From Planobacterium oryzisoli (GTDB lineage: Bacteria > Bacteroidota > Bacteroidia > Flavobacteriales > Weeksellaceae), in assembly GCF_015354315.1 (NCBI RefSeq), contig NZ_JADKYY010000008.1:1-64000 (forward strand): a stretch of 64,000 nucleotides of DNA, written 5' to 3'. The first letter of the stretch is position 1. Every line of letters starts with the position of its first letter. Shown here in pieces: positions 1-64,000 of this stretch. Under the pieces are notes generated by a model. It had not been told where the DNA came from. It searched no databases and worked only from the letters and a program-made list of their open reading frames with translations. Position numbers and translations under genes: made by a program.

Positions 1-80
1 AAAACGGATTTTGTCGAAAAATGACTATTTTTACTCATCGTATTTTTTATGTCGCAAACACAAATTTACGATGTTTTCAA

Positions 81-107
81 GAAGCCATTAAATTGGCTTC
101 TTGTTTT
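81..107 (+). terminator. Rho-independent terminator of an upstream gene
   Basis: Arms GAAGCCA (81-87) and TGGCTTC (94-100) pair perfectly around a 6-nt loop and are followed by TTGTTTT. It probably ends a gene that lies left of the window and insulates the restriction operon. Positions 1-80 show no recognisable coding sequence. Confidence 0.6.
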
Positions 108-128
108 ATCGGACAACAATGATAAAAA
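105..128. promoter_or_regulatory. Dyad repeat copy 1 upstream of hsdR
   Basis: A 24-bp element with arms TTTATC and GATAAA around 10 nt. It recurs at 151-174 with three mismatches, all in the spacer. Two conserved hyphenated dyads about 80 and 33 bp before hsdR suggest a pair of operator sites for an unknown regulator. The binding role is inference. Confidence 0.4.
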
Positions 129-150
129 ATAAATAATCTATAACTTAATG

Positions 151-174
151 TTTATCGGACGAGGATGATAAAAA
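151..174. promoter_or_regulatory. Dyad repeat copy 2 upstream of hsdR
   Basis: Second copy of the 24-bp element, with the same TTTATC and GATAAA arms, ending 32 bp before the hsdR start codon. Centre-to-centre distance from copy 1 is 46 bp. Its place immediately before the first gene of the restriction operon fits an operator. Confidence 0.4.
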
Positions 175-206
175 TTCTTAAATTTGAAATTCTATCATTT
201 TATTGA

Positions 207-2579
207 ATGGATAAAAAATTACTCTCTGAAAGAGATATTTGCACGAAATTCATAACTCCCGCTCTTGAAAATTCAGAGTGGGATAAATTTCGTCAATTCA
301 AAGAGGAAGTTAATTTTACAGATGGTAGAATTATTATTCGTGGAAAGCTTTCTACGAGAGGAAAAAGGAAAAGGGCAGATTACATACTCTATTACAAACC
401 CAATATTCCAATTGGGATTATTGAGGTTAAAGAAAATAACCATTCCGTGGGAGCTGGAATGCAACAAGCTTTAGAGTATGCCGATATTTTGGATTTACCT
501 TTTGTCTTTTCTACGAATGGAGATCGATTTTTATTTCACGATAAAACAAATTCCGAAAATCTTGAAAGTGAAATTGAATTAACTGATTTTCCATCTCCCG
601 AAGTTTTATGGGAAAAATACTTGAAACACAAAGGCATTGCAACTAATGAAGCAAAAAAGGTTGTGGAGCAAGATTATTTCTTTGACGGTTCAGGAAGATC
701 TCCAAGATATTATCAACAAAATGCAGTTAATTTAACGCTTGAAGCCATTGCGAAAGGACAAAATAGAATCCTTTTAGTAATGGCGACAGGAACTGGTAAA
801 ACTTATACGGCATTCCAAATTGTTCATCGACTTTGGAAGTCAAAAACGAAGAAGCGAATTTTGTTTTTGGCGGATCGAAATGCTTTGATTGACCAAACTA
901 AACGTGGGGATTTTAAGCACTTCAAAGATAAAATGACGATTGTTCAAAAAAGGCAGGTCGATAAATCTTATGAAGTTTACTTGGCAATTTATCAAGGATT
1001 GACCGGAACGGAGGAAGAAAAAAATATTTTTAAGCAGTTTAGCAAAGACTTTTTCGATTTAATTGTGATCGACGAATGTCATCGTGGAAGTGCAAATGAA
1101 GATTCTGCTTGGCGTGAAGTTTTAACCTATTTTGAATCCGCCACTCAAATCGGTTTAACTGCGACTCCAAAAGAAACGGACACAATCAGTAATTCTGAAT
1201 ATTTTGGAGAACCAATTTATACTTACACTTTAAAACAAGGTATCGAAGACGGATTTCTTGCACCTTATCAAGTTGTGAGAGTAAGTATTGATGTGGATTT
1301 AGAAGGTTATAGACCAGATAAGAATAAGAAAGACAAAGACGGAAATATTGTTGAAGATCGAATCTACAATCGCAAAGATTATGACCGCAATTTGGTTATA
1401 GACGAAAGAACACAAATTGTTGCTCAAAAAGTGACAGAGTTTCTTAAAAATTCCGGGCGTTTCCAAAAAACTATCGTCTTTTGCCGCGATGTGGATCATG
1501 CGGAAAGAATGCGCTCCGCTTTGGCCAATCTGAATTCGGATTTGGTAGGGCAAAATCATAAATATGTGATGCGGATTACAGGTGACAATGATGAAGGTAA
1601 ACGCGAACTCGATAATTTTATTGATCCCGAACAGACTTATCCCGTTATTGCCACCACTTCCGAACTGATGACGACCGGAGTTGATGCCCAAACGTGTAAA
1701 CTGATTGTTTTGGATACGGAAATCGGTTCAATGACGAAGTTTAAACAGATTGTGGGGCGTGGAACAAGAGTGAACGAAGAGTTCGGAAAACTGTATTTTA
1801 CCATTATGGATTTCCGCAATGCGACGGACAAATTCGCAGATAAAGATTTTGATGGCGATCCGGTGAGGATTAAGGAAATCAAAGGTGATGAACCAATTAC
1901 AGGCGATAACGATCCTGCTGAAGATGATGAACCTAATGATGTCGAAAAACCCGTTGTAAAAGATCCACCCGAAAATTACGGTAATGATGATCCATTCACA
2001 AAGAAAAAAACAAAACTTCAGAAAATCTATATCAACGGTGTGGACGTCACCATCTTAAATTCCCGTGAAATGTATTTCGACAAGGATGGAAAACCTGTCA
2101 CGATGAGCATGAAAGACTATACCAAGTCGCTGTTAAGTGAAAAGTATGAATCGCTCGACCAATTTCTGAACCTTTGGAAATCAGCCGACCGTAAGGAAGC
2201 TCTCATTGAGGAACTGAATGAGCAGGGAATTCCCGTTGAAGAACTGCTGAAAGCCGTAAACCGCGAATGCGATCTGTTCGATATTATTTGCCACGTTGCC
2301 TTCGACCAAAAGCCGTTGACACGGAAAGAACGAGCCAACAATGTGAAGAAGCGTAACTATTTTACTAAATACGGCGAAAAAGCAAGAGCAGTGATTGAAG
2401 CACTTATCGAAAAATATGCCGATGAAGGTATCGAAAATATTGAAAGTATGGAAGTGCTGAAACTGAATCCGCTTTCAGATTTTGGTTCGCCACTCGAAAT
2501 TGTAAAATCTTTTGGTGGGAAAGATCAGTATCTGCAGGCTGTGCGTGAACTGGAAGATGAAATTTATTCGTTTGCGTAA
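207..2579 (+). CDS. hsdR: Type I restriction enzyme, R subunit (HsdR)
   Basis: Motor and nuclease subunit of a type I restriction-modification complex, which translocates and cuts DNA lacking the host methylation. The PD-(D/E)XK core shows as D58 and the E73-V-K75 triad. The SF2 helicase follows with Walker A ATGTGKT (193-199), DECH (289-292) and a LTATP motif. A C-terminal EcoEI-type region follows. At 790 residues it matches the shorter EcoAI/EcoEI (type IB) size class rather than the roughly 1000-residue forms. It is the first gene of a co-directional operon running to about 9395. The 5' half looks more AT-rich than the 3' half. No frameshift is visible, so the protein should be functional. 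Confidence 0.95.
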   Translation: MDKKLLSERDICTKFITPALENSEWDKFRQFKEEVNFTDGRIIIRGKLSTRGKRKRADYILYYKPNIPIGIIEVKENNHSVGAGMQQALEYADILDLPFVFSTNGDRFLFHDKTNSENLESEIELTDFPSPEVLWEKYLKHKGIATNEAKKVVEQDYFFDGSGRSPRYYQQNAVNLTLEAIAKGQNRILLVMATGTGKTYTAFQIVHRLWKSKTKKRILFLADRNALIDQTKRGDFKHFKDKMTIVQKRQVDKSYEVYLAIYQGLTGTEEEKNIFKQFSKDFFDLIVIDECHRGSANEDSAWREVLTYFESATQIGLTATPKETDTISNSEYFGEPIYTYTLKQGIEDGFLAPYQVVRVSIDVDLEGYRPDKNKKDKDGNIVEDRIYNRKDYDRNLVIDERTQIVAQKVTEFLKNSGRFQKTIVFCRDVDHAERMRSALANLNSDLVGQNHKYVMRITGDNDEGKRELDNFIDPEQTYPVIATTSELMTTGVDAQTCKLIVLDTEIGSMTKFKQIVGRGTRVNEEFGKLYFTIMDFRNATDKFADKDFDGDPVRIKEIKGDEPITGDNDPAEDDEPNDVEKPVVKDPPENYGNDDPFTKKKTKLQKIYINGVDVTILNSREMYFDKDGKPVTMSMKDYTKSLLSEKYESLDQFLNLWKSADRKEALIEELNEQGIPVEELLKAVNRECDLFDIICHVAFDQKPLTRKERANNVKKRNYFTKYGEKARAVIEALIEKYADEGIENIESMEVLKLNPLSDFGSPLEIVKSFGGKDQYLQAVRELEDEIYSFA

Positions 2580-2581
2580 AT

Positions 2582-2992
2582 ATGTGTTCGGTCTCAGATA
2601 AAATTGTCTTGTGCACCTGCAAAGTTTCAAATGTTGAAAATTTGAAGCATTATTGGATGCTGTTCCGGTATAATCCCGAAAAAGGAGAAATAATTGTGGG
2701 ACAGCCTATTTCTTGGGAAACGCTCCTTCAAATTAACAATCCCGATAATCCCAAGATACTTTTGAAGAAGCTTAACGAACAGAATATTTTTGACAAACCA
2801 CTTGAGTTTTTTGAAAAGGACAGATTGCTGATTTCGGTTCAGTTTAGAGAGAATGAGTGCCGGACTGACTACGGTTTTGAGTATAAAAAAGGCAAATGGA
2901 AAATTAAGGAATTTGATTATTTCGGATGGATGGCAGAACATTATGAATTTAAAGAAGGAAAAATAGAAAACGCTGTAGTAAGAGGAAAATGA
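2582..2992 (+). CDS. Uncharacterised protein in the restriction operon
   Basis: A 136-residue soluble protein of unknown family. It starts 2 nt after the hsdR stop and overlaps the next gene by 4 nt (ATGA), so it is translated as part of the operon. It is rich in charged and aromatic residues, with a repeated pattern of short beta-like segments and no signal peptide or membrane segment. The residues around 85-115 (EYKKGKWKIKEFDYFGW) are strikingly aromatic and lysine-rich. No catalytic motif was recognised. It is AT-rich like the two genes after it, which suggests that the three entered the operon as cargo. That it is a real gene is well supported by tight packing. Confidence 0.75.
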   Translation: MCSVSDKIVLCTCKVSNVENLKHYWMLFRYNPEKGEIIVGQPISWETLLQINNPDNPKILLKKLNEQNIFDKPLEFFEKDRLLISVQFRENECRTDYGFEYKKGKWKIKEFDYFGWMAEHYEFKEGKIENAVVRGK

Positions 2993-3543
2993 TTGATATA
3001 AAAAATGCTGCAAAAAGTTACATCGAAAATCTTACAGCAACATTAGAAAGGGTTGCCAAATATTCAGAAGGCATATCTTTTCAAAAAATAAAGTTAGACT
3101 TCGTTGACTACCAAGAATCCCATTTAAAAATATTGGATAAAAGCAACGGTATTTATATGATTGCCTTATCTGAAAATTGCAGTATAAAACCTGAAAAAAT
3201 TTGCAGCAAGGTAAATTCGTTTAAGAAAAATAAAAGGAAATACAAATTTCCAAAAGTTAATGAGAAAAATTGTGTAGGTGAAAACAGAATTCTTTACATA
3301 GGTAAATCCAAAGGGAATATGAAGAAAAGGATTGAGGCTCATCTAGGTCTTGCAAACCCTTCAACTTATGCCTTACAGTTGAAATTTTGGGGAGAAGACA
3401 ATTATCTGAAAGATGCGAAACTTGAAATTCATTACGCGTTTGTAGAGATGCCCGATGAAGACATTGAAACCGATATACTGGAAATTCTCGAAACCGCCTT
3501 ACACAAAAATTATAAACCAATGCTCGGAAGAAGCGGGCATTAA
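2989..3543 (+). CDS. GIY-YIG domain protein
   Basis: A 184-residue protein whose central and C-terminal parts carry the GIY-YIG nuclease signature: GIY at 54-56, YIG at 103-105 within ILYIGKS, a candidate catalytic arginine in KKRIEAH (R114), and a C-terminal glutamate region ending in a P-x-x-GRSGH tail. The spacing between GIY and YIG is unusually long, about 47 residues against about 10 in most members, because of a lysine-rich insert. The family cleaves DNA with a single metal ion. Here it could be an accessory nuclease of the restriction operon, though the activity is untested. It overlaps the preceding gene by 4 nt and is followed by a nuclease-fold gene after 19 nt. Confidence 0.7.
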   Translation: MIDIKNAAKSYIENLTATLERVAKYSEGISFQKIKLDFVDYQESHLKILDKSNGIYMIALSENCSIKPEKICSKVNSFKKNKRKYKFPKVNEKNCVGENRILYIGKSKGNMKKRIEAHLGLANPSTYALQLKFWGEDNYLKDAKLEIHYAFVEMPDEDIETDILEILETALHKNYKPMLGRSGH

Positions 3544-3562
3544 ATATGTTTAAACTCAGAAA

Positions 3563-4615
3563 ATGAAAGTAGCAGAAAAATCATCTTTACATTTTATTAA
3601 ATATGAAAAAATGCTTCTCAATTTTAGAAAAATAAATAAAATTGAAGTAAATGCACCAACCTATATGGAAATTGCAGGCTACCCACATTTTGAAAATGTT
3701 AGTAGCAATATCCTGAGTTTTTTCCTGAATACAAATCAAAAACATAAGCTAAATGATTTGGTTCTAAAATCTCTTTTGCAATGCATTGAAGGATTTGATG
3801 AAACAGCCTATCGGTTAAAAACTAATAATATCTATAGGGAATATGGTATCAGCAACTTAAAGCGTATTGATATTCTTGTCGAATGCCCTGAGATGTGCGT
3901 TAGTATTGAAAATAAAATATTTCATTGGTTACACAACGATTTAGAAATTTACGAAGCTGATATTAATAGAAAATTCTTTGGTAACAAAACTTTTCATGTT
4001 GTTTTGTCATTAAAGAAAGAAAACGTTATAGGAAGTTTCGTAAGTATAACTTATGAAGAATTTTTTGAAAAAGTTAAAAGTAACTTAGGTCAATACATCT
4101 TAAAAGGAGAAAGCAACTATCTTGCTTTTTTACTGGATTACATGAAAACTATTGAAAATCATTTCAAAATGGAAGAGATCAACAAAGAGATGTTTGCTTT
4201 TCTAATGGACAATTCAGAAACTATAACTGAACTACAAAACGAGAAAGTGAAACTGGAAAACAGCCTCTATAGAACTGTAAACCAATTAAGTCAAAGAATT
4301 AATTTTGAAGATCCATTGGTTAAAGTTTGGCGATATGAACGTTATGTAATTGTTTATGATTTCCTTATAGAAGATTCAAAGATTGCCGTTGATATTAACG
4401 TCGATTATGATAAACTAACTGTAGATATTTTTGAAAGAGGGAGAAGCAGCAATAACGAAGTCTTAAGTAAGACACAGCTTATCAAAAATTACAGTTTTGC
4501 AAGGAATCATCGTGGTTATGTCCTTTTAAATGAAAGTAAAAACTTTTTTGATTTAAATTTAGATGAAGTTGCAGAAACAATACATAACTATCTAACTCAA
4601 ATAAAAATCTCATGA
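3563..4615 (+). CDS. PD-(D/E)XK nuclease family protein (PDDEXK_4-like)
   Basis: A 350-residue protein with a restriction-endonuclease-like core. A helix containing HFENVSSNILSFFL (42-55) is followed by the catalytic pattern D103 in RIDILVE and E116-N-K118 in SIENKI. This layout resembles the PDDEXK_4 family often found in defence islands. The C-terminal half (about 210-350) has a short coiled-coil stretch and an uncharacterised beta-rich part. The last 4 nt overlap the hsdM start, so translation is coupled to the methylase gene. It may cut DNA independently of HsdR or be a control factor; the sequence does not decide. It is AT-rich compared with hsdM directly after it. Confidence 0.7.
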   Translation: MKVAEKSSLHFIKYEKMLLNFRKINKIEVNAPTYMEIAGYPHFENVSSNILSFFLNTNQKHKLNDLVLKSLLQCIEGFDETAYRLKTNNIYREYGISNLKRIDILVECPEMCVSIENKIFHWLHNDLEIYEADINRKFFGNKTFHVVLSLKKENVIGSFVSITYEEFFEKVKSNLGQYILKGESNYLAFLLDYMKTIENHFKMEEINKEMFAFLMDNSETITELQNEKVKLENSLYRTVNQLSQRINFEDPLVKVWRYERYVIVYDFLIEDSKIAVDINVDYDKLTVDIFERGRSSNNEVLSKTQLIKNYSFARNHRGYVLLNESKNFFDLNLDEVAETIHNYLTQIKIS

Positions 4616-6060
4616 GCATATCCGGAGTTTTAGAATCCATCAGAAAAATCATGTGGCAGGACAGTGGCCTGAACGGTGATGCACAGCGGCTGGAACAGCT
4701 GGGCTGGATGCTTTTCCTGAAAGTGTTCTGCGACAAAGATCAGGAGCTGGAACTGATGCAGGAAAATTACGAATCGCCCATTCCCGCAGAATTCCGTTGG
4801 GAAAACTGGGCAGCAGATGATGAAGGTTTAACCGGCGACGAACTGCTGGAATTTATCGACCGAAAACTTTTTCCGGCACTGCGCGACATCGACTTAAGCA
4901 CCGGAAATCAGCGTGCCGTGATTGTGCATGAGGTTTTTTCCGGCAACAACAATTATATGAAAAGCGGCATCAACATTCGCAAAGTGCTGAACAAACTCAA
5001 CGAGATTGATTTCAACTCGTCTAAAGACCGCCACGATTTTGGTGATATCTACGAAACTTTGCTCAAAGATTTGCAGAGCGCCGGAAAATCGGGAGAATTT
5101 TACACGCCGAGAGCCATTACGCAGTTCATCACCAAAATGATCGATCCCAAACTCGGCGAAAAAGTGCTGGATCCGGCTTGTGGAACCGGCGGTTATCTTA
5201 CCGGCGTTATCGAACATCTTTCGGCACAGGTGAAAAGCGTGGAAGACCACAAAATTCTGCAGGAAAGTATCAAAGGGTGGGAATACAAACCACTGCCTTA
5301 CCTTTTGGCAACCACCAATTTAATTCTGCACGATATTGAAGTTCCGGACATTACGTACCGCGATTCTCTCGATCAGCCTTTATCGCAATACCGCGAAATT
5401 GACCGTGTGGATATTATTGAAGCCAATCCGCCATTTGGAGGAATTGTGGCGAACAGCAACGAAAATAATTTTCCGCAGAGTTACCGCACCAAGGAATCGG
5501 CGGATCTGTTTCTTATTCTCATGATTCATCTTTTAAAAGTGGGCGGAAGAGCCGGAATTGTTTTGCCCGACGGTTCGCTTACCGGCGACGGTGTGAAAAT
5601 GCGGGTGCGCGAAAAACTGTTGAAAGACTGCCGACTTCATACCATTATCCGCTTACCGAACTCCGTGTTTCAGCCGTATGCAACCGTGGCTACGAATCTG
5701 CTGTTTTTCGAAAAACTGCACCACAACAACGAGACTGCAGGTTTTGCCACGCAGGAAGTCTGGTATTACGAACACCGTTTGCCGGAAGGACAAAAATCTT
5801 ACAGCAAAACCAAACCCATCCGAGAAGAAGAGTTTGAACCGATAAAACAATGGTGGAACAACCGCACCGAAAGTGACATCTGCTGGAAAGTTGATATTGA
5901 AACTTTGAAAGCCCGCAATTTTGATTTGGACATTAAAAACCCGAACAAAACCGAGGAAACTATAGAACATACTTCTGCTGAACTGATGCAGAAACTGTCG
6001 GATTCTTTCCATAAATCTGAAGATTTGCTGGCGAAACTTAAAATGGCTACAGCAGAATGA
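4612..6060 (+). CDS. hsdM: Type I restriction-modification DNA methyltransferase (HsdM)
   Basis: N6-adenine methyltransferase subunit that pairs with HsdS to protect host DNA and with HsdR to restrict foreign DNA. The N-terminal HsdM_N helical domain covers about residues 5-130. The SAM-binding motif DPACGTGG lies at 187-194 and the catalytic NPPF motif at 272-275. The 482-residue length suits the type IB group. It overlaps the upstream nuclease gene and the downstream hsdS gene by 4 nt each. Base composition is clearly more GC-rich than the cargo genes 5' of it, so the core methylase and the inserted genes probably have different histories. Confidence 0.96.
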   Translation: MSISGVLESIRKIMWQDSGLNGDAQRLEQLGWMLFLKVFCDKDQELELMQENYESPIPAEFRWENWAADDEGLTGDELLEFIDRKLFPALRDIDLSTGNQRAVIVHEVFSGNNNYMKSGINIRKVLNKLNEIDFNSSKDRHDFGDIYETLLKDLQSAGKSGEFYTPRAITQFITKMIDPKLGEKVLDPACGTGGYLTGVIEHLSAQVKSVEDHKILQESIKGWEYKPLPYLLATTNLILHDIEVPDITYRDSLDQPLSQYREIDRVDIIEANPPFGGIVANSNENNFPQSYRTKESADLFLILMIHLLKVGGRAGIVLPDGSLTGDGVKMRVREKLLKDCRLHTIIRLPNSVFQPYATVATNLLFFEKLHHNNETAGFATQEVWYYEHRLPEGQKSYSKTKPIREEEFEPIKQWWNNRTESDICWKVDIETLKARNFDLDIKNPNKTEETIEHTSAELMQKLSDSFHKSEDLLAKLKMATAE

Positions 6061-7583
6061 GTAGAGGCAGAAAAATCACAATTAATTCTGAAATAGATAA
6101 ATCGCAAAAACTGTTTTTTGAAAATGTAGGTTTTTATATGTCGATTATCAATAAAGAACTTGGAAAAAAGTATTCTCCCGAACCATTAGCAAATTTCATA
6201 AAGATTGCAGGTGGATTCGCATTTAAAACCTCTTCTTATAAAAAAAGCGGAATTCCTATCATAAGGATTTCTGATTTTAACAACGAAAGAATTGATTTGT
6301 CTTCCTGTGTTTTTTATGATGAAGATGCATCTCTACAAAAATTTTTACTAGAAGAAGGAGATATCATTATTTGCTTGACAGGTGGAACTATTGCAAAACT
6401 TGGAATTGTTCAAGGCGGTCTTGGGAAGATTTATTTAAATCAGCGTGTCGGAAAGTTTGAAGTTCTTGATGAAAATATTTTTGAGAAAGAATATGTTTAC
6501 TGGCTTGCAAAAAGTGTTGCCAATACAATAAAAAACTTGGCTTGGGGTGCTGCAATTCCCAATGTAAGTCCAAAACAGATTGAAAAAATTAAAGTTTCTA
6601 TTCCTCCGAAAGACATTCAGATTGGGATTATTTCTTTTCTGAACGATTTGAAAAATGAAGATTTTAAGAGGGAATTTTATTTTGACCCTGAAATCGAAAA
6701 GCATATTTTAGATTTACACGAAAGTTCTAAAACTACCAATATTCTCTCCTATGAACTCACGCACCAACTATCCCTGATTTCCCAACTTAGGCAAGCTTTT
6801 CTTCGCGAGGCAATGCAGGGCACTTTGGTAAGCAACGAAACTTCCGACGGCAAAACCGGCGCAGATTTACTGGCGGAAATAAAAGCCAAGAAAGAACAAC
6901 TTATCAAAGACAAAAAAATAAAAAAAGGGAAACAGCTTCCGCCAATTTCCGAAGAAGAAATTCCTTTTGAGATACCGGAAGAATTGTCTTTTATTCGCCT
7001 TGGGGAAATTTGTAAGGTTGAAAAGGGTAAAATTGGCATTCAAAGAGCAGAGAAATCTGGAAGTATTCCACTTGTTGTGACTAGTGAAGAAAGACAATCT
7101 CACAATGAAATTCATTTTGACGGACCTAGTGTAATAATTCCTTTAGTTTCGAGCACAGGGCATGGACATGCCAGTATGAAACGAATTCATTATCAGGAAG
7201 GCTCGTTTGCAGTTGGAAATATTTTGGGCTGTATTCAAACATACCTTCCTGCATTTTTTAATATGAAATTTTTGTTTCATTATCTAGATACTTATAAACA
7301 AACATTCTTTGTTGAAAAAATGAAGGGAGCAGCAAATGTTTCTTTAAAACTTTCATCCATTGAAGAAACGCCGATTCCTTTGATCAGAAAAGAGATTCAA
7401 GATAAATATGAAGAACTTATTTTGCATTTAGAAAATCTCGAAGCCTCGGTAAAAGAAAGCCAAAACTATAATGCCCAACTGCTGCAACAGGTGTTGAGAG
7501 AAGCGCTGGAAGGGAAGGAGGAAAGAAAAGAAGTGTTGACTTTGGTGGCGGAAGATGAGTTAAAGTACAATACTCAAACATAA
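6057..7583 (+). CDS. hsdS: Type I restriction specificity subunit (HsdS)
   Basis: Sequence-recognition subunit. Two target-recognition domains are visible: the first around residues 40-190, with a typical TRD start (FIKIAGGFAFKTSSY), and the second around 315-480 (FIRLGEICKVEKGKIG). Between them lies the conserved central spacer LRQAFLREAMQGTL and the PPISEEEIPFEIPEELSF segment (about 240-315). A second conserved repeat (about 465-495, AQLLQQVLREALEGKEE) closes the protein. Both recognition domains are AT-rich, whereas the conserved spacer is closer in composition to hsdM. This is the usual sign of domain exchange between specificity genes. The target sequence cannot be predicted here. Confidence 0.94.
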   Translation: MSRGRKITINSEIDKSQKLFFENVGFYMSIINKELGKKYSPEPLANFIKIAGGFAFKTSSYKKSGIPIIRISDFNNERIDLSSCVFYDEDASLQKFLLEEGDIIICLTGGTIAKLGIVQGGLGKIYLNQRVGKFEVLDENIFEKEYVYWLAKSVANTIKNLAWGAAIPNVSPKQIEKIKVSIPPKDIQIGIISFLNDLKNEDFKREFYFDPEIEKHILDLHESSKTTNILSYELTHQLSLISQLRQAFLREAMQGTLVSNETSDGKTGADLLAEIKAKKEQLIKDKKIKKGKQLPPISEEEIPFEIPEELSFIRLGEICKVEKGKIGIQRAEKSGSIPLVVTSEERQSHNEIHFDGPSVIIPLVSSTGHGHASMKRIHYQEGSFAVGNILGCIQTYLPAFFNMKFLFHYLDTYKQTFFVEKMKGAANVSLKLSSIEETPIPLIRKEIQDKYEELILHLENLEASVKESQNYNAQLLQQVLREALEGKEERKEVLTLVAEDELKYNTQT

Positions 7584-7610
7584 AAGAATTCTTAAAAAAA
7601 CAAAAAAACT

Positions 7611-9035
7611 ATGGATATATTTGGTGATAAAAAGAGTAAACAAATAGAATATTTGGAGGAAGAAAGAAAAAAACTGTGGCAAAGAATTACTGCTCTTGAA
7701 AATGAAGATAAAAGACTCCAAACAGAAATTAACAAAAAAGCAACTGATGCGGAAAAAGAGGCCGCACAAAGTTCTAGGAAAGCGGCAGAATACAGAAATA
7801 AAACTGAGCAAAGAGCGACAGAAGCAAACGATTTTGTTGTTACAATTCAGGCAAAAGTTGATGAAGCTGAAAGATTGCTTGCAAGTATTGGAGAAAAGAA
7901 TGATAAAGCAACAGAATTAAAAACAATATTAGAAACAAATGAGGAAGGATATAAATTGTCGTATGATGAGTTAATTTTAAAAGTAAATACTCTAAACTCT
8001 TTTCTGGAAGATTATCCTGACCTAGATTCTAAATTAACTGTCATAAGCGATTTTGTTTCTGGCGTTGAAGATAATCTTGGAAAATCAAAACTTAGTTTAA
8101 CAGCATTAAATAAAACGAAGAAGGAAATTGATGATTTTCACCGTGATATCTTTGGCTACATCGATAAGGATGATGCAGGTGATGAAATCGTTATCGAAGG
8201 AAAGAAAAGCGATCTGGATGAAGCTTATGAAGATTTACATGAAAAACTTGAGCAAGCAAACAATAGAATAACAACTATTACAGATTCTTATAAAAAGAAA
8301 TATGACGAATTCGAAATCAGCCACAAATCAAATTATGAGAAAATAAATAACGAAATTGAAAGCCTACTTCCGGCAGCTTTAACAGCGGGATTGAGTTCCG
8401 CATTTTCTACAAAGAAAGGAGAAGAAGCAGAAAATTCCCAACAGCTGCAAAGTCGCTTTTCAATGGGAATTTATATGTTGATAGTGGTCAGCTTGCTTCC
8501 TTTCGCTGTCAGTGTATATTTTCTTTACACCGGAACTGCACTTGAAGAGGTCATTAGTAAGATACCAAGATTAGTCTTAGCAATCATCCCGATGTATATT
8601 CCTGTGCTTTGGTTCACATATTCCGCAAACAAAAAACTTAATTTATCAAAAAGATTAATTGAAGAATACGCTCACAAAGAAGTACTAAGTAAAACTTATG
8701 AAGGACTGTCTAAACAAATTGCTAATCTTGAAGATGAAGAGCAAACAAGTGAACTCAAATACCGGCTTTTATCTAGTTTCTTACAAGTGACATCAGAGAA
8801 TCCGGGTAAATTAATTTCAAATTATGAAGCTTCCGATCATCCTGTTATGGAAGCTTTAGAACAAAGTTATAAATTTCAACTTGCAATTGATAAATTAGAA
8901 GGTATTCCTGGTATGGGCAAGGTTGCTGCAATCTTGGAATCAAGCTCAAAACGAAAATTAAAGGAGAAGCAAGAGATCATAGATAGAGCTTTAGGTGCGA
9001 ACGAAGAGGAAGAGGAGGAAGAGGAAGAAGCATAA
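7611..9035 (+). CDS. Coiled-coil membrane protein of the restriction island
   Basis: A 474-residue protein. Residues about 5-260 form a long, highly charged coiled coil. A segment LLPAALTAGLSSAF resembles a motif seen in other coiled-coil membrane proteins. Two membrane helices follow, at about 285-308 and 319-339, joined by a short loop, and then a second helical region. The C-terminus is a run of glutamates (GANEEEEEEEEEA) encoded by an impure GAA/GAG tract. No enzymatic motif is visible. It starts 27 nt after hsdS on the same strand and so is likely cotranscribed. A role as membrane-anchored sensor or effector of the island is only inference. Confidence 0.75.
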   Translation: MDIFGDKKSKQIEYLEEERKKLWQRITALENEDKRLQTEINKKATDAEKEAAQSSRKAAEYRNKTEQRATEANDFVVTIQAKVDEAERLLASIGEKNDKATELKTILETNEEGYKLSYDELILKVNTLNSFLEDYPDLDSKLTVISDFVSGVEDNLGKSKLSLTALNKTKKEIDDFHRDIFGYIDKDDAGDEIVIEGKKSDLDEAYEDLHEKLEQANNRITTITDSYKKKYDEFEISHKSNYEKINNEIESLLPAALTAGLSSAFSTKKGEEAENSQQLQSRFSMGIYMLIVVSLLPFAVSVYFLYTGTALEEVISKIPRLVLAIIPMYIPVLWFTYSANKKLNLSKRLIEEYAHKEVLSKTYEGLSKQIANLEDEEQTSELKYRLLSSFLQVTSENPGKLISNYEASDHPVMEALEQSYKFQLAIDKLEGIPGMGKVAAILESSSKRKLKEKQEIIDRALGANEEEEEEEEEA

Positions 9036-9050
9036 TCGAACATTTGATTT

Positions 9051-9395
9051 ATGAAATATGAACTATCAGAAAAATCCTCAAACTTATCCTCCGAAAAACT
9101 CTGGCTAAAAATCTGCGGCAGCCTTGTAGATAAAGCAGAAATATATTCACTTACCGGAAAAGTATATCAACTTATGGATGTTTCTTATGCTGAGATTATT
9201 TATTCTTCTCCCTCAAGAAATAACGGTGAGCCGGAAAGTATTTTGAGCGAAGATTGTATTGCATTTCTGGAAATTCTGAAACAGCAGAATTCGTTCAGCA
9301 CAGCTTCAATAAAAGAACTATTGCCAAGTGTTATTTATAGAAAAAGGTCGCCGCTGTTTGCTTTCTTAATTGCAGCAGGATTAATGTCAGAATAA
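9051..9395 (+). CDS. Uncharacterised small protein ending the restriction operon
   Basis: A 114-residue soluble protein starting 15 nt after the coiled-coil gene. The C-terminal part (about 70-114) could form a small winged-helix-like bundle (LKQQNSFSTASIKELLP), but the similarity is weak and no family is recognised. There is no signal peptide or membrane segment. It is the last gene before an 83-nt gap that holds the promoter and palindrome of the next cassette, so it probably belongs to the hsd transcription unit. Confidence 0.6.
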   Translation: MKYELSEKSSNLSSEKLWLKICGSLVDKAEIYSLTGKVYQLMDVSYAEIIYSSPSRNNGEPESILSEDCIAFLEILKQQNSFSTASIKELLPSVIYRKRSPLFAFLIAAGLMSE

Positions 9396-9403
9396 CCTAT
9401 TTC

Positions 9404-9430
9404 TTGTTTTGAATTTTATTGCTATTTTTG
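9404..9430 (+). promoter_or_regulatory. Predicted promoter of the toxin-antitoxin-chaperone cassette
   Basis: TATTTTTG at 9423-9430 fits the Bacteroidota -7 consensus TAnnTTTG, and a TTG lies at 9404-9406, 16 nt upstream. Transcription would start near 9436, at the left edge of the 22-bp palindrome. Confidence 0.5.
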
Positions 9431-9435
9431 TTCAT

Positions 9436-9457
9436 AAATTAACATATATGTTAATTT
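9436..9457. promoter_or_regulatory. Perfect 22-bp palindrome, candidate antitoxin operator
   Basis: Left half AAATTAACATA (9436-9446) is exactly complementary to the right half (9447-9457). It lies 21 nt before the toxin start codon and overlaps the predicted transcription start. This is the standard placement of an autoregulatory site bound by the DNA-binding antitoxin of a type II module. Confidence 0.65.
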
Positions 9458-9478
9458 TTTTTTGTTTTTTAAATTTAT

Positions 9479-10000
9479 ATGAGTAACTTTGCACTAGAAA
9501 TTTTTGATGACGAAAGTCCAAAATGTCAGTTTTACACAGTAAAACTGGATGGTGAAGAACTCTCAGAAACCGATAAATTTTTTGAGAAACATTATGAAAC
9601 AGATAGGTTAAAACCATACGTTCAGCAATTATCGGTATTTATTTCAGATACCATTGGAACAAAAAGAGGAGCGATCAATGATTTTTTTAGGGAAGAACGA
9701 AAAGCTCAGGCGTTTCCACCACCTGCAAAAATTGAAATTGAGGAAGTAGATTTTGGAGAAGACTTCCCGCTACGTTTGTATTGTATGCGCCTATCATCTT
9801 CCTGTGTTATTTTGTTTAACGGCGGCGAAAAAACAAGTTGGACGGCTCAGGATGGAGAAACGAAAGTAGCTTTCAGAGAGGCAAATCACTACGCTGATAA
9901 AATACAGATGGCCTTAAATAACGGAGATATTAAACTCTGCGCAAAAAAGAGAGAAATTCTTGATACAACTACAGAAAAACCTTACACCGAATTATTCTAA
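9479..10000 (+). CDS. Putative RelE/HigB-like toxin of a TAC module
   Basis: A 173-residue protein, first gene of the cassette. Residues about 92-120 read FPLRLYCMRLSSSCVILFNGG, like the central strands of RelE/HigB-superfamily toxins, where an R-L-Y strand is followed by a strand and a glycine turn. A helical segment FREANHYADKIQMALNNG (132-149) follows. RelE-type toxins are usually 90-120 residues; the extra N-terminal 70 or so residues here are unusual. The stop codon touches the antitoxin start, giving strict coupling. In this superfamily the toxin cleaves mRNA at the ribosome. The assignment rests on the motif plus the antitoxin and chaperone neighbours, and an unrelated toxin fold is not excluded. 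Confidence 0.6.
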   Translation: MSNFALEIFDDESPKCQFYTVKLDGEELSETDKFFEKHYETDRLKPYVQQLSVFISDTIGTKRGAINDFFREERKAQAFPPPAKIEIEEVDFGEDFPLRLYCMRLSSSCVILFNGGEKTSWTAQDGETKVAFREANHYADKIQMALNNGDIKLCAKKREILDTTTEKPYTELF

Positions 10001-10390
10001 ATGAAAAGCAAAATTTTTAAAAAGATTTTAGACGAAACACCATTGGAAACTAAAATCTTTGTGGAAAAATATTCCGATCTAATTATCCGGATCAATCAGA
10101 TTCTTAGAGATAAGGGAATTTCTCAAAAAGAACTTGCTGAAGGAATGGATAAAAAACCTGCGGAAATCAGCCGATGGCTTAGCGGAAATCAAAACATTAC
10201 CCTAAAAAGCATTGCCAAACTGGAAGCAGAATTGGGAGAGCCTATTATCGAAATTCCGGTGAAGCGTTTTTCTGCGTGCTTTAAAGACGAATGGGAAAAA
10301 CTTGAAGTAAGTTTCACCGTTGAACGACGTAAAGAAACTTATTCTAAAGATACACAATGGTTAAATGAGGAAAAAGTAAGATATGCCTAA
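10001..10390 (+). CDS. XRE-family antitoxin with C-terminal extension (HigA-like)
   Basis: A 129-residue DNA-binding protein. The helix-turn-helix spans about residues 28-78, with ISQKELAEGMDKKPAEISRW as core. An extension of about 45 residues (85-129) goes beyond the usual HigA-type length and is rich in aromatics (F90, F94, W99, F105, Y114, W120, Y128). In TAC systems a C-terminal chaperone-addiction tail makes the antitoxin unstable unless a SecB-like chaperone binds it, and this extension is a good candidate. It begins directly after the toxin stop and overlaps the chaperone gene by 8 nt. It probably represses its own operon through the palindrome at 9436-9457. Confidence 0.8.
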   Translation: MKSKIFKKILDETPLETKIFVEKYSDLIIRINQILRDKGISQKELAEGMDKKPAEISRWLSGNQNITLKSIAKLEAELGEPIIEIPVKRFSACFKDEWEKLEVSFTVERRKETYSKDTQWLNEEKVRYA

Positions 10391-10811
10391 CCCTTTTGAT
10401 GCTGAAAAATTGGCTTTAGAGTCGTTTAAAATTATCAGCGAAAATATTTTTGTACCCGAATTTTTTGATGAAAGTCTAATTAAAGAATTTGGTTCTACAA
10501 ACCAGCTCAGTATTTCTTTCAATCTGGAGCAGAAGTTGATCAGGGCGGAATTTGATTTTGAAATTTTAACCAACTCTGAATCTTCGGAAGAAGCCAAAGC
10601 AAATTACAAATTTGTTCTCATTTACAGTTGTTCAAATCTGGAGGAACTTGCACATGCCGATGGAGATGAGCTTAAAGTGAATTCACAGTTAGGTTTTGCA
10701 ATCTCTGCCATTTCCTATTCAACCATTAGAGGAATTTTACTGATAAAACTTAGCGAGACGGTATTTCAGGATTTTATTTTGCCAATTATAAAACCTAATC
10801 TCCCAAATTAG
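10383..10811 (+). CDS. SecB-like chaperone of a toxin-antitoxin-chaperone system
   Basis: A 142-residue protein that resembles SecB in size and layout: N-terminal strands (FNLEQKLIRAEFDFEIL, YKFVLIYSCS), then a YSTIRGILLIKLSE helix and an FILPIIKP end. The end matches the SecB pattern of a Y-x-x-(A/I)-R helix followed by a proline-rich segment. Canonical SecB assists export in Proteobacteria and is usually absent as an export factor in Bacteroidota, so a solitary copy behind an antitoxin points to a dedicated TAC chaperone. The start overlaps the antitoxin end by 8 nt. Identity is inferred from pattern and context and needs a profile search. Confidence 0.65.
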   Translation: MPNPFDAEKLALESFKIISENIFVPEFFDESLIKEFGSTNQLSISFNLEQKLIRAEFDFEILTNSESSEEAKANYKFVLIYSCSNLEELAHADGDELKVNSQLGFAISAISYSTIRGILLIKLSETVFQDFILPIIKPNLPN

Positions 10812-10822
10812 TTCATACAAAA

Positions 10823-10842
10823 AGAGCAGCCTCCGCTGCTCT
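10823..10842 (+). terminator. Terminator of the TAC cassette
   Basis: AGAGCAGC (10823-10830) and GCTGCTCT (10835-10842) form a perfect 8-bp stem with a CTCC loop, 12 nt after the chaperone stop. A pyrimidine-rich stretch with T runs follows. Confidence 0.7.
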
Positions 10843-11250
<408 letters not shown>

Positions 11251-11330
11251 CGCCAAAAGCGATGCCCTTGAAAACTATATTTCGTCGGCCAAACTGTCCC
11301 TGGCAGGTTGCTCCTCATCAGAGCCTGATT

Positions 11331-11508
11331 CCGTTCTAAATAACTGTAGTTCAGAGTTAATAGACATATATTCTGCGGTGAGGTTGAGTGCCACAAGTTC
11401 CAAATCAGACATTTTTGGAAGCCTAATTTGCTTACTTGCAGTAATATATTTACAGGTGTGTGTCAATTCTTTTAAAATAATTTTGTAGTTTTGAATAAGA
11501 TTGTTCAT
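11331..11508 (-). pseudogene. IS982-family transposase fragment (N-terminus)
   Basis: The minus-strand frame starting at 11,508 encodes about 57 residues typical of the N-terminus of IS982-family transposases in this lineage (TASKQIRLPKMSDLELVALN followed by TAEYMSINSELQLF). The match stops after LQLFR and the rest is missing or out of frame. No DDE catalytic core is visible. It is a relic that marks the right side of the island. Terminal repeats were not identified. Confidence 0.65.
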
Positions 11509-12033
11509 GTATTTAATGACTTGGTAATCAATTAAATATACGGTTTTTTAATCAAATGGACAATCTTTTTTCTTTTTTAATTCCTAAATGCACAACAGGT
11601 TTATAATTATAAATTATGTACTACTTTAGTACACGTCAATACTCTAAAACTATCATTAATAAAAGGAATTTCACTTTCTGTATCGAAATATGATGAAATT
11701 AATACTATTTCTATAATGTTACTATTATTTGTAACTAATTGATTTATAATATTATTAATATTTGTGGTTGGAATAGACGTTTTGTGCTACAAAATTCATT
11801 TTTTAATAAAAAAAGCGTCCAGATCTCCTTGTCATCCTCGTTTATATTTTATCTTTTTACTACTTCCCCCTTCATCAAAAAAAGTTTTCTTTAAGTCCGT
11901 AGTAATATCTACTAGGAGCTTTTAAACAACCAACTGTAAAACAGATGGTTAATAAAATAAGGAGTGGAATTGGAGGGACTGTGATAACTTGCGTACAAAC
12001 TATTTAATAAAATTCTTTATTTCTCTTATTAAC
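11509..12033. other. Non-coding AT-rich stretch at the island's right edge
   Basis: No convincing reading frame. It contains a hairpin at 11,928-11,950 (AACCAACTGT and ACAGATGGTT, one mismatch, AAA loop), which may serve the minus-strand hydrolase gene as a weak terminator. Composition is strongly AT-rich, like decayed accessory DNA. Confidence 0.5.
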
Positions 12034-12888
12034 TTATTGTTTTTTTTCATAGTAGAGTACATGACTCCCCTCTATGTTTTTAATCTTCATGTTAGAAAAT
12101 TTAAAATCATTGGGATGGTCTTTGCCTATAGCTACATCTTTAGTTCCATTAATTACCAGCACGGGAGTTATTATTTTATCAGAGATTCTGGTATAATCCA
12201 TAAAGTACTCTGGCATAGAAAAAACTCTTGAAGCAAAATCCCACTGCTGTGGCTTTTCAAAGTCTACTTCCATAAGCTTGTCAAACGCTTCTTTGGTATC
12301 AGTTAGTAAAATGTAATCCAAACCTTTCTCGGAAATTTCCTTTTTTGCGCTCATGAAATCTTCCAGTAGATGAGTAGAGCGTACTTGATGGTTCTTTCCC
12401 GTGTATTCATTTAGAAATTCAACTTGCTTTCGGAGGGAGTATTCTACGTTCAGAGTACTGTTCATTAAGATTAGCCCTTTTAAAGAGTTAGGGTAGTGGT
12501 ATGCGTAATTTGTGGCGATAATTCCTCCAAAGGAGTGTGCTAGTATATATGTTTTATCGACTCCGTAGTGGTTTTTAATTTCCTCGATGTCCTTAATCAT
12601 CCTAGCAATAGAGTAATCTTGATTTTGCGCAGACTCGGACCTTCCACTGCCGCGTTGGTCGTAGTAAATCACGGTCATGAACTTTTCAAGCTCATTTCCT
12701 TTTAAATCCTCAAAGGAGCGGCTCCAAGCTCCTGGTCCTCCGTGGACATAGATAACTACTGGACCTTTACCTGCTTTCTTGGTAAATAAGTTTACTCCAT
12801 CGGATGTGGTAACAGTTTGCTCTTGGGCTGAGATTAGTGATAGTGTAAGTACGGTAGATGCGATCAGCGATTTCTTTAAGAAGTTCAT
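12034..12888 (-). CDS. Secreted alpha/beta hydrolase (S33 proline iminopeptidase-like)
   Basis: A hydrolase with a signal peptide (MNFLKKSLIASTVLTLSLIS followed by A-Q). The oxyanion region VHGGPG, the nucleophile elbow AHSFGG (Ser119), an acid residue in GTKDVAIG and a terminal GSH complete the alpha/beta hydrolase set. The VHGGPG and DQRGSGRS motifs are characteristic of prolyl iminopeptidase-type S33 enzymes. The start is placed at the fourth codon of the longest frame (12,888) because the signal peptide begins there. Composition is more AT-rich than the genes to the right, so it may belong to the island margin. The substrate is unknown. Confidence 0.85.
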   Translation of the reverse strand: MNFLKKSLIASTVLTLSLISAQEQTVTTSDGVNLFTKKAGKGPVVIYVHGGPGAWSRSFEDLKGNELEKFMTVIYYDQRGSGRSESAQNQDYSIARMIKDIEEIKNHYGVDKTYILAHSFGGIIATNYAYHYPNSLKGLILMNSTLNVEYSLRKQVEFLNEYTGKNHQVRSTHLLEDFMSAKKEISEKGLDYILLTDTKEAFDKLMEVDFEKPQQWDFASRVFSMPEYFMDYTRISDKIITPVLVINGTKDVAIGKDHPNDFKFSNMKIKNIEGSHVLYYEKKQ

Positions 12889-13014
12889 AGTTATCATTTT
12901 TAAGTTTTAATTTATGGCATTAGTAGTATAAGAAGGTAGTATGTTACACCTACTAGCTAAAGAAATGATATTCAACTGAAATACACTATCTTTAAGAAGC
13001 TAATTCTGTAACCC

Positions 13015-13470
13015 ATGAGATCAATCTTTTTTGTAAGTGTTTTATTACTTACCGTTCTTGGTAGCTGTGAGAAAAAAGAGGTGACTACTGCCCAAAACAA
13101 TGTTGTACAAGAAATAACTCTAAACGGGACAAGTCAAAGTTTTACTCCCACTGAAAAAGAACTAATAGTGCTCAATCGTGATAGAGAAGAGTACTCTAAG
13201 GGCCTACTCGATGAGATTAAAAATGTTGCTAATTTTTATACCAGCAGTTCTAAGAACGATATGGTGATTTACCACCTAGAAAACCCGTCCTCCCAATTGG
13301 GCTATTCCTTTGAGAGAAGTGAATGGGAAGGCAGAAGTTATATCCAGATGGGAATTTTCACCAAAAGTGGATCTAATCTTTCAACTTTGCAGTGGCTATT
13401 CTATGATCCGGAGACTAAAGAGCTCTATGAGTTTGATTTACACGCGAAGAAATTGCAGAAGTTCCCGTAA
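13015..13470 (+). CDS. Small putative lipoprotein
   Basis: A 151-residue protein with a lipoprotein signal (MRSIFFVSVLLLTVLGSC, lipobox LGSC) and a short linker, then a mixed alpha/beta domain. Aspartate and tyrosine are frequent near the end (WLFYDPETKELYEFDL). No family was recognised. It has its own 5' gap of more than 100 nt and is followed by a YvlD-like membrane gene 29 nt later. Confidence 0.7.
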   Translation: MRSIFFVSVLLLTVLGSCEKKEVTTAQNNVVQEITLNGTSQSFTPTEKELIVLNRDREEYSKGLLDEIKNVANFYTSSSKNDMVIYHLENPSSQLGYSFERSEWEGRSYIQMGIFTKSGSNLSTLQWLFYDPETKELYEFDLHAKKLQKFP

Positions 13471-13499
13471 GGGCTTATATTTGAGTAAAATTATAACCT

Positions 13500-13844
13500 A
13501 TGAATATGCTTATTAGACTGCTAATTACTGCAGTATCTGCCTATCTGTTACAGATGATTCTCTCAGGAGTCCATTTCTCTGATTTTACCACTACCTTAGT
13601 TTTTGCGCTGGTTCTGGGAATTTTGAATCTGATCTTAAAGCCTATTTTAAAGATTTTGGGGCTTCCATTAACCATCATTACGTTAGGACTTTTCTCTTTT
13701 GTTATTAATGCAATTGTGATTTTAATTGCCGACTATTTTGTCGAAGGTATGCAGGTGGATGGGTTCTGGTGGGCTCTTATTTTCAGTATCCTACTTTCCA
13801 TTGTAACTTCTGTACTTAGCTCCCTCTTCATCAAAGAAGACTAG
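13500..13844 (+). CDS. YvlD-type membrane protein (phage holin family 4_2)
   Basis: A 114-residue protein with four predicted membrane helices and the conserved NLILKPILKILGLPLTIITL core of the Phage_holin_4_2/YvlD family. Despite the family name these are usually chromosomal envelope proteins, and there are no phage genes around it. It is the first of three closely spaced small membrane genes (13,500-14,681). Confidence 0.85.
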   Translation: MNMLIRLLITAVSAYLLQMILSGVHFSDFTTTLVFALVLGILNLILKPILKILGLPLTIITLGLFSFVINAIVILIADYFVEGMQVDGFWWALIFSILLSIVTSVLSSLFIKED

Positions 13845-13849
13845 CTCGA

Positions 13850-14194
13850 ATGTCCACAAGAAGTAAAAGAGCAGATTCCACTCCAGGAGTGGTAGGTAGT
13901 ACTTATATTGTAGGGTTTGTGTACGTGCTTTCTTGGATTGTACTTGGTTGCGCAATGCTGGCCTTTGTGGTAGTACTACTCTCAGGGCCTTCCTCGAGCG
14001 GCCTGGTGGTATTCTATCTTCCAGAGGGACTGCAAAGACTAGATAAAGAGGCCTGGCAAGCACTAAAGGCCGTGCTACTGTCCCTTGGTGCTCTAGTGAT
14101 CTTGTTATCATTGGCATCGCTCTTTCTTTCCAAAATGGTGCTTAAAAGAAACCATTTTCTCTTAGAGCAAGAAGAAATTAGAAGTCGTAAATAA
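13850..14194 (+). CDS. Small two-helix membrane protein
   Basis: A 114-residue protein with two hydrophobic helices, at about 18-45 and 74-95, and charged termini. No family recognised. It starts 5 nt after the YvlD-type gene and ends 10 nt before the PH-domain gene, so the three probably form one transcript. Confidence 0.7.
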   Translation: MSTRSKRADSTPGVVGSTYIVGFVYVLSWIVLGCAMLAFVVVLLSGPSSSGLVVFYLPEGLQRLDKEAWQALKAVLLSLGALVILLSLASLFLSKMVLKRNHFLLEQEEIRSRK

Positions 14195-14204
14195 ATTCAA
14201 TGCT

Positions 14205-14681
14205 ATGAAAGAAATTCCCACGGCGCCTATCGATCGATTTGCCAAAATCATGACGATAGTAGTTGCATTCCTCATACTGGTGACGCTAACAATGTATTTT
14301 GCAGGCGAATGGAGTGACGCTGGAGTTTGGGGAGTAGGAATAGCCGTGCTACTTCTACTTATTTTGCCCTTAAGCTATATGCTAAGGCCTCGGCTTTTTG
14401 TAAGTCCTACGCATTTTGAAATGCGAAGTATTCTTTATTCCATTAAACTCCCAATTAGGGAGATTAAAATGGTAGAAATGGATCAAGAAAGAACTATAAA
14501 TATCCGCACTTTTGGAATTGGAGGTGTATTTGGCTATTTTGGCTACTACAATGGAAAAGATCTTTGGCTTGTTACTAATAAGTCCAAGAGGGTAGTACTC
14601 AAAACAGCGAAAGGTAAGACCTACATGGTAAGTCCACAGGATCCTTTAGAACTAATAAACGAAATTAAAAAGTACCAATAA
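14205..14681 (+). CDS. Membrane protein with bacterial PH-like domain
   Basis: A 158-residue protein with two N-terminal membrane helices (about 13-32 and 40-60) and a C-terminal PH-like beta domain (about 65-155), containing the LPIREIKMVEM and TFGIGGVFGYFG segments seen in bacterial PH family proteins. The family often regulates envelope or photolyase-associated functions, but the specific role is unknown. It lies 7 nt before the S9 peptidase start. Confidence 0.75.
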   Translation: MKEIPTAPIDRFAKIMTIVVAFLILVTLTMYFAGEWSDAGVWGVGIAVLLLLILPLSYMLRPRLFVSPTHFEMRSILYSIKLPIREIKMVEMDQERTINIRTFGIGGVFGYFGYYNGKDLWLVTNKSKRVVLKTAKGKTYMVSPQDPLELINEIKKYQ

Positions 14682-14688
14682 AGAAGAT

Positions 14689-16689
14689 ATGAATTTAAAA
14701 CACAGCTTAATGGCCATTGGCTTTATCGCTCCACTTTTAATCGGTGCGCAGCAGGTGCTTACGCCTGAACTTATGTGGAGCATGAACCGTCTGGGAGTAC
14801 AGGCTGTAGCTCCTGACCACAGTGCACTAATCTACAAGGTAAGTAAAACCGACCTTAAGACCGAGAAATCCTCCAGTGAAAACTTCCTTCTAAATCTTTC
14901 AACCAGCGCAGCAAAGCAAATCGATCTTGGAAAAAAATCCCTCGTGCAGTGGGATAAGAACGGTCTGTATGCTTTAGAAGAAGGGACCCTCTACATATCA
15001 AAAGACCTAGGCAAAACCTGGAGCAGTTTTTATGCTCTTGGAAAAGTCGACAACATCCGCATTTCTCCGGACCAGAAATTCATCGCTTTTTCCAAGGAAG
15101 TAAAACTAGAAGAGACTCTAGCAAAAGAAAAATACAGCGACACGCCAAATTCTACCGGCTATATATACAATGATTTGAACCATCGCCACTGGGACACTTT
15201 CAGTGAAGGCAGGTACCACCACGTCTTTGTGGTGCCTGTAGGCGCTGAAGTAAGCTCCGCCAAAGACCTTTTAGAAGGAAAACTTTGGGATTCTCCGCAG
15301 CGGCCGTTCGGGGGCGCAGAGGATTTTATCTGGAGCCCGGATTCAAAGTCGCTTCTATACGTCGTAAAACCCAAGAGTGGAAAAGAATATGCCACTTCCA
15401 CAAACACCGATATTTTCGCATACGAGATTGGTACTGCAACCACCAGGAACCTTACCGAAGGCATGATGGGGTACGATATGAATCCTAAGTTTTCTCCGGA
15501 CGGAAAAATGCTGCTCTGGCAGAGCATGAAGAGGGAAGGCTATGAGGCGGATAAGAACGATATTGTAGTAATGGACTGGAAAACGGGCGTAAAAAAGAAC
15601 CTCACTGAGGGATGGGACGAGAGCGTTACGGGATCTACCTTCTGGGACAAGGATTCAAAGCGGATATTTTTTACTGCTGCGTTTAGGGCTACCAAGCAAC
15701 TCTTCTCCCTCGATGCTAAGACCGGAAAGATTTCGCAGATCACTTCTGGAAAATTTGATGTAAACGATATATACGCGCAGCCAGGAGAGAGGTTACTAGT
15801 TTCTAGGACCGATATGAACCACAGCGCCGACCTTTATGTCGTAAACACTAAAGGAGGTGCCATGGGGCAGGTTACCGACATTAACAAAGCACTTTACGCA
15901 AGTATTACGCCGGCCTCTACCGAGCTTAAGATGGTACCTACTACCGACGGAAAAGAGATGGGCGTTTGGATGGTATACCCACCGAATTTTGATCCTAACA
16001 AGAAATACCCAACACTTCTTTACGCACAGGGAGGACCACAGTCGGCCCTTACCCAGACGTTCAGTACGCGTTGGAACTTAGGACTTATGGCGGCTCAGGG
16101 ATACATAGTGATTGCTCCAAACCGTAGAGGAATGCCGGGCTGGGGAACAAAATGGAACGAGGACATCTCCAAAGACTGGGGCGGACAGGTGATGCAGGAT
16201 TATTTATCTGCGGTAGACTACGCTAAGAAACTACCTGGGGTAGATCCAGAGCGAATAGGGGCTGTTGGGGCCAGCTATGGAGGGTATAGCGTTCTTATGC
16301 TAGCAGGCATCCACGAAAACCGTTTTAAGACGTTTTTCTCTCATAACGGGCTATTTGATATGAACTCCTGGTACCATACCACCGAAGAACTCTGGTTTGC
16401 TAATTGGGATATCGGAAGTCCGTACGAAAATCCAAAACCTAAGGCATTCACCGAGTTCAATCCCGCCAACTACGTGCATAAGTGGAATACTCCATTAATG
16501 GTAGTGCAAGGGGGTAAAGACTACCGCGTGCCATACGAACAGGGCCAAGCCGCTTTCCAGGCCGCGCAGCTTAAAGGACTTAAGTCCCGACTGCTTTATT
16601 TCCCGAACGAGAACCACTGGGTGCTTAATCCACACAATGCCCTGGTATGGCAACGTGAATTCTTCGGATGGCTGAAAGAAACGCTCTAA
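14689..16689 (+). CDS. Secreted S9 family prolyl oligopeptidase-type peptidase
   Basis: A 666-residue peptidase with a signal peptide ending near GAQQ. A beta-propeller of WD40-like repeats (about 60-400, with recurrent SPDSKSL and SPDGKML elements) gates an alpha/beta hydrolase domain. The catalytic triad is Ser529 in GASYGGYS, Asp611 in GGKDYRVP and His643 in ENHW. This arrangement matches dipeptidyl or acylaminoacyl peptidases used by Flavobacteriia to digest peptides in the periplasm. A strong terminator follows at 16,719. Confidence 0.93.
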   Translation: MNLKHSLMAIGFIAPLLIGAQQVLTPELMWSMNRLGVQAVAPDHSALIYKVSKTDLKTEKSSSENFLLNLSTSAAKQIDLGKKSLVQWDKNGLYALEEGTLYISKDLGKTWSSFYALGKVDNIRISPDQKFIAFSKEVKLEETLAKEKYSDTPNSTGYIYNDLNHRHWDTFSEGRYHHVFVVPVGAEVSSAKDLLEGKLWDSPQRPFGGAEDFIWSPDSKSLLYVVKPKSGKEYATSTNTDIFAYEIGTATTRNLTEGMMGYDMNPKFSPDGKMLLWQSMKREGYEADKNDIVVMDWKTGVKKNLTEGWDESVTGSTFWDKDSKRIFFTAAFRATKQLFSLDAKTGKISQITSGKFDVNDIYAQPGERLLVSRTDMNHSADLYVVNTKGGAMGQVTDINKALYASITPASTELKMVPTTDGKEMGVWMVYPPNFDPNKKYPTLLYAQGGPQSALTQTFSTRWNLGLMAAQGYIVIAPNRRGMPGWGTKWNEDISKDWGGQVMQDYLSAVDYAKKLPGVDPERIGAVGASYGGYSVLMLAGIHENRFKTFFSHNGLFDMNSWYHTTEELWFANWDIGSPYENPKPKAFTEFNPANYVHKWNTPLMVVQGGKDYRVPYEQGQAAFQAAQLKGLKSRLLYFPNENHWVLNPHNALVWQREFFGWLKETL

Positions 16690-16718
16690 GTTTTGATCAA
16701 AAGATTTAATTTCAACGG

Positions 16719-16750
16719 GTCCCCTGCGCATGTGTGCAGGGGACTTTTTT
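16719..16750 (+). terminator. Terminator of the S9 peptidase gene
   Basis: GTCCCCTGC (16,719-16,727) pairs with GCAGGGGAC (16,736-16,744), an 8-nt loop, then TTTTTT. Confidence 0.9.
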
Positions 16751-16780
16751 ATTCAGCTGGTGAGTAAAAAAAGATTCTCC

Positions 16781-16811
16781 TTGACTTCCGCTGGCAAATA
16801 GCCTATCTTTG
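16781..16811 (+). promoter_or_regulatory. queA promoter
   Basis: TTG at 16,781 and TATCTTTG at 16,804-16,811 with a 20-nt spacer, in good agreement with the Bacteroidota -33/-7 pattern. It ends 30 nt before the queA start codon. Confidence 0.7.
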
Positions 16812-16841
16812 CAGGCTAATTTTTAAACCGTAATTTAAAAA

Positions 16842-17891
16842 ATGAAAACATCCGATTTCAATTTTGACTTGCCTGCAGAACTTCTTGCAGAGCATCCTTC
16901 CGAGCACAGAGACGACGCGCGCCTGATGGTACTTCACCGTAAAACCCAGACGATCGAACATAAACTCTTTAAAGACGTCATTGACTATTTCGATGAAGGC
17001 GATCTTTTTATCTTTAACAATACTAAAGTATTTCCTGCCCGTCTTTATGGGAACAAGGAAAAGACCGGAGCCAAGATTGAGGTTTTCTTACTTAGGGAAC
17101 TTGACAAAGAGACCCGCGTATGGGACGTACTGGTGGATCCGGCAAGAAAAATCCGTATTGGCAACAAGCTTTTCTTCACCGAGGATGAATCCCTGGTAGC
17201 AGAAGTTATTGACAACACTACTTCCAGAGGGAGAACTCTTCGTTTTCTTTACGATGGAACCTACGAGGAATTCCGTGCAAAGCTTAAGGAACTGGGAGAG
17301 ACCCCACTTCCGAAGTACATCAAGAGAGAAGTGGAGCCGGAAGATGCAGAAAGGTACCAAACCATCTACGCCAAAGTAGAAGGCGCTGTGGCTGCACCAA
17401 CCGCAGGACTGCATTTCTCTAGACACCTAATGAAAAGACTTGAAATCAAAGGAGTGGATTTTGCAGAAGTGACCCTTCATGTGGGTCTAGGAACTTTCAA
17501 TCCTATTGAAGTGGAGGATCTTTCCAAGCACAAAATGGAAAGCGAGGAGGCTATCATAGACCAGAAAAATGCCGACATAATTAATAAGGCCGTAGAAGAG
17601 GGAAGAAGAGTGTGCGCTGTAGGAACTACTACAATGCGCGCCGTTGAAACTTCCGTATCTTCCAACCGTAAGATTGGACCGTACCACGGATGGACCAATA
17701 AGTTTATCTATCCTCCGCACGACTTTGGAGTGGCCAATGCGATGATTACTAATTTCCATACCCCAAAATCAACGCTAATCATGATGATTGCAGCGTTTGC
17801 AGGGAAAGATTTCATCATGCATGCGTATGAGGAAGCAATCAAAGAAAAATACAAGTTCTATTCCTACGGGGATGCGATGTTAATACTCTAA
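16842..17891 (+). CDS. queA: tRNA preQ1(34) S-adenosylmethionine ribosyltransferase-isomerase
   Basis: Transfers the ribosyl group of SAM to preQ1 at tRNA position 34 to give epoxyqueuosine. Its 349 residues match the family over their full length: the start [20 protein letters not shown], the [11 protein letters not shown] segment, [12 protein letters not shown] (about 180-192), THVGLGTF-like HVGLGTFNP and the [10 protein letters not shown] motif near the C-terminus. It stands alone between two terminators and has its own promoter. Confidence 0.97.
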
Positions 17892-17920
17892 ACACGAAGT
17901 TCATACAGTATTGCAACCGT

Positions 17921-17954
17921 CGTCTCTCTATCCGTAGGGAGACGATTTTTTTTT
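17921..17954 (+). terminator. queA terminator
   Basis: CGTCTC (17,921-17,926) pairs with GAGACG (17,939-17,944), followed by a run of more than nine T residues. Confidence 0.8.
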
Positions 17955-17972
17955 TTCCAAGGAGAACTTTCC

Positions 17973-18152
17973 TTAGAAAAACAGGTAGTACAGCAGGCTC
18001 CAGACGGCGAGGAAAAAGAGGCCCACTCCCAGGGTAGGATAGAAGGTTTTCCAATCTTTTTTAATGAGAGAAAGGTTAGGAAGATACCCAGCAAAAACCA
18101 AAGTTAGAAGTAAAGTAAAAGTTAGAAGTAAAGTAATAATTGTATGGACCAT
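17973..18152 (-). CDS. Small hydrophobic membrane protein
   Basis: About 59 residues from the internal start at 18,152 (a longer frame begins at 18,194). It has two membrane helices, one at the N-terminus (ITLLLTFTLLLTLVFAGYL) and one near the C-terminus (LGVGLFFLAVWSLLYYLFF), separated by a lysine-rich loop. The first helix is encoded by an 18-bp tandem duplication. No family recognised. It stands alone on the minus strand, and its reality rests only on the coherent two-helix layout. Confidence 0.5.
   Translation of the reverse strand: MVHTIITLLLTFTLLLTLVFAGYLPNLSLIKKDWKTFYPTLGVGLFFLAVWSLLYYLFF
18101..18136. repeat. Perfect 18-bp tandem duplication
   Basis: The unit AAGTTAGAAGTAAAGTAA occurs twice head to tail (18,101-18,118 and 18,119-18,136). 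It is in frame with the minus-strand small membrane gene and doubles a six-residue hydrophobic unit (TLLLTF/TLLLTL). Confidence 0.9.
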
Positions 18153-18287
18153 AAAGTTTGTATTAAAAAGTAAATAGAACTGTAGTGTTTCCATTTGAAA
18201 GAAAGTTAATTTGATCCTGTTAGTAGTTTAAAATTTCAAATAAATTTTCTTATAAAACGCAAAAAATCAGTTGTTTGGTAAATTCAC

Positions 18288-18295
18288 TATCTTTG
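18288..18295 (+). promoter_or_regulatory. rlmN -7 element
   Basis: TATCTTTG matches the TAnnTTTG consensus. It lies inside the longest reading frame of rlmN, 30 nt before the in-frame TTG at 18,325, and so argues for that downstream start. Confidence 0.6.
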
Positions 18296-18324
18296 CAGCG
18301 CTAAAATTTAAATCCCTCAGAACG

Positions 18325-19359
18325 TTGAAAGATATACGAACCTTATCCCTTGAAGAACTCACTGCCTATTTTGTAGCGCTTGGCGAAAAACCCTTTCGTG
18401 CAAAGCAGGTATACGACTGGCTCTGGAGCAAGAACCAGCATTCGATAGAGGATATGAGCAATCTTTCGAAAGAGCTTAGAGAGCGTCTAGCAAAGGATTT
18501 TATTATTAAGCCCCTTTCTGTGGATTTGTTTCAACAGTCTAAGGACGGGACGATTAAAAACGGAGTGAAGCTTCATGACGGATTACTTGTAGAATCCGTG
18601 CTTATCCCTACGCCTACACGCACCACGGCGTGCGTTTCGAGTCAGGTGGGATGCTCGCTCAACTGCGAGTTTTGTGCCACGGCGCGCCTAAAGCGTATGC
18701 GAAACCTGGAGGTTGCAGAGATTGTCGATCAGGTAGCACTTATTGACCGTCAGAGTAGGGAACATTTCCAAAGGCCTCTTTCCAATATCGTATTTATGGG
18801 TATGGGAGAGCCTATGATGAACTATAAGAACGTTGTAGCAGCCATCCGTAAGATCACGCAGCCGGACGGGCTGGGCATGTCTCCGCGTAGGATAACAGTC
18901 TCTACTTCCGGAATACCCAAGATGATAAAAATGCTGGCCGATGAGAACCTTAAGGTTAAGCTCGCACTTTCCTTGCATTCAGCAATCGAATCCACCCGAA
19001 ACGAAATCATGCCTTTCTCAGAGAAGTTTCCTCTCACAGACATTATGGAAGCCCTTCGCTACTGGTACGAGCAAACTGGCTCGGTGGTTACGTTTGAATA
19101 CTGCGTATGGAAAGGTATAAACGATTCCATGGAGCATATACAGGCCCTTATCAAATTCTGCCGTCAAGTGCCTTCCAAGGTAAACTTAATCCAGTACAAC
19201 CCCATTGGTGAAGGTAAGTTCGACCATCGGAGCATAGAGGCCGAGGAGCGTTACGAAAGGGAACTCACCCGCGCAGGAATCACCGTTATGGTTAGAAGAA
19301 GCAGGGGATCCGATATTGATGCGGCCTGCGGACAGCTGGCCAATAAAGCAACAGACTAA
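18325..19359 (+). CDS. rlmN: 23S rRNA (A2503)/tRNA (A37) methyltransferase RlmN
   Basis: Radical-SAM enzyme that methylates C2 of A2503 in 23S rRNA and of A37 in some tRNAs. The iron-sulfur ligands appear as C-x3-C-x2-C in GCSLNCEFC, followed by the MGMGEPMMNY motif and a late active-site cysteine in DIDAACGQL. The longest frame begins with TTG at 18,271, but a -7 promoter element sits within it. The TTG at 18,325 gives the family-typical start (M/L)KDIRTLSLEEL and 344 residues. The stop overlaps the next start by 1 nt. Confidence 0.96.
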   Translation: MKDIRTLSLEELTAYFVALGEKPFRAKQVYDWLWSKNQHSIEDMSNLSKELRERLAKDFIIKPLSVDLFQQSKDGTIKNGVKLHDGLLVESVLIPTPTRTTACVSSQVGCSLNCEFCATARLKRMRNLEVAEIVDQVALIDRQSREHFQRPLSNIVFMGMGEPMMNYKNVVAAIRKITQPDGLGMSPRRITVSTSGIPKMIKMLADENLKVKLALSLHSAIESTRNEIMPFSEKFPLTDIMEALRYWYEQTGSVVTFEYCVWKGINDSMEHIQALIKFCRQVPSKVNLIQYNPIGEGKFDHRSIEAEERYERELTRAGITVMVRRSRGSDIDAACGQLANKATD

Positions 19360-20081
19360 TGTTTCTTCATAAGGGTAAGTCCAGAACCAATGCCCACAAC
19401 CTCTCTTTAGCTTCGCTCTTAAGCCTGGTCGCAGGCCTTGTAAATGTAGTAGGTTTTTTCTCCGTTGCCGTGCTTACCACCAACGTCACGGGCCATTTTG
19501 CTTTTATGGTAAAGGAAGTCTTTGACTTAAAGTATACGGCGGCCCTGCATGTGTTTCTGTATGTGCTGATGTTTTTTTTAGGCGCATTCTTTTCTAATTT
19601 CCTGGTAGAGAAAATCTACCGTCTTCGCGAGTCCAGGATGTATGTAATTCCAACGCTTATTGAGGCGGGCATACTGCTTTGCCTTGGAATTTGGGGAGAA
19701 GCACTGCTAGATTATTCGCCCGACCTTATAGCCCTGCTATTATTATTTGCCATGGGCATGCAGAACTCTCTGGTTACAACCATATCCAACTCGGTGGTGC
19801 GCACCACGCACCTTACCGGTCTTTTTACCGACCTGGGCATTGAATGTTCGCAGCTGTTTTTTTATTCGGACCTCAAGAAAAAAGCGCAGCTTTACCGCTC
19901 CATACGCCTTCGCCTTATAATTATTTTGATGTTTTTCCTAGGAGGAATACTAGGAGGCGTACTATTTTCCTATTTAGGTATCGGAAGTCTTCTGGTGGGG
20001 GGAATTTTACTTATTTTTGGTTTGGTGCGTGACCTTTTTAAAGTCCAGCATGCACTCTACAGACGAAAACGCTATGGTTAA
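19359..20081 (+). CDS. YoaK family (DUF1275) membrane protein
   Basis: A 240-residue integral membrane protein with about six helices and the family hallmarks AGLVNVVGFFSVAVLTTNVTGH near the N-terminus and MGMQNSLVTTISNSVVRTTHLTG in the middle. Its function is unknown; transport is often proposed. It overlaps rlmN by 1 nt and the following lipoprotein gene by 8 nt, so all three are likely cotranscribed. Confidence 0.88.
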   Translation: MFLHKGKSRTNAHNLSLASLLSLVAGLVNVVGFFSVAVLTTNVTGHFAFMVKEVFDLKYTAALHVFLYVLMFFLGAFFSNFLVEKIYRLRESRMYVIPTLIEAGILLCLGIWGEALLDYSPDLIALLLLFAMGMQNSLVTTISNSVVRTTHLTGLFTDLGIECSQLFFYSDLKKKAQLYRSIRLRLIIILMFFLGGILGGVLFSYLGIGSLLVGGILLIFGLVRDLFKVQHALYRRKRYG

Positions 20082-20949
20082 AAAAATTTTTCTACTTGTA
20101 TTATTCTCTTTTCTCTATTCCTGCACCTCGCAGCCTAGGGAAGAGTGGCTAAAACTTAAGCCCTACAAGATTGCATCACTAGAAAAGGAGTTAAAAGAAA
20201 TATCCGGTCTCTTTTATCTGGATTCTCAGCTTTATGCACTGAACGACGGTGGAAACCCCGCCGCGCTTTACCGTTTGGATCCAGGGCAAGGTTCGGTGCG
20301 CTCCAGGGTAGATATCGCAGAAAAAAACCGCGACTGGGAGGCCCTAACCGGGGACGGGAGATTCCTTTACATCGGGGATTTTGGAAACAACTGGGGAAAC
20401 CGAAAGGATCTAAAGATCTATAAAGTAGTGCCTGAATCCGGTGAGATACTTCGGAGCTTTTCTTTTGATTTTGAAGAGCAAAAAGAAATAAGGGACCTGC
20501 CCCATGCACATGATTTTGACATGGAGGCGATGGTCTTTGACAAAAGGATGCTGCACCTGTTCACAAAAGAGTGGAAGAGCCTTGGAACGAGCCGCTACGA
20601 GCTGGATCCAACGATGGAGTCGGGTTTACAGCAGACCCTTAAAAGAAAGGAGCGTATAGAACTGGGGTATCTTGTAACCGATGCAGCGGTGCATGAAGAA
20701 ACCCTGTATCTTATCGGCTATACCAAAAAGATGGAAGTCTATCTTTCCGTGTTTCAAAGGGACTTCCGAGGCAATTATTTTTCGCTTCCGTACAAGAAAC
20801 ACTATCTGGGTCTTGCCTCGGGACTAGGGCAGATCGAGTCCCTCACTGCAACAGAGAAGGGCCTGTATATTGCGGGCGAGCGTTTTACCTATAAGTTTCT
20901 TTCAGCCGAGCCTATGCTGTACTTTGTGCCCTTTGAAAAGCTAAGATAA
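20074..20949 (+). CDS. Lipoprotein with beta-propeller-like domain
   Basis: About 291 residues. The start at 20,074 gives a clean lipoprotein signal (VKKIFLLVLFSFLYSC); a longer frame from 20,017 would put the signal inside the protein. The mature part has repeated Y-x-L-DP and GDFGNN type segments (EISGLFYLDSQLYALNDGG, DWEALTGDGRFLYIGDFGNN), suggesting a beta-propeller like SdiA-regulated or esterase-like phytase-fold proteins. The ligand is unknown. It overlaps the DUF1275 gene by 8 nt. Confidence 0.75.
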   Translation: MVKKIFLLVLFSFLYSCTSQPREEWLKLKPYKIASLEKELKEISGLFYLDSQLYALNDGGNPAALYRLDPGQGSVRSRVDIAEKNRDWEALTGDGRFLYIGDFGNNWGNRKDLKIYKVVPESGEILRSFSFDFEEQKEIRDLPHAHDFDMEAMVFDKRMLHLFTKEWKSLGTSRYELDPTMESGLQQTLKRKERIELGYLVTDAAVHEETLYLIGYTKKMEVYLSVFQRDFRGNYFSLPYKKHYLGLASGLGQIESLTATEKGLYIAGERFTYKFLSAEPMLYFVPFEKLR

Positions 20950-20973
20950 ATTTTTCTGTAGGGTGAAAAGCTT

Positions 20974-20981
20974 TATATTTG
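20974..20981 (+). promoter_or_regulatory. Polyprenyl synthase gene -7 element
   Basis: TATATTTG, 36 nt before the GTG start at 21,018, matches TAnnTTTG. No clear -33 element was identified. Confidence 0.5.
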
Positions 20982-21017
20982 TAAGATTGTAACCCTTTTC
21001 AAAGCCTATAGAGTTCT

Positions 21018-21995
21018 GTGTCCACTGTTGTAGAAGATATTAAAAGGCCGATTGCCGGCGAAATGAAGCTTTTCGAGCAAAAGTTCTATGAATCGATGAA
21101 AAGCAGTGTGCCTTTACTCGATAAAGTCACCCGTTTTATCGTGACCACCAAAGGCAAGCAGATGCGACCGATGTTTGTGTTTTTATGTGCCAAGCTTGTG
21201 GGTGAGGTAACGGAAAAAACCTTTCGTGGAGCCTCGATGATAGAGCTTATACACACGGCTACGCTGGTACACGACGACGTGGTGGATGAGAGCTATAAGC
21301 GCAGGAATTTTTTCTCCATCAATGCGCTTTGGAAGAACAAGATTGCGGTCCTAGTAGGGGATTATCTTCTGGCTAAATCCGTTCTTCTTTCCACCGACAA
21401 TAAAGAGTACGACCTTCTTTCCGTTATTTCTCGGACCATTCGTGAGATGAGTGAGGGGGAACTGCTGCAGCTTGAGAAAGCCCGAAAATTAGATATCACT
21501 GAGGAAGTGTACTACGAGATCATCCGTCAGAAGACCGCAACCCTTATTGCGGCCTGCTGCGAAGTAGGGGTGCTTTCCACATCAACTGATGCGGCGCTTG
21601 CCGAAAAGATGAAGGATTTTGGGACCTACACGGGCATGGCATTCCAAATAAAGGACGATCTGTTCGATTACTTAAGCAGCAATGTGATTGGAAAGCCCGT
21701 GGGTATCGACATCAAGGAGCAGAAAATGACCCTGCCTCTAATTTATTCCTTAAGAGAAGCCTCTGAAAAGGACCGTAAATACCATTTTCAGACCATAAAG
21801 CGCTACAATACGAAGTCTTCACGCGTTAAGGAACTGATAAATTTTGTCAAGGAATCCGGAGGACTTACCTACGCCGTGGAAGTGATGGAGAGCTACCAGC
21901 AAAAAGCTAAGGCGCTGCTTAATGAATTCCCTGATTCAGAGGCCAAAACCTCACTTCACCAGATGCTCGACTACGTCATTGAACGTAAGTTTTAG
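21018..21995 (+). CDS. Polyprenyl diphosphate synthase (all-trans, long chain)
   Basis: Adds isopentenyl units to build the side chain of menaquinone or the related long-chain prenyl diphosphate. The first aspartate-rich motif is DDVVDES (about 83-89) and the second KDDLFDYLS (about 213). GKQMRPMF holds the conserved basic patch. At 325 residues it fits the octaprenyl/heptaprenyl class. It starts with GTG, and the length and N-terminal sequence match relatives. Product chain length cannot be read safely from the sequence. Confidence 0.93.
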   Translation: MSTVVEDIKRPIAGEMKLFEQKFYESMKSSVPLLDKVTRFIVTTKGKQMRPMFVFLCAKLVGEVTEKTFRGASMIELIHTATLVHDDVVDESYKRRNFFSINALWKNKIAVLVGDYLLAKSVLLSTDNKEYDLLSVISRTIREMSEGELLQLEKARKLDITEEVYYEIIRQKTATLIAACCEVGVLSTSTDAALAEKMKDFGTYTGMAFQIKDDLFDYLSSNVIGKPVGIDIKEQKMTLPLIYSLREASEKDRKYHFQTIKRYNTKSSRVKELINFVKESGGLTYAVEVMESYQQKAKALLNEFPDSEAKTSLHQMLDYVIERKF

Positions 21996-22058
21996 AGCTG
22001 TTTTACCTGTTTTTTCTTGTTTTTCCTATTGCGATTTTGATAAAATGCAGGGGCCTTT

Positions 22059-22087
22059 TTTGCATTTGAACAAAAATCTTATCTTTG
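22059..22087 (+). promoter_or_regulatory. Promoter of the E1 dehydrogenase gene
   Basis: TTTG at 22,059-22,062 and TATCTTTG at 22,080-22,087 with a 17-nt spacer, 19 nt before the start codon. A textbook Bacteroidota promoter. Confidence 0.75.
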
Positions 22088-22106
22088 TAAAAATCAATTA
22101 AGACCC

Positions 22107-24536
22107 ATGCAGACAACCTATATAGAAACCCAGCAGATTTCTTTTCTGGATTTTAAAAAAACCGTGCTTGAGGACTACAAGCTGGGAAGAATTTCTCGTG
22201 AGATGTCCCTTATGGGAAGACGTGAGGTTCTGACCGGAAAAGCCAAGTTCGGAATATTTGGCGACGGAAAGGAACTGCCGCAGCTGGCCATGGCTAAAGT
22301 CTTCCGCAATGGAGACTGGCGCGCCGGATACTACCGGGACCAAACCTTCGCTCTTGCGATCGGCGCCCTGTCGGTAGAGAGTTTCTATGCGCAGCTTTAT
22401 GCAGATACTAGCGTTGAAAGGGAACCGGCTTCGGCAGGAAGACAGATGAACGGGCACTTTGCTACCCGTACTCTGAATCCGGACGGAACCTGGAAAGACC
22501 TTACCCAAATAAAGAACATCTCTTCCGATATATCTCCGACCGCAGGGCAGATGCCACGTCTCTTAGGTCTTGCCCTTGCCTCCAAAGTATTCAAGGAGGT
22601 GGAATTTGAAGGAAGCGAGAAATTCTCCTCCAAAGGTAGGGAAGTGGCTTTCGGTACCATAGGGGATGCTTCAACTGCCGAAGGACATTTCTGGGAATCG
22701 TTAAACGCTGCCTGCGCTCTTCAGGTTCCGATGGTGGTTTCCATCTGGGACGACGGCTACGGGATTTCGGTTCCTACCCACAACCAGAGAGCCAAGAAAG
22801 ACATCTCTGAGATGCTTTCGGGTTTCCAGAGAAAACAGGGAGAGAATCAAGGCTGCGAGATCATCCAGGTGAAAGCCTGGGACTACCCGGCGCTTTTGGA
22901 TGCCTACGCCAAGGCTGAAGATTTTGCACGGAACCACAGTGTGCCTGTGGTGATCCACGTAGTGGAAGTCACCCAGCCGCAGGGGCACTCCACCTCGGGA
23001 TCCCACGAGCGCTACAAGAACGGCGAGCGCCTGGAATGGGAAAGCAAATACGACGGGCTTCTGAAGTTCCGTGAGTGGATCCTTAGCTATTCGGTAGAGA
23101 TTGAAGGCTCCGAGCATATTCTTGCCACGGTAGAGGAACTCGACATAATCGATGCCGAGGCCAAGCAAATAACCCGCGAGGGACAGAAAAAAGCCTGGGA
23201 AAGCTACCAGGGAGCAATCAAGGAAATTAACGCAGCATTACTTCCGCTGGTAAAGGACCTTGCAATTGAGAGTGTGCAGGTTCAAAAAGAACTGGAAAAA
23301 TTTGAAGGGCTGGTGTCCAAGGCCAAGAAAGATATCTTCCATCTGGCGCGACGCGCTCTTCTTCTTACACGAAGTTCCAGTACGCCGCAAAGAGTAGCGC
23401 TGGAGGAAAAGTTCCAAGCCCTTTTTGCGCAGGAAAAAGAAAACTACTCCTCTCATCTCTACTCCCAAAGTAGTGAAAAAGTAACGGAAGTTAAAGAGGT
23501 GCCGCCGGTGTATTCCGAGGATTCCCCGGAAGTGGACGGAAGGGTAGTTGTAAGAAACAATTTTGACAAGATATTTGAAAAATACCCGCAGACCCTAGTA
23601 TTTGGGGAAGATGCCGGAAACATCGGTGATGTGAACCAGGGACTTGAGGGAATGCAGGAAAAATACGGAGAGCTGCGTGTAGCGGACACCGGAATTCGTG
23701 AGGCTACGATCCTGGGACAAGGTCTAGGTATGGCCATGCGCGGACTTAGGCCCATAGCCGAGATTCAGTATCTGGATTATATCCTGTACTGCCTCCAAGG
23801 CATGAGCGATGATCTGGCCACCGTACAGTACCGTACCCGTGGAGGACAAAAGGCGCCTCTTATCATCCGTACCCGCGGCCACCGACTGGAAGGAATCTGG
23901 CATTCCGGATCTCCTATGGCGGGGATTTTAAATCTTTCCAAAGGAATCCACGTCCTGGTTCCTAGAAACCTTACGAAAGCGGCAGGATTTTATAACACCA
24001 TGCTTCAGAGCGACGAGCCGGCCCTTATCGTAGAGTGTCTTAATGGCTACCGCCTTAAAGAGCGCCAGCCGGAGAATCTCGGAGAGTTTACCGTACCGGT
24101 AGGAAAAGTAGAAACTACCCGTGAGGGATCCGATATTACCCTCGTGACCTACGGCTCCACGTGGAGACTCGTCATGGAAGCTGCCGAGGCACTTTCAGAG
24201 CTTGGAATTTCTGCCGAAGTGATCGACGTGCAGTCTCTGATTCCTTTTGATCTTTCCAGCGATATCGTGGAGAGTCTAAAGAAAACCAACCGTCTTGCAG
24301 TAATTGATGAGGATGTAGAGGGAGGAACTTCTGCCTTTATCCTGCAACAGGTGCTGGAAAAGCAGAAAGGCTTCCGCCATCTGGACAGCGATCCTCTTAC
24401 CATCTGTGCGAACGACCACCGACCGGCCTACGCCAGCGACGGGGATTATTTTTCCAAGCCTTCCGTAGACGATATGGTAGAGAAGATCTATATGCTATTC
24501 CATGAGGTGAATCCATCGAAATACCCTGCGCTCTAA
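22107..24536 (+). CDS. 2-oxoacid dehydrogenase E1, fused alpha and beta subunits
   Basis: An 809-residue fusion of the two E1 subunits that are separate genes in many bacteria. The alpha part (about 1-420) has the thiamine-diphosphate motif beginning GDASTAEGHFWESLN (about 186) and ending with DDGYGIS. The beta part (about 470-805) has VFGEDAG, the TGIREATILGQGLGMA segment and a transketolase C-terminal domain (VEGGTSAFI). The complex decarboxylates a 2-oxoacid, probably a branched-chain one or pyruvate, and feeds E2 and E3. lpdA (E3) follows, but no E2 gene is in the window. Substrate choice is uncertain. Confidence 0.92.
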   Translation: MQTTYIETQQISFLDFKKTVLEDYKLGRISREMSLMGRREVLTGKAKFGIFGDGKELPQLAMAKVFRNGDWRAGYYRDQTFALAIGALSVESFYAQLYADTSVEREPASAGRQMNGHFATRTLNPDGTWKDLTQIKNISSDISPTAGQMPRLLGLALASKVFKEVEFEGSEKFSSKGREVAFGTIGDASTAEGHFWESLNAACALQVPMVVSIWDDGYGISVPTHNQRAKKDISEMLSGFQRKQGENQGCEIIQVKAWDYPALLDAYAKAEDFARNHSVPVVIHVVEVTQPQGHSTSGSHERYKNGERLEWESKYDGLLKFREWILSYSVEIEGSEHILATVEELDIIDAEAKQITREGQKKAWESYQGAIKEINAALLPLVKDLAIESVQVQKELEKFEGLVSKAKKDIFHLARRALLLTRSSSTPQRVALEEKFQALFAQEKENYSSHLYSQSSEKVTEVKEVPPVYSEDSPEVDGRVVVRNNFDKIFEKYPQTLVFGEDAGNIGDVNQGLEGMQEKYGELRVADTGIREATILGQGLGMAMRGLRPIAEIQYLDYILYCLQGMSDDLATVQYRTRGGQKAPLIIRTRGHRLEGIWHSGSPMAGILNLSKGIHVLVPRNLTKAAGFYNTMLQSDEPALIVECLNGYRLKERQPENLGEFTVPVGKVETTREGSDITLVTYGSTWRLVMEAAEALSELGISAEVIDVQSLIPFDLSSDIVESLKKTNRLAVIDEDVEGGTSAFILQQVLEKQKGFRHLDSDPLTICANDHRPAYASDGDYFSKPSVDDMVEKIYMLFHEVNPSKYPAL

Positions 24537-24590
24537 GCCGTAGGAGGAAAGTTAAGCAGTGGCACGTAGTGGCCAAAAAGTATAAACCAA

Positions 24591-24617
24591 AGGAACTGTC
24601 TTTTACGGCAGTTCTTT
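24591..24617 (+). terminator. Terminator of the E1 gene
   Basis: AGGAACTG (24,591-24,598) pairs with CAGTTCTT (24,609-24,616) with one G-U pair, followed by TTTT. Confidence 0.65.
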
Positions 24618-24701
24618 TTATTGCTTTGAAAGAGAAACAACAGCCCTAGAAGCAAGAGAAATGTCAGCGATTGGGGCAGGAGAATTCCAGAAATTTTTCC
24701 G

Positions 24702-24709
24702 TATTTTTG
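24702..24709 (+). promoter_or_regulatory. lpdA -7 element
   Basis: TATTTTTG, 18 nt before the lpdA start. No matching -33 at normal distance was seen. It indicates that lpdA has its own transcript despite the E1 gene upstream. Confidence 0.5.
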
Positions 24710-24727
24710 TAGTTAAATACTTATCAA

Positions 24728-26119
24728 ATGAACTACGATATCATTGTTGTCGGGAGTGGTCCCGGAGGTTACGTAACTGCAATCAGAGCATCGCAGCTGG
24801 GTTTTAAGACCGCTATTATAGAAAAGGAAAACCTAGGAGGTATCTGCCTTAACTGGGGATGTATTCCTACTAAGGCGCTTTTAAAATCAGCACACGTGTT
24901 TCATTATCTGAACCATGCCGAGGAGTACGGACTCAATAAGGTGGAAAACCCAGGGTTCGATTTCTCAAAAGTTATTCAGAGAAGCCGCGGGGTAGCCACT
25001 AAGATGAGCGGGGGTATTTCGTTTTTGATGAAGAAAAACAAAATCGACGTAGTGATGGGTGAGGCTAAGGTGAAGCCCGGCAAGAAAGTGCAGGTAACCG
25101 ATAAAGACGGAAAAGTATCTGAACTATCTGCCTCCCATATCATCATCGCTACCGGTGCACGTTCCAGAGAGCTTCCTAACCTTCCTCAGGACGGAAAGAA
25201 AGTAATTGGATACCGCCAGGCACTTTCTCTTGCAGAGCAGCCAAAAAGCATGATCGTAGTGGGCTCTGGCGCCATTGGCGTGGAGTTCGCAGATTTCTAT
25301 AACACGATGGGTACAAAGGTGACGGTAGTGGAGTTCATGCCAAACATCGTTCCTGTAGAGGACGAGGAAATCTCTAAGCACCTTGAGAAATCCCTTAAAA
25401 AAGCAGGTATCAATATCATGACTTCTTCCTCTGTGGAAAGCGTGGATACCAGTGGTGAGGGCGTAAAAGCCAGTGTGAAAACCAAGGACGGAATGGTAAC
25501 CTTAGAGGCCGATATCCTTCTCTCCGCAGTGGGTATTACGGCTAACATTGAAAATATAGGACTAGAAGAAACAGGAATTAAGACCGACAAAGGTCGCGTG
25601 CTGGTAAACGAATGGTACGAGACCAGTGTTCCGGGATACTACGCCATTGGTGATATCATCCCGACCCAGGCACTTGCCCACGTGGCTTCTGCCGAAGGGA
25701 TCACCTGCGTAGAGAAAATCAAAGGAATCCACACCGAAAAAATCGACTACGGAAATATCCCGGGATGTACCTACTGCGCCCCTGAAATTGCCTCCGTGGG
25801 TCTTACCGAGAAACAGGCTAAGGAGAAAGGCTACGAGATTAAGGTAGGTAAATTTCCGCTCTCGGCCAGTGGTAAAGCTACGGCCAACGGGAACACCGAC
25901 GGGTTCATCAAAGTAGTCTTTGATGCCAAATACGGAGAATGGCTCGGATGCCATATGATCGGAGAAGGCGTAACGGATATGATCGCTGAGGCAGTGGTAG
26001 CTAGAAAATTAGAGACTACGGGGCATGAAATCATTAAATCCATTCACCCGCACCCAACGGTCTCTGAGGCGATCATGGAGGCGGTGGCCGCAGCATACGG
26101 AGAAGTTATCCATATCTAA
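24728..26119 (+). CDS. lpdA: Dihydrolipoyl dehydrogenase (E3)
   Basis: FAD flavoprotein that reoxidises the lipoyl arm of 2-oxoacid dehydrogenase or glycine cleavage complexes with NAD. The FAD-binding GSGPGGY is at the N-terminus, the redox disulfide is C40/C45 in GGICLNWGCIPT, the NAD-binding GSGAIGVE lies near 180, and the C-terminal catalytic histidine-glutamate is in HPHPTVSEAIMEA. All 463 residues align with the family. It lies 191 nt after the fused E1 gene. Confidence 0.97.
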   Translation: MNYDIIVVGSGPGGYVTAIRASQLGFKTAIIEKENLGGICLNWGCIPTKALLKSAHVFHYLNHAEEYGLNKVENPGFDFSKVIQRSRGVATKMSGGISFLMKKNKIDVVMGEAKVKPGKKVQVTDKDGKVSELSASHIIIATGARSRELPNLPQDGKKVIGYRQALSLAEQPKSMIVVGSGAIGVEFADFYNTMGTKVTVVEFMPNIVPVEDEEISKHLEKSLKKAGINIMTSSSVESVDTSGEGVKASVKTKDGMVTLEADILLSAVGITANIENIGLEETGIKTDKGRVLVNEWYETSVPGYYAIGDIIPTQALAHVASAEGITCVEKIKGIHTEKIDYGNIPGCTYCAPEIASVGLTEKQAKEKGYEIKVGKFPLSASGKATANGNTDGFIKVVFDAKYGEWLGCHMIGEGVTDMIAEAVVARKLETTGHEIIKSIHPHPTVSEAIMEAVAAAYGEVIHI

Positions 26120-26140
26120 TCCCTTACAAAACTATACTAC

Positions 26141-26169
26141 AACCGCAGCTGTATCGCTGCGGTTTTTTT
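26141..26169 (+). terminator. lpdA terminator
   Basis: AACCGCAGC (26,141-26,149) and GCTGCGGTT (26,156-26,164), perfect 9-bp stem, then T7. Confidence 0.9.
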
Positions 26170-26196
26170 GTACTTTTACCCATAAATAACTATGCT

Positions 26197-26967
26197 ATGT
26201 ACAGTTTAGGACTTGCCCTTTCGGGTGGGGGTACCAAGGGGGTAGCCCACGCAGGGGTCCTTACCTTTTTAAATGAGAAGGGTATTGCTCCGGATATTCT
26301 CTCGGGAACCAGTGCTGGGGCTATTGTAGCCAGCCTCTATGCGGTAGGTAAGAGCCCACAGGAAATTATGGCGTTTTTTAAGAGCGTGTATTTTTTCCGG
26401 TGGAACCACTTTGCCCTTACGCGGCCGGGAGGATTCATCCATTCCGACGTCTTTAAAAAATACCTGGACCCTATTTTCTCCGACATGAAGATAGGGGATC
26501 TCCATAAAACGGTACGCATTACTGCTACCAACATGGTTTCGGGGAAAATAGAAGTGTTTGGGCCCAGCGTAAAGGTTAGTGATGCAATTATTGCCTCGTG
26601 CGCCGTGCCCATGATTGCTACGCCCTATAAAATTCAGGGCTCGCTCTACAACGACGGTGGTATCTTAAATAATTTTCCTGCCGACGTACTTAAGTACGAC
26701 GCAAGAAAAATCATAGGGGTGTATTTTTCTCCCCAGAAAAAGATTCAAACGGGGGATTTAAAAAGTCTTCTGGATATCACCTCCAGGGCCTACGACCTTA
26801 TGACCTCGCAGAGTGAGCTTGGAAAAAGTACCGTATGCGATTGGTTTATAAATCCCGTAGAACTGGCCAATTACAGTATGTTTGAGAGTAAGAAGCCTCG
26901 ACTGGACGAGATGTTTGCCATCGGGTACGAGGCTGCGAAAAGTTCCTACAGCAGTGTACTTCTTTAG
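26197..26967 (+). CDS. Patatin-like phospholipase
   Basis: A 256-residue serine lipase-like protein. The oxyanion motif GGGTKGVAHAG, the nucleophile G-T-S-A-G (Ser40) and the catalytic aspartate in NDGG form the patatin dyad. It probably hydrolyses acyl esters of membrane lipids, resembling RssA/YlbK type proteins. It has no signal peptide, so it acts in the cytoplasm. It ends exactly next to the convergent potassium channel gene. Confidence 0.92.
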   Translation: MYSLGLALSGGGTKGVAHAGVLTFLNEKGIAPDILSGTSAGAIVASLYAVGKSPQEIMAFFKSVYFFRWNHFALTRPGGFIHSDVFKKYLDPIFSDMKIGDLHKTVRITATNMVSGKIEVFGPSVKVSDAIIASCAVPMIATPYKIQGSLYNDGGILNNFPADVLKYDARKIIGVYFSPQKKIQTGDLKSLLDITSRAYDLMTSQSELGKSTVCDWFINPVELANYSMFESKKPRLDEMFAIGYEAAKSSYSSVLL

Positions 26968-27816
26968 TTAGTGCACAATGCTCTCCCCGCATTTTTTGCA
27001 GTAGTTGGCATCATCGTCAATATCCTCATTTTTACACCGTGGACAGGTTTTCTCCAGGTTTTGCCTCTTGTTGCGCATCTCGGCCGTTACGATTCCCGTG
27101 GGAACTGCAATGATGGAGTAACCGGCAAGCATCAGGACGATGGCAAAGAATTTCCCCAAGGGCGTGGTAGGGGAGACGTCCCCATACCCTACGGTAGTTA
27201 CCGTAACTACCGCCCAGTAGATACTCTGCGGGATACTTTCAAAACCTGCCTTATGGCCTTCCACCATATACATCATGGAGCCCACCACCACTGAGAAAAT
27301 CATTAGAAACAGAAGGAAGATGTATATCTTTCGAGAACTGCTCTTAAGGGCTTTAACGATTAAAAAGCCGTCGTTCATAAAATCCAGGAGGTTTAAGATC
27401 CTAAAGATCCTAAGCATCCTAAGCATCCGGATGATAAGGAAGAACTTGGTGACTGGGAAGAAGAGGCTTAAATAAAACGGAACGATAGCTAAGAAATCAA
27501 TCACTCCAAAGAAACTGAATATGTAGTCTTTTTTATTGCGGATCGTAACGATACGCAGTACGTACTCAATGGTAAAGATCACCGAAATAATAATCTCAAG
27601 GGTGACAAAGATCGTATGGTACTTTAGGTCAAAGGACGGCACACTCTCCATCATGACAATGAAGGTGCTTACGAATATCAGGATAAGAAGGGAAATGTCA
27701 AAGAGTTTCCCCATCGGCGTATCCGCACGGTAAATGATGCGGCAGAGCTGTCGTTTCCACTTGGCTTTTTCGGGAATATAACGGAACTCCCTTTCCAGGT
27801 GCGGATGTTCTTGCAT
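26968..27816 (-). CDS. Potassium channel with C-terminal zinc ribbon
   Basis: A voltage-gated-like ion channel with six membrane helices, an S4-like segment with spaced arginines (RMLRMLRIFRILNLLDF) and the selectivity filter TVGYGD. After the pore helices a short helix leads to a tail with two Cys pairs (CPRC and CKKC), a zinc-ribbon. The longest frame starts at 27,885, but that would overlap the divergent NIF3 gene. The Met at 27,816 (MQEHPHLEREF) leaves an intergenic gap and a 282-residue protein, so it is preferred. It is convergent with the patatin gene with no gap. Confidence 0.88.
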   Translation of the reverse strand: MQEHPHLEREFRYIPEKAKWKRQLCRIIYRADTPMGKLFDISLLILIFVSTFIVMMESVPSFDLKYHTIFVTLEIIISVIFTIEYVLRIVTIRNKKDYIFSFFGVIDFLAIVPFYLSLFFPVTKFFLIIRMLRMLRIFRILNLLDFMNDGFLIVKALKSSSRKIYIFLLFLMIFSVVVGSMMYMVEGHKAGFESIPQSIYWAVVTVTTVGYGDVSPTTPLGKFFAIVLMLAGYSIIAVPTGIVTAEMRNKRQNLEKTCPRCKNEDIDDDANYCKKCGESIVH

Positions 27817-27865
27817 AGAGAAGTAGTTGAAAATTATCACTAATTTCGCTACAAACATAACAAAA

Positions 27866-28963
27866 ATGACGATAACCCAATTCATTTCTGAGTTTCAAAG
27901 TAGAATTCCCCTCGCTCAGGCGGAAGATTTTGATAATGTGGGGCTTCTGTGCGGAGACCCTTCAAGGGAAATAACCGGGATTTTGGTCTGCCACGATGCA
28001 CTGGAGAAGGTGGTAGAGGAAGCGATAGAACTCGGCCGTAATCTTATCGTGTGCTTTCATCCCATCCTTTTTAGAGGTATCAAGTCCCTCACGGGAAAGA
28101 ACTATGTAGAACGTGCACTGCTCAAGGCTATAGAGAATAAGATCGCCATTTTTGCGGTGCATACGGCCCTCGATAACGACTATTTGGGAGTAAATTACCG
28201 GATCTGTAACGCTTTGGGTCTAAAGGAGCAGAAAGTCCTGGATCCAAAAAAGGAAGATCTGTACGAACTCTCCTTCCAGGTGCCCTCTGAGCACAAGCAG
28301 AAGGTCTTGGACGCAGTGTTCGCAGCCGGCGCCGGATCGATTGGTTATTACGATCGGTGCAGTTTCTCCTTGGAAGGGGAAGGGCAGTTTAGACCGCGTC
28401 CGGGGGCAGATCCTTTCTTGGGAGATTTGGGGGAACTAGAGAAAGTATCGGAGCATAGGGTAGCAGTGATTCTGGAGCGCTACAAGAAAGGAAGGGTTAT
28501 TTCCGCGCTTTTAGAGGCGCATCCCTACGAAGAGGTAGCCTATCAGATGACTCCAATCGTTAACGATAACCAGTATCTGGGTCTAGGCCGTTACGGGGAG
28601 CTCGAGCGTCCTATGGAAAGTAGGGAGTTTCTGGAGTTTGTAAAGGAGACTTTCCATGTTCCTGTCATCCGGCACAGTAGCTTAATAGGGCGGCCTATCC
28701 AAAAGGTAGGGGTTTTGGGAGGATCCGGAGCACAGTATATACCTCTGGCACTCTCGAAAGGAATTGATGCCTTTATCACGGGGGACGTTAAGTACCACGA
28801 CTTCTTTCAAGGGGAAAACCGTATGGTGATTCTTGACATCGGCCACTACGAATCCGAGCAGTTCGTTGTAGGACAATTATTTGACCTATTGTCGGAAAAA
28901 TTTCCTAAATTTGCAATCTCTAAATCTAGGGAAAACACTAATCCTGTTAATTATTTTCAATAA
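27866..28963 (+). CDS. NIF3-like dinuclear metal centre protein (DUF34)
   Basis: About 365 residues. The N-terminal and C-terminal parts are the two halves of the NIF3 fold (EDFDNVGLLCGDP, VCFHPILFRG, VHTALDN at the start; HYESEQF at the end), with a CutA-like insertion between them (about 125-230, HPYEEVAY), as in longer bacterial members. Histidines and acidic residues coordinate two metals. Proposed roles include GTP cyclohydrolase-like or metal-delivery activity. The start at 27,866 is preferred over the longer 27,827 frame because it gives the usual N-terminus. Confidence 0.9.
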   Translation: MTITQFISEFQSRIPLAQAEDFDNVGLLCGDPSREITGILVCHDALEKVVEEAIELGRNLIVCFHPILFRGIKSLTGKNYVERALLKAIENKIAIFAVHTALDNDYLGVNYRICNALGLKEQKVLDPKKEDLYELSFQVPSEHKQKVLDAVFAAGAGSIGYYDRCSFSLEGEGQFRPRPGADPFLGDLGELEKVSEHRVAVILERYKKGRVISALLEAHPYEEVAYQMTPIVNDNQYLGLGRYGELERPMESREFLEFVKETFHVPVIRHSSLIGRPIQKVGVLGGSGAQYIPLALSKGIDAFITGDVKYHDFFQGENRMVILDIGHYESEQFVVGQLFDLLSEKFPKFAISKSRENTNPVNYFQ

Positions 28964-28966
28964 CAT

Positions 28967-29749
28967 ATGGCTAAGAAAACAACCGAAATATCAGTTGAAG
29001 AGAAACTAAGAGCGCTGTACGATCTACAGATCATCGATTCCAGACTCGATGAGATCCGCAATACCCGCGGAGAGCTTCCTATTGAAGTGGAAGATCTGGA
29101 AATTGAAATCGAAGGACTGGAAAAAAGAGCCCAGAAGTTCGAAAGCGAGATTCAGGAGCAGACTGCGGAGATCAACACGAAAAACGAGGTAATCGCTCAT
29201 GCCAATACGCTTATCGAAAAATACAAGGCGCAGCAGGACAACGTTAGAAACAACAAGGAATTCGAAGCCCTTGCTAAGGAGATAGAATACCAGGAACTGG
29301 AAATCCAGCTTTCTGAGAAAAGAATCAAAGAGCATTCTGCTAAGATCGATTTCAAGAAAGAAGGTCTAGAGGAACTTACCACTAAGATCGAAGAATTCAA
29401 GAACCACCTTAAATTCAAAAAAGAAGAACTAGAGGGACTTATCTCTGAGACGCAGAAAGAAGAAGACTACCTAATTGAAAAATCCAAGGAGTTTTCTCAG
29501 AAGATCGACGAGCGTCTTTTAAAGTCGTATCAGAAGATCCGTGACAACTCTGCAAACGGTCTTGCTGTAGTAGGACTTGAGAGAGGCGCACCCAAAGGAT
29601 CTTTCTTTATGGTTCCACCTCAGAAGCAAATGGAAATCGCCCAAAGAAAGAAGATCATTATCGACGAGCACAGTGGTAAGATCTTAGTGGACGATGATTT
29701 AGTAATGGAGGAGTCCGAGAAAATGAAGGAAATCATCAAATTCCAATAA
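28967..29749 (+). CDS. Coiled-coil protein of the C4 zinc-ribbon family with lost zinc ligands
   Basis: A 260-residue protein that starts 3 nt after the NIF3 gene, the usual partner of this family in Bacteroidota. Residues about 15-185 form a long coiled coil. The C-terminus keeps the family pattern of a G-rich stretch, VPPQKQMEI, and EHSGKILVD. The four cysteines expected (CxxC before the FF-x-VPPQ segment and CEHCG after it) are replaced: RGAPKGSFF and DEHSG. The ribbon therefore cannot bind zinc in the usual way, though the fold may persist. Function unknown. Confidence 0.88.
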   Translation: MAKKTTEISVEEKLRALYDLQIIDSRLDEIRNTRGELPIEVEDLEIEIEGLEKRAQKFESEIQEQTAEINTKNEVIAHANTLIEKYKAQQDNVRNNKEFEALAKEIEYQELEIQLSEKRIKEHSAKIDFKKEGLEELTTKIEEFKNHLKFKKEELEGLISETQKEEDYLIEKSKEFSQKIDERLLKSYQKIRDNSANGLAVVGLERGAPKGSFFMVPPQKQMEIAQRKKIIIDEHSGKILVDDDLVMEESEKMKEIIKFQ

Positions 29750-29772
29750 GAAATAGTTTTTTCTTTACATAC

Positions 29773-29797
29773 AGCCACCTGTTAAGGTGGCTTTTTT
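29773..29797 (+). terminator. Terminator of the NIF3/coiled-coil operon
   Basis: AGCCACC (29,773-29,779) and GGTGGCT (29,786-29,792) form a 7-bp stem followed by TTTTT. Confidence 0.85.
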
Positions 29798-29827
29798 CAT
29801 TGGTATAGAGTATTCAATATAAAATAA

Positions 29828-29853
29828 AGCAGGACCCCTTTAAAGGTCCTGCT
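29828..29853 (-). terminator. Terminator of the acyl-CoA ligase gene
   Basis: AGCAGGACC (29,828-29,836) and GGTCCTGCT (29,845-29,853), perfect 9-bp stem. On the minus strand it is followed by TTTATTTTAT. Confidence 0.85.
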
Positions 29854-29876
29854 GAAAGTTATAAAGTACCAAAGTG

Positions 29877-31658
29877 TTATGCTTTTTCCTCTCCGTACAT
29901 AGCGCGGTAGAGATCCATATAGCGCTCTTTTATAGCTTTTCTCTTTAGTTTTAAGGTTGGCGTAAGCTGTCCGTCCTCTATGCTCCAAACTTCCGGAGTG
30001 ATCTGGATTTTCTTTATTTGTTCCCAGTTTCCAAGCTTGGTGTTCAAATAGTCAATCTCTTTTTCAATTCGGGCTTTAAGCTCTGGGCTCTGCGCCATTT
30101 CCCTAGGAGTATCTCCCAGTTTATAGCCCTTTCTCTCGGCCCAGCTGCGTACAAAGTTAAAGTCCGGCTGAACAAATGCACACGGCATCTTCTCGCCTTC
30201 ACCCACCACCATGATTTGCTCAATGAACTTGGAAGCCTTGGCTAGGTTTTCAATTACCTGTGGAGCGATGTATTTACCACCTGAGGTCTTGAACATTTCT
30301 TTCTTACGGTCCGTGATATGAAGGAAGCCCTCCTCATCGATGTGGCCGATATCTCCTGTCTTAAAGTATCCGTCCTGAGTAAATGCCTCACTGGTCATTT
30401 GCTCGTTCTTAAAATAGCCTTTAAACACGCTTGGTCCTTTTACCGTAATCTCTCCATCGGCCTGGATCTTCACATCCAGATTATCCAGTGGGTGTCCAAC
30501 GGTTCCTACTTTCATTCGCTCAAAGGAGTTCACAGAGATTACCGGAGAAGTCTCCGTAAGACCGTAGCCTTCTAGAATCGGAATTCCTGCATTCTGAAAC
30601 AAATAGTTCAGCCTTGAGGAAAGAGCAGCAGAACCAGAGACCAGCGTAATAATATTTCCTCCCAGTCCTTCTCTCCATTTTTTGAATACCAGCTTGTCGG
30701 CAAGCACTTCAGAGAATCCCGAAGGTCTGGATATTTGTTTCTTGCGCCGGTTTACGCCCAGAGCCCATAAAAAGATCTTACTTTTCACTCCTCCTGCGCT
30801 GGTGCCTTTATCGTAGATCTTATCGTAGACTTTCTCTAAAAGCCTTGGCACCACACTCATGTAATGCGGCTGCACTTCCTTGATGTTGTCTCCCATCTTT
30901 TCAATGCTCTCTGCAAAGTAAATGGCAAATCCATTGAACTGGAACAGATAAAAAAGCATACGCTCAAAGATGTGGCAGATAGGAAGGAAGCTTAGTACTT
31001 TTACTTCCCTGTAGTCAATACCCCGTCTTCTAGGTATCCTGTGGTCGGAGGCAAGAACGTTGGAGACAATGTTCTGGTGGGTTAGCATAACGCCTTTGGG
31101 TTTACCGGTTGTGCCTGAGGTGTAGATAATGGTGGCAAGGTCCTCAGGATTAATGGTAGAGGAAATGTCTTCTACCTCGCCCTGATTAGCATCGTCTGCG
31201 CCCATGTCCACCACTTCCATCCAGTTGGGTACTCCCTGGATTTCATCAAAGGAGAATACGCCTTGTAGGGTAGAGACTTCCTGTTTGATGGCAGCTACTT
31301 TCTCATAAAGATCCTTATCGGATAGGAAACAGTATTTTACCTCTGCGTTATTGAATATATAATTGTAGTCCTCGGAAGAAATGGAAGGGTAGACCGGAAC
31401 CGATACGGCTCCAATCTGAGAGATTCCAAGATCCATCACTGCCCACTCGGTTCTAGAAGCCGTAGTGATTAGGGCAATCTTATCGCCTGGTTTGATTCCC
31501 AGTTTGAGAAGGCCTCGGGAGACTTTATTTCCTAAACTGACAAATTCCTTGGTGGATGTTTTCTTCCATTCTCCATTATATTTGGTAACGAACATTGCTT
31601 CGTTCGGAAATTTCACCAAAGCCTGGTGGGGAATGTCAAAGAGTCTTCGGATGGACAT
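29877..31658 (-). CDS. Long-chain fatty-acid-CoA ligase (AMP-forming)
   Basis: Activates fatty acids to acyl-CoA. The 593-residue protein has the AMP-binding P-loop YTSGTTGKPKGVMLTH, the GYGLTETSP motif and the FKTGDIGHIDEEG and DRKKEMFKTSGGKYI motifs of the C-terminal domain. It resembles the FadD15-type group. It is divergent from an acyl-CoA dehydrogenase gene, so the two enzymes of fatty-acid breakdown face away from a shared 143-nt control region. Its own terminator follows. Confidence 0.94.
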   Translation of the reverse strand: MSIRRLFDIPHQALVKFPNEAMFVTKYNGEWKKTSTKEFVSLGNKVSRGLLKLGIKPGDKIALITTASRTEWAVMDLGISQIGAVSVPVYPSISSEDYNYIFNNAEVKYCFLSDKDLYEKVAAIKQEVSTLQGVFSFDEIQGVPNWMEVVDMGADDANQGEVEDISSTINPEDLATIIYTSGTTGKPKGVMLTHQNIVSNVLASDHRIPRRRGIDYREVKVLSFLPICHIFERMLFYLFQFNGFAIYFAESIEKMGDNIKEVQPHYMSVVPRLLEKVYDKIYDKGTSAGGVKSKIFLWALGVNRRKKQISRPSGFSEVLADKLVFKKWREGLGGNIITLVSGSAALSSRLNYLFQNAGIPILEGYGLTETSPVISVNSFERMKVGTVGHPLDNLDVKIQADGEITVKGPSVFKGYFKNEQMTSEAFTQDGYFKTGDIGHIDEEGFLHITDRKKEMFKTSGGKYIAPQVIENLAKASKFIEQIMVVGEGEKMPCAFVQPDFNFVRSWAERKGYKLGDTPREMAQSPELKARIEKEIDYLNTKLGNWEQIKKIQITPEVWSIEDGQLTPTLKLKRKAIKERYMDLYRAMYGEEKA

Positions 31659-31801
31659 AATTATTGGTGTTTTTTTAAGTTAACTGTATATTAATTTTGA
31701 TATTCGTAAATGTATCATTTTTTATCTAAACTCCAAAAAAAGTTTATTTTATAGGTCCATGCGAAAATTGTATTTTAGCCGGCAAACAATTTAAAAAAGT
31801 T

Positions 31802-32941
31802 ATGAATTTTAGTTTATCTGAAGAACACTTAATGATTCAGCAGGCAGCAAGGGATTTCGCACAGAAAGAGCTTCTGCCAGGTGTAATAGAAAGAGACCGC
31901 GACCAGAAGTTTCCCACCGAACAGGTGAAGAAAATGGGAGAGATGGGTCTTTTGGGAATGATGGTGGACCCTAAATACGGTGGCGCCGGAATGGACAGCG
32001 TATCCTATGTGCTCGCTATGGAAGAGATTGCCAAGGTGGACGCTTCTGCGGCTGTGGTTATGTCTGTGAACAATTCCCTGGTCTGCGCCGGAATAGAGAA
32101 GTTTGCAAGTGAAGAGCAGAAAATGAAATACCTGGTTCCACTGGCCTCTGGAGAAAAATTGGGAGCCTTTGCTCTTTCAGAGCCTGAAGCAGGATCCGAT
32201 GCCACTTCCCAAAAAACCACAGCCGTGGATATGGGAGATTACTACCTTTTAAACGGTACGAAAAACTGGATTACCAACGGTGGTACTGCTTCCTACTATG
32301 TAGTGATTGCCCAGACCGACCCTGAGAAAAAACACAAAGGAATCAACGCCTTTATCGTAGAGAGGGAATGGGCAGGATTTGAAATAGGCCCTAAGGAAGA
32401 TAAATTGGGAATCCGGGGAAGTGATACGCATTCTTTGATGTTTACCGATGTTAAGGTACCAAAGGAAAACCGTATCGGTGAAGACGGGTTTGGATTTAAT
32501 TTCGCAATGGCGGTACTTAATGGCGGACGGATCGGGATTGCTTCCCAGGCCCTTGGAATTGCATCCGGAGCCTACGAACTGGCCCTTAACTATGCCAAGC
32601 AGAGAAAGGCATTCCGCACCGAGATAATCAACCACCAGGCGATTGCCTTTAAACTGGCAGACATGGCTACGCAAATCACTGCAGCTAGAATGCTGTGCTT
32701 CAAGGCAGCGGTGGAGAAAGACGAAGGCAAGGACATATCCGAGAGTGGAGCAATGGCCAAACTGTATTCGTCCCAAGTAGCAATGGACACCACAATTGAA
32801 GCGGTGCAAATCCACGGTGGGTACGGGTATGTGAAAGAATACCACGTGGAGCGTATGATGCGCGATGCGAAAATCACGCAGATTTACGAAGGTACTTCGG
32901 AAATTCAGAAAATTGTTATTTCCAGAAGTATTGCAAAGTAA
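31802..32941 (+). CDS. Acyl-CoA dehydrogenase
   Basis: A 379-residue FAD enzyme that introduces the first double bond in beta-oxidation or branched-chain catabolism. The ALSEPEAGSDA segment, NGTKNWITNG (FAD/acyl region) and the C-terminal QIHGGYGYVKEYHVERMMRDAKI block with the catalytic-base region and TSEIQK are all present. Chain-length preference is not readable. It is alone on its transcript between the divergent ligase and a strong terminator. Confidence 0.95.
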   Translation: MNFSLSEEHLMIQQAARDFAQKELLPGVIERDRDQKFPTEQVKKMGEMGLLGMMVDPKYGGAGMDSVSYVLAMEEIAKVDASAAVVMSVNNSLVCAGIEKFASEEQKMKYLVPLASGEKLGAFALSEPEAGSDATSQKTTAVDMGDYYLLNGTKNWITNGGTASYYVVIAQTDPEKKHKGINAFIVEREWAGFEIGPKEDKLGIRGSDTHSLMFTDVKVPKENRIGEDGFGFNFAMAVLNGGRIGIASQALGIASGAYELALNYAKQRKAFRTEIINHQAIAFKLADMATQITAARMLCFKAAVEKDEGKDISESGAMAKLYSSQVAMDTTIEAVQIHGGYGYVKEYHVERMMRDAKITQIYEGTSEIQKIVISRSIAK

Positions 32942-32968
32942 CTTATATTAGGTATACTATAACAAAGG

Positions 32969-32998
32969 AAGGCAGTCTTGAAGGACTGCCTTTTTTCC
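32969..32998 (+). terminator. Acyl-CoA dehydrogenase terminator
   Basis: AAGGCAGTC (32,969-32,977) and GACTGCCTT (32,984-32,992), followed by TTTT. Confidence 0.9.
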
Positions 32999-33042
32999 TA
33001 ACTTCAGTTTAAAAACTATACTACAACCCTCATTGTACTACC

Positions 33043-33285
33043 ATGAAAAACTACCTGCTTAAACGCCATGCGGTAATTCATCTACTTTCCCTTATGGCCA
33101 TTGTGGCCTCCGCATTTATAGAAGATCCGCTGACTAAAATACCGCTGCTTCTTGTAGGAATCTTTGGTCTCTTTGTAGTGTCTTTAGTTAAGGGCAAAAA
33201 GATCGTAACCTATATCTATGGGGCGCTTCTTTTGGTAGCCCTTGTAGGAGGGTACCTTTATCTGGAGGGGGCAGGCTTACTCTAA
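33043..33285 (+). CDS. Small membrane protein
   Basis: An 80-residue protein with two or three hydrophobic helices and a basic N-terminus (MKNYLLKRHAVIHLL). No family recognised. It lies between two terminators, so it would be a single-gene unit. The hydrophobic periodicity and clean start favour a real gene. Confidence 0.65.
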   Translation: MKNYLLKRHAVIHLLSLMAIVASAFIEDPLTKIPLLLVGIFGLFVVSLVKGKKIVTYIYGALLLVALVGGYLYLEGAGLL

Positions 33286-33287
33286 AA

Positions 33288-33309
33288 AAAAGTCCCGCGG
33301 GGGACTTTT
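33288..33309. terminator. Bidirectional terminator between small membrane gene and DUF4349 gene
   Basis: AAAAGTCCC (33,288-33,296) and GGGACTTTT (33,301-33,309) around GCGG. U-tracts exist in both directions. Confidence 0.85.
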
Positions 33310-33316
33310 CTTTTGG

Positions 33317-34573
33317 TTACTGCTTGGGTTTGTATTTAGCCCACGGATCTTCTTCCTCCTTTGATGACTCGGGCGAACTATTCGAGCTTTCGTACGAAGG
33401 AGATTTTGTCTCTAGGTTAGACTCATGAGTTGTATTTTCCTTATTCTCCATTTCATTAGGTCTCTTATAGTCGCTATCTTCCGAATTATACCCTGAGGCA
33501 GTTCGCTCCTCTTCGAATACATCACTTTGTGGCACTTGTTTTCGTCTCCTGAAGCGGTATACCAAGTACCAAACAAGCGCTGCAATGAGAAGAAAGGGCC
33601 AGGCAGGAAGCACAAACAAAAGGGCACTTTTAAAAAGGTCCAGTCCTTTCATGAACGCCGAGGCGCTTTTGTCTTTATACGTGCTTGATTCTACTGTAGC
33701 AGTACTGTCTGACTCCAACGGACTTTGCGCCGCTACAGGTCCCATATCAATTAACCGTATTTCCACTTGGGCCATCGTAGCATTTGGCGCAGAGCCGGAG
33801 CCCCGGGATTCGAGCTCTTTACTGGTTATAAGTCCTACTGAAGAGAGTTCCTCTAGAAAACGATCGAAATACTGTGAAGGGACCTCTGCGCGAATTTCGC
33901 GTGAGTTTCGGTCCTCTGCCCGCGCAAAACTCTCGTACTGGATCTCTCCACCATAACTGTTAATGAGCTCCTGGGTCAGCTTGGTTGCTGCTGAAAAATC
34001 CTCTGTTTCAATTTCTACTTTTCCTGATCGCATTAACGGTACTGGCGCGGGAGCCATAGACGGTTCCTGCTGCTCACTGGCACTCCCATTAGAGGCCTTA
34101 GACTCAGGCTCCTGAGTAGGCTGCTTAGAGTCCGAAGTCTGGGGCTCGTTCTGTATGCTGGTAGAAATCTTATCCAGTGTTTTGCTTATAGTGGCAAGGG
34201 CATCCAGGGGAGAGGAAGAGTTTTCCAGTACTGCCCTGGCCGAGTCCATGTCGATAAGGATTTCTCGGCCTTTTTGAATGGTCTTTGTGGAACTCTTGAT
34301 AACGGCACTGATGGAGTCCAGGCTCTTGGCATTTGAAGTGATGACTTTCTCTACGCTTCGCTTTGTTTTTTCTATTTCAGGAACTACGACGCGGTTCAGT
34401 GCAGCAGTGTCTTTTACGATCTGCGTAAGGGAATCTACCGCCTTTACCGTCTCTTTGGTAGAACTTATAAGACTATCGGCACTGCGCATGGTTTCGCGGG
34501 CCTCTTTGATTTCTTTTTGTGAACACCCGGCAAAAACCATTGCCAGGAGTAGGATACTGATACTGTTCTTCAT
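33317..34573 (-). CDS. DUF4349 domain lipoprotein
   Basis: About 418 residues from the Met at 34,573, which starts a lipoprotein signal (KNSISILLLAMVFAGC). The longest frame, from 34,618, would add 15 residues before the signal. A helical, coiled-coil N-terminal half (about 20-150) is followed by a DUF4349 region (about 185-290: RSGKVEIETEDFSAA, EIRAEVPSQYFDRFLEEL), then one membrane helix (about 315-340, LLFVLPAWPFLLIAALVWYL) and a Ser/Glu-rich cytoplasmic tail. The function of DUF4349 is unknown. Confidence 0.85.
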   Translation of the reverse strand: MKNSISILLLAMVFAGCSQKEIKEARETMRSADSLISSTKETVKAVDSLTQIVKDTAALNRVVVPEIEKTKRSVEKVITSNAKSLDSISAVIKSSTKTIQKGREILIDMDSARAVLENSSSPLDALATISKTLDKISTSIQNEPQTSDSKQPTQEPESKASNGSASEQQEPSMAPAPVPLMRSGKVEIETEDFSAATKLTQELINSYGGEIQYESFARAEDRNSREIRAEVPSQYFDRFLEELSSVGLITSKELESRGSGSAPNATMAQVEIRLIDMGPVAAQSPLESDSTATVESSTYKDKSASAFMKGLDLFKSALLFVLPAWPFLLIAALVWYLVYRFRRRKQVPQSDVFEEERTASGYNSEDSDYKRPNEMENKENTTHESNLETKSPSYESSNSSPESSKEEEDPWAKYKPKQ

Positions 34574-34729
34574 TGATAGGTTACAATTAGATTTGCACTG
34601 CTCTAGTGCAATTTGCATTCCTCTTTTTTATAAGGAATGCCAGTACCTTTTACTACCCACTTGTAAAAATTATAATGCGCTCATTGTAAGGGTATTGTAA
34701 TGGAGTTTTACAACTACTTTTCAAAAAAT

Positions 34730-34752
34730 AAGGACCGCTACGGGCGGTCCTT
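34730..34752 (-). terminator. prfC terminator
   Basis: AAGGACCGC (34,730-34,738) and GCGGTCCTT (34,744-34,752), 9-bp stem. The minus-strand flank is TATTTTTTGA. Confidence 0.85.
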
Positions 34753-34781
34753 GGTACTGAAAAAAACTGTCTTATTTCTAT

Positions 34782-36383
34782 TTAAGCATTCTCCCTTTTA
34801 AACTCACTGATGAAATGCAGCTTAATACTTGGGAATTTCTCCTCAGTCATATGGATGGTGAAGGATGAATCGGCTAAAAATACAAGTTGGTTGTATTTAT
34901 CGCGCGCTAAGAAACGCTGCTTTAAACGTGCAAATTCCTTGAATTCCTCACTTTTCTCGTCTGCCTCCACCCAGCACGCCTTATGAATGGAGAGGGGTTC
35001 GTAGCTGCATTTAGCACCGTATTCATGTTCGAGTCGGTACTGGATTACCTCGTACTGAAGTGCCCCAACGGTACCAATGATTTTTCTTCCGTTCATTTCC
35101 AGAGTAAAAAGCTGGGCTACACCCTCGTCCATAAGCTGGTCGACGCCTTTTGCGAGCTGCTTGGCCTTTAACGGATCGTCGTTGTTTATATAGCGGAAAT
35201 GCTCCGGAGAGAAACTAGGAATTCCTTTAAACTGCAGTTTTTCTCCCGCGGTTAGGGTATCTCCAATACGGAAGTTACCAGTGTCGTGCAGACCCACGAT
35301 GTCGCCAGGAAAACTCTGGTCTACGATTTCTTTTTTATCGGCAAAGAAAGCGCTGGGCGCAGCAAACTTCATTTTCTTTCCCTCCCGAACAAGTAGGTAG
35401 TTCTCGTTGCGCTTAAAGGTCCCTGATACGATCTTTACAAAAGCCAGGCGGTCGCGGTGCTTGGGATCCATATTGGCATGGATCTTAAATACAAAACCGG
35501 TAAACTGTGGCTCCTCGGGACGTACTAACCGAATGCTTGATTCCTTGGGCTGTGGATTTGGCGCAATATCGATAAATGCATCCAATAGCTCGCGTACTCC
35601 AAAATTATTTAAGGCCGAACCAAAGAATACCGGCTGCTGGTTTCCGGCCATATAATCGTCCCGGTTAAATTCGGGGTAGACGCTTTCAATGAGTTCCAGT
35701 TCCTCGCGAAGTGTAGCAGCCGCCTTTTCGCCGACCAGCTCATCCACCTTTGGATCCGTAACATCGGTGATCTTTACAGACTCCCCAACGCGCTGTTTTT
35801 TCTCTTCCAGGAAAAATTCAATGTTCTTTTCCCAGAGGTTGTATATGCCCTGAAAATCCCCGCCCATACCGATGGGAAGTGACAGAGGAACGACTGTAAG
35901 GCCCAGTTTCTGTTCTACCTCATCCAATAGGTCAAAGGCATCCTTTCCTTCACGGTCCAGTTTGTTTATAAATACGATCATCGGAATGTTACGCATCCGA
36001 CATACCTGAACTAATTTCTCGGTCTGTTCCTCGACCCCTTTGGCAACATCGACCACCACAATAACCGAGTCTACGGCCGTTAAGGTGCGGTAGGTATCTT
36101 CTGCAAAATCCTTGTGTCCTGGAGTATCGAGGATATTGATCTTATGCCCGCGGTATTCAAAGGCCAGCACGGAGGTGGCTACAGAGATTCCTCTCTGCCT
36201 TTCGATCTCCATAAAGTCGGAAGTGGCTCCTTTCTTTACTTTGTTGCTTTTCACGGCTCCGGCCTCCTGGATAGCGCCTCCAAAGAGGAGCAGCTTTTCC
36301 GTAAGGGTAGTCTTTCCGGCATCCGGGTGGGCAATGATACCAAAGGTTTTTCTTTTCTGTATTTGTTCTAGTAATTCGGACAT
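34782..36383 (-). CDS. prfC: Peptide chain release factor 3
   Basis: GTPase that recycles class I release factors after termination. The G1 motif AHPDAGKTTLTEK, the switch II DTPGHKDFAEDTYR and the G4 NKLD are all present. Length 533 is normal for RF3. It has its own terminator and is divergent from the CPBP protease gene, 100 nt away. Confidence 0.97.
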   Translation of the reverse strand: MSELLEQIQKRKTFGIIAHPDAGKTTLTEKLLLFGGAIQEAGAVKSNKVKKGATSDFMEIERQRGISVATSVLAFEYRGHKINILDTPGHKDFAEDTYRTLTAVDSVIVVVDVAKGVEEQTEKLVQVCRMRNIPMIVFINKLDREGKDAFDLLDEVEQKLGLTVVPLSLPIGMGGDFQGIYNLWEKNIEFFLEEKKQRVGESVKITDVTDPKVDELVGEKAAATLREELELIESVYPEFNRDDYMAGNQQPVFFGSALNNFGVRELLDAFIDIAPNPQPKESSIRLVRPEEPQFTGFVFKIHANMDPKHRDRLAFVKIVSGTFKRNENYLLVREGKKMKFAAPSAFFADKKEIVDQSFPGDIVGLHDTGNFRIGDTLTAGEKLQFKGIPSFSPEHFRYINNDDPLKAKQLAKGVDQLMDEGVAQLFTLEMNGRKIIGTVGALQYEVIQYRLEHEYGAKCSYEPLSIHKACWVEADEKSEEFKEFARLKQRFLARDKYNQLVFLADSSFTIHMTEEKFPSIKLHFISEFKRENA

Positions 36384-36458
36384 AAGGTAATTTGTGGGTG
36401 CAAAAATCGTGATTTTTAGCGAGATGAGAAAACGCTAGGGATAAGGTGAGACTTTTTT

Positions 36459-36466
36459 TATATTTG
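36459..36466 (+). promoter_or_regulatory. CPBP gene -7 element
   Basis: TATATTTG, 17 nt before the start codon at 36,484, fits TAnnTTTG. Confidence 0.5.
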
Positions 36467-36483
36467 CGGTAAACCCTTTAAGG

Positions 36484-37320
36484 ATGTCTCAAGTCCCCAA
36501 CCAAGCTCTTCCTAAGTACCGATTCGACTGGAAGGGCGCAGCAGCCCTGTTCTTTGGCGGCTTTGTGCCTGCCATGGCTCTTTCTATCATTAATGTACTA
36601 ATGATGATGCTTTTTAAGGTGAACTACCAGTTTGAAACCTGGTATATGGTGCTTTTGAACCTGGTGATGTGGAGTGGGGCCATTCTCTCGTTTGATTATT
36701 TTATCTGCCGGCCTCAGACCGGAAAGCACCTAAGGTTCAATTTTTCCACGAAGAACCTTTCTACCTACCTTTTGGTGTTTCCGCTTATGCTCGGCGTTAT
36801 ATTTATCGCTGAATTCTTTACCTCGCTGATTCCTATCTCAGGACCTGTCTTTGGACCACTCTACGAGTATTTCTCCGAGATGATGGAGCAGCTAACCTCC
36901 TCGCTTTGGGGAATGATTCTAATGGCTGTTCTGATGGCCCCGGTATTTGAGGAAATCGTTTTTCGCGGGATCATCCAGAAAGGCCTTATTAATCGGGGGT
37001 ACTCCGCAAAGGCTGCAATCTGGATCGCAGCGTTTCTTTTTGGATTGGTACATGCCAACCCGTGGCAATTTGTAGGTGCCGTACTCCTGGGAGCAGCCAT
37101 AGGGTACGTCTATGAAAGAACCAAATCGCTCTTTCTGGCGATCTTGCTTCATATGTTCAACAACGCCCTTGCAGCAGTCCTTATCTACGTAGGAGGTACC
37201 GAGAGTTTTGCTGAGTATTTTGGTATCTCTGTATACCTGCTTCTTGCGCTAGGACTTGTCTTGCTTGGCGTTTTCTATTATCTTTTCACCTACAAATACG
37301 AAATCCACCACAGCGAATAA
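36484..37320 (+). CDS. CPBP family intramembrane glutamic endopeptidase
   Basis: A 278-residue membrane protein with about eight helices and the signature motifs EEIVFRG (glutamate pair plus arginine), FGLVHANPWQF and HMFNNALAAV, which mark the CPBP/Rce1-type protease family. Substrates in bacteria are mostly unknown. The rdgB gene starts 10 nt after its stop, so the two are likely cotranscribed. Confidence 0.9.
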   Translation: MSQVPNQALPKYRFDWKGAAALFFGGFVPAMALSIINVLMMMLFKVNYQFETWYMVLLNLVMWSGAILSFDYFICRPQTGKHLRFNFSTKNLSTYLLVFPLMLGVIFIAEFFTSLIPISGPVFGPLYEYFSEMMEQLTSSLWGMILMAVLMAPVFEEIVFRGIIQKGLINRGYSAKAAIWIAAFLFGLVHANPWQFVGAVLLGAAIGYVYERTKSLFLAILLHMFNNALAAVLIYVGGTESFAEYFGISVYLLLALGLVLLGVFYYLFTYKYEIHHSE

Positions 37321-37330
37321 ATTCCTTTTA

Positions 37331-37900
37331 ATGAAAGAACTCCTTGTAGCCACCCACAACATCCATAAGAAAGAAGAAATCCAACAAATTCTCTCGAGCC
37401 ACTTCCATATTAAAAGCCTCTCGGATTATGCCCTTTTAGAAGAGATAAAAGAAGACGGGGATTCCTTTCACGCGAATGCACTTATAAAAGCGAAATTCTG
37501 TTACGAAAATACTCAGGTAGATTCGTTAGGGGACGATTCGGGTCTCGTTGTTGAAGCCCTCGACGGAAGGCCTGGAATTTATTCAGCACGCTACGCCTCC
37601 AACCACGATTTCGATAAAAACATAGCGAAGGTCCTAGAGGAAATGGAAGGCGTGGAAAACCGCCGCGCTTATTTCATTACGGTACTTTGCTATTATACAT
37701 CCCAAGGCCCTAAGTACTACGAGGGACGGGTTTACGGCAATCTTCTCACCGAGCACCGCGGATATAAAGGATTTGGATACGATCCCATCTTCGTACCCGA
37801 GGGTCACGAACTCACTTTTGCCCAGATGCTCCCAGAGGATAAGAACCAGATATCCCACCGTAAGAGGGCCCTGGACCAGTGGCTTGAGGATTTAAAATAA
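37331..37900 (+). CDS. rdgB: XTP/dITP pyrophosphatase (HAM1/RdgB)
   Basis: Removes non-canonical purine nucleoside triphosphates to prevent mutations. Start placed at 37,331 (MKELLVATHNIHKKEEI); the longer frame from 37,256 runs through the end of the CPBP gene. Motifs: ATHNIHKKEE at the N-terminus, SLGDDSGLVVEALDGRPGIYSARYA in the middle and GFGYDPIFVPEG near residue 150. About 189 residues, normal for the family. Confidence 0.95.
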   Translation: MKELLVATHNIHKKEEIQQILSSHFHIKSLSDYALLEEIKEDGDSFHANALIKAKFCYENTQVDSLGDDSGLVVEALDGRPGIYSARYASNHDFDKNIAKVLEEMEGVENRRAYFITVLCYYTSQGPKYYEGRVYGNLLTEHRGYKGFGYDPIFVPEGHELTFAQMLPEDKNQISHRKRALDQWLEDLK

Positions 37901-37981
37901 CCTTCGAAAGGCTATCGCTTAAAGAGACTATTTCTATCGTACCTAACTCCTTGCAGCGCATGCTCTGCAAAGAAAATTTTA

Positions 37982-37989
37982 TACCTTTG
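37982..37989 (+). promoter_or_regulatory. rnz -7 element
   Basis: TACCTTTG, 30 nt before the TTG start of the ribonuclease Z gene, fits TAnnTTTG. Confidence 0.45.
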
Positions 37990-38019
37990 CAGCCAGCTTT
38001 AACTAAATAAATCCACTCT

Positions 38020-38937
38020 TTGAGCGCACATCTGACCATTCTGGGATATAATTCCGCGATACCAACCGTAAACTCGTCGCCTACGGCGCAGTTTCTCGAG
38101 ATGGAGGAGCGCCACTTTCTCATTGACTGCGGTGAGGGTACACAGGTCCAACTCCGCAAGGCCAAAGCACGCTTTTCAAAGATAAACCACATTTTCATCT
38201 CGCACCTCCACGGTGACCATTGTTTTGGTCTTCCGGGGCTTATTGCTTCTTTTAGGCTTTTGGGCAGAGAAACACCTATTCATATCTACGGTCCGAAAGG
38301 CATCCAAGAAATGCTCGAGACCATCTTTCGCCTGACCGATACCCATAAAGGTTTTGAAGTTGTGTACCACGAGCTCGATAGTAAGAAGAGTGAGGTAATC
38401 TATGAGGACAGTCGTATTGAGGTATCCACGATTCCCTTGGACCATAGAGTATACTGTAATGGCTACCTTTTTCGCGAGAAACCCAAGGACAGGCACCTGA
38501 ACATGGCGGAAATCTCCAAATATCCGGAGATCGAAACCTGTGACTACCATAACTTAAAGCGCGGAAAGGATTTTGTTCTCTCCGACGGATACGTTCTTAA
38601 AAACGAGACTCTTACCAATGATCCTACCAAGTCCGTGTCCTATGCCTTCTGCAGCGATACCCGCTACCTGGAAAGCATAGTTCCTATTATTGAAGGTGTG
38701 GATGTGCTGTACCACGAAGCCACGTTTCTACACGATCTAAAGAAAATGGCTGACTATACCGGACACACCACCGCACTGGAGGCCGCGCGGATTGCCCGCA
38801 AGGCGGGCGTGGGCAAGCTCATCCTTGGACACTTCTCCAACCGCTACCACGATCTTTCGGTATTTACTAAAGAGGCGCGCGAGGTCTTTGCTGAGACTTA
38901 TCTCCCTGTAGCGCTTCAGCCAGTGGAGATCAAATAA
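38020..38937 (+). CDS. rnz: Ribonuclease Z
   Basis: Metallo-beta-lactamase fold nuclease that trims the 3' ends of tRNA precursors. The metal-binding motif SHLHGDHCFGL is present, together with FCSDTRY and the terminal HFSNRY region. The start is a TTG (SAHLTILGYNSAIP follows), consistent with family length of 305 residues. The TIGR02757 gene begins 9 nt after its stop. Confidence 0.95.
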   Translation: MSAHLTILGYNSAIPTVNSSPTAQFLEMEERHFLIDCGEGTQVQLRKAKARFSKINHIFISHLHGDHCFGLPGLIASFRLLGRETPIHIYGPKGIQEMLETIFRLTDTHKGFEVVYHELDSKKSEVIYEDSRIEVSTIPLDHRVYCNGYLFREKPKDRHLNMAEISKYPEIETCDYHNLKRGKDFVLSDGYVLKNETLTNDPTKSVSYAFCSDTRYLESIVPIIEGVDVLYHEATFLHDLKKMADYTGHTTALEAARIARKAGVGKLILGHFSNRYHDLSVFTKEAREVFAETYLPVALQPVEIK

Positions 38938-38946
38938 ACTATTTAG

Positions 38947-39717
38947 ATGGAGAGGGAAATGCTGAAGGATTTTTTGGATGAGAAGGTGGATCTATACAAC
39001 CATCCTTCCTATATTGATTCCGACCCCATACAGATTCCTCATAGGTTTTCTTCTCGAGAAGATACAGAGATCATGGCCTTTCTTATGGCCACCATTGCCT
39101 GGGGAAACCGTAAAAGCATTATCGCATCGGGAGAAAAAATGTTAGACTGGATGGGAAATTCTCCCCACGACTTTATACTTAACCATTCCCGAAAGGATCT
39201 ACAGTCTTTTGAAGGTCTACCACTTCACCGGACTTTCAGTGGTGAAGATTTTGCACATTTTGCCGGCCATCTCAAGAGAATTTTTTCAGCATATGGAAGT
39301 CTAGAGCCCCTGCTGCTTCCTTTGCAGCAGGAGGAAAACTACTACCATGCCCTGTACCGATTTCGCTGTGCTTTTCTCTTGGAGAGTACCCACCGCTCCT
39401 GCAAGCACGTAAGCAGTACCTATAAAAACTCGGCGGCCAAGAGGCTTTTAATGTTCCTTAGGTGGATGGTCCGTAGGGACAGTAGAGGAGTGGATTTTGG
39501 GCTCTATACGACGCATCCCGCTCATAAACTCTCGCTTCCATTGGATGTGCATGTTGGAAATATCGCACGGGCACTGGGTATCCTTTCCCGCCGGCAGAAC
39601 GACTGGAAGGCAGTGGAGGAGTTGGACCTGATTGTCCGAACGCTCGATCCTAAGGACCCGGGAAAGTACGATTACGCACTTTTTGGACTGGGGGTAAGTG
39701 GGGATTTTTCACCTTAA
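38947..39717 (+). CDS. TIGR02757 family protein
   Basis: A 256-residue protein of a conserved family of unknown function (TIGR02757, DUF2400). The N-terminal block YNHPSYIDSDPIQIPHRF and the FLMATIAWGNRKSII segment are family hallmarks, as is LSLPLDVHVGNIARALG near residue 200. It may be related to helix-hairpin-helix DNA-repair-like folds, but this is not visible here. It overlaps the following minus-strand gene by 4 nt at the stop codons. Confidence 0.88.
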   Translation: MEREMLKDFLDEKVDLYNHPSYIDSDPIQIPHRFSSREDTEIMAFLMATIAWGNRKSIIASGEKMLDWMGNSPHDFILNHSRKDLQSFEGLPLHRTFSGEDFAHFAGHLKRIFSAYGSLEPLLLPLQQEENYYHALYRFRCAFLLESTHRSCKHVSSTYKNSAAKRLLMFLRWMVRRDSRGVDFGLYTTHPAHKLSLPLDVHVGNIARALGILSRRQNDWKAVEELDLIVRTLDPKDPGKYDYALFGLGVSGDFSP

Positions 39718-39962
39718 GTGTTTAGCAATTCTAGTCTCCCGTAGCGTAGTGCCACTTGCCGTCTTAGCTGGATGCCTCCTTTCACATACAGCACGCTGGT
39801 ATCTATGCCCTGAAATTCCATTTCTTTTAGCAGGGCATAAAAAAAGAAATGAGAGGCAGTAACGGGTTGGAACGTCACGGTCTTCTCGTTAAAGGTTCGT
39901 ACTAACTCGGCGCCGGACATTGTTCTAAAGCGCTCGGAGAATCCGTAATGGTCGTTTTTCAT
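39714..39962 (-). CDS. Uncharacterised small protein
   Basis: An 82-residue soluble protein, convergent with and overlapping the TIGR02757 gene by 4 nt. It looks protein-like, with a basic C-terminal region (GGIQLRRQVALRYGRLELL) and a central SHFFFYALLKEM helix. No family recognised. It may be a real gene or a leftover, as the neighbouring stretch to the right is decayed. Confidence 0.5.
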   Translation of the reverse strand: MKNDHYGFSERFRTMSGAELVRTFNEKTVTFQPVTASHFFFYALLKEMEFQGIDTSVLYVKGGIQLRRQVALRYGRLELLNT

Positions 39963-40175
39963 CTTAAAATGTTTTCACGTGAATTTAACTAACCATTCAA
40001 AAGGGAGGGAGAAGCATTATATTTTGACCGCTTGTGTCCTCATACTAAACCACCGTGGAATGCTATTCTCGGTTGGTGACTTCCTCTAGTGTAGGAAATG
40101 CTCCTGATGAATGAACTCCAAATGTACTAAAAAAAGTAACTTGCTCTAGCACATATATAGTATACTTTTCTTGTA

Positions 40176-40301
40176 TCAGTAGGACTGCTTGGTAGGGATT
40201 ACTCCACGCACTCCACCTCTTGGATTTTCTGTATCTCCCTTGTATCGAGGTATCAAGTGAATGTGGGCATGCATAACAGTTAAGTACCTGCGTACAAGGC
40301 T
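40176..40301 (-). pseudogene. HIT-family protein, C-terminal remnant
   Basis: A 41-codon minus-strand fragment encodes YLTVMHAHIHLIPRYKGDT followed by ENPRGGVRGVIPTKQSY and a stop. The HAHIH stretch is the histidine triad of HIT-domain nucleotide hydrolases, and the RGGVRGVIP tail is typical of the HIT proteins in this lineage. The upstream two thirds of the gene is missing; the frame runs into a stop at 40,302-40,304, next to the mgtE end. The longest open frame on this strand (40,063-40,308) is a different frame and looks spurious. Confidence 0.75.
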
Positions 40302-40304
40302 CTA

Positions 40305-41657
40305 TCACATATGCAGCATGAGACGTGCAATGGTGAAGTAGATCAGTACTCCAAGGATGTCGTTTGAGGTGGTGATGAAGGGTCCTGTGGCAATGGCCGG
40401 GTCGATTTTGTTTTTATCAAGAATGATAGGTACCACCGTACCAATGACAGCCGCCACTAGTATTACCGCCAGTAGCGAAATAGAGATGGTAAGGGAGACC
40501 GTAAGGTCGTGGTGGTTGAAAAGGAGGTTAAAGCCGAAAATCAAAATAGCCAGAATTACACCGGAAGCCGCCGAAACGCTGACCTCCTTAAGTAGCGTCT
40601 TATACGTGTCCTTGCCCAGTGTGTCGTTGGCAAGACCCTGTACGATGATTGCCGAAGCCTGTACTCCAATGTTTCCCGCTGTTGCGGCAATAAGTGGTAC
40701 AAAGAACATTAAGGCAGGTACGTTCTGAAGTGCCGACTGGTTGCCCTGCAGCACGCGCGAACCTACAAGTCCCCCTACCATTCCAATGAAAAGCCATGGA
40801 AGCCTTGCTTTGGTCATGCTGAAGATGGTATCGGTATGGTCCACATCACTGGAGATACCTGAGGCAAGCTGGTAGTCTTTTTCAGTTTCTTCCTTTACAA
40901 AGTCCATCACGTCGTCTATAGTGATCCTTCCCACAAGTTTTCCCAACGCATCCACTACAGGAACTTCAAAAAGGTCGTAACGCTGCATGAAACGGGCTAC
41001 TTCTTCCGCTTCGTCAGAGTCCTTGACCCAGCGAACCTTGGAGTTGTAAACCTCAGAAACTCTTGTGGCTGAAGAAGTGGTAAGTAGTTTTTTAAGACTT
41101 AAAATTCCTAAGAGTTTATTGGTCTCATCCACTACATAAATAGAGTAGACTTCTTCCAGTTCCTCGGCTTGCTTCCGCATTTCCTTTACCGCAGCAATTA
41201 TGGATAAATCCTCTCGTACCTGCACTAGTTCAGTGGCCATAAGACCTCCGGCGGTATCTTCGTCGTAGCGGAGTAGATCCACGATGTTTTGTGCATGCTC
41301 CTCGTCATCTAAATGCTGAATGATTTCATCCTGCTGCTTCTCGGGAAGTTCTGCGATGATATCGGCCGCATCGTCGGAATGTATCTCGTTGATGATCTCA
41401 TCGGCGATCTCCTTGGAGGAGAGCTGCGTTAAGAATTTTTTCCTTTCGTCCTCATCGATCTCCAGAAGCATCTCTGCGGATTGCTCGTTACCCATTAAGT
41501 CGTAGACAAACTTCTGTCCTTCGGTGTCGAGCTCTTCAAATAGTTTGGCAATGTCCACTGCCTCCATCTCTAAAAGCACGGAGGAGACCTCACTTACGCT
41601 GCGAAGAGAAATGGCTTCCTTGAGGTGGTCGTGTTGCTGTAGTGTGCTTTCAGTCAA
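40305..41657 (-). CDS. mgtE: Magnesium transporter MgtE
   Basis: Magnesium channel of 450 residues. The acidic N-terminal domain (about 15-125) is followed by two CBS domains (about 130-250) that sense magnesium, and a five-helix membrane part with the conserved RLPWLFIGMVGGLVG and PLIAATAGNIGVQ segments. It has an independent start and is followed closely by the HIT remnant. No riboswitch is evident in the 110 nt upstream. Confidence 0.95.
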   Translation of the reverse strand: MTESTLQQHDHLKEAISLRSVSEVSSVLLEMEAVDIAKLFEELDTEGQKFVYDLMGNEQSAEMLLEIDEDERKKFLTQLSSKEIADEIINEIHSDDAADIIAELPEKQQDEIIQHLDDEEHAQNIVDLLRYDEDTAGGLMATELVQVREDLSIIAAVKEMRKQAEELEEVYSIYVVDETNKLLGILSLKKLLTTSSATRVSEVYNSKVRWVKDSDEAEEVARFMQRYDLFEVPVVDALGKLVGRITIDDVMDFVKEETEKDYQLASGISSDVDHTDTIFSMTKARLPWLFIGMVGGLVGSRVLQGNQSALQNVPALMFFVPLIAATAGNIGVQASAIIVQGLANDTLGKDTYKTLLKEVSVSAASGVILAILIFGFNLLFNHHDLTVSLTISISLLAVILVAAVIGTVVPIILDKNKIDPAIATGPFITTSNDILGVLIYFTIARLMLHM

Positions 41658-41768
41658 AACGCTGTATTTTAGGATGAAAAACTATTTTAATTCTAGGGTT
41701 TTGCAAATTTACAGAAATTGGCTCAGTAATTAGTACTAAAGCGCTTTTACAATACTGCAAGCCGAGGG

Positions 41769-42545
41769 TTAACTGTTTATAGACTCTTGCCAGAGTAGGG
41801 TGAAATCAATGAAATCCGCAACAGATAGCTCCTCGGCTCTTTGATCGAGAAACGGATGCGACTGCATAGGTTCGGGGATTCCCAGGACCTTAAGCGAATT
41901 GCTTAGTTTCTTTCTTCTTTGGCCAAAACCTGCCTTTACAATGCGTTTGAAAAGGACTTCGTTTCCTTCAAGGCCCGGCTTAATATTGCGCGTTAGACGT
42001 ATCACGCCCGATTTTACTTTGGGCGGAGGATTGAACACGTTTTCGTGGACGGTAAAAAGGTACTCCACGTCATAGTAGGCTTGAATAAGTACAGACAGTA
42101 TGCCGTAGCTCTTTGTTCTCGGGGCACTAGCCGTACGTTCGGCTACCTCCTTTTGAAACATTCCCACTACTGTAGGAACCTTCAGGACATGGTCCACTAC
42201 ATGGAAAAGTATTTGGGAGGATATATTATAGGGGAAGTTACCAATGACCTGGACCTGTTTTCCTGAGGCAAAGGAAAAATCGGTTTTTAGGAAATCCCCA
42301 ATAAAGCTGGATTCCTCTAGCGCGTCGTAGTGCTGTTTGAGGTAGGCAACCGATTCGGTGTCGATCTCCGCCAAAAACACATGGGCCGGACTCTCTAACA
42401 AATACTTAGTCAGTACTCCTGTACCGGGGCCCACCTCCAGGACCAAATCCGAGGGGGTAAGTGGCAACGAATCCACTATTTTCCTTGCGATGTTCTCATC
42501 GGTTAAAAAATGCTGTCCCAGGTGTTTTTTTGCTCTGACGTTCAT
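41769..42545 (-). CDS. rsmA: 16S rRNA (A1518/A1519)-dimethyltransferase
   Basis: Adds four methyl groups to two adenines in helix 45 of 16S rRNA. SAM-binding motif LEVGPGTGVLT, KKHLGQHFL at the N-terminus, NFPYNISSQI (motif IV) and a C-terminal domain (FGQRRKKLSNSL). 258 residues, normal length. It is divergent from ftsX. Confidence 0.97.
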   Translation of the reverse strand: MNVRAKKHLGQHFLTDENIARKIVDSLPLTPSDLVLEVGPGTGVLTKYLLESPAHVFLAEIDTESVAYLKQHYDALEESSFIGDFLKTDFSFASGKQVQVIGNFPYNISSQILFHVVDHVLKVPTVVGMFQKEVAERTASAPRTKSYGILSVLIQAYYDVEYLFTVHENVFNPPPKVKSGVIRLTRNIKPGLEGNEVLFKRIVKAGFGQRRKKLSNSLKVLGIPEPMQSHPFLDQRAEELSVADFIDFTLLWQESINS

Positions 42546-42683
42546 GTTTGGTGGGGTTGGTTAGGGTCTTAAAAATTCCTGAGAAAATCAAACCATTGCT
42601 GTGTTTTTTTTAACACGGATTTTATCACTTCTGCCCGCAAATTTCGGAAGTTTTTTTCTATTTTAGCCGAAAAATTTGATTAG

Positions 42684-43583
42684 ATGGCCAAATCTGTAGA
42701 CGATTTTAACAAGCGACGCCTGCGTTCAAGCAACATCACCGTGGTAATATCCATTGCGTTGGTTCTGTTTTTACTGGGACTTATGGGAATGATCCTTATC
42801 AATGCCCAAAAATACTCGGATTATATCAAGGAGCAGCTTGTAGTAAATGCCTACTTTGACGAGAACTACGATGCCAAAGACTCTTTAAAGATTGCAAAGC
42901 TGGAAAAATCTGCTTTTGACAAAATTCAGGTTCTTCCTGCGGTAAAGCGCGCTACATACATCTCCAGGGAGATGGCAAGCGAGGAGGCAAAAAAGAGTAT
43001 GGGAATTGACAGCGAAGCGCTTTTCGACACCAATATATTTCCTTCGTCTGTAGAGGTGGCCCTTAAGCCCGACTATGTCGATCCCAAGAAAATCGACGGC
43101 GCCATTCAGCAGATTGCAAGTGTTCCGGGGGTAGTGGAAGTGAAAAACAACTCTTCCCTCATGGTAGACGTCTACAACAATTTGAACCGCATCTTACAGT
43201 GGATCCTTGGATTCTCCCTTCTCTTTTTGGTTTTGGCTGTAGTTTTAATCAACAATTCCATCCGACTTAAAATATTCTCCAAACGTTTCATCATCAAAAC
43301 CATGCAGCTGGTAGGTGCCCGCCGCAGGTTTATCTTAAAGCCGTTTATCCTGGAAGCAGTTCTACTTGGACTTATAGGGGCTTTCATAGGAATTGCAGCG
43401 CTACTTGGCGTGTGGTATTACTTCACCAGTCAGATCGGGCAGGAATTCAACCAGAACGATGTGAATTATCTCTATTTAGCCCTTTTAATTATTGGGGTGG
43501 GAGTCCTGATCACCGTGGTAAGTACCATTTTTGCAACCTGGAGATTTCTTAAGACGAACATTGACGATTTATACTACAACTAA
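42684..43583 (+). CDS. ftsX: Cell division protein FtsX
   Basis: A 299-residue permease-like protein with four membrane helices: one at about 18-40, then an extracytoplasmic domain (about 45-170), then three at the C-terminus. It partners with FtsE to control septal peptidoglycan hydrolases. It is the first gene of the ftsX-DUF3098-uppP-truB-pseudouridine synthase run. Its stop overlaps the DUF3098 start by 1 nt. Confidence 0.93.
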   Translation: MAKSVDDFNKRRLRSSNITVVISIALVLFLLGLMGMILINAQKYSDYIKEQLVVNAYFDENYDAKDSLKIAKLEKSAFDKIQVLPAVKRATYISREMASEEAKKSMGIDSEALFDTNIFPSSVEVALKPDYVDPKKIDGAIQQIASVPGVVEVKNNSSLMVDVYNNLNRILQWILGFSLLFLVLAVVLINNSIRLKIFSKRFIIKTMQLVGARRRFILKPFILEAVLLGLIGAFIGIAALLGVWYYFTSQIGQEFNQNDVNYLYLALLIIGVGVLITVVSTIFATWRFLKTNIDDLYYN

Positions 43584-43876
43584 TGGGTAAGAAGATCTAC
43601 GATGAATCGCAAAGCGGTACAGAGAACCACTCAAAGGGTTATTTTTATTTCGCAAAAGAAAACTATAAATGGATGCTTATAGGCCTTTTGCTGATACTGG
43701 TAGGATACGCTCTTATGACCGGTGCCGATGCCAATACGGTGGACGGGAAATACGATCCCGCTGTCTGGAATGAAGGCATCTTCTCCGTAGTTAGGATCCG
43801 AGTGGCTCCTTTCCTGGTGGTGCTGGGACTGTGCGTAGAAGCCTACGCTATTCTAAAGAGACCCAAAGACCTGTAG
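43583..43876 (+). CDS. DUF3098 membrane protein
   Basis: A 97-residue protein with two membrane helices and the FYFAKENYKWMLIGLLLILVGY segment typical of DUF3098, a family restricted to Bacteroidota and found next to ftsX. It overlaps ftsX by 1 nt, so a link with division or envelope growth is likely but unproven. Confidence 0.9.
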   Translation: MGKKIYDESQSGTENHSKGYFYFAKENYKWMLIGLLLILVGYALMTGADANTVDGKYDPAVWNEGIFSVVRIRVAPFLVVLGLCVEAYAILKRPKDL

Positions 43877-43946
43877 AATTACTGTTTAACTATATACCTA
43901 CGGCCATTAAGCCTTCGCTAGCTTGATGGTCTTTTTAATACACTCT

Positions 43947-44759
43947 ATGGATTTAATAAAAGCAATAGTTATTGCCATCATCGAAGGACTAACCGAATAT
44001 TTGCCGGTGTCTTCCACTGCGCACATGATTTTTACCAGTTCCATCTACGGTATTCAGGAAGACGAATTTGTGAAGATGTTCCAGGTTTCTATACAGTTTG
44101 GAGCTATCCTTGCCGTGGTGTTTCTTTACTGGAAGAAATTCTTTGACTTCAGCAATCTTAAATTTTATTTTAAACTTGCCTTAGCGGTAGTTCCTGCACT
44201 GGTTCTGGGATGGATCTTTGATGATAAGATCGAAGCCGTTTTGGGAGACCCCGTGCCCATTGCCATTGTTCTAATATTAGGGGGCATTGTTCTTCTTTTC
44301 ATTGATAAGCTGTTTAAAAATCCAGTGGTGGACGATGAAAAAGATGTCACCTATAAGAGTGCCCTTCTGATTGGATTTTGGCAGTGCCTTGCCATGATGC
44401 CGGGTACCAGCCGCAGTGCGGCTTCCATCATTGGAGGGATGCAACAAAATCTAACGCGTAAGGCTGCAGCGGAATTTTCTTTTTTCCTTGCCGTCCCTAC
44501 TATGCTTGCCGTTGCGGTGTACTCGGTTTTTGTAAAGGACTGGAACTACCAAGGCGTAGAGCAGAAGGGCTACGAAATGCTTCTTACAGGAAATAACCTT
44601 ATGCTTTTCCTTGTGGGAAACGTAGTGGCCTTTGTGGTAGCGGTAGTAGCTATAAAATTTTTCATTGGAGTTTTGACAAAATACGGTTTCAAACCATGGG
44701 GTTGGTACCGTATCATTGTAGGAATTGTCCTTTTGGTTTATTTTACGCAGTTTCAATAG
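43947..44759 (+). CDS. uppP: Undecaprenyl-diphosphatase
   Basis: Recycles undecaprenyl diphosphate for peptidoglycan and other polymers. Start set at 43,947 (MDLIKAIVIAIIEGLTEYLP); a longer frame has a TTG at 43,923. The catalytic motif EGLTEYLPVSSTAHM and the second motif MPGTSRSAASIIGG are intact. Eight membrane helices, 270 residues. truB starts 3 nt after its stop. Confidence 0.96.
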   Translation: MDLIKAIVIAIIEGLTEYLPVSSTAHMIFTSSIYGIQEDEFVKMFQVSIQFGAILAVVFLYWKKFFDFSNLKFYFKLALAVVPALVLGWIFDDKIEAVLGDPVPIAIVLILGGIVLLFIDKLFKNPVVDDEKDVTYKSALLIGFWQCLAMMPGTSRSAASIIGGMQQNLTRKAAAEFSFFLAVPTMLAVAVYSVFVKDWNYQGVEQKGYEMLLTGNNLMLFLVGNVVAFVVAVVAIKFFIGVLTKYGFKPWGWYRIIVGIVLLVYFTQFQ

Positions 44760-44762
44760 TAG

Positions 44763-45479
44763 ATGAGTGTAGAAGAACTTCTTGAAGGCCAGGTCCTTCT
44801 TTTGGATAAACCGCTGGACTGGACCTCATTTCAGGCAGTAAACAAACTTAAGTATAAGCTAAAGGCAGAGTTCCGTTTAAAGAAACTCAAGATTGGACAC
44901 GCAGGTACACTTGATCCGAAGGCTACCGGTCTTCTGATTGTGTGTACCGGAAAAGCCACCAAACAGATATCCCAAATTCAGGATGCGGCGAAAACCTACC
45001 AGGTGGAAATCAAGATTGGGGTACAGACCGAGTCCTACGATACCGAAAAACCCGAGATACTTCCCACCGACTACAGCCATGTAACGGCAGAGAACATTCG
45101 TGAAGCGGTACTGTCCTTCCAGGGCGAGATTGACCAGACTCCCCCGGTATTTTCTGCCATTAAGATAGAGGGAAAGAGAGCCTATGATCTCGCGCGGCAG
45201 GGTAAAGAGGTTGCGATGAAATCCAGGAAAACCACCATCCATTCCATTACGGATTTGGAGCTTTCACTTCCCTATGTGCGTTTTACGGTGCACTGCTCCA
45301 AGGGAACCTATATACGAAGCCTTGCGCACGATATAGGAGAGCGGCTAGGCATAGGGGCTTACCTTACGGCCCTTCGCAGAACCCGTATTGGAGAATACGA
45401 TGTAGCGAACGCACATTCCAAGTATTTAGAATCCGATTTTAGATTTTCAAACGGCGATGGAGAAAATACGCATCAATAA
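44763..45479 (+). CDS. truB: tRNA pseudouridine(55) synthase TruB
   Basis: Isomerises U55 in the T-loop of tRNAs. The catalytic aspartate is in [14 protein letters not shown], with [15 protein letters not shown] and the C-terminal [13 protein letters not shown] segment. 238 residues, slightly short because the C-terminal PUA-like region is small. It overlaps the next gene by 23 nt. Confidence 0.95.
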
Positions 45480-46182
45480 ATACCTGTCGGAGATTGGCTA
45501 CTGTTCCAGGCGGCAGGCCGACGTGCTGCTTCAGGAAGGACGCATCACTATTGGAACTACCCCAGTGGAACTAGGAACTAAGGTTAGTACGGAGGACGAC
45601 GTACGGGTAGATGGGGTCCCTGTGCGTAAAGACCCTGAGGCGCGCCATACCTATATTGCCTTTAACAAGCCGGTGGGAATAGTCTGTACGACCGACACCC
45701 GAAGGGAAAAGAATAATATAATTGATTATATAGGCCATCCCGAGCGGATTTTTCCCATAGGGAGGCTGGACAAGCCCAGTGAGGGACTGATTCTTCTTAC
45801 CTCAGACGGGGACATTGTAAATAAGATACTGCGCTCTAGAAACAACCACGGTAAGGAATATATCGTACGGGTAAATAAACCCATTACCCCTTCGTTTTTG
45901 CAAAAGATGCGTAGCGGTGTACCTATATTGGGTACGGTAACCAAAAAATGTGAAGTGGAGCAGCTCGATACCATGAGCTTTAGAATAGTACTCACACAGG
46001 GTCTAAACCGTCAGATCCGACGAATGTGCGAATATTTAGGCTATGAGGTCAAGAAACTAAAACGTATCCGCGTGCTTAATATCCATCTGGATCTGCCGGT
46101 GGGGAAATGGCGTGACCTTACAGAAAAAGAACTCTCAAAGCTCGAAGAGATCCTAAAGGATTCGGAAAAAACCAGTGACTAA
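45457..46182 (+). CDS. rluF: 23S rRNA pseudouridine synthase, RluF-like
   Basis: Member of the RsuA/RluB/RluE/RluF family with an N-terminal S4 RNA-binding domain (about 1-55) and a catalytic domain with aspartate in GRLDKPSEGL. RQIRRMCEYLGY near the end is typical. The 241-residue length and sequence fit RluF (U2604), though rRNA target assignment within this family is not certain. It shares 23 nt with truB, so coupled translation is likely. Confidence 0.88.
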   Translation: MEKIRINKYLSEIGYCSRRQADVLLQEGRITIGTTPVELGTKVSTEDDVRVDGVPVRKDPEARHTYIAFNKPVGIVCTTDTRREKNNIIDYIGHPERIFPIGRLDKPSEGLILLTSDGDIVNKILRSRNNHGKEYIVRVNKPITPSFLQKMRSGVPILGTVTKKCEVEQLDTMSFRIVLTQGLNRQIRRMCEYLGYEVKKLKRIRVLNIHLDLPVGKWRDLTEKELSKLEEILKDSEKTSD

Positions 46183-46190
46183 GAATACTA

Positions 46191-46550
46191 CTACTGCTGG
46201 GAGTCCTCTTCGCGGGGTTTTTCAACCAGTGAATCCTTAAGTTTTAATAGCTCGCTTTTTACAAATTCCAGACGGTCGATCATCGATACGGTGGAAGAGA
46301 CTTTACTATTGGTGGTAAGAGCTATACGCGCGCCGTCCAAAGTATACCCTTTCTCTTTTACCAAATGGTAGATGATTTTTAAATTCTTGATATCCTCGGG
46401 CGTGAAATAGCGATTGCCTTTCTTATTCTTCTTAGGCATTAGGATAGGGAATTCCTGCTCCCAATAGCGGATCAGCGACGTGTTCACATCAAAGGCCCGT
46501 GCCACCTCACCGATAGAGTAATAGAGTTTATCTGGTAAATTCAGTTTCAT
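46191..46550 (-). CDS. MerR family transcriptional regulator
   Basis: A 119-residue regulator with a MerR helix-turn-helix at the N-terminus (KLYYSIGEVARAFDVNTSLIRYWE) and a short helical tail. The start is set at 46,550 (MKLNLPDKLYYSI); the open frame runs back to 46,835 without a plausible coding region. No effector-binding domain is seen, so it may act as a general or cell-cycle type regulator. It is divergent from rpsA. A close homologue is found beside other core genes in the class, but the regulon is unknown. Confidence 0.85.
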   Translation of the reverse strand: MKLNLPDKLYYSIGEVARAFDVNTSLIRYWEQEFPILMPKKNKKGNRYFTPEDIKNLKIIYHLVKEKGYTLDGARIALTTNSKVSSTVSMIDRLEFVKSELLKLKDSLVEKPREEDSQQ

Positions 46551-46720
46551 AGCGAAACCAAAGATACATATTTTGTTTCGAGCCTTAAAGCCCGTACACG
46601 GACCTGATGAAAGTACGTCAATCAACGGACCGCAAAGCCCCTGCGTCAAATAAGATCGGGCGCACCGAGAGGGTCTTGGAAAAAATGCATCTCTAGATGC
46701 TATTGTTTCAATATTTTCCG

Positions 46721-46728
46721 TAAATTTG
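46721..46728 (+). promoter_or_regulatory. rpsA -7 element
   Basis: TAAATTTG fits TAnnTTTG, with TTG at 46,703-46,705. Transcription from here gives a leader of about 110 nt before the rpsA start. Confidence 0.5.
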
Positions 46729-46742
46729 CACCACTTTTTGTG

Positions 46743-46794
46743 GGAAGGTCTTCGAAAGTTAACACACTTAAAACTAACATCTTCCATTTTTTTT
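46743..46794 (+). promoter_or_regulatory. Terminator-like hairpin in the rpsA leader
   Basis: GGAAGGT (46,743-46,749) can pair with ATCTTCC (46,779-46,785) using one G-U pair. An A and a run of eight T residues follow at 46,787-46,794. It lies in the leader before rpsA, so attenuation or autoregulation by S1 is conceivable; the loop is long (29 nt) and the support is weak. Confidence 0.3.
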
Positions 46795-46847
46795 AGCACC
46801 GCAGTAGAAGACCGCTCTAAAAACATGGAATACAAAGATTAATTATT

Positions 46848-48632
46848 ATGTCTGAAAACAAAGACATGGTTCGTATGAACCAAAACGTAGCACCTGAGCA
46901 GTTTGACTGGGATTCATTTGAATCCGGACTTGATGCAGATGCGAGAAAAGAGAAAAGTGACCTGGAGGAAATCTACAACGGATCACTTAACGACCTTTCT
47001 GATAACGATGTACTTACTGGTAAAGTAGTACGCCTTACAGACAAGGAAGCTATCGTAGACATCAACTTTAAGAGTGAGGGTGTTATTTCTCTTAACGAAT
47101 TCCGTTACAAGCCAGATTTATCCGTAGGTGATGAAGTGGAAGTAATGGTAGACAGAAGAGAAGACAAGTCCGGACAGCTTCAGCTTTCCCACAAGAAAGC
47201 AAGAACGCTTAAGGCTTGGGACCGCGTAAACGAACTTCACGAAACAGGAGAAGTTGTAAACGGATACGTGAAATCCAGAACTAAAGGAGGTATGATCGTA
47301 GATATCCACGGTATCGAAGCGTTCCTTCCAGGTTCTCAAATCGATGTGAAGCCAATCAAAGACTACGATCAGTACGTTGGTAAGACCATGGAGTTCAAAG
47401 TGGTTAAAATCAACCCTGAGTTCAAGAACGTGGTGGTATCGCACAAAGCGCTTATCGAGGCAGACATCGAAGATCAGAAAAAAGAAATTATTGCCCAGCT
47501 TGAAAAAGGACAGGTACTTGAAGGAACCGTTAAGAACATTACTTCCTACGGTGTATTCGTGGACCTTGGTGGCGTAGACGGACTTATTCACATCACTGAC
47601 CTTTCTTGGTCAAGAGTGAACCATCCATCCGAAATCCTTGAAGACGGACAGACTGTGAAAGTGGTTATCCTTGACTTCGACGATGAGAAAACAAGAATTC
47701 AATTGGGTATGAAGCAGCTAGAGGCGCACCCTTGGGATGCCCTTTCTGCAGATATGAAAGTGGGAGACAGAGTGAAAGGTAAAGTAGTGGTTCTTGCAGA
47801 CTACGGTGCATTCGTTGAGATTGCCCCAGGTGTAGAAGGACTTATCCACGTTTCTGAAATGTCTTGGTCTACGCATCTTAGAAGTGCAGGTGACTTCGTA
47901 AAAGTAGGTGATGAAGTGGAAGCAGAAGTACTTACTTTAGACAGAGAAGACAGAAAAATTTCCCTAGGTATCAAGCAACTGAGCAAAGATCCATGGGAAG
48001 CGATCGAAGAAAAATATCCAGTAGGATCCCAGCACAAAGGAATGGTGAGAAACTTCACTAATTTCGGAGTGTTCGTGGAACTTGAGGAAGGAATCGACGG
48101 TCTAATCTACATCTCAGACCTTTCTTGGACTAAGAAAATCAAACATCCTTCTGAATTCTGTAACGTAGGAGATAAACTGGACGTAGTAGTACTAGAACTA
48201 GATACTGCAGCGCGTAGACTTTCCCTAGGACACAAGCAACTTCAGGAGAACCCATGGGATAAGTTTGAAACCAAGTATGCAGAAGGAACTGTGCACGATG
48301 GTAAGGCTACCGATGTATTCGATAAAGGAGCTCAGGTACAGTTTGAAGACGTAGAAGTGGAAGCTTTCTGTCCTTCAAGATTACTTGAAAAGCAAGACGG
48401 AACCAAAATCAAGAAAGGGGAAGATGCGCAGTTCAAGGTAATCGAGTTCAACAAGGAATTCAAAAGAGTAGTAGTGTCCCATACTGGAACATTCAAGGAT
48501 GAGGAAAGAAGAAACGTTAAAGAATCTTCTTCTTCCAACAAGCCAGCTGCTTCTTCAGGAGACGAGAAAACCACACTTGGTGATATCGACGCTCTTGCAG
48601 AACTTAAGAAGAAAATGGAAGGTGGAGAATAA
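46848..48632 (+). CDS. rpsA: 30S ribosomal protein S1
   Basis: RNA-binding protein that helps mRNAs onto the 30S subunit. The 594-residue chain carries repeated S1 (OB-fold) units, visible as recurring GTVKNITSYGVFVDLGGVDG, GKVVVLADYGAFVEIAPGVEG and GMVRNFTNFGVFVELEEGIDG, plus others at both ends. An acidic N-terminal stretch and a Lys/Glu/Ser-rich tail follow the norm for Bacteroidota. It ends with a strong terminator. Confidence 0.97.
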   Translation: MSENKDMVRMNQNVAPEQFDWDSFESGLDADARKEKSDLEEIYNGSLNDLSDNDVLTGKVVRLTDKEAIVDINFKSEGVISLNEFRYKPDLSVGDEVEVMVDRREDKSGQLQLSHKKARTLKAWDRVNELHETGEVVNGYVKSRTKGGMIVDIHGIEAFLPGSQIDVKPIKDYDQYVGKTMEFKVVKINPEFKNVVVSHKALIEADIEDQKKEIIAQLEKGQVLEGTVKNITSYGVFVDLGGVDGLIHITDLSWSRVNHPSEILEDGQTVKVVILDFDDEKTRIQLGMKQLEAHPWDALSADMKVGDRVKGKVVVLADYGAFVEIAPGVEGLIHVSEMSWSTHLRSAGDFVKVGDEVEAEVLTLDREDRKISLGIKQLSKDPWEAIEEKYPVGSQHKGMVRNFTNFGVFVELEEGIDGLIYISDLSWTKKIKHPSEFCNVGDKLDVVVLELDTAARRLSLGHKQLQENPWDKFETKYAEGTVHDGKATDVFDKGAQVQFEDVEVEAFCPSRLLEKQDGTKIKKGEDAQFKVIEFNKEFKRVVVSHTGTFKDEERRNVKESSSSNKPAASSGDEKTTLGDIDALAELKKKMEGGE

Positions 48633-48657
48633 TCCCTGACCTTTCTTAAATACCAGA

Positions 48658-48689
48658 CCCTTCAAACTTTTGTTTGGAGGGTTTTTTTT
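48658..48689 (+). terminator. rpsA terminator
   Basis: CCCTTCAAAC (48,658-48,667) and GTTTGGAGGG (48,672-48,681), with one T-G pair, followed by eight T. Confidence 0.85.
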
Positions 48690-48791
48690 GTTTCCAAGTA
48701 ATTGTAGTGGTTATTGAATTTTTCCCAGGAGCGTGCGGATTATCCGTAGTAGAATACTTATTAGTCTTTAGCAGTAGGGCTATAGTGATAA

Positions 48792-48835
48792 AAAAAATGC
48801 TGCAGTCACTACGAATCAGACGGCAGCATTTTTTT
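48792..48835 (-). terminator. Terminator of the TPR gene (hairpin with A/T flanks)
   Basis: AAAAAATGCTGC (48,792-48,803) and GCAGCATTTTTT (48,823-48,834) enclose a 19-nt loop. It is symmetrical enough to work in both directions and lies just beyond the stop of the minus-strand gene. Confidence 0.7.
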
Positions 48836-48853
48836 TCTTAGAGGTTTTCCAAT

Positions 48854-50164
48854 CTAAAGGAAATACGCTCCCTCTATGGGACTGATCGGAGAATACTCGG
48901 GGCGCATGCGCACTACTCCCGTATAATTCAGTAGAGGTTTAGCGGTAAGTAGCCATTTGGGGGCTTTTTTGATTACTCCATCCTCGGGTATGAAATCAAG
49001 GATATTCTGTACTATTTCCCAGTCTTCCAGCTCTTTTTCTCTGCTGGATCCATCTTCTTCCTCCTGAGTAAAATCCACCATACCTCCTTCCCATGGGAAC
49101 ACTAGTTGCTGAGCGAAGAGTCCTATGACATCAGGCGTTTGGAACGCGCCCGCCGTCCAGTTGTGGAAAAAGGCAAACGTCATTTGACGGCCTGAGACTT
49201 CCTTTAGATCCATATCCACCTCAATTTCCTCGCTGCTGGAGGCTACCACAATGGTGTCTTCATTCTGTACCGACTGCTTGTCCATTTCCTGGAGCTCGGC
49301 ACCGGTTAGCCTGGAAACCACTTGAGCCAGAAGCCAGGCATTTTTTTCCATAGTGGGATACAGCACTTTACGCGGAGTAAATTGAAGTGCTTTCAGGGTA
49401 GATTGTAGCTCTAATAGCACCGAGGCGATCTGCTCGTAACTAGGGGATAGAAAAGTGTATTGGGGATGTGGGTTGAACTCATCTACAGGGCGGGTATGTA
49501 AGAGAACGCCGCCATAGAGGATGAAGTGCCACTGCTGAAGATCCAAAGGCTGGTCGGACTTAAACAGAGCGTAGCGGGAAGGCATCTTCTGTGCCTGTTC
49601 CACTATTTCCTGCTGCGCTTCTTTCTGCTCGGGATCCGTCATGAGTTGTGGTAGGCGAGCTATGAGCTCTAGTGCGCGCTTAAGGTGGCCCTCAAAGAGC
49701 TCAAGGCGCAGTAGAAGGTAGGTGTTCCAGAAATCCGGCTGCGGATCTTCTCTGAGCAGTTCCTTGGCTTTCTCCTTGGCGCCGGTCTTAAAGTAGGAGA
49801 GCGCCAGATCGTGCCGGGGCGCAGTGTACTCAGGGAGAAGTTCCAGTGCTTTTTTTAGATAACTTTGGGCTAATACATGTTGGCTACCTGCCAGAAACAT
49901 CGATCCAAGCTGATCAAAAACCACAGGGTTGTCGGGACTCTTAAGGGCCCCCTCAAAAAGTTCTGAGGCGCCGTGCGCTTCGAGCGCAAGGCTTACTTGC
50001 TGCGCCAAATCAAGTAGAGTAGGATGTAAAGGCTCCTCTCTAAGACCTTCTAAGAGTTTGTCGAAGCTCTCTTCGAAGGCCTTTTTAGTGTAAAGTTCCT
50101 TAGCTTCCTTAAGTACGCGGTCAATAAGCTCCTTTCTAGAATCAGAGGCATTAAATTCTTCCAT
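48854..50164 (-). CDS. Tetratricopeptide repeat protein
   Basis: A 436-residue cytoplasmic protein. Its N-terminal half (about 15-200) has TPR helices, for example AQSYLKKALELLPEYTAPRHDLALSYF. The C-terminal half is a mixed domain with no known motif, rich in acidic residues (QEEEDGSSREKELEDWE). No signal peptide. It is the last gene of a minus-strand run that includes rpe and an M42 peptidase. Function unknown. Confidence 0.7.
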   Translation of the reverse strand: MEEFNASDSRKELIDRVLKEAKELYTKKAFEESFDKLLEGLREEPLHPTLLDLAQQVSLALEAHGASELFEGALKSPDNPVVFDQLGSMFLAGSQHVLAQSYLKKALELLPEYTAPRHDLALSYFKTGAKEKAKELLREDPQPDFWNTYLLLRLELFEGHLKRALELIARLPQLMTDPEQKEAQQEIVEQAQKMPSRYALFKSDQPLDLQQWHFILYGGVLLHTRPVDEFNPHPQYTFLSPSYEQIASVLLELQSTLKALQFTPRKVLYPTMEKNAWLLAQVVSRLTGAELQEMDKQSVQNEDTIVVASSSEEIEVDMDLKEVSGRQMTFAFFHNWTAGAFQTPDVIGLFAQQLVFPWEGGMVDFTQEEEDGSSREKELEDWEIVQNILDFIPEDGVIKKAPKWLLTAKPLLNYTGVVRMRPEYSPISPIEGAYFL

Positions 50165-50173
50165 TCGGGATTC

Positions 50174-50824
50174 TTAGATTTTTAATAGTTCGATGGTGCG
50201 CTCTGGATCCTGGGAAGCAAAGACGGCATTGCCAGCTACCAATACGTCCGCTCCTGCGGCAAAAAGTTTCGAGGCATTCTCCAGATTCACTCCACCATCA
50301 ATCTCTATAAGGGCAGTGGAATTTCTTAAGAGAATCATCTCCTTGGTCTGGGCTACTTTCTTATAGGTGTTTTCAATGAATTTCTGACCTCCAAATCCTG
50401 GGTTCACGCTCATTAGAAGCACCAGATCCACCTGTTCTATAATGTCTTCAAGCATTGCTACCGGAGTAGAAGGGTTGAGCACTACCCCTGCTTTGGCGCC
50501 AAGGTCCTGTATAAGGCTTACCGTGCGGTGAAGATGCGTAGAGGCCTCTACGTGGACAGAAACCAAATCGGCCCCTGCTTCAATGAATTCCTTGATGTAG
50601 TTCTCCGGCTGAAGGATCATAAGGTGCACATCTACGAATTTCTTTCCGTGCTCGAGGATGGTCTTCATCACGGGGAAACCAAAGGAGATATTGGGTACGA
50701 AGCGTCCGTCCATTACATCGACGTGGAGCCAGTCGGCCTGGCTGCGATTAAGCATTTCCAGATCCCTTTGTAGGTTTCCAAAGTCTGCAGAAAGAAGGGA
50801 GGGAGCAATAAGTCTGTTTTTCAT
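50174..50824 (-). CDS. rpe: Ribulose-phosphate 3-epimerase
   Basis: Interconverts ribulose 5-phosphate and xylulose 5-phosphate in the pentose phosphate pathway. Metal-binding and catalytic motifs are present: LHVDVMDGRFVPN, VDVHLMI, MSVNPGFGGQ and the phosphate-binding GADVLVAGNAVF. A 216-residue TIM barrel, standard length. It lies 9 nt upstream of the TPR gene on the minus strand. Confidence 0.96.
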   Translation of the reverse strand: MKNRLIAPSLLSADFGNLQRDLEMLNRSQADWLHVDVMDGRFVPNISFGFPVMKTILEHGKKFVDVHLMILQPENYIKEFIEAGADLVSVHVEASTHLHRTVSLIQDLGAKAGVVLNPSTPVAMLEDIIEQVDLVLLMSVNPGFGGQKFIENTYKKVAQTKEMILLRNSTALIEIDGGVNLENASKLFAAGADVLVAGNAVFASQDPERTIELLKI

Positions 50825-50834
50825 GCGGGTATTT

Positions 50835-51911
50835 CTAATGGTATTTCAGTTTCATTGTGGGATCCAGAGAAAGAAGAGTTTCATAAATAAGATCTATGAC
50901 ATGTGCCACGTCCTCTTTGTGCACCATTTCTACCGTGGTATGCATATAGCGAAGGGGTAGGGATATAAGGGCGCTGGGAACCCCACCGTTGGAATGGGCA
51001 AACACGTCGGTATCGGTACCGGTTGCCCTGGATGCTGCAGCACGCTGAAAAGGAATCTTTTTGCTTTTGGCAGCTTCCACTACCACGCTCCTTAAGGTAT
51101 GGTGGACGCTGGGTGCAAAGAATACCACGGGACCTTTGCCACACCGCTGGTCACCCTCTTTTTTCTTGTCAATCATTGGGGTGGTGGTATCATGGGTTAC
51201 ATCGGTAATGAGGGCCAGGTTAGGCCGGATGGTATCGGCTATCATATCCGCTCCGTAAAGCCCTACTTCTTCCTGTACCGAATTGACGATATAAAGCCCA
51301 AAGGGAAGTTTCTTTTTCTTTTCTTTAAGCAGCCGCGCTACCTGGGCAATCATAAATCCTCCGATGCGGTTGTCTAGTGCCCTGCACACAAAATAACGCT
51401 CGTTTAGTTCAAAAAACTCGTCCGGATACGTGATCATGCATCCTACATACACCCCTAAATTTTCGACCTCTTCCTTGGAAGTGGCTCCCACGTCGATGAA
51501 TATGTTTTCCAGTTTGGGAACCGGCTCGTTGGAATTGACGCCACGGGTGTGGATGGCCGGCCATCCGAAAAGACCCTTTACAATGCCTTTTTCTCCGTGA
51601 ATATGTACCACTTTGGATGGTGCGATCATCTGGTCAGAACCTCCGTTGCGAATCACATAGATGAGCCCCTCGTCGGTAATATAGTTTACATACCAGGAGA
51701 TCTCATCGGCGTGCGCTTCAATCACTACCTTGAACTGGGCCTCAGGATTGATTACACCGTAACAGGTACCGTAATGGTCCGAGTGGAGTTCATCCACATA
51801 AGGCCTTAGGTAATCCATCCAGACTTTCTGTCCCGCGTGCTCCATGCCGGTGGGGGATGCGGTATTGAGGTACTCTTCTAAGAATTTAAGTGATTTTTTT
51901 TCAAATTTCAT
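50835..51911 (-). CDS. M42 family metallopeptidase
   Basis: A 358-residue binuclear-zinc aminopeptidase of the M42 family (FrvX/glutamyl aminopeptidase-like). Motifs: EAHADEISW (first histidine-aspartate), RALDNRIGG, VQEEVGLYGA (catalytic glutamates) and the terminal TDVFAHSNGG and RYMHTTVEM. It has no signal peptide, so it should be cytoplasmic. It may digest peptides in the cytosol. It ends 10 nt before rpe begins. Confidence 0.9.
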   Translation of the reverse strand: MKFEKKSLKFLEEYLNTASPTGMEHAGQKVWMDYLRPYVDELHSDHYGTCYGVINPEAQFKVVIEAHADEISWYVNYITDEGLIYVIRNGGSDQMIAPSKVVHIHGEKGIVKGLFGWPAIHTRGVNSNEPVPKLENIFIDVGATSKEEVENLGVYVGCMITYPDEFFELNERYFVCRALDNRIGGFMIAQVARLLKEKKKKLPFGLYIVNSVQEEVGLYGADMIADTIRPNLALITDVTHDTTTPMIDKKKEGDQRCGKGPVVFFAPSVHHTLRSVVVEAAKSKKIPFQRAAASRATGTDTDVFAHSNGGVPSALISLPLRYMHTTVEMVHKEDVAHVIDLIYETLLSLDPTMKLKYH

Positions 51912-51965
51912 TAAAAGGAACGTTATTTGTTGATTGATTGAGTGATTTTAAGTTGAGTAAAAGTA

Positions 51966-52670
51966 ATGAAATTATACAGAATACTACCCATTGCCATGGT
52001 GTTTTTGGCCGGCCTTCTCAGTGCCCAGAACGACACCATAGCTAGGCCCCTTAGCCAATACCCACCCGAACTTCTTCAAAAAGACGAGTTTGGAACTCCC
52101 TACTACTACGACGAGCGACAGAAAGCCAAAATTTACGAGATTAACGGAGAGACCGTGGTGGTGATGGACGAGCTAGTCCTACAGAAAAAACCCACGTTCA
52201 ATAACCAATTGGATATTAACTACTACTATTTTTTAAATAAAAAACTCAATCGAGTATATCCTCTGTTTTTAACGGCTCTCTCCCAATACCGGGAGTTAAA
52301 TTCTACGCTTTCCAAGATGAGCGGAAACGAGCGCAGGCAATATGCAAAGATTCGGCAGGAGCAGCTTGCAACGCAGTATGAGAACCAACTTCGGGATTTA
52401 ACGACCAGTGAAGGACAGGTTTTTGCCAAGCTCATGTATAGGGCGACCGGTAAAAGTGTCTACGACATTATAAAGGAACTTCGTGGGGGTTGGAGTGCAT
52501 TTTGGTGGAACGTAAAAGGCAACGCTGCCGATATTGAACTTCGCAGGGAATACAACCCGTACCGATACCGGGACGACGAATTTGTGGAATCCCTTTTGCA
52601 AAGTAACTGGAATATCGGATATTTGCAGCCGTATCCCGGGTACCGGGATTTTAAATTATCCAAAGAATGA
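51966..52670 (+). CDS. DUF4294 protein, secreted
   Basis: A 234-residue protein with an N-terminal signal (MKLYRILPIAMVFLAGLLSA) and a DUF4294 region (about 80-215: ALSQYRELNSTL, GQVFAKLMYRATGKSVYDII, GGWSAFWWNV). The family is limited to Bacteroidota and its function is unknown. The S1/P1 nuclease gene overlaps its end by 4 nt, which suggests cooperation in the periplasm. Confidence 0.88.
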   Translation: MKLYRILPIAMVFLAGLLSAQNDTIARPLSQYPPELLQKDEFGTPYYYDERQKAKIYEINGETVVVMDELVLQKKPTFNNQLDINYYYFLNKKLNRVYPLFLTALSQYRELNSTLSKMSGNERRQYAKIRQEQLATQYENQLRDLTTSEGQVFAKLMYRATGKSVYDIIKELRGGWSAFWWNVKGNAADIELRREYNPYRYRDDEFVESLLQSNWNIGYLQPYPGYRDFKLSKE

Positions 52671-53461
52671 TACGAAACCTTGTAGTAAAGGGACTCGCCG
52701 TAGCGGCCCTTATGGTCTCGGCCCAGAGTTTTGCCTGGGGTACGACCGGTCACCGCGTAATAGCGGAAGTGGCAGAAAACAACCTAAAGCCTTCTGCACG
52801 ACACCAGCTTAAAAAACTTATCGGAAACCAGAAACTGGCCTACTGGGCCAACTGGCCGGATTTCATTAAGAGCGATACCACCGGCCACTGGAAACATGCC
52901 GACGTCTGGCACTATGTCAATATTGCCCCACAGAGCAATTTCCAGAGTTTTGAAAAGGCCCTGCGTGAGCAGAAAGGACCTTCTCTCTATACCGAGATTA
53001 AGACAACCTCTGAAAAACTCTCCAACCGGAACCTTTCCAAAGAAGAGCGCGAAATAAATCTGCGATTCCTTATCCACCTGATGGGGGATCTTTCCCAACC
53101 CATGCATACAGGCAGGGCAGAGGACCTAGGTGGAAATCTTATCAAGTTGAAATTCTTTGGGGACAATACCAATTTACATTCCCTTTGGGACGGTAAATTA
53201 GTGGACCATAATAAATACAGTTATACCGAATACGCAAGAGTTCTTGATGTACTTTCCAAGAAGGAAAAGAAAGACATCATGAAAGGCTCTTTAGAGGAGT
53301 GGCTTTACGATTCGCACCAAATTGCAAACAGCCTCTATAGTTACACCGAGCCAGCCAAGAACTATTCGTATGATTATGTCTACCGTTTCCAGTCCACTTT
53401 GGAACGCCAATTATACTACGGAGGGCTTCGTTTGGCAAAAGTGCTCAATGAGGTTCTTTAA
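52667..53461 (+). CDS. S1/P1 family nuclease
   Basis: A 264-residue secreted nuclease. The N-terminal signal ends before W-G-T-T-G-H, and the mature N-terminal tryptophan (W24 in AWGTTGHRVIAEVAE) is a zinc ligand in this family. HADVWHYVN, HLMGDLSQPMHTG and LHSLWDGKLVD provide further zinc ligands. It cleaves single-stranded nucleic acid for nutrition. It is cotranscribed with the DUF4294 gene. Confidence 0.93.
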   Translation: MIRNLVVKGLAVAALMVSAQSFAWGTTGHRVIAEVAENNLKPSARHQLKKLIGNQKLAYWANWPDFIKSDTTGHWKHADVWHYVNIAPQSNFQSFEKALREQKGPSLYTEIKTTSEKLSNRNLSKEEREINLRFLIHLMGDLSQPMHTGRAEDLGGNLIKLKFFGDNTNLHSLWDGKLVDHNKYSYTEYARVLDVLSKKEKKDIMKGSLEEWLYDSHQIANSLYSYTEPAKNYSYDYVYRFQSTLERQLYYGGLRLAKVLNEVL

Positions 53462-53871
53462 GGCAGCTTCTGCTGCAGCAAAGTAAAAACTTTCCGGTCA
53501 ATCGGAAGAACGAATGGGTTTTCCTCTGAGAGGGAAACCCATCGTATTTTCTCGATGCTGGAATCCTTAATTTGAAGTTCCGAGAGGTTTTCAATTTCTA
53601 TTCGGTAGTAGATGGTAAGGAGCTGCTCCTTAGCGTTGAATAGGGAAACTACATACTCTTCCTGAGTGTAAAAATGCGCAAAGGATTTGGGCCGAAGGTT
53701 TAGTTCCTCAAAAAGTTCGCGCGAAAGACAATCCAGAGTCCCTTCACCAAATTCGAGACCTCCTCCGGGAAGCTTAAGAAGTTTTTCTCCGGCATACATT
53801 TCCTCTAGTGCCAAAAGCTTATCTTGTTTAATATACAGGCCGTAGACCCGGATGTTCACTTTATGTAGCAT
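53458..53871 (-). CDS. NUDIX hydrolase
   Basis: A 137-residue hydrolase with the Nudix signature GGGLEFGEGTLDCLSRELFEEL (about 36-57), in the standard GX5EX7REUXEE form. The substrate, a nucleoside diphosphate linked to another moiety, is not predictable. It is convergent with the S1/P1 nuclease gene (4-nt overlap at the ends) and sits 3 nt after mnmD on the minus strand. Confidence 0.9.
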   Translation of the reverse strand: MLHKVNIRVYGLYIKQDKLLALEEMYAGEKLLKLPGGGLEFGEGTLDCLSRELFEELNLRPKSFAHFYTQEEYVVSLFNAKEQLLTIYYRIEIENLSELQIKDSSIEKIRWVSLSEENPFVLPIDRKVFTLLQQKLP

Positions 53872-53874
53872 AGG

Positions 53875-54570
53875 TTATTCACTGGGTTTAACAGCGGTGA
53901 TCATTTCTCTTTTTCCTGGCGGACCTTCCCTTTTTTCGACTTCCATTCCTAATTCCTGCAGTAACCTTCGCACACTGCCTTTAGAGGAGTAGGTGGTAAG
54001 AAGTCCTCCACTGCGCATCTTTTTATGTACGAGGGTAAAGAGGGGCGCTTCCCATAAATCGGGTTGCACTCTTGCGCCAAAACAGTCAAAATATACTAGA
54101 TCTATAGGGGGCATCGCTATGCTATCCAGCTCGTAAAAATCTCTTTGGTACTTGGTAAGAAAAAAACCCGCAACAATCTCCGTTTCCTCTTCCCAGGGGG
54201 CTGAGTGGATCTTTTGGTTTATTTCCGAAAGATCAGACCCAGAAAATAGGGAAGGATAATTCAAAGACTCGATTTCCTGAAGAGAAACGGGATATTTCTC
54301 TAGAGTATGGTAGTGCACTTTTCTTTTCTTGCCATTTTGCAAAAATGAATTAATTGTTACCAAAACATTAAGTCCGGTCCCGAAACCAAGTTCAAGAATA
54401 TTGATTTCGTAATTATCTAGTAAATTATATCCAAATTTGATAAATACATGCTCGGCCTCCTGAAGAGCCCCGTGGTGGGAGTGGTAACACTCATCTAAAG
54501 TACTGACGTACAAAGTTTTGCTACCGTCAGAAGTTGTTTTAATCTCTCTTTCCATTGCTATATTTGCCAA
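53875..54570 (-). CDS. mnmD: tRNA (5-methylaminomethyl-2-thiouridine) methyltransferase MnmD-like
   Basis: A 231-residue methyltransferase equivalent to the N-terminal half of E. coli MnmC: last step of mnm5s2U synthesis at the wobble position of tRNA. The SAM-binding motif is ILELGFGTGLN and the domain ends with LVYFDCFGARVQPDLWE, as in the family. The oxidase half found in E. coli MnmC is absent, as in most Bacteroidota. It is divergent from ilvE. Confidence 0.9.
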   Translation of the reverse strand: MANIAMEREIKTTSDGSKTLYVSTLDECYHSHHGALQEAEHVFIKFGYNLLDNYEINILELGFGTGLNVLVTINSFLQNGKKRKVHYHTLEKYPVSLQEIESLNYPSLFSGSDLSEINQKIHSAPWEEETEIVAGFFLTKYQRDFYELDSIAMPPIDLVYFDCFGARVQPDLWEAPLFTLVHKKMRSGGLLTTYSSKGSVRRLLQELGMEVEKREGPPGKREMITAVKPSE

Positions 54571-54637
54571 AATTAAATTAAATTTATATATTTAAAAAAT
54601 TAAAGTATAGTGCTTAATTCTAAATATTTTTATAAAA

Positions 54638-55711
54638 ATGATAATTCAAAAATCTACTCAGCCGCGCATCGGATCGTTTGACCCGGAAAGTTACTCTTTT
54701 GGTGACCACTTCATCGATCATATGATTGTCTGCGAATATCAGGACGGTAAATGGGGTGAAGTGAAGCTAATGCCCTACGGTCCACTTTCTTTTTCGCCGG
54801 CCAACATGGCTTTTAATTACGGTCAGGCATGTTTTGAAGGAATGAAAGCCTATAAAGATAAGGATGGAGAAGTGTATTTGTTCCGTCCGGAGAAGAATTT
54901 TGAAAGAATTAATAAAAGTGCCGCAAGGCTTGCCATGCCGGAAATACCTAAGGAAGTCTTTATCGATGGGCTAAAAGCACTGGTCGATGTGGACCGCGCG
55001 TGGATACCGTACGGAGAAGGAAAATCTCTTTATATCCGTCCGCTGATCTTTGCAACCGAAGAAGCCCTTAAGGCCCGTGTTTCCCATAAGTATATGTTTG
55101 CCATAGTGGCTTCTCCTGCCAAGAGCTACTATACAGCCCCTGTATCGGTAAAGATCTCTGACTACTACTCAAGAGCTGCCAGCGGAGGAGTAGGATTTGC
55201 AAAAGCAGCAGGTAATTACGCCGCTTCGTTCTATCCGACCAAACTTGCCAACCAGGAAGGCTACGAGCAGGTGATTTGGACCGACGATACTACCCACGAA
55301 AATTTTGAAGAGAGTGGAACCATGAATGTTTTTGTTCGGATCGGAGATACGATCTATACGCCGAAAACTTCCGAAAAAATCCTCGATGGAGTCACGCGTG
55401 ATAGCTTCATTAACCTGGCCAAGCGCCGAGGAATTGAGGTGGTCATTGGAGATGTGAAAGTAAAGGACGTAGTTGATGCGTACCGTAACGAAACCCTTAA
55501 GGAAGTGTGGGGCGTGGGCACCGCCGTGGTAACCAGCGTCTTTGAAGCCATAGGATACAAAGACGAAAAACTCATCCTTCCGAAGTTGGAATTTGAAGAC
55601 AGCTATGCGCTTACCCTTCAAAGAGATCTAGTGGCAATACAAACCAACCAAGCTGAAGATCCTTTTGGATGGAGAGTAAAGGTAGAGCGTCATGTACTGG
55701 AAGGAGCTTAA
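54638..55711 (+). CDS. ilvE: Branched-chain amino acid aminotransferase
   Basis: PLP enzyme that makes leucine, isoleucine and valine from their 2-oxoacids or degrades them. 357 residues of the longer (class IV, type II) form. The pyridoxal lysine is in GVGFAKAAGNYAAS (about 185-200), and ESGTMNVF (about 230) and GVTRDSFINLA follow. A terminator stands after the gene. Confidence 0.95.
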   Translation: MIIQKSTQPRIGSFDPESYSFGDHFIDHMIVCEYQDGKWGEVKLMPYGPLSFSPANMAFNYGQACFEGMKAYKDKDGEVYLFRPEKNFERINKSAARLAMPEIPKEVFIDGLKALVDVDRAWIPYGEGKSLYIRPLIFATEEALKARVSHKYMFAIVASPAKSYYTAPVSVKISDYYSRAASGGVGFAKAAGNYAASFYPTKLANQEGYEQVIWTDDTTHENFEESGTMNVFVRIGDTIYTPKTSEKILDGVTRDSFINLAKRRGIEVVIGDVKVKDVVDAYRNETLKEVWGVGTAVVTSVFEAIGYKDEKLILPKLEFEDSYALTLQRDLVAIQTNQAEDPFGWRVKVERHVLEGA

Positions 55712-55736
55712 TCCACTTTGCACTAAATAACAAAAT

Positions 55737-55766
55737 AACCGGACACCTGTTCCGGTTGTTTTTTTT
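55737..55766 (+). terminator. ilvE terminator
   Basis: AACCGGA (55,737-55,743) and TCCGGTT (55,751-55,757), 7-nt loop, then GTTTTTTTT. Confidence 0.8.
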
Positions 55767-55851
55767 GCATACAGAAAATTCTTAATATTGCAGGAAAGTT
55801 GCTGGAAAGAAAGAAAATACCTAATTCTATCGGTAGCGCTATAAAGAAATC

Positions 55852-56934
55852 ATGGGCAAAAATTATCCAAAAATTTTAATGGCATTAGCGGGAATCTCGC
55901 TGATGAGTTGTACACCAATATATAAAAAGATGAACGTAGACAAAGAAATTTATGAAGGACTCTCCGAGGGTCTTTATGCCAACCTTCAAACTTCACAGGG
56001 TGCCATGCTGGTAAAACTGGAAGACGAGAAATCACCAGTGACCGTGGCTAATTTTGTGGGCCTTGCTGAGGGCAAAATCAAGAACGATAAGAAAGGAAAG
56101 GGCGAGCCGTTTTACGACGGAACCATTTTCCACCGTGTAATTGAAAACTTCATGATCCAGGGAGGCGATCCGCTTGGAACAGGGATGGGCGATCCGGGAT
56201 ATAAGTTTCAGGACGAGAAAAACGACCTGCAGCATACCGGAAAGGGGATTCTTTCCATGGCCAATTCAGGACCTAACTCCAACGGATCCCAATTCTTCAT
56301 CACCCAGGTTGCTACACCTTGGCTTGACGGAAAACACACCATCTTTGGAAAAGTGGTGGAAGGAATCGAAGTGGTGGACAAGATCGCAGGAGTAGAGAAA
56401 TCCGCTCAGGACAAGCCAAAAACCGATGTAGTGCTGGAAAAGGTATCGGTATTCTCTAAGGGCGATGCCTATAAGAATTACGATGCAGCAGAAGTATTCC
56501 AGGAAGGAAAAGGGCAGATTCTAAAGCGTAATGAAGAGTTTGAGAAGGAGCAGAAAGAAAAAGCCGAAAAAGAGTTTGCAAAGATGAAAGAAGGTATGGA
56601 GCAGACCCCTTCAGGACTGCTGTTCAAAATCACCAAAAAAGGTGAGGGTCCTAAAGCAGAGAAAGGAAATACTGTAGCCGTACACTACGCAGGAAAGCTT
56701 ACCAATGGAACCGAATTTGACAACTCTTTCAAAAGAGGAGAGCCTATCGAATTCCCTGTGGGTAACGGTATGGTCATCAAAGGTTGGGACGAGGGTATTC
56801 TTTTACTCAACGAAGGCGATGAGGCTACCTTCCTTATCCCACCGGACCTAGGATACGGACCGCGTGGCGCCGGTGGCGTGATTCCTCCAAACGCATGGCT
56901 GATCTTTGATGTAAAGCTGGTTAAAGCGAAGTAA
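55852..56934 (+). CDS. Peptidyl-prolyl isomerase lipoprotein, cyclophilin-FKBP fusion
   Basis: A 360-residue lipoprotein with signal and lipobox (LMALAGISLMSC). Two PPIase folds follow: a cyclophilin (about 45-200; FYDGTIFHRVIENFMIQGGDP, SNGSQFFITQ, GKHTIFGKVV) and an FKBP (about 255-358; GNTVAVHYAGKLTNGTEFDN, PPDLGYGPRGAGGVIPPNA). A charged helical linker of about 50 residues joins them. Such dual chaperones are typical of Flavobacteriia and probably fold outer-membrane or secreted proteins. Confidence 0.93.
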   Translation: MGKNYPKILMALAGISLMSCTPIYKKMNVDKEIYEGLSEGLYANLQTSQGAMLVKLEDEKSPVTVANFVGLAEGKIKNDKKGKGEPFYDGTIFHRVIENFMIQGGDPLGTGMGDPGYKFQDEKNDLQHTGKGILSMANSGPNSNGSQFFITQVATPWLDGKHTIFGKVVEGIEVVDKIAGVEKSAQDKPKTDVVLEKVSVFSKGDAYKNYDAAEVFQEGKGQILKRNEEFEKEQKEKAEKEFAKMKEGMEQTPSGLLFKITKKGEGPKAEKGNTVAVHYAGKLTNGTEFDNSFKRGEPIEFPVGNGMVIKGWDEGILLLNEGDEATFLIPPDLGYGPRGAGGVIPPNAWLIFDVKLVKAK

Positions 56935-56954
56935 ATAGTATACAGTTGAAAGGT

Positions 56955-56987
56955 AAAGCCCTGAGATCCTAACGGTCTCAGGGCTTT
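56955..56987. terminator. Bidirectional terminator between PPIase and ktrA
   Basis: AAAGCCCTGAGA (56,955-56,966) and TCTCAGGGCTTT (56,976-56,987) form a perfect 12-bp stem. Confidence 0.85.
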
Positions 56988-56993
56988 CTATTG

Positions 56994-57680
56994 TCAGGTA
57001 AGACGTGCAAACTTCTGCAGGTCTGTGTTGGCTCCGTAAAGCACCAGGATATCGTCTTTCTCTATGATGGTATCTTCATTGGGAAGTCCCTGCACTGTAG
57101 GAACCACACGCTGCTTACCTAGAAAGCTGCGTTCCTGGGTATTTTTTATGGTGGTTAATACCAGTAATTGGTAGTTGTCCCTAAAGTTCACCTGCTGAAA
57201 GCTTAAACCTACAAATTTCTCAGGAGCAATAATCTCTACGATACTGTAGTTCTTGTTTAATTCGAAAGAATCCACTACGCCTTTAAGGCATAGTTTTTTT
57301 GCCCAACGCTCGGCGGTTTCCTCCTCGGGCCGTACTATTTCACTTACTCCGATGGCTTCCAGAACACTCTCGTGCAGCGGATTGATTGAGCGGCTGATTA
57401 AACGGTTCACACCCATGTTCTTGAAATGCGCTGTGACCATAATATTGGCGCCTTCGTCCTCCCCGATACATACAATGACCACATCACTGTTTTTTAAAGG
57501 AAGATGTTCCAAGGCAGACTGTTGTGTGGCATTCAGGCATATGGCCAAGGCGAGCTTATCCATGAAGTAATTCACCTTGTCGGGGTTGGTATCTACTCCG
57601 ATGACCTCATTTCCTTGCTGGGTAAGCTTCTCGGCCAGAGAACCTCCAAAATTACCTAGTCCTACAATAATAAATTTCAT
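56994..57680 (-). CDS. ktrA: Potassium uptake regulatory protein KtrA (TrkA family)
   Basis: A 228-residue RCK protein: TrkA-N domain with the nucleotide-binding GLGNFGGSLAEKL and a C-terminal TrkA-C domain (about 140-225). It gates the KtrB/TrkH channel according to bound nucleotide. It begins 3 nt after the ktrB stop on the same (minus) strand, so the two form an operon. Confidence 0.94.
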   Translation of the reverse strand: MKFIIVGLGNFGGSLAEKLTQQGNEVIGVDTNPDKVNYFMDKLALAICLNATQQSALEHLPLKNSDVVIVCIGEDEGANIMVTAHFKNMGVNRLISRSINPLHESVLEAIGVSEIVRPEEETAERWAKKLCLKGVVDSFELNKNYSIVEIIAPEKFVGLSFQQVNFRDNYQLLVLTTIKNTQERSFLGKQRVVPTVQGLPNEDTIIEKDDILVLYGANTDLQKFARLT

Positions 57681-57683
57681 GTC

Positions 57684-59435
57684 TTAATTGATTAGAATTT
57701 CCTCCCGTGGGTAGCTGTAGCTAGCCAGTCGGGCCCTTTTAAACAGGGAGATTAGAATGGTGAGCATGGTAACCCTCCCAATAAACATTGTGATAATAAG
57801 TACAAGTTTACTCTGCCAGCTTAGCTGCCCGGTAATTCCCAGGCTTAATCCCACGGTACTGTACGCAGAGAAACTCTCAAATGCTATATCCAGTAGCGGT
57901 TGGTCCGGATCGAAATGCGCAATCCAAAATACGGACATACCAATCACTACAAGCGATAGGCTCATAACGGCAAAAGCACGTTGCACGGATATGTCGGCTA
58001 TCTGTCGGTTGAAAATTTCAATTTTGTGTTTGCCTCGTGCCAGGGAAAAGAAATTAAGTGTAGCAATGGCAAACGTACTGGTCTTTATACCACCACCGGT
58101 CGAAGCCGGAGAGGCACCCACCCACATAAGGAAGATGATGATGATAATGGAGGAGAAATGCAGCTGGCTAAAATCTATGGAGTTGTAGCCCGCAGTACGC
58201 GGAGTGGTGGCGGTAAATACCGCAGTGACTATTTTTCCCAGCAGACTGTGTCCTTTCAGTACATTATCGAACTCCTTATAGAGAATAATGCATGTACCGA
58301 CTAGGGACAATATAAGTGTAGTGGAGAGGTTCAATCGATTACTTAAGGTGAGAATCCAGGGTTTGAAGCGGTACTGTGTTCCCTGGAGCCTGTAAAACAG
58401 CCTTAAGAGGGTATATTTAAAATAACGGAGGGAATTGATTACAATGGGAAAGCCCAGTCCTCCAAATACGAATATCCCTATGATACTTAGCTGAAGAGGA
58501 TAATTGAATAGCACTCTTTCGTCCGCCATCCCCAGGGTAAGGGTAGAGAACCCTGCATTACAGAAGGAAGATATACTGTGAAACACCGAAAAGAAAAGCT
58601 TTTCACTCCAGGAACCTTTAAGTGAGTCTCCTAAAGTAGAAAATATCATCACTGCACCGATAAGCTCTACCAGAAACGTGATGACAATGATACGACGTAG
58701 CGTGGTGAAAACTTCGCCGATTTTTTCCGAGCTGGTTATATCACTCAGTGCTATCTGATTCTCGTAGGTTGCCCCACCTTTAAAGAAAAAGCTGAAATAA
58801 CTAGCAAAGGTCAGAATCCCAAGACCGCCCACCTGAATGAGCGCCATGATGAGCCAATGGCCCAGGGGAGTGAAGTGGGCCTGCGTATCCACTACGATAA
58901 GCCCTGTAACACAGACGGCGCTGGTGGAAGTGAACAGTGCATCGATCAGGGAAATACCACTGTAGGTAGCTTTGGGAAGCATTAAAAGTCCCGCACCGAG
59001 AAGGATGAGCACCAGGAAACTGCCTATAAAGAGCTGCGCTGGATTAAGAAAGGACCTGCGGTAATTCAGTCGGAAGCGTGAGAAATGGCGCAGCGCCTGA
59101 ACAAAAATTGCAAAATGGATCCATTCACTGTAGTATCCTTGAAATCCACTGAATAGTTCCTGAAAAAGTGCAACCACCGAATAGAGTACTAGAAGCCCGT
59201 CCAGTATTAAAGCCGATGGTTTTCGGCTGCGTAGTCCTTGGTATGCGCTAATTGCCAGATGGAGTGCACCCACCAAAGCAACTGTAGAGAGAAAGACCGC
59301 TAGAAGTTCCTGTTCCTCCGGGGAGATTCCAAAACCTATCTTCCACAGTAAAGTGGATAGGGCAGCCATATAGAGTAGTAAGAAACCAAACGCTACTGGT
59401 GTGTGCCGGCTTTTTGGTTGGACCTGATACTGCAT
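57684..59435 (-). CDS. ktrB: Potassium uptake protein, TrkH/KtrB family
   Basis: The ion-conducting subunit partnered with the RCK protein downstream. 583 residues with about ten or more helices, including an N-terminal extension of roughly 130 residues beyond the usual KtrB start. The filter-like segments include STSAVCVTGLIVVDT, SFCNAGFSTLTLG, TTPRTAGYNSIDF and FSAYSTVGLSLGIT, one per repeat of the four-fold pore. Confidence 0.92.
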   Translation of the reverse strand: MQYQVQPKSRHTPVAFGFLLLYMAALSTLLWKIGFGISPEEQELLAVFLSTVALVGALHLAISAYQGLRSRKPSALILDGLLVLYSVVALFQELFSGFQGYYSEWIHFAIFVQALRHFSRFRLNYRRSFLNPAQLFIGSFLVLILLGAGLLMLPKATYSGISLIDALFTSTSAVCVTGLIVVDTQAHFTPLGHWLIMALIQVGGLGILTFASYFSFFFKGGATYENQIALSDITSSEKIGEVFTTLRRIIVITFLVELIGAVMIFSTLGDSLKGSWSEKLFFSVFHSISSFCNAGFSTLTLGMADERVLFNYPLQLSIIGIFVFGGLGFPIVINSLRYFKYTLLRLFYRLQGTQYRFKPWILTLSNRLNLSTTLILSLVGTCIILYKEFDNVLKGHSLLGKIVTAVFTATTPRTAGYNSIDFSQLHFSSIIIIIFLMWVGASPASTGGGIKTSTFAIATLNFFSLARGKHKIEIFNRQIADISVQRAFAVMSLSLVVIGMSVFWIAHFDPDQPLLDIAFESFSAYSTVGLSLGITGQLSWQSKLVLIITMFIGRVTMLTILISLFKRARLASYSYPREEILIN

Positions 59436-59457
59436 TTGCTATTATGGGGCATAAAAA

Positions 59458-59484
59458 AGCACCCTTATTTAATTTTAGGGTGCT
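59458..59484 (-). terminator. Terminator of the M28 peptidase gene
   Basis: AGCACCCT (59,458-59,465) and AGGGTGCT (59,477-59,484), 8-bp stem. On the minus strand it is followed by TTTTTTAT. Confidence 0.8.
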
Positions 59485-59505
59485 AATGTAGATATTTATT
59501 TTTTT

Positions 59506-60861
59506 TTACCAATACTTATCAATCATATAAATAAGCTGGGTCATGGCAGAGGCTCCAAGTAAAAGTTCGCGTCGGTTGACCTTTTCCAGTGTGTCTTCAT
59601 GGGTGTGGTGGATGTCAAAATACCGCTGCGGATCGGGAAAAAGCCCCGATAGGGGAATACCCAAACTTTTAAGCGGGCCTATGTCCACACCGCTGTGCCG
59701 GCGCTGGAAATCGTGTATTCCGTAGGGGCGGAAAAGATCCTCCCAGGAGGTAATCTGTCTGATTTTTTCTTCCTCCATATCCATGGCAATTCCCCGTGGA
59801 GTGAAACCGCCCGAATCGCTCTCTATGGCAAAGAGATGGGGTTCCTTGGATTTCTTAACTGCATCTAAGTACGCGTAACCACCCCGGACGCCGTTCTCTT
59901 CATTAGCATAGAGAATGACCCTTATGGTATGGTTGTTTTTTATTCCCAGTTCTTTGAATGTGCGTAGTACTTCAATGCTTTGGACTACTCCCGAGCCGTC
60001 GTCGTGTGCCCCTTCACCCACGTCCCAAGAATCCAGGTGTCCTGCCGCTACAATAACTTTGGAGTCTTTATGGCCAGTAATCTCTCCAATTACGTTGTAG
60101 GAGAGTTGCTCGCCTTTATTGGTGGCCTCAGAGTTAAGAAGTACCTCAAGTTTTTGCTTTTCAAGCAAACGGGCTAATCGGTCCGCGGATTCATTTCCTA
60201 TCGCTACTGCTGGGACCTTCTTAAGCTCTTCTTCGTAACGCAGCGACCCGGTGTGGGGCTCATCATCGAATGCGGAAGAAAGCGAGCGAATTACCACGCC
60301 CACGCCCCCTTTTGCTGCGGCCCAACTTGCCGCCGAACGGCGGTATTTCCCGGCCTCTCCATACGCCTTGAAGGGTTCTACATGATGGTGACCCCATGGG
60401 AAATTAAAGAAGACGAATTTCCCCCGTACTTTGTCTGCAGGAAGCATCTGAAATTCCTTTTCACTGGAAACCATGATGAGTTCTGCTTTAAGGTCTTTTC
60501 CCTGGGTGCCTTCGGAATTCCCCAAAGAAAGCATCTTGATTTCTTCCCAATGTCCTCCGTTTGTACGAATTTTAAGGGATTCCTTTCCGCGAACCCACAC
60601 AGGTACCATCACGGGTTGCAGGTACACTTTATCGGCCCCTGCCTGTCTTAGTTTTTTCTCACCCCATACCACGGCCTTCTCGTAGGCCGAAGAGCCGCTT
60701 AGGCGGTGTCCAATACCTTTGGTCAGTTCCTTTAAATCGTTGTAGGACTCACCATGAACCAATATATGCTCTGCGATGGCTTTAAATTGTACAGAGTCCT
60801 GGGATTTCTGCGCGGAAACTAGACCCGTCAGCAGCAATGAGGAGAGTAATAGATGTTTCAT
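59506..60861 (-). CDS. M28 family secreted aminopeptidase
   Basis: A 451-residue zinc peptidase with a signal peptide (MKHLLLSSLLLTGLVSA). Metal ligands and catalytic residues are present: AAGHLDSWDVGEGAHDDGSG (about 272-291), EENGVRGGY (glutamate) and ESDSGG, with HHTHEDTLEKV near the end. A PA-like insert lies about 110-225. It probably trims extracellular or periplasmic peptides. Confidence 0.92.
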   Translation of the reverse strand: MKHLLLSSLLLTGLVSAQKSQDSVQFKAIAEHILVHGESYNDLKELTKGIGHRLSGSSAYEKAVVWGEKKLRQAGADKVYLQPVMVPVWVRGKESLKIRTNGGHWEEIKMLSLGNSEGTQGKDLKAELIMVSSEKEFQMLPADKVRGKFVFFNFPWGHHHVEPFKAYGEAGKYRRSAASWAAAKGGVGVVIRSLSSAFDDEPHTGSLRYEEELKKVPAVAIGNESADRLARLLEKQKLEVLLNSEATNKGEQLSYNVIGEITGHKDSKVIVAAGHLDSWDVGEGAHDDGSGVVQSIEVLRTFKELGIKNNHTIRVILYANEENGVRGGYAYLDAVKKSKEPHLFAIESDSGGFTPRGIAMDMEEEKIRQITSWEDLFRPYGIHDFQRRHSGVDIGPLKSLGIPLSGLFPDPQRYFDIHHTHEDTLEKVNRRELLLGASAMTQLIYMIDKYW

Positions 60862-60965
60862 GAAATAGTTTTACGACGAAAATAGGAATTTTTTTTTCTT
60901 TCAAGGCAATCGGTGTACACTTTAGGAGCGCGCTTTAGCCCTACAGAAGAGTTAAGGTATACGGA

Positions 60966-60997
60966 AGAAAAAGTCCCACCTGCAGGAGGATGGGACT
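60966..60997 (-). terminator. Terminator of the serine-cluster operon
   Basis: AGTCCCA (60,972-60,978) and TGGGACT (60,991-60,997), with TTTTTCTT on the minus side. It lies 30 nt beyond the DUF1015 stop. Confidence 0.7.
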
Positions 60998-61027
60998 GTT
61001 CTGTTCGGTTAGTTATAGAGGACAGTA

Positions 61028-62269
61028 CTATTTCATGTCGTACATCACCAAGGCAGTGACCAGTTTGGGTTCGATATAGGTGCACTTAGGAGGCATAATT
61101 ATCTTATGGTCTGAAATGCGTATCATCTCATTGAAACTTACCGGATAGATGCCGAATCCTGCAGTGAATTTACCACTATCTACCGCTTCCTTAAGCCTTA
61201 GGATCCCTTCCGAGGAGCTGGTGCCTTTAATGTAGTCGATACGGTCCGAACTGTCCGTGTCTTCTATACCTAGTATTTCGTTGAAAACCAGCTCATCGAG
61301 CAGGTGGTGGTCAATATGGTTCAAGGAAATGTCCTGCGTCCTTAACTCGTGCTTTACGTGTAGGGAGTAAAACTTCCCTCCCAGGTACATGGAAAGGTGG
61401 TATTTCTGGGAAGGGTAGTAAGGATGGTCTCCCTTCTCATGGATGTTGAAGGATTTTTCCAAAGCCTTAAGAAAGGCCTCGCTACTCATTCCGTTCAGAT
61501 CACGCACTACACGGTTGTAGTCGTGTATTTTGATGGACTGGTTGGATACAATAAAGCTGAATACAAAATTATAGGGTTCGGTACCCGTATGGCGCTTGTT
61601 CTTTGCTCTAAGATTACTTGCATTCAAGGCTGCAGACCCAATACGGTGGTGTCCGTCGGCAATATAGAAATTCTCTATAGATTCAAGTACTTCCTTGAAT
61701 TGCTGCATTTTAAGTCGGTTGTCAATTCTCCAGATCTTGTGCTTTATACCCTGACTGTCTTCGTAGTTTAGAATGGGAACATTTTTCTCCTCGTGGTTCA
61801 TGAGTAGCTCCACCTTGGAATTACTGGGATAGGTGAGAAGCACCGGCTCGCTCTGCAAATTCACTTTTTCAAGGTAATGCGCCAGGCGTTCTTTCTTCTG
61901 CGGTATGGTACTCTCGTGCCTTTTTATCTTTCCGTTCCAGAAGTCCTCCACCCAGGTAAGGCCCAGAAGCCCCCTAAATACCGATTTATTAGGATAGATC
62001 TGTTCGTAAAGGTAGTAGGCCGAACTGTCTTGAACGAGTTTTTTCTCGCTTAACATCTCCTCGTAACTACTCCGAATCTTGCGCAGGTTGCGGTCCACGT
62101 CTTTGCTTTTGCTAAGGACGTAGGGCTTGATCATCTGTATGTAGGAGCTTTCCAGTTGTGCTTTCTGGGTGATTTCTTCCAGGGAGAAATTATCCAGTGG
62201 GTGCGTGGGAAAGCGGTCTATATAATCGTCCACGGGTCTGATACCACGAAAAGGTCTGAATGTCGGCAT
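61028..62269 (-). CDS. DUF1015 family protein
   Basis: A 413-residue protein of a conserved family of unknown enzymatic role (FRPFRGIRPV at the start; FYIADGHHRIGSA near residue 190, with a histidine-rich motif that could be an active site). In this class it lies right next to serA and serC, so a role in serine metabolism is likely but unproven. It starts 10 nt after the serA stop on the minus strand. Confidence 0.88.
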   Translation of the reverse strand: MPTFRPFRGIRPVDDYIDRFPTHPLDNFSLEEITQKAQLESSYIQMIKPYVLSKSKDVDRNLRKIRSSYEEMLSEKKLVQDSSAYYLYEQIYPNKSVFRGLLGLTWVEDFWNGKIKRHESTIPQKKERLAHYLEKVNLQSEPVLLTYPSNSKVELLMNHEEKNVPILNYEDSQGIKHKIWRIDNRLKMQQFKEVLESIENFYIADGHHRIGSAALNASNLRAKNKRHTGTEPYNFVFSFIVSNQSIKIHDYNRVVRDLNGMSSEAFLKALEKSFNIHEKGDHPYYPSQKYHLSMYLGGKFYSLHVKHELRTQDISLNHIDHHLLDELVFNEILGIEDTDSSDRIDYIKGTSSSEGILRLKEAVDSGKFTAGFGIYPVSFNEMIRISDHKIIMPPKCTYIEPKLVTALVMYDMK

Positions 62270-62279
62270 AAGTTATCTC

Positions 62280-63245
62280 TTATCTTAAAAGTTGGTCTTT
62301 TATTTCAATGATCTGGCGGGCAAGTTCCCGGGAAATTTTTTCCTGTGCCTCGACCGTGTTTCCTCCTAGGTGTGGAGAAAGGGAGAGGGCAGGGTTCATA
62401 AGGATCTGTACTTCGGGTTGGGGTTCGGTCTCAAAGACATCGAGGGCTGCACCTTGAATATGGCCTGCTTCGATCTGCTCCAGTAGTTCCACTTCATTAA
62501 GCACCCCACCACGGGCAGTGTTTACAATATAGATCCCTTCCTTCATCCACGCAAATTCTCGTTGGTCCAGCAGGTAGCCCTCCGTTTTGGGGGTGTGAAT
62601 AGATAAAAAATCCAAATCAGAGAGAAAGGACTCCATATCGGTTTGGGTTTGCAGCTGAAACGCTACGGGGGGAAGTGCGTGGAACCTTAGTTCCAGCGTT
62701 TCGGTCCGCTCGGTGCGGGTAAGCACTTTAATGCGCATGCCCAGAGCGGTACCCATTCGGGCCACTTCCTTTCCTATATTTCCCAAGCCTATGATTCCCA
62801 GCGTCTTTCCTTCCAGTTCAAAGGCACGAGCAAACTCTTTTTTAAGTTCTAAAAATCGGCTTTCTCCCTCCAACGGCATCAAGCGGTTGCTTTCGTGCAG
62901 ATGGCGGGCCATTGAGAAGAAATGGGCAAATACCAGTTCTGCCACCGACCTACTGGATGCTCCGGGCGTGGTAACCACTTGGATTCCTGCGCGCTGGCAA
63001 TAGGTAAGATCGATATTGTCGGTTCCAATTCCGCCCCGGCCTATGAGTTTTAAATTGGGACATAAGGAAAGTAGCTCCTGGTCCAACTGGGTGCTGCTTC
63101 GAACCAGTATCCCCTCGATACCTTCCGAATTAATAAAATCGGCAAGATGCTCCCTGGAGATGCGGTGCTCAATTACCTCGAAGCCTTCCTGGCGCAGTTG
63201 CTCCAGCCCTTCGGGATAAAACGAATCTGCAGCAAGTATTTTCAT
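62280..63245 (-). CDS. serA: D-3-phosphoglycerate dehydrogenase
   Basis: A 321-residue 2-hydroxyacid dehydrogenase catalysing the first step of serine synthesis. The NAD-binding LGIIGLGNIGKEVARMG (about 148-164), catalytic arginine in NTARGG and the histidine in SPHLGG are visible. It has no ACT domain, which is the short form. Product is inferred from the serC neighbour 26 nt upstream. Confidence 0.92.
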   Translation of the reverse strand: MKILAADSFYPEGLEQLRQEGFEVIEHRISREHLADFINSEGIEGILVRSSTQLDQELLSLCPNLKLIGRGGIGTDNIDLTYCQRAGIQVVTTPGASSRSVAELVFAHFFSMARHLHESNRLMPLEGESRFLELKKEFARAFELEGKTLGIIGLGNIGKEVARMGTALGMRIKVLTRTERTETLELRFHALPPVAFQLQTQTDMESFLSDLDFLSIHTPKTEGYLLDQREFAWMKEGIYIVNTARGGVLNEVELLEQIEAGHIQGAALDVFETEPQPEVQILMNPALSLSPHLGGNTVEAQEKISRELARQIIEIKDQLLR

Positions 63246-63271
63246 AGGAGTGGGGGGTATTCAATTATTGT

Positions 63272-64000
63272 TTATAGGGATTGCATGACACTTACTAACA
63301 CTTCCACGCTTTCTATAGGCATGGCATTGTAGATACTTGCGCGGTATCCACCCAGGCTACGGTGTCCGTTAAGGCCACTGATCCCAGCCTCTTTGCAGCG
63401 CTGATCGAACATCTCTTTAAGCTCTGGGCTTAAAAGCTCAAAAGAGACATTCATTACGGAACGGTCCTCTTTCACGCAGAACGTCTGGAAATGATCGTTG
63501 CGGTCTATCTCGTTATAAAGCAGCTCGGCTTTGGCGCGGTTTCTTTTTTCTGCGGCCTCAATACCTCCTGTTTTTTCCAGATGGCGAAGGGTCAGAAGCG
63601 TGGCGTAGACATTGAATACCGGAGGGGTGTTAAACATCGATTCCTTGGCTATATGGTTCTGGTAATCGAGATACGAGGGAATGGTACGTCCCGTTTTTCC
63701 AAGAATCTGTTCGTTCACTACCACAAGGGTAACACCCGCAGGTCCCATGTTTTTCTGTGCTCCGGCATAAATAAGGTCAAACTGGCTGAAATCGAGTTTT
63801 CTGGAAAAAATATCCGAGCTCATGTCACAACATACAGGGACAGGTACTTTCGGAAACTCCTGCATCTGGGTCCCGTAAATAGTATTATTAGAGGTACAGT
63901 GGAAGTAATCGTAACTATCATCCACCGTGAAATCCTTAGGAATATAGGAATAGTGCTTTTCTTTGGAGGATCCTACAATATCTACAGTGCCCAGTTTTTT
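63272..64000 (-). CDS. serC: Phosphoserine aminotransferase, 5' part outside the window
   Basis: C-terminal 242 codons of serC; the gene runs past position 64,000. The frame continues to the window edge (GSSKEKHYSYIPKDFTVDDS), so the GTG at 63,925 is not the start. The segment YFHCTSNNTIYGTQ, the pyridoxal-lysine motif YAGAQKNMGPAG (about 160 nt further along) and the terminal LGGYRASIYNAMP are family hallmarks. It makes phosphoserine from phosphohydroxypyruvate, with serA. Confidence 0.95.
   Translation of the reverse strand, partial: KKLGTVDIVGSSKEKHYSYIPKDFTVDDSYDYFHCTSNNTIYGTQMQEFPKVPVPVCCDMSSDIFSRKLDFSQFDLIYAGAQKNMGPAGVTLVVVNEQILGKTGRTIPSYLDYQNHIAKESMFNTPPVFNVYATLLTLRHLEKTGGIEAAEKRNRAKAELLYNEIDRNDHFQTFCVKEDRSVMNVSFELLSPELKEMFDQRCKEAGISGLNGHRSLGGYRASIYNAMPIESVEVLVSVMQSL

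Follow-up and report, generated by a model that had tools for sequence, protein, structure and literature searches.

A probable chaperone-dependent toxin–antitoxin module beside a type I restriction system in Planobacterium oryzisoli

Toxin–antitoxin–chaperone (TAC) modules are among the few defence systems with an understood trigger, namely phage structural proteins that draw the chaperone away from the antitoxin. Unless its tail is held by the chaperone, the antitoxin aggregates or undergoes degradation, and the toxin is released when a competitor engages the chaperone (PMC5105189, PMC6377645, PMC11618068). This competitor is the T4 capsid protein for CmdTAC (PMC11618068) and the lambda major tail protein for HigBAC (PMC11980606). 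The characterized TACs that we found in the literature come from Mycobacterium tuberculosis and Proteobacteria. Here we analysed 64,000 nucleotides of DNA from the Bacteroidota bacterium Planobacterium oryzisoli (contig NZ_JADKYY010000008.1, positions 1 to 64,000; hereafter the window), in which an initial annotation had proposed a TAC module beside a type I restriction system. Given the gene order, the SecB fold, an antitoxin tail that tracks the chaperone, a conserved operator and the defence-locus context, we consider it likely that the three genes form a chaperone-dependent toxin–antitoxin module. TACs as a type are known, and this family has already been listed computationally as a defence candidate, PDC-M64; new are the reading of PDC-M64 as a TAC, the correlation between tail and chaperone, the operator, the association of one chaperone family with multiple toxins and the linkage to restriction–modification (R-M) and BREX loci.

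All three open reading frames (ORFs) are on the forward strand and inside the span first assigned to the module (9404–10842), which extends a little beyond the genes. The toxin gene (9479–10000; 173 amino acids) begins 83 nt downstream of an ORF at 9051–9395 that itself lies behind the type I restriction operon. Its TAA stop codon (9998–10000) abuts the ATG of the antitoxin gene (10001–10390; 129 amino acids) with no gap, and the antitoxin gene overlaps that of the SecB-like chaperone (10383–10811; 142 amino acids) by 8 nt (10383–10390), exactly as first described. The proposed TAC order of toxin, antitoxin and chaperone is borne out by the same trio in dozens of Bacteroidota genomes, and this recurrence indicates that the arrangement is not due to chance. 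Pfam recognized only the helix-turn-helix (HTH) of the second gene (HTH_3, 7e-10), an XRE-type domain; searches of Pfam, NCBIfam and PHROGs gave no useful match for the toxin or the chaperone, and a sequence search of the PDB returned no relatives. By contrast, all three proteins match PADLOC models of PDC-M64 and thus belong to the same family: the toxin matches PDC-M64B (3e-39), the antitoxin PDC-M64C (1.7e-35, residues 1–88 only) and the chaperone also PDC-M64C (3e-18). Among the papers searched, none mentions PDC-M64, and neither a test nor a TAC interpretation of it was found.

The chaperone was modelled with AlphaFold2 (AF2) from an alignment of 53 sequences (A1; pLDDT 92.3, pTM 0.84), and the model comprises four long strands, a hairpin and a long C-terminal helix. 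In a Foldseek search of the PDB, the best four matches are all four chains of 5MTW—M. tuberculosis Rv1957 bound to the HigA1 chaperone-addiction peptide—with probability 1.00, E-values of 6.4e-6 to 6e-5 and TM-scores of about 0.6 (0.65 for the best). Matches 5–18 are 14 chains of SecB from Escherichia coli or Haemophilus influenzae. The third protein is thus predicted to have the SecB fold, and its sequence link to SecB is faint: the window protein has no match to the Pfam SecB model (PF02556), which matched 2 of the 53 family members (best 2e-7), and a profile of the family placed SecB first among PDB entries at E 0.29, in an alignment that is colinear from residue 1. The original assignment as SecB-like therefore stands at the level of the structure match, first to 5MTW and then to SecB, and fails at the level of a PF02556 sequence match.

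The closest counterpart is the M. tuberculosis TAC (HigB1–HigA1–Rv1957), which shares the gene order, an XRE antitoxin with a tail of similar length and a SecB-fold chaperone, Rv1957 (5MTW) being the best structural match of the window chaperone. The two modules differ in that their chaperones are 8–10% identical in structural alignment, the window toxin belongs to a different family that lacks a Pfam model, and the window module has a Bacteroidota host and a defence-locus context. Two E. coli C496 modules, HigBAC and MqsRAC, are likewise three-gene TACs with SecB-like chaperones, their toxins being HigB or MqsR; phage protection and triggering have been shown for them. CmdTAC (PD-T4-9) also combines a chaperone-dependent antitoxin, with a reported C terminus of LAA, and a SecB-like chaperone, but CmdT is an mRNA ADP-ribosyltransferase, whereas the window toxin is predicted to have a RelE/HigB-like fold and the window antitoxin is of the XRE type.

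For the toxin, an AF2 model built from 27 sequences (alignment A2; pLDDT 88.8, pTM 0.86) gave 142 Foldseek matches in the PDB, the best 11 of which are all HigB/ParE-type toxins. The top match is Streptococcus pneumoniae HigB (6AF4; probability 0.97, target TM 0.64, E 0.07). All of the E-values are at least 0.07, above the usual significance limit, so the RelE/HigB-like fold of the initial annotation, although favoured by the top structural matches, is probable and not proven. Residues F70, R99, G115 and K118 are invariant across the 27 sequences, and, in a comparison of spacing only, R99 and K118 lie 19 residues apart, the distance that also separates the catalytic R73 and K92 of S. pneumoniae HigB. 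R77 and K95 of the M. tuberculosis TAC toxin HigB are 18 apart (PMC9098466). Profile comparison of the toxin with the HigB and Gp49-like toxins of sister TACs gave nothing convincing. The same chaperone family is also linked in other genomes to HigB toxins (PF09907, 2e-19 and 1.5e-20) and to a Gp49-type toxin (PF05973, 1e-7), which is consistent with a RelE/HigB context. Two other candidate identities were set aside: a TPR protein that was the best PDB match of the toxin profile (0.004), as the match was split by a long gap, and a CmdT-like ADP-ribosyltransferase, none of which is among the structural matches listed.

The antitoxin extends 46 residues past its HTH domain (codons at approximately 10250–10387, forward strand), a tail that we consider a candidate chaperone-addiction domain (ChAD) with a putative degron-bearing end. 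The match of the antitoxin to the family model PDLC04760 stops at residue 88, early in this tail. The tail had been described as aromatic-rich and 45 residues long; one residue more was measured, and the aromatic enrichment is real but modest, with 7 of 46 residues (15%) being F, W or Y in the window and 10.9% in tails across the family compared with 6.1% in the rest of the antitoxin. Among 63 distinct chaperone-linked antitoxins, the protein continues for 22–143 residues past the HTH domain (median of 56). In five genomes, relatives with the same toxin family and no chaperone (L107, L108, L109, L110 and L123) have an antitoxin that ends 9–20 residues past this domain (median of 11). The two ranges do not overlap (Mann–Whitney p=2e-4, a value that overstates independence because the sequences are related), and the C-terminal extension is thus absent where the chaperone is absent. 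The M. tuberculosis ChAD region measures 141 bp, and the known ChAD coding regions of 141 and 126 nt are similar in length to the tails of this family (PMC5105189). One chaperone-linked antitoxin, at L066, is 238 amino acids long and has a tail of 143 residues, far longer than a typical ChAD.

These pairs bear on the alternative that the first two genes are an ordinary HigBA-like pair and the SecB-like gene follows by chance and is unneeded for neutralization. The five chaperone-less relatives are close and presumably work, as this explanation would have it. All five lack the tail, however, whereas 63 of 63 chaperone-linked antitoxins have it, and chance is hard to square with genes that overlap by 8 nt and a trio that recurs across the phylum; we therefore regard a plain two-gene pair as extremely unlikely. 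The TAC reading gains independent support from the presence of the tail with the chaperone and its absence without it, and from related chaperones that sit with recognized HigB (PF09907) and Gp49/HigB-like (PF05973) toxins. Together with the SecB fold and the toxin-type fold matches, this upholds the interpretation first given to the locus.

The C termini of chaperone-linked antitoxins are also enriched in alanine. Alanine is the last residue in 27 of 63, compared with 4.2 in shuffled tails, and Ala-Ala ends 17 of 63, compared with 0.3; the window antitoxin itself ends in ...KVRYA, that is, YA and not AA. Judged by sequence, such ends resemble a ClpXP degron, and an LAA end and ClpP-dependent degradation have been reported for CmdA (PMC11618068).

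Upstream of the module, a 22-bp perfect palindrome AAATTAACATATATGTTAATTT (9436–9457), 21 bp before the toxin start, is the probable operator of the XRE antitoxin. With up to one mismatch allowed, its 16-bp core has no second site anywhere in the genome. A family motif, AACNTATANGTT, is found between −70 and +20 at 13 of 59 related toxin starts, and these loci carry it at no other position; at ≤1 mismatch, it is found at 39 of 59 starts (0.29 expected). The whole 2.1-Mb genome contains only five sites. The other 20 of the 59 starts have no site at ≤1 mismatch, and the operator is thus not common to every locus. As it is present in loci both with and without the chaperone, the operator belongs to the toxin–antitoxin pair. 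Repression by the antitoxin at the palindrome is the natural reading and is probable from the sequence. Just upstream, TATTTTTG (9423–9430, forward strand), as read directly, may be a −7 promoter box, for which the Bacteroidota consensus is TAnnTTTG.

The family is more widespread than the initial annotation assumed when it called a Bacteroidota version less described: 77 of 396 Bacteroidota genomes contain a match to the chaperone model, and PADLOC already lists the system as PDC-M64. Within the family of the window organism the model matches 13 of 120 genomes, and in 14 control genomes it has no match; the toxin was found in 17 of 398 genomes of the order. A search of genome contigs with the single toxin sequence returned only one near-identical locus, in a metagenome-assembled genome. 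The module had no match in phage records and one partial match in plasmid records, from Hymenobacter. One chaperone family serves several toxin families: at eight loci (L010, L020, L021, L031, L060, L075, L092 and L096) it lies behind toxins that are unrelated in sequence to that of the window and that include HigB (PF09907), Gp49-like and several without any Pfam match.

Some copies of the chaperone stand alone. We found 27 SecB-like chaperones without toxin–antitoxin genes (L023, L025, L054, L058, L059, L065, L069, L072, L073, L077–L079, L083–L086, L089–L091, L093, L097–L099, L101, L102, L104 and L106), all from one family (f18) and mainly from one genus (g61), where about 25 of 61 genomes carry them with partly conserved neighbours. 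They form a single clade with 100/100 support, nested among TAC chaperones in a tree that is midpoint-rooted only. On this sequence evidence, the f18 gene looks like a TAC chaperone turned independent gene.

An export-sentinel model, first proposed for the M. tuberculosis TAC, is discussed in PMC4257090, and a module that senses general proteotoxic or export stress rather than phages is an alternative here. The whole genome has no match to PF02556, and hence no canonical SecB by that model, so the window chaperone could be the only SecB-type protein of the cell. The module is nevertheless accessory—the chaperone is absent from a genome of the same genus (G757)—and sits in defence loci, which would suit a housekeeping stress sensor poorly, and we consider this explanation quite unlikely.

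The restriction neighbour named at the outset is present, with HsdR, HsdM and HsdS ORFs upstream on the forward strand: an HsdR-like subunit assigned from sequence (207–2579), HsdM (4612–6060; PF02384, N6_Mtase, 4e-70) and HsdS (6057–7583; PF01420, Methylase_S, 8e-24). To place this in context, we compared ten TAC flanks (80 ORFs), a small, non-random sample picked for long contigs, with control stretches from the same genomes (91 ORFs): the flanks matched 197 PADLOC families at 1e-20, mostly type I R-M, compared with 20 families and no restriction genes in the controls. Direct neighbours were typed by Pfam scans, because many divergent R-M genes escaped an iterated sequence search with the window HsdR, HsdM and HsdS. 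Type I R-M genes directly adjoin the TAC at 5 of the 10 loci: HsdR does so at L132, L134, L136 and L139, and at L135 the TAC lies between hsdS and hsdR. The neighbour is BrxL at one locus (L131), an AAA_15/AbiEii-like ATPase at L137 and a ResIII-type helicase at L138; the scan recognized no defence neighbour at L133 and L140.

A placement inside or beside hsd genes raises the prospect that the module guards the R-M system, with the toxin firing when the R-M complex is inhibited. PrrC in EcoprrI follows a comparable guard logic for a restriction system, and the loci with hsdR alongside (L132, L134, L136 and L139) or with the TAC between hsdS and hsdR (L135) would fit. Relatives of the chaperone are, however, also found away from R-M (L133 and L140) or standing alone, the data call for no second trigger beyond the chaperone, and nothing indicates physical coupling; such a guard is very unlikely.

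Another genus of the same family offers a direct comparison. In G760, the stretch corresponding to 9412–11335 of the window is 96.6% identical in DNA, whereas a housekeeping gene (24728–26116) is 77% identical. Beside that TAC, hsdR (87%) and hsdM (93%) are also similar, and hsdS is largely different, with only short matches. From these identities and the absence of the chaperone in G757, the module has probably spread horizontally in recent times, with R-M and TAC travelling together. The TAC follows hsdS directly in G760, which lacks the window ORFs at 7611–9395, a difference that sets the TAC apart as a unit of its own. Those two ORFs encode a 474-amino-acid coiled-coil protein that seems to have membrane segments and a 114-amino-acid protein, neither of which has a significant family match (Pfam, PADLOC and further family-model searches); they are possibly an independent accessory defence unit. 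Between hsdR and hsdM, three ORFs in the window (2582–4615) correspond to one ORF of 538 amino acids in G760 (L171:2516–4132), and, with flanks that are 87–93% identical, this gap reads as an exchangeable slot inside the R-M operon. In the G760 toxin copy (L165:583–1103), a T run has lost one base and the reading frame is shifted, which may be decay or a sequencing error, and the other two genes are intact; an active toxin may thus not always be kept.

Such apparent co-spread of R-M and TAC (HsdR 87%, HsdM 93% and TAC 96.6%, compared with 77% for housekeeping DNA in the other genus), and the repeated adjacency of TAC modules to hsd genes, would also be expected if the module had been selected for addiction, that is, for maintenance of the R-M cassette rather than phage sensing, with loss of the cassette killing the cell through loss of antitoxin and chaperone. 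Linkage to defence genes fits addiction and phage sensing alike, however; the cassette is still present in G760 although its toxin is broken, and known TACs that were tested against phages do protect. We regard addiction as possible but rather doubtful as the selected role.

A role against phages is the reading that we moderately favour. By analogy with characterized TACs, the XRE antitoxin would bind and neutralize an mRNA-cleaving toxin of RelE/HigB fold, and its HTH domain would repress the operon at the palindrome at 9436–9457. The 46-residue tail would act as a chaperone-addiction domain, leaving the antitoxin unstable through Clp-type proteolysis unless the SecB-like chaperone holds it. 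A phage structural protein that occupied the chaperone would then cause loss of the antitoxin, the toxin would block translation and the infection would abort. Toxicity, RNA cleavage, chaperone dependence, proteolysis and phage triggering are all inferred by this analogy. This abortive response would back up the neighbouring type I restriction system as a second line. More tentatively, type I restriction and BREX operons of Bacteroidota might repeatedly incorporate TACs as an integral second layer, the R-M genes and TAC co-spreading in a single cassette whose specificity and accessory genes can be swapped; the toxin, under chaperone control, would kill cells in which a phage had got past the restriction barrier or disabled it. 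We hold this broader proposal to be conceivable but somewhat improbable. Because these modules recur next to or within type I R-M and BREX operons, layered defence becomes testable, and the evolution of chaperone addiction can be tested directly on matched natural pairs that have or lack chaperone and tail.
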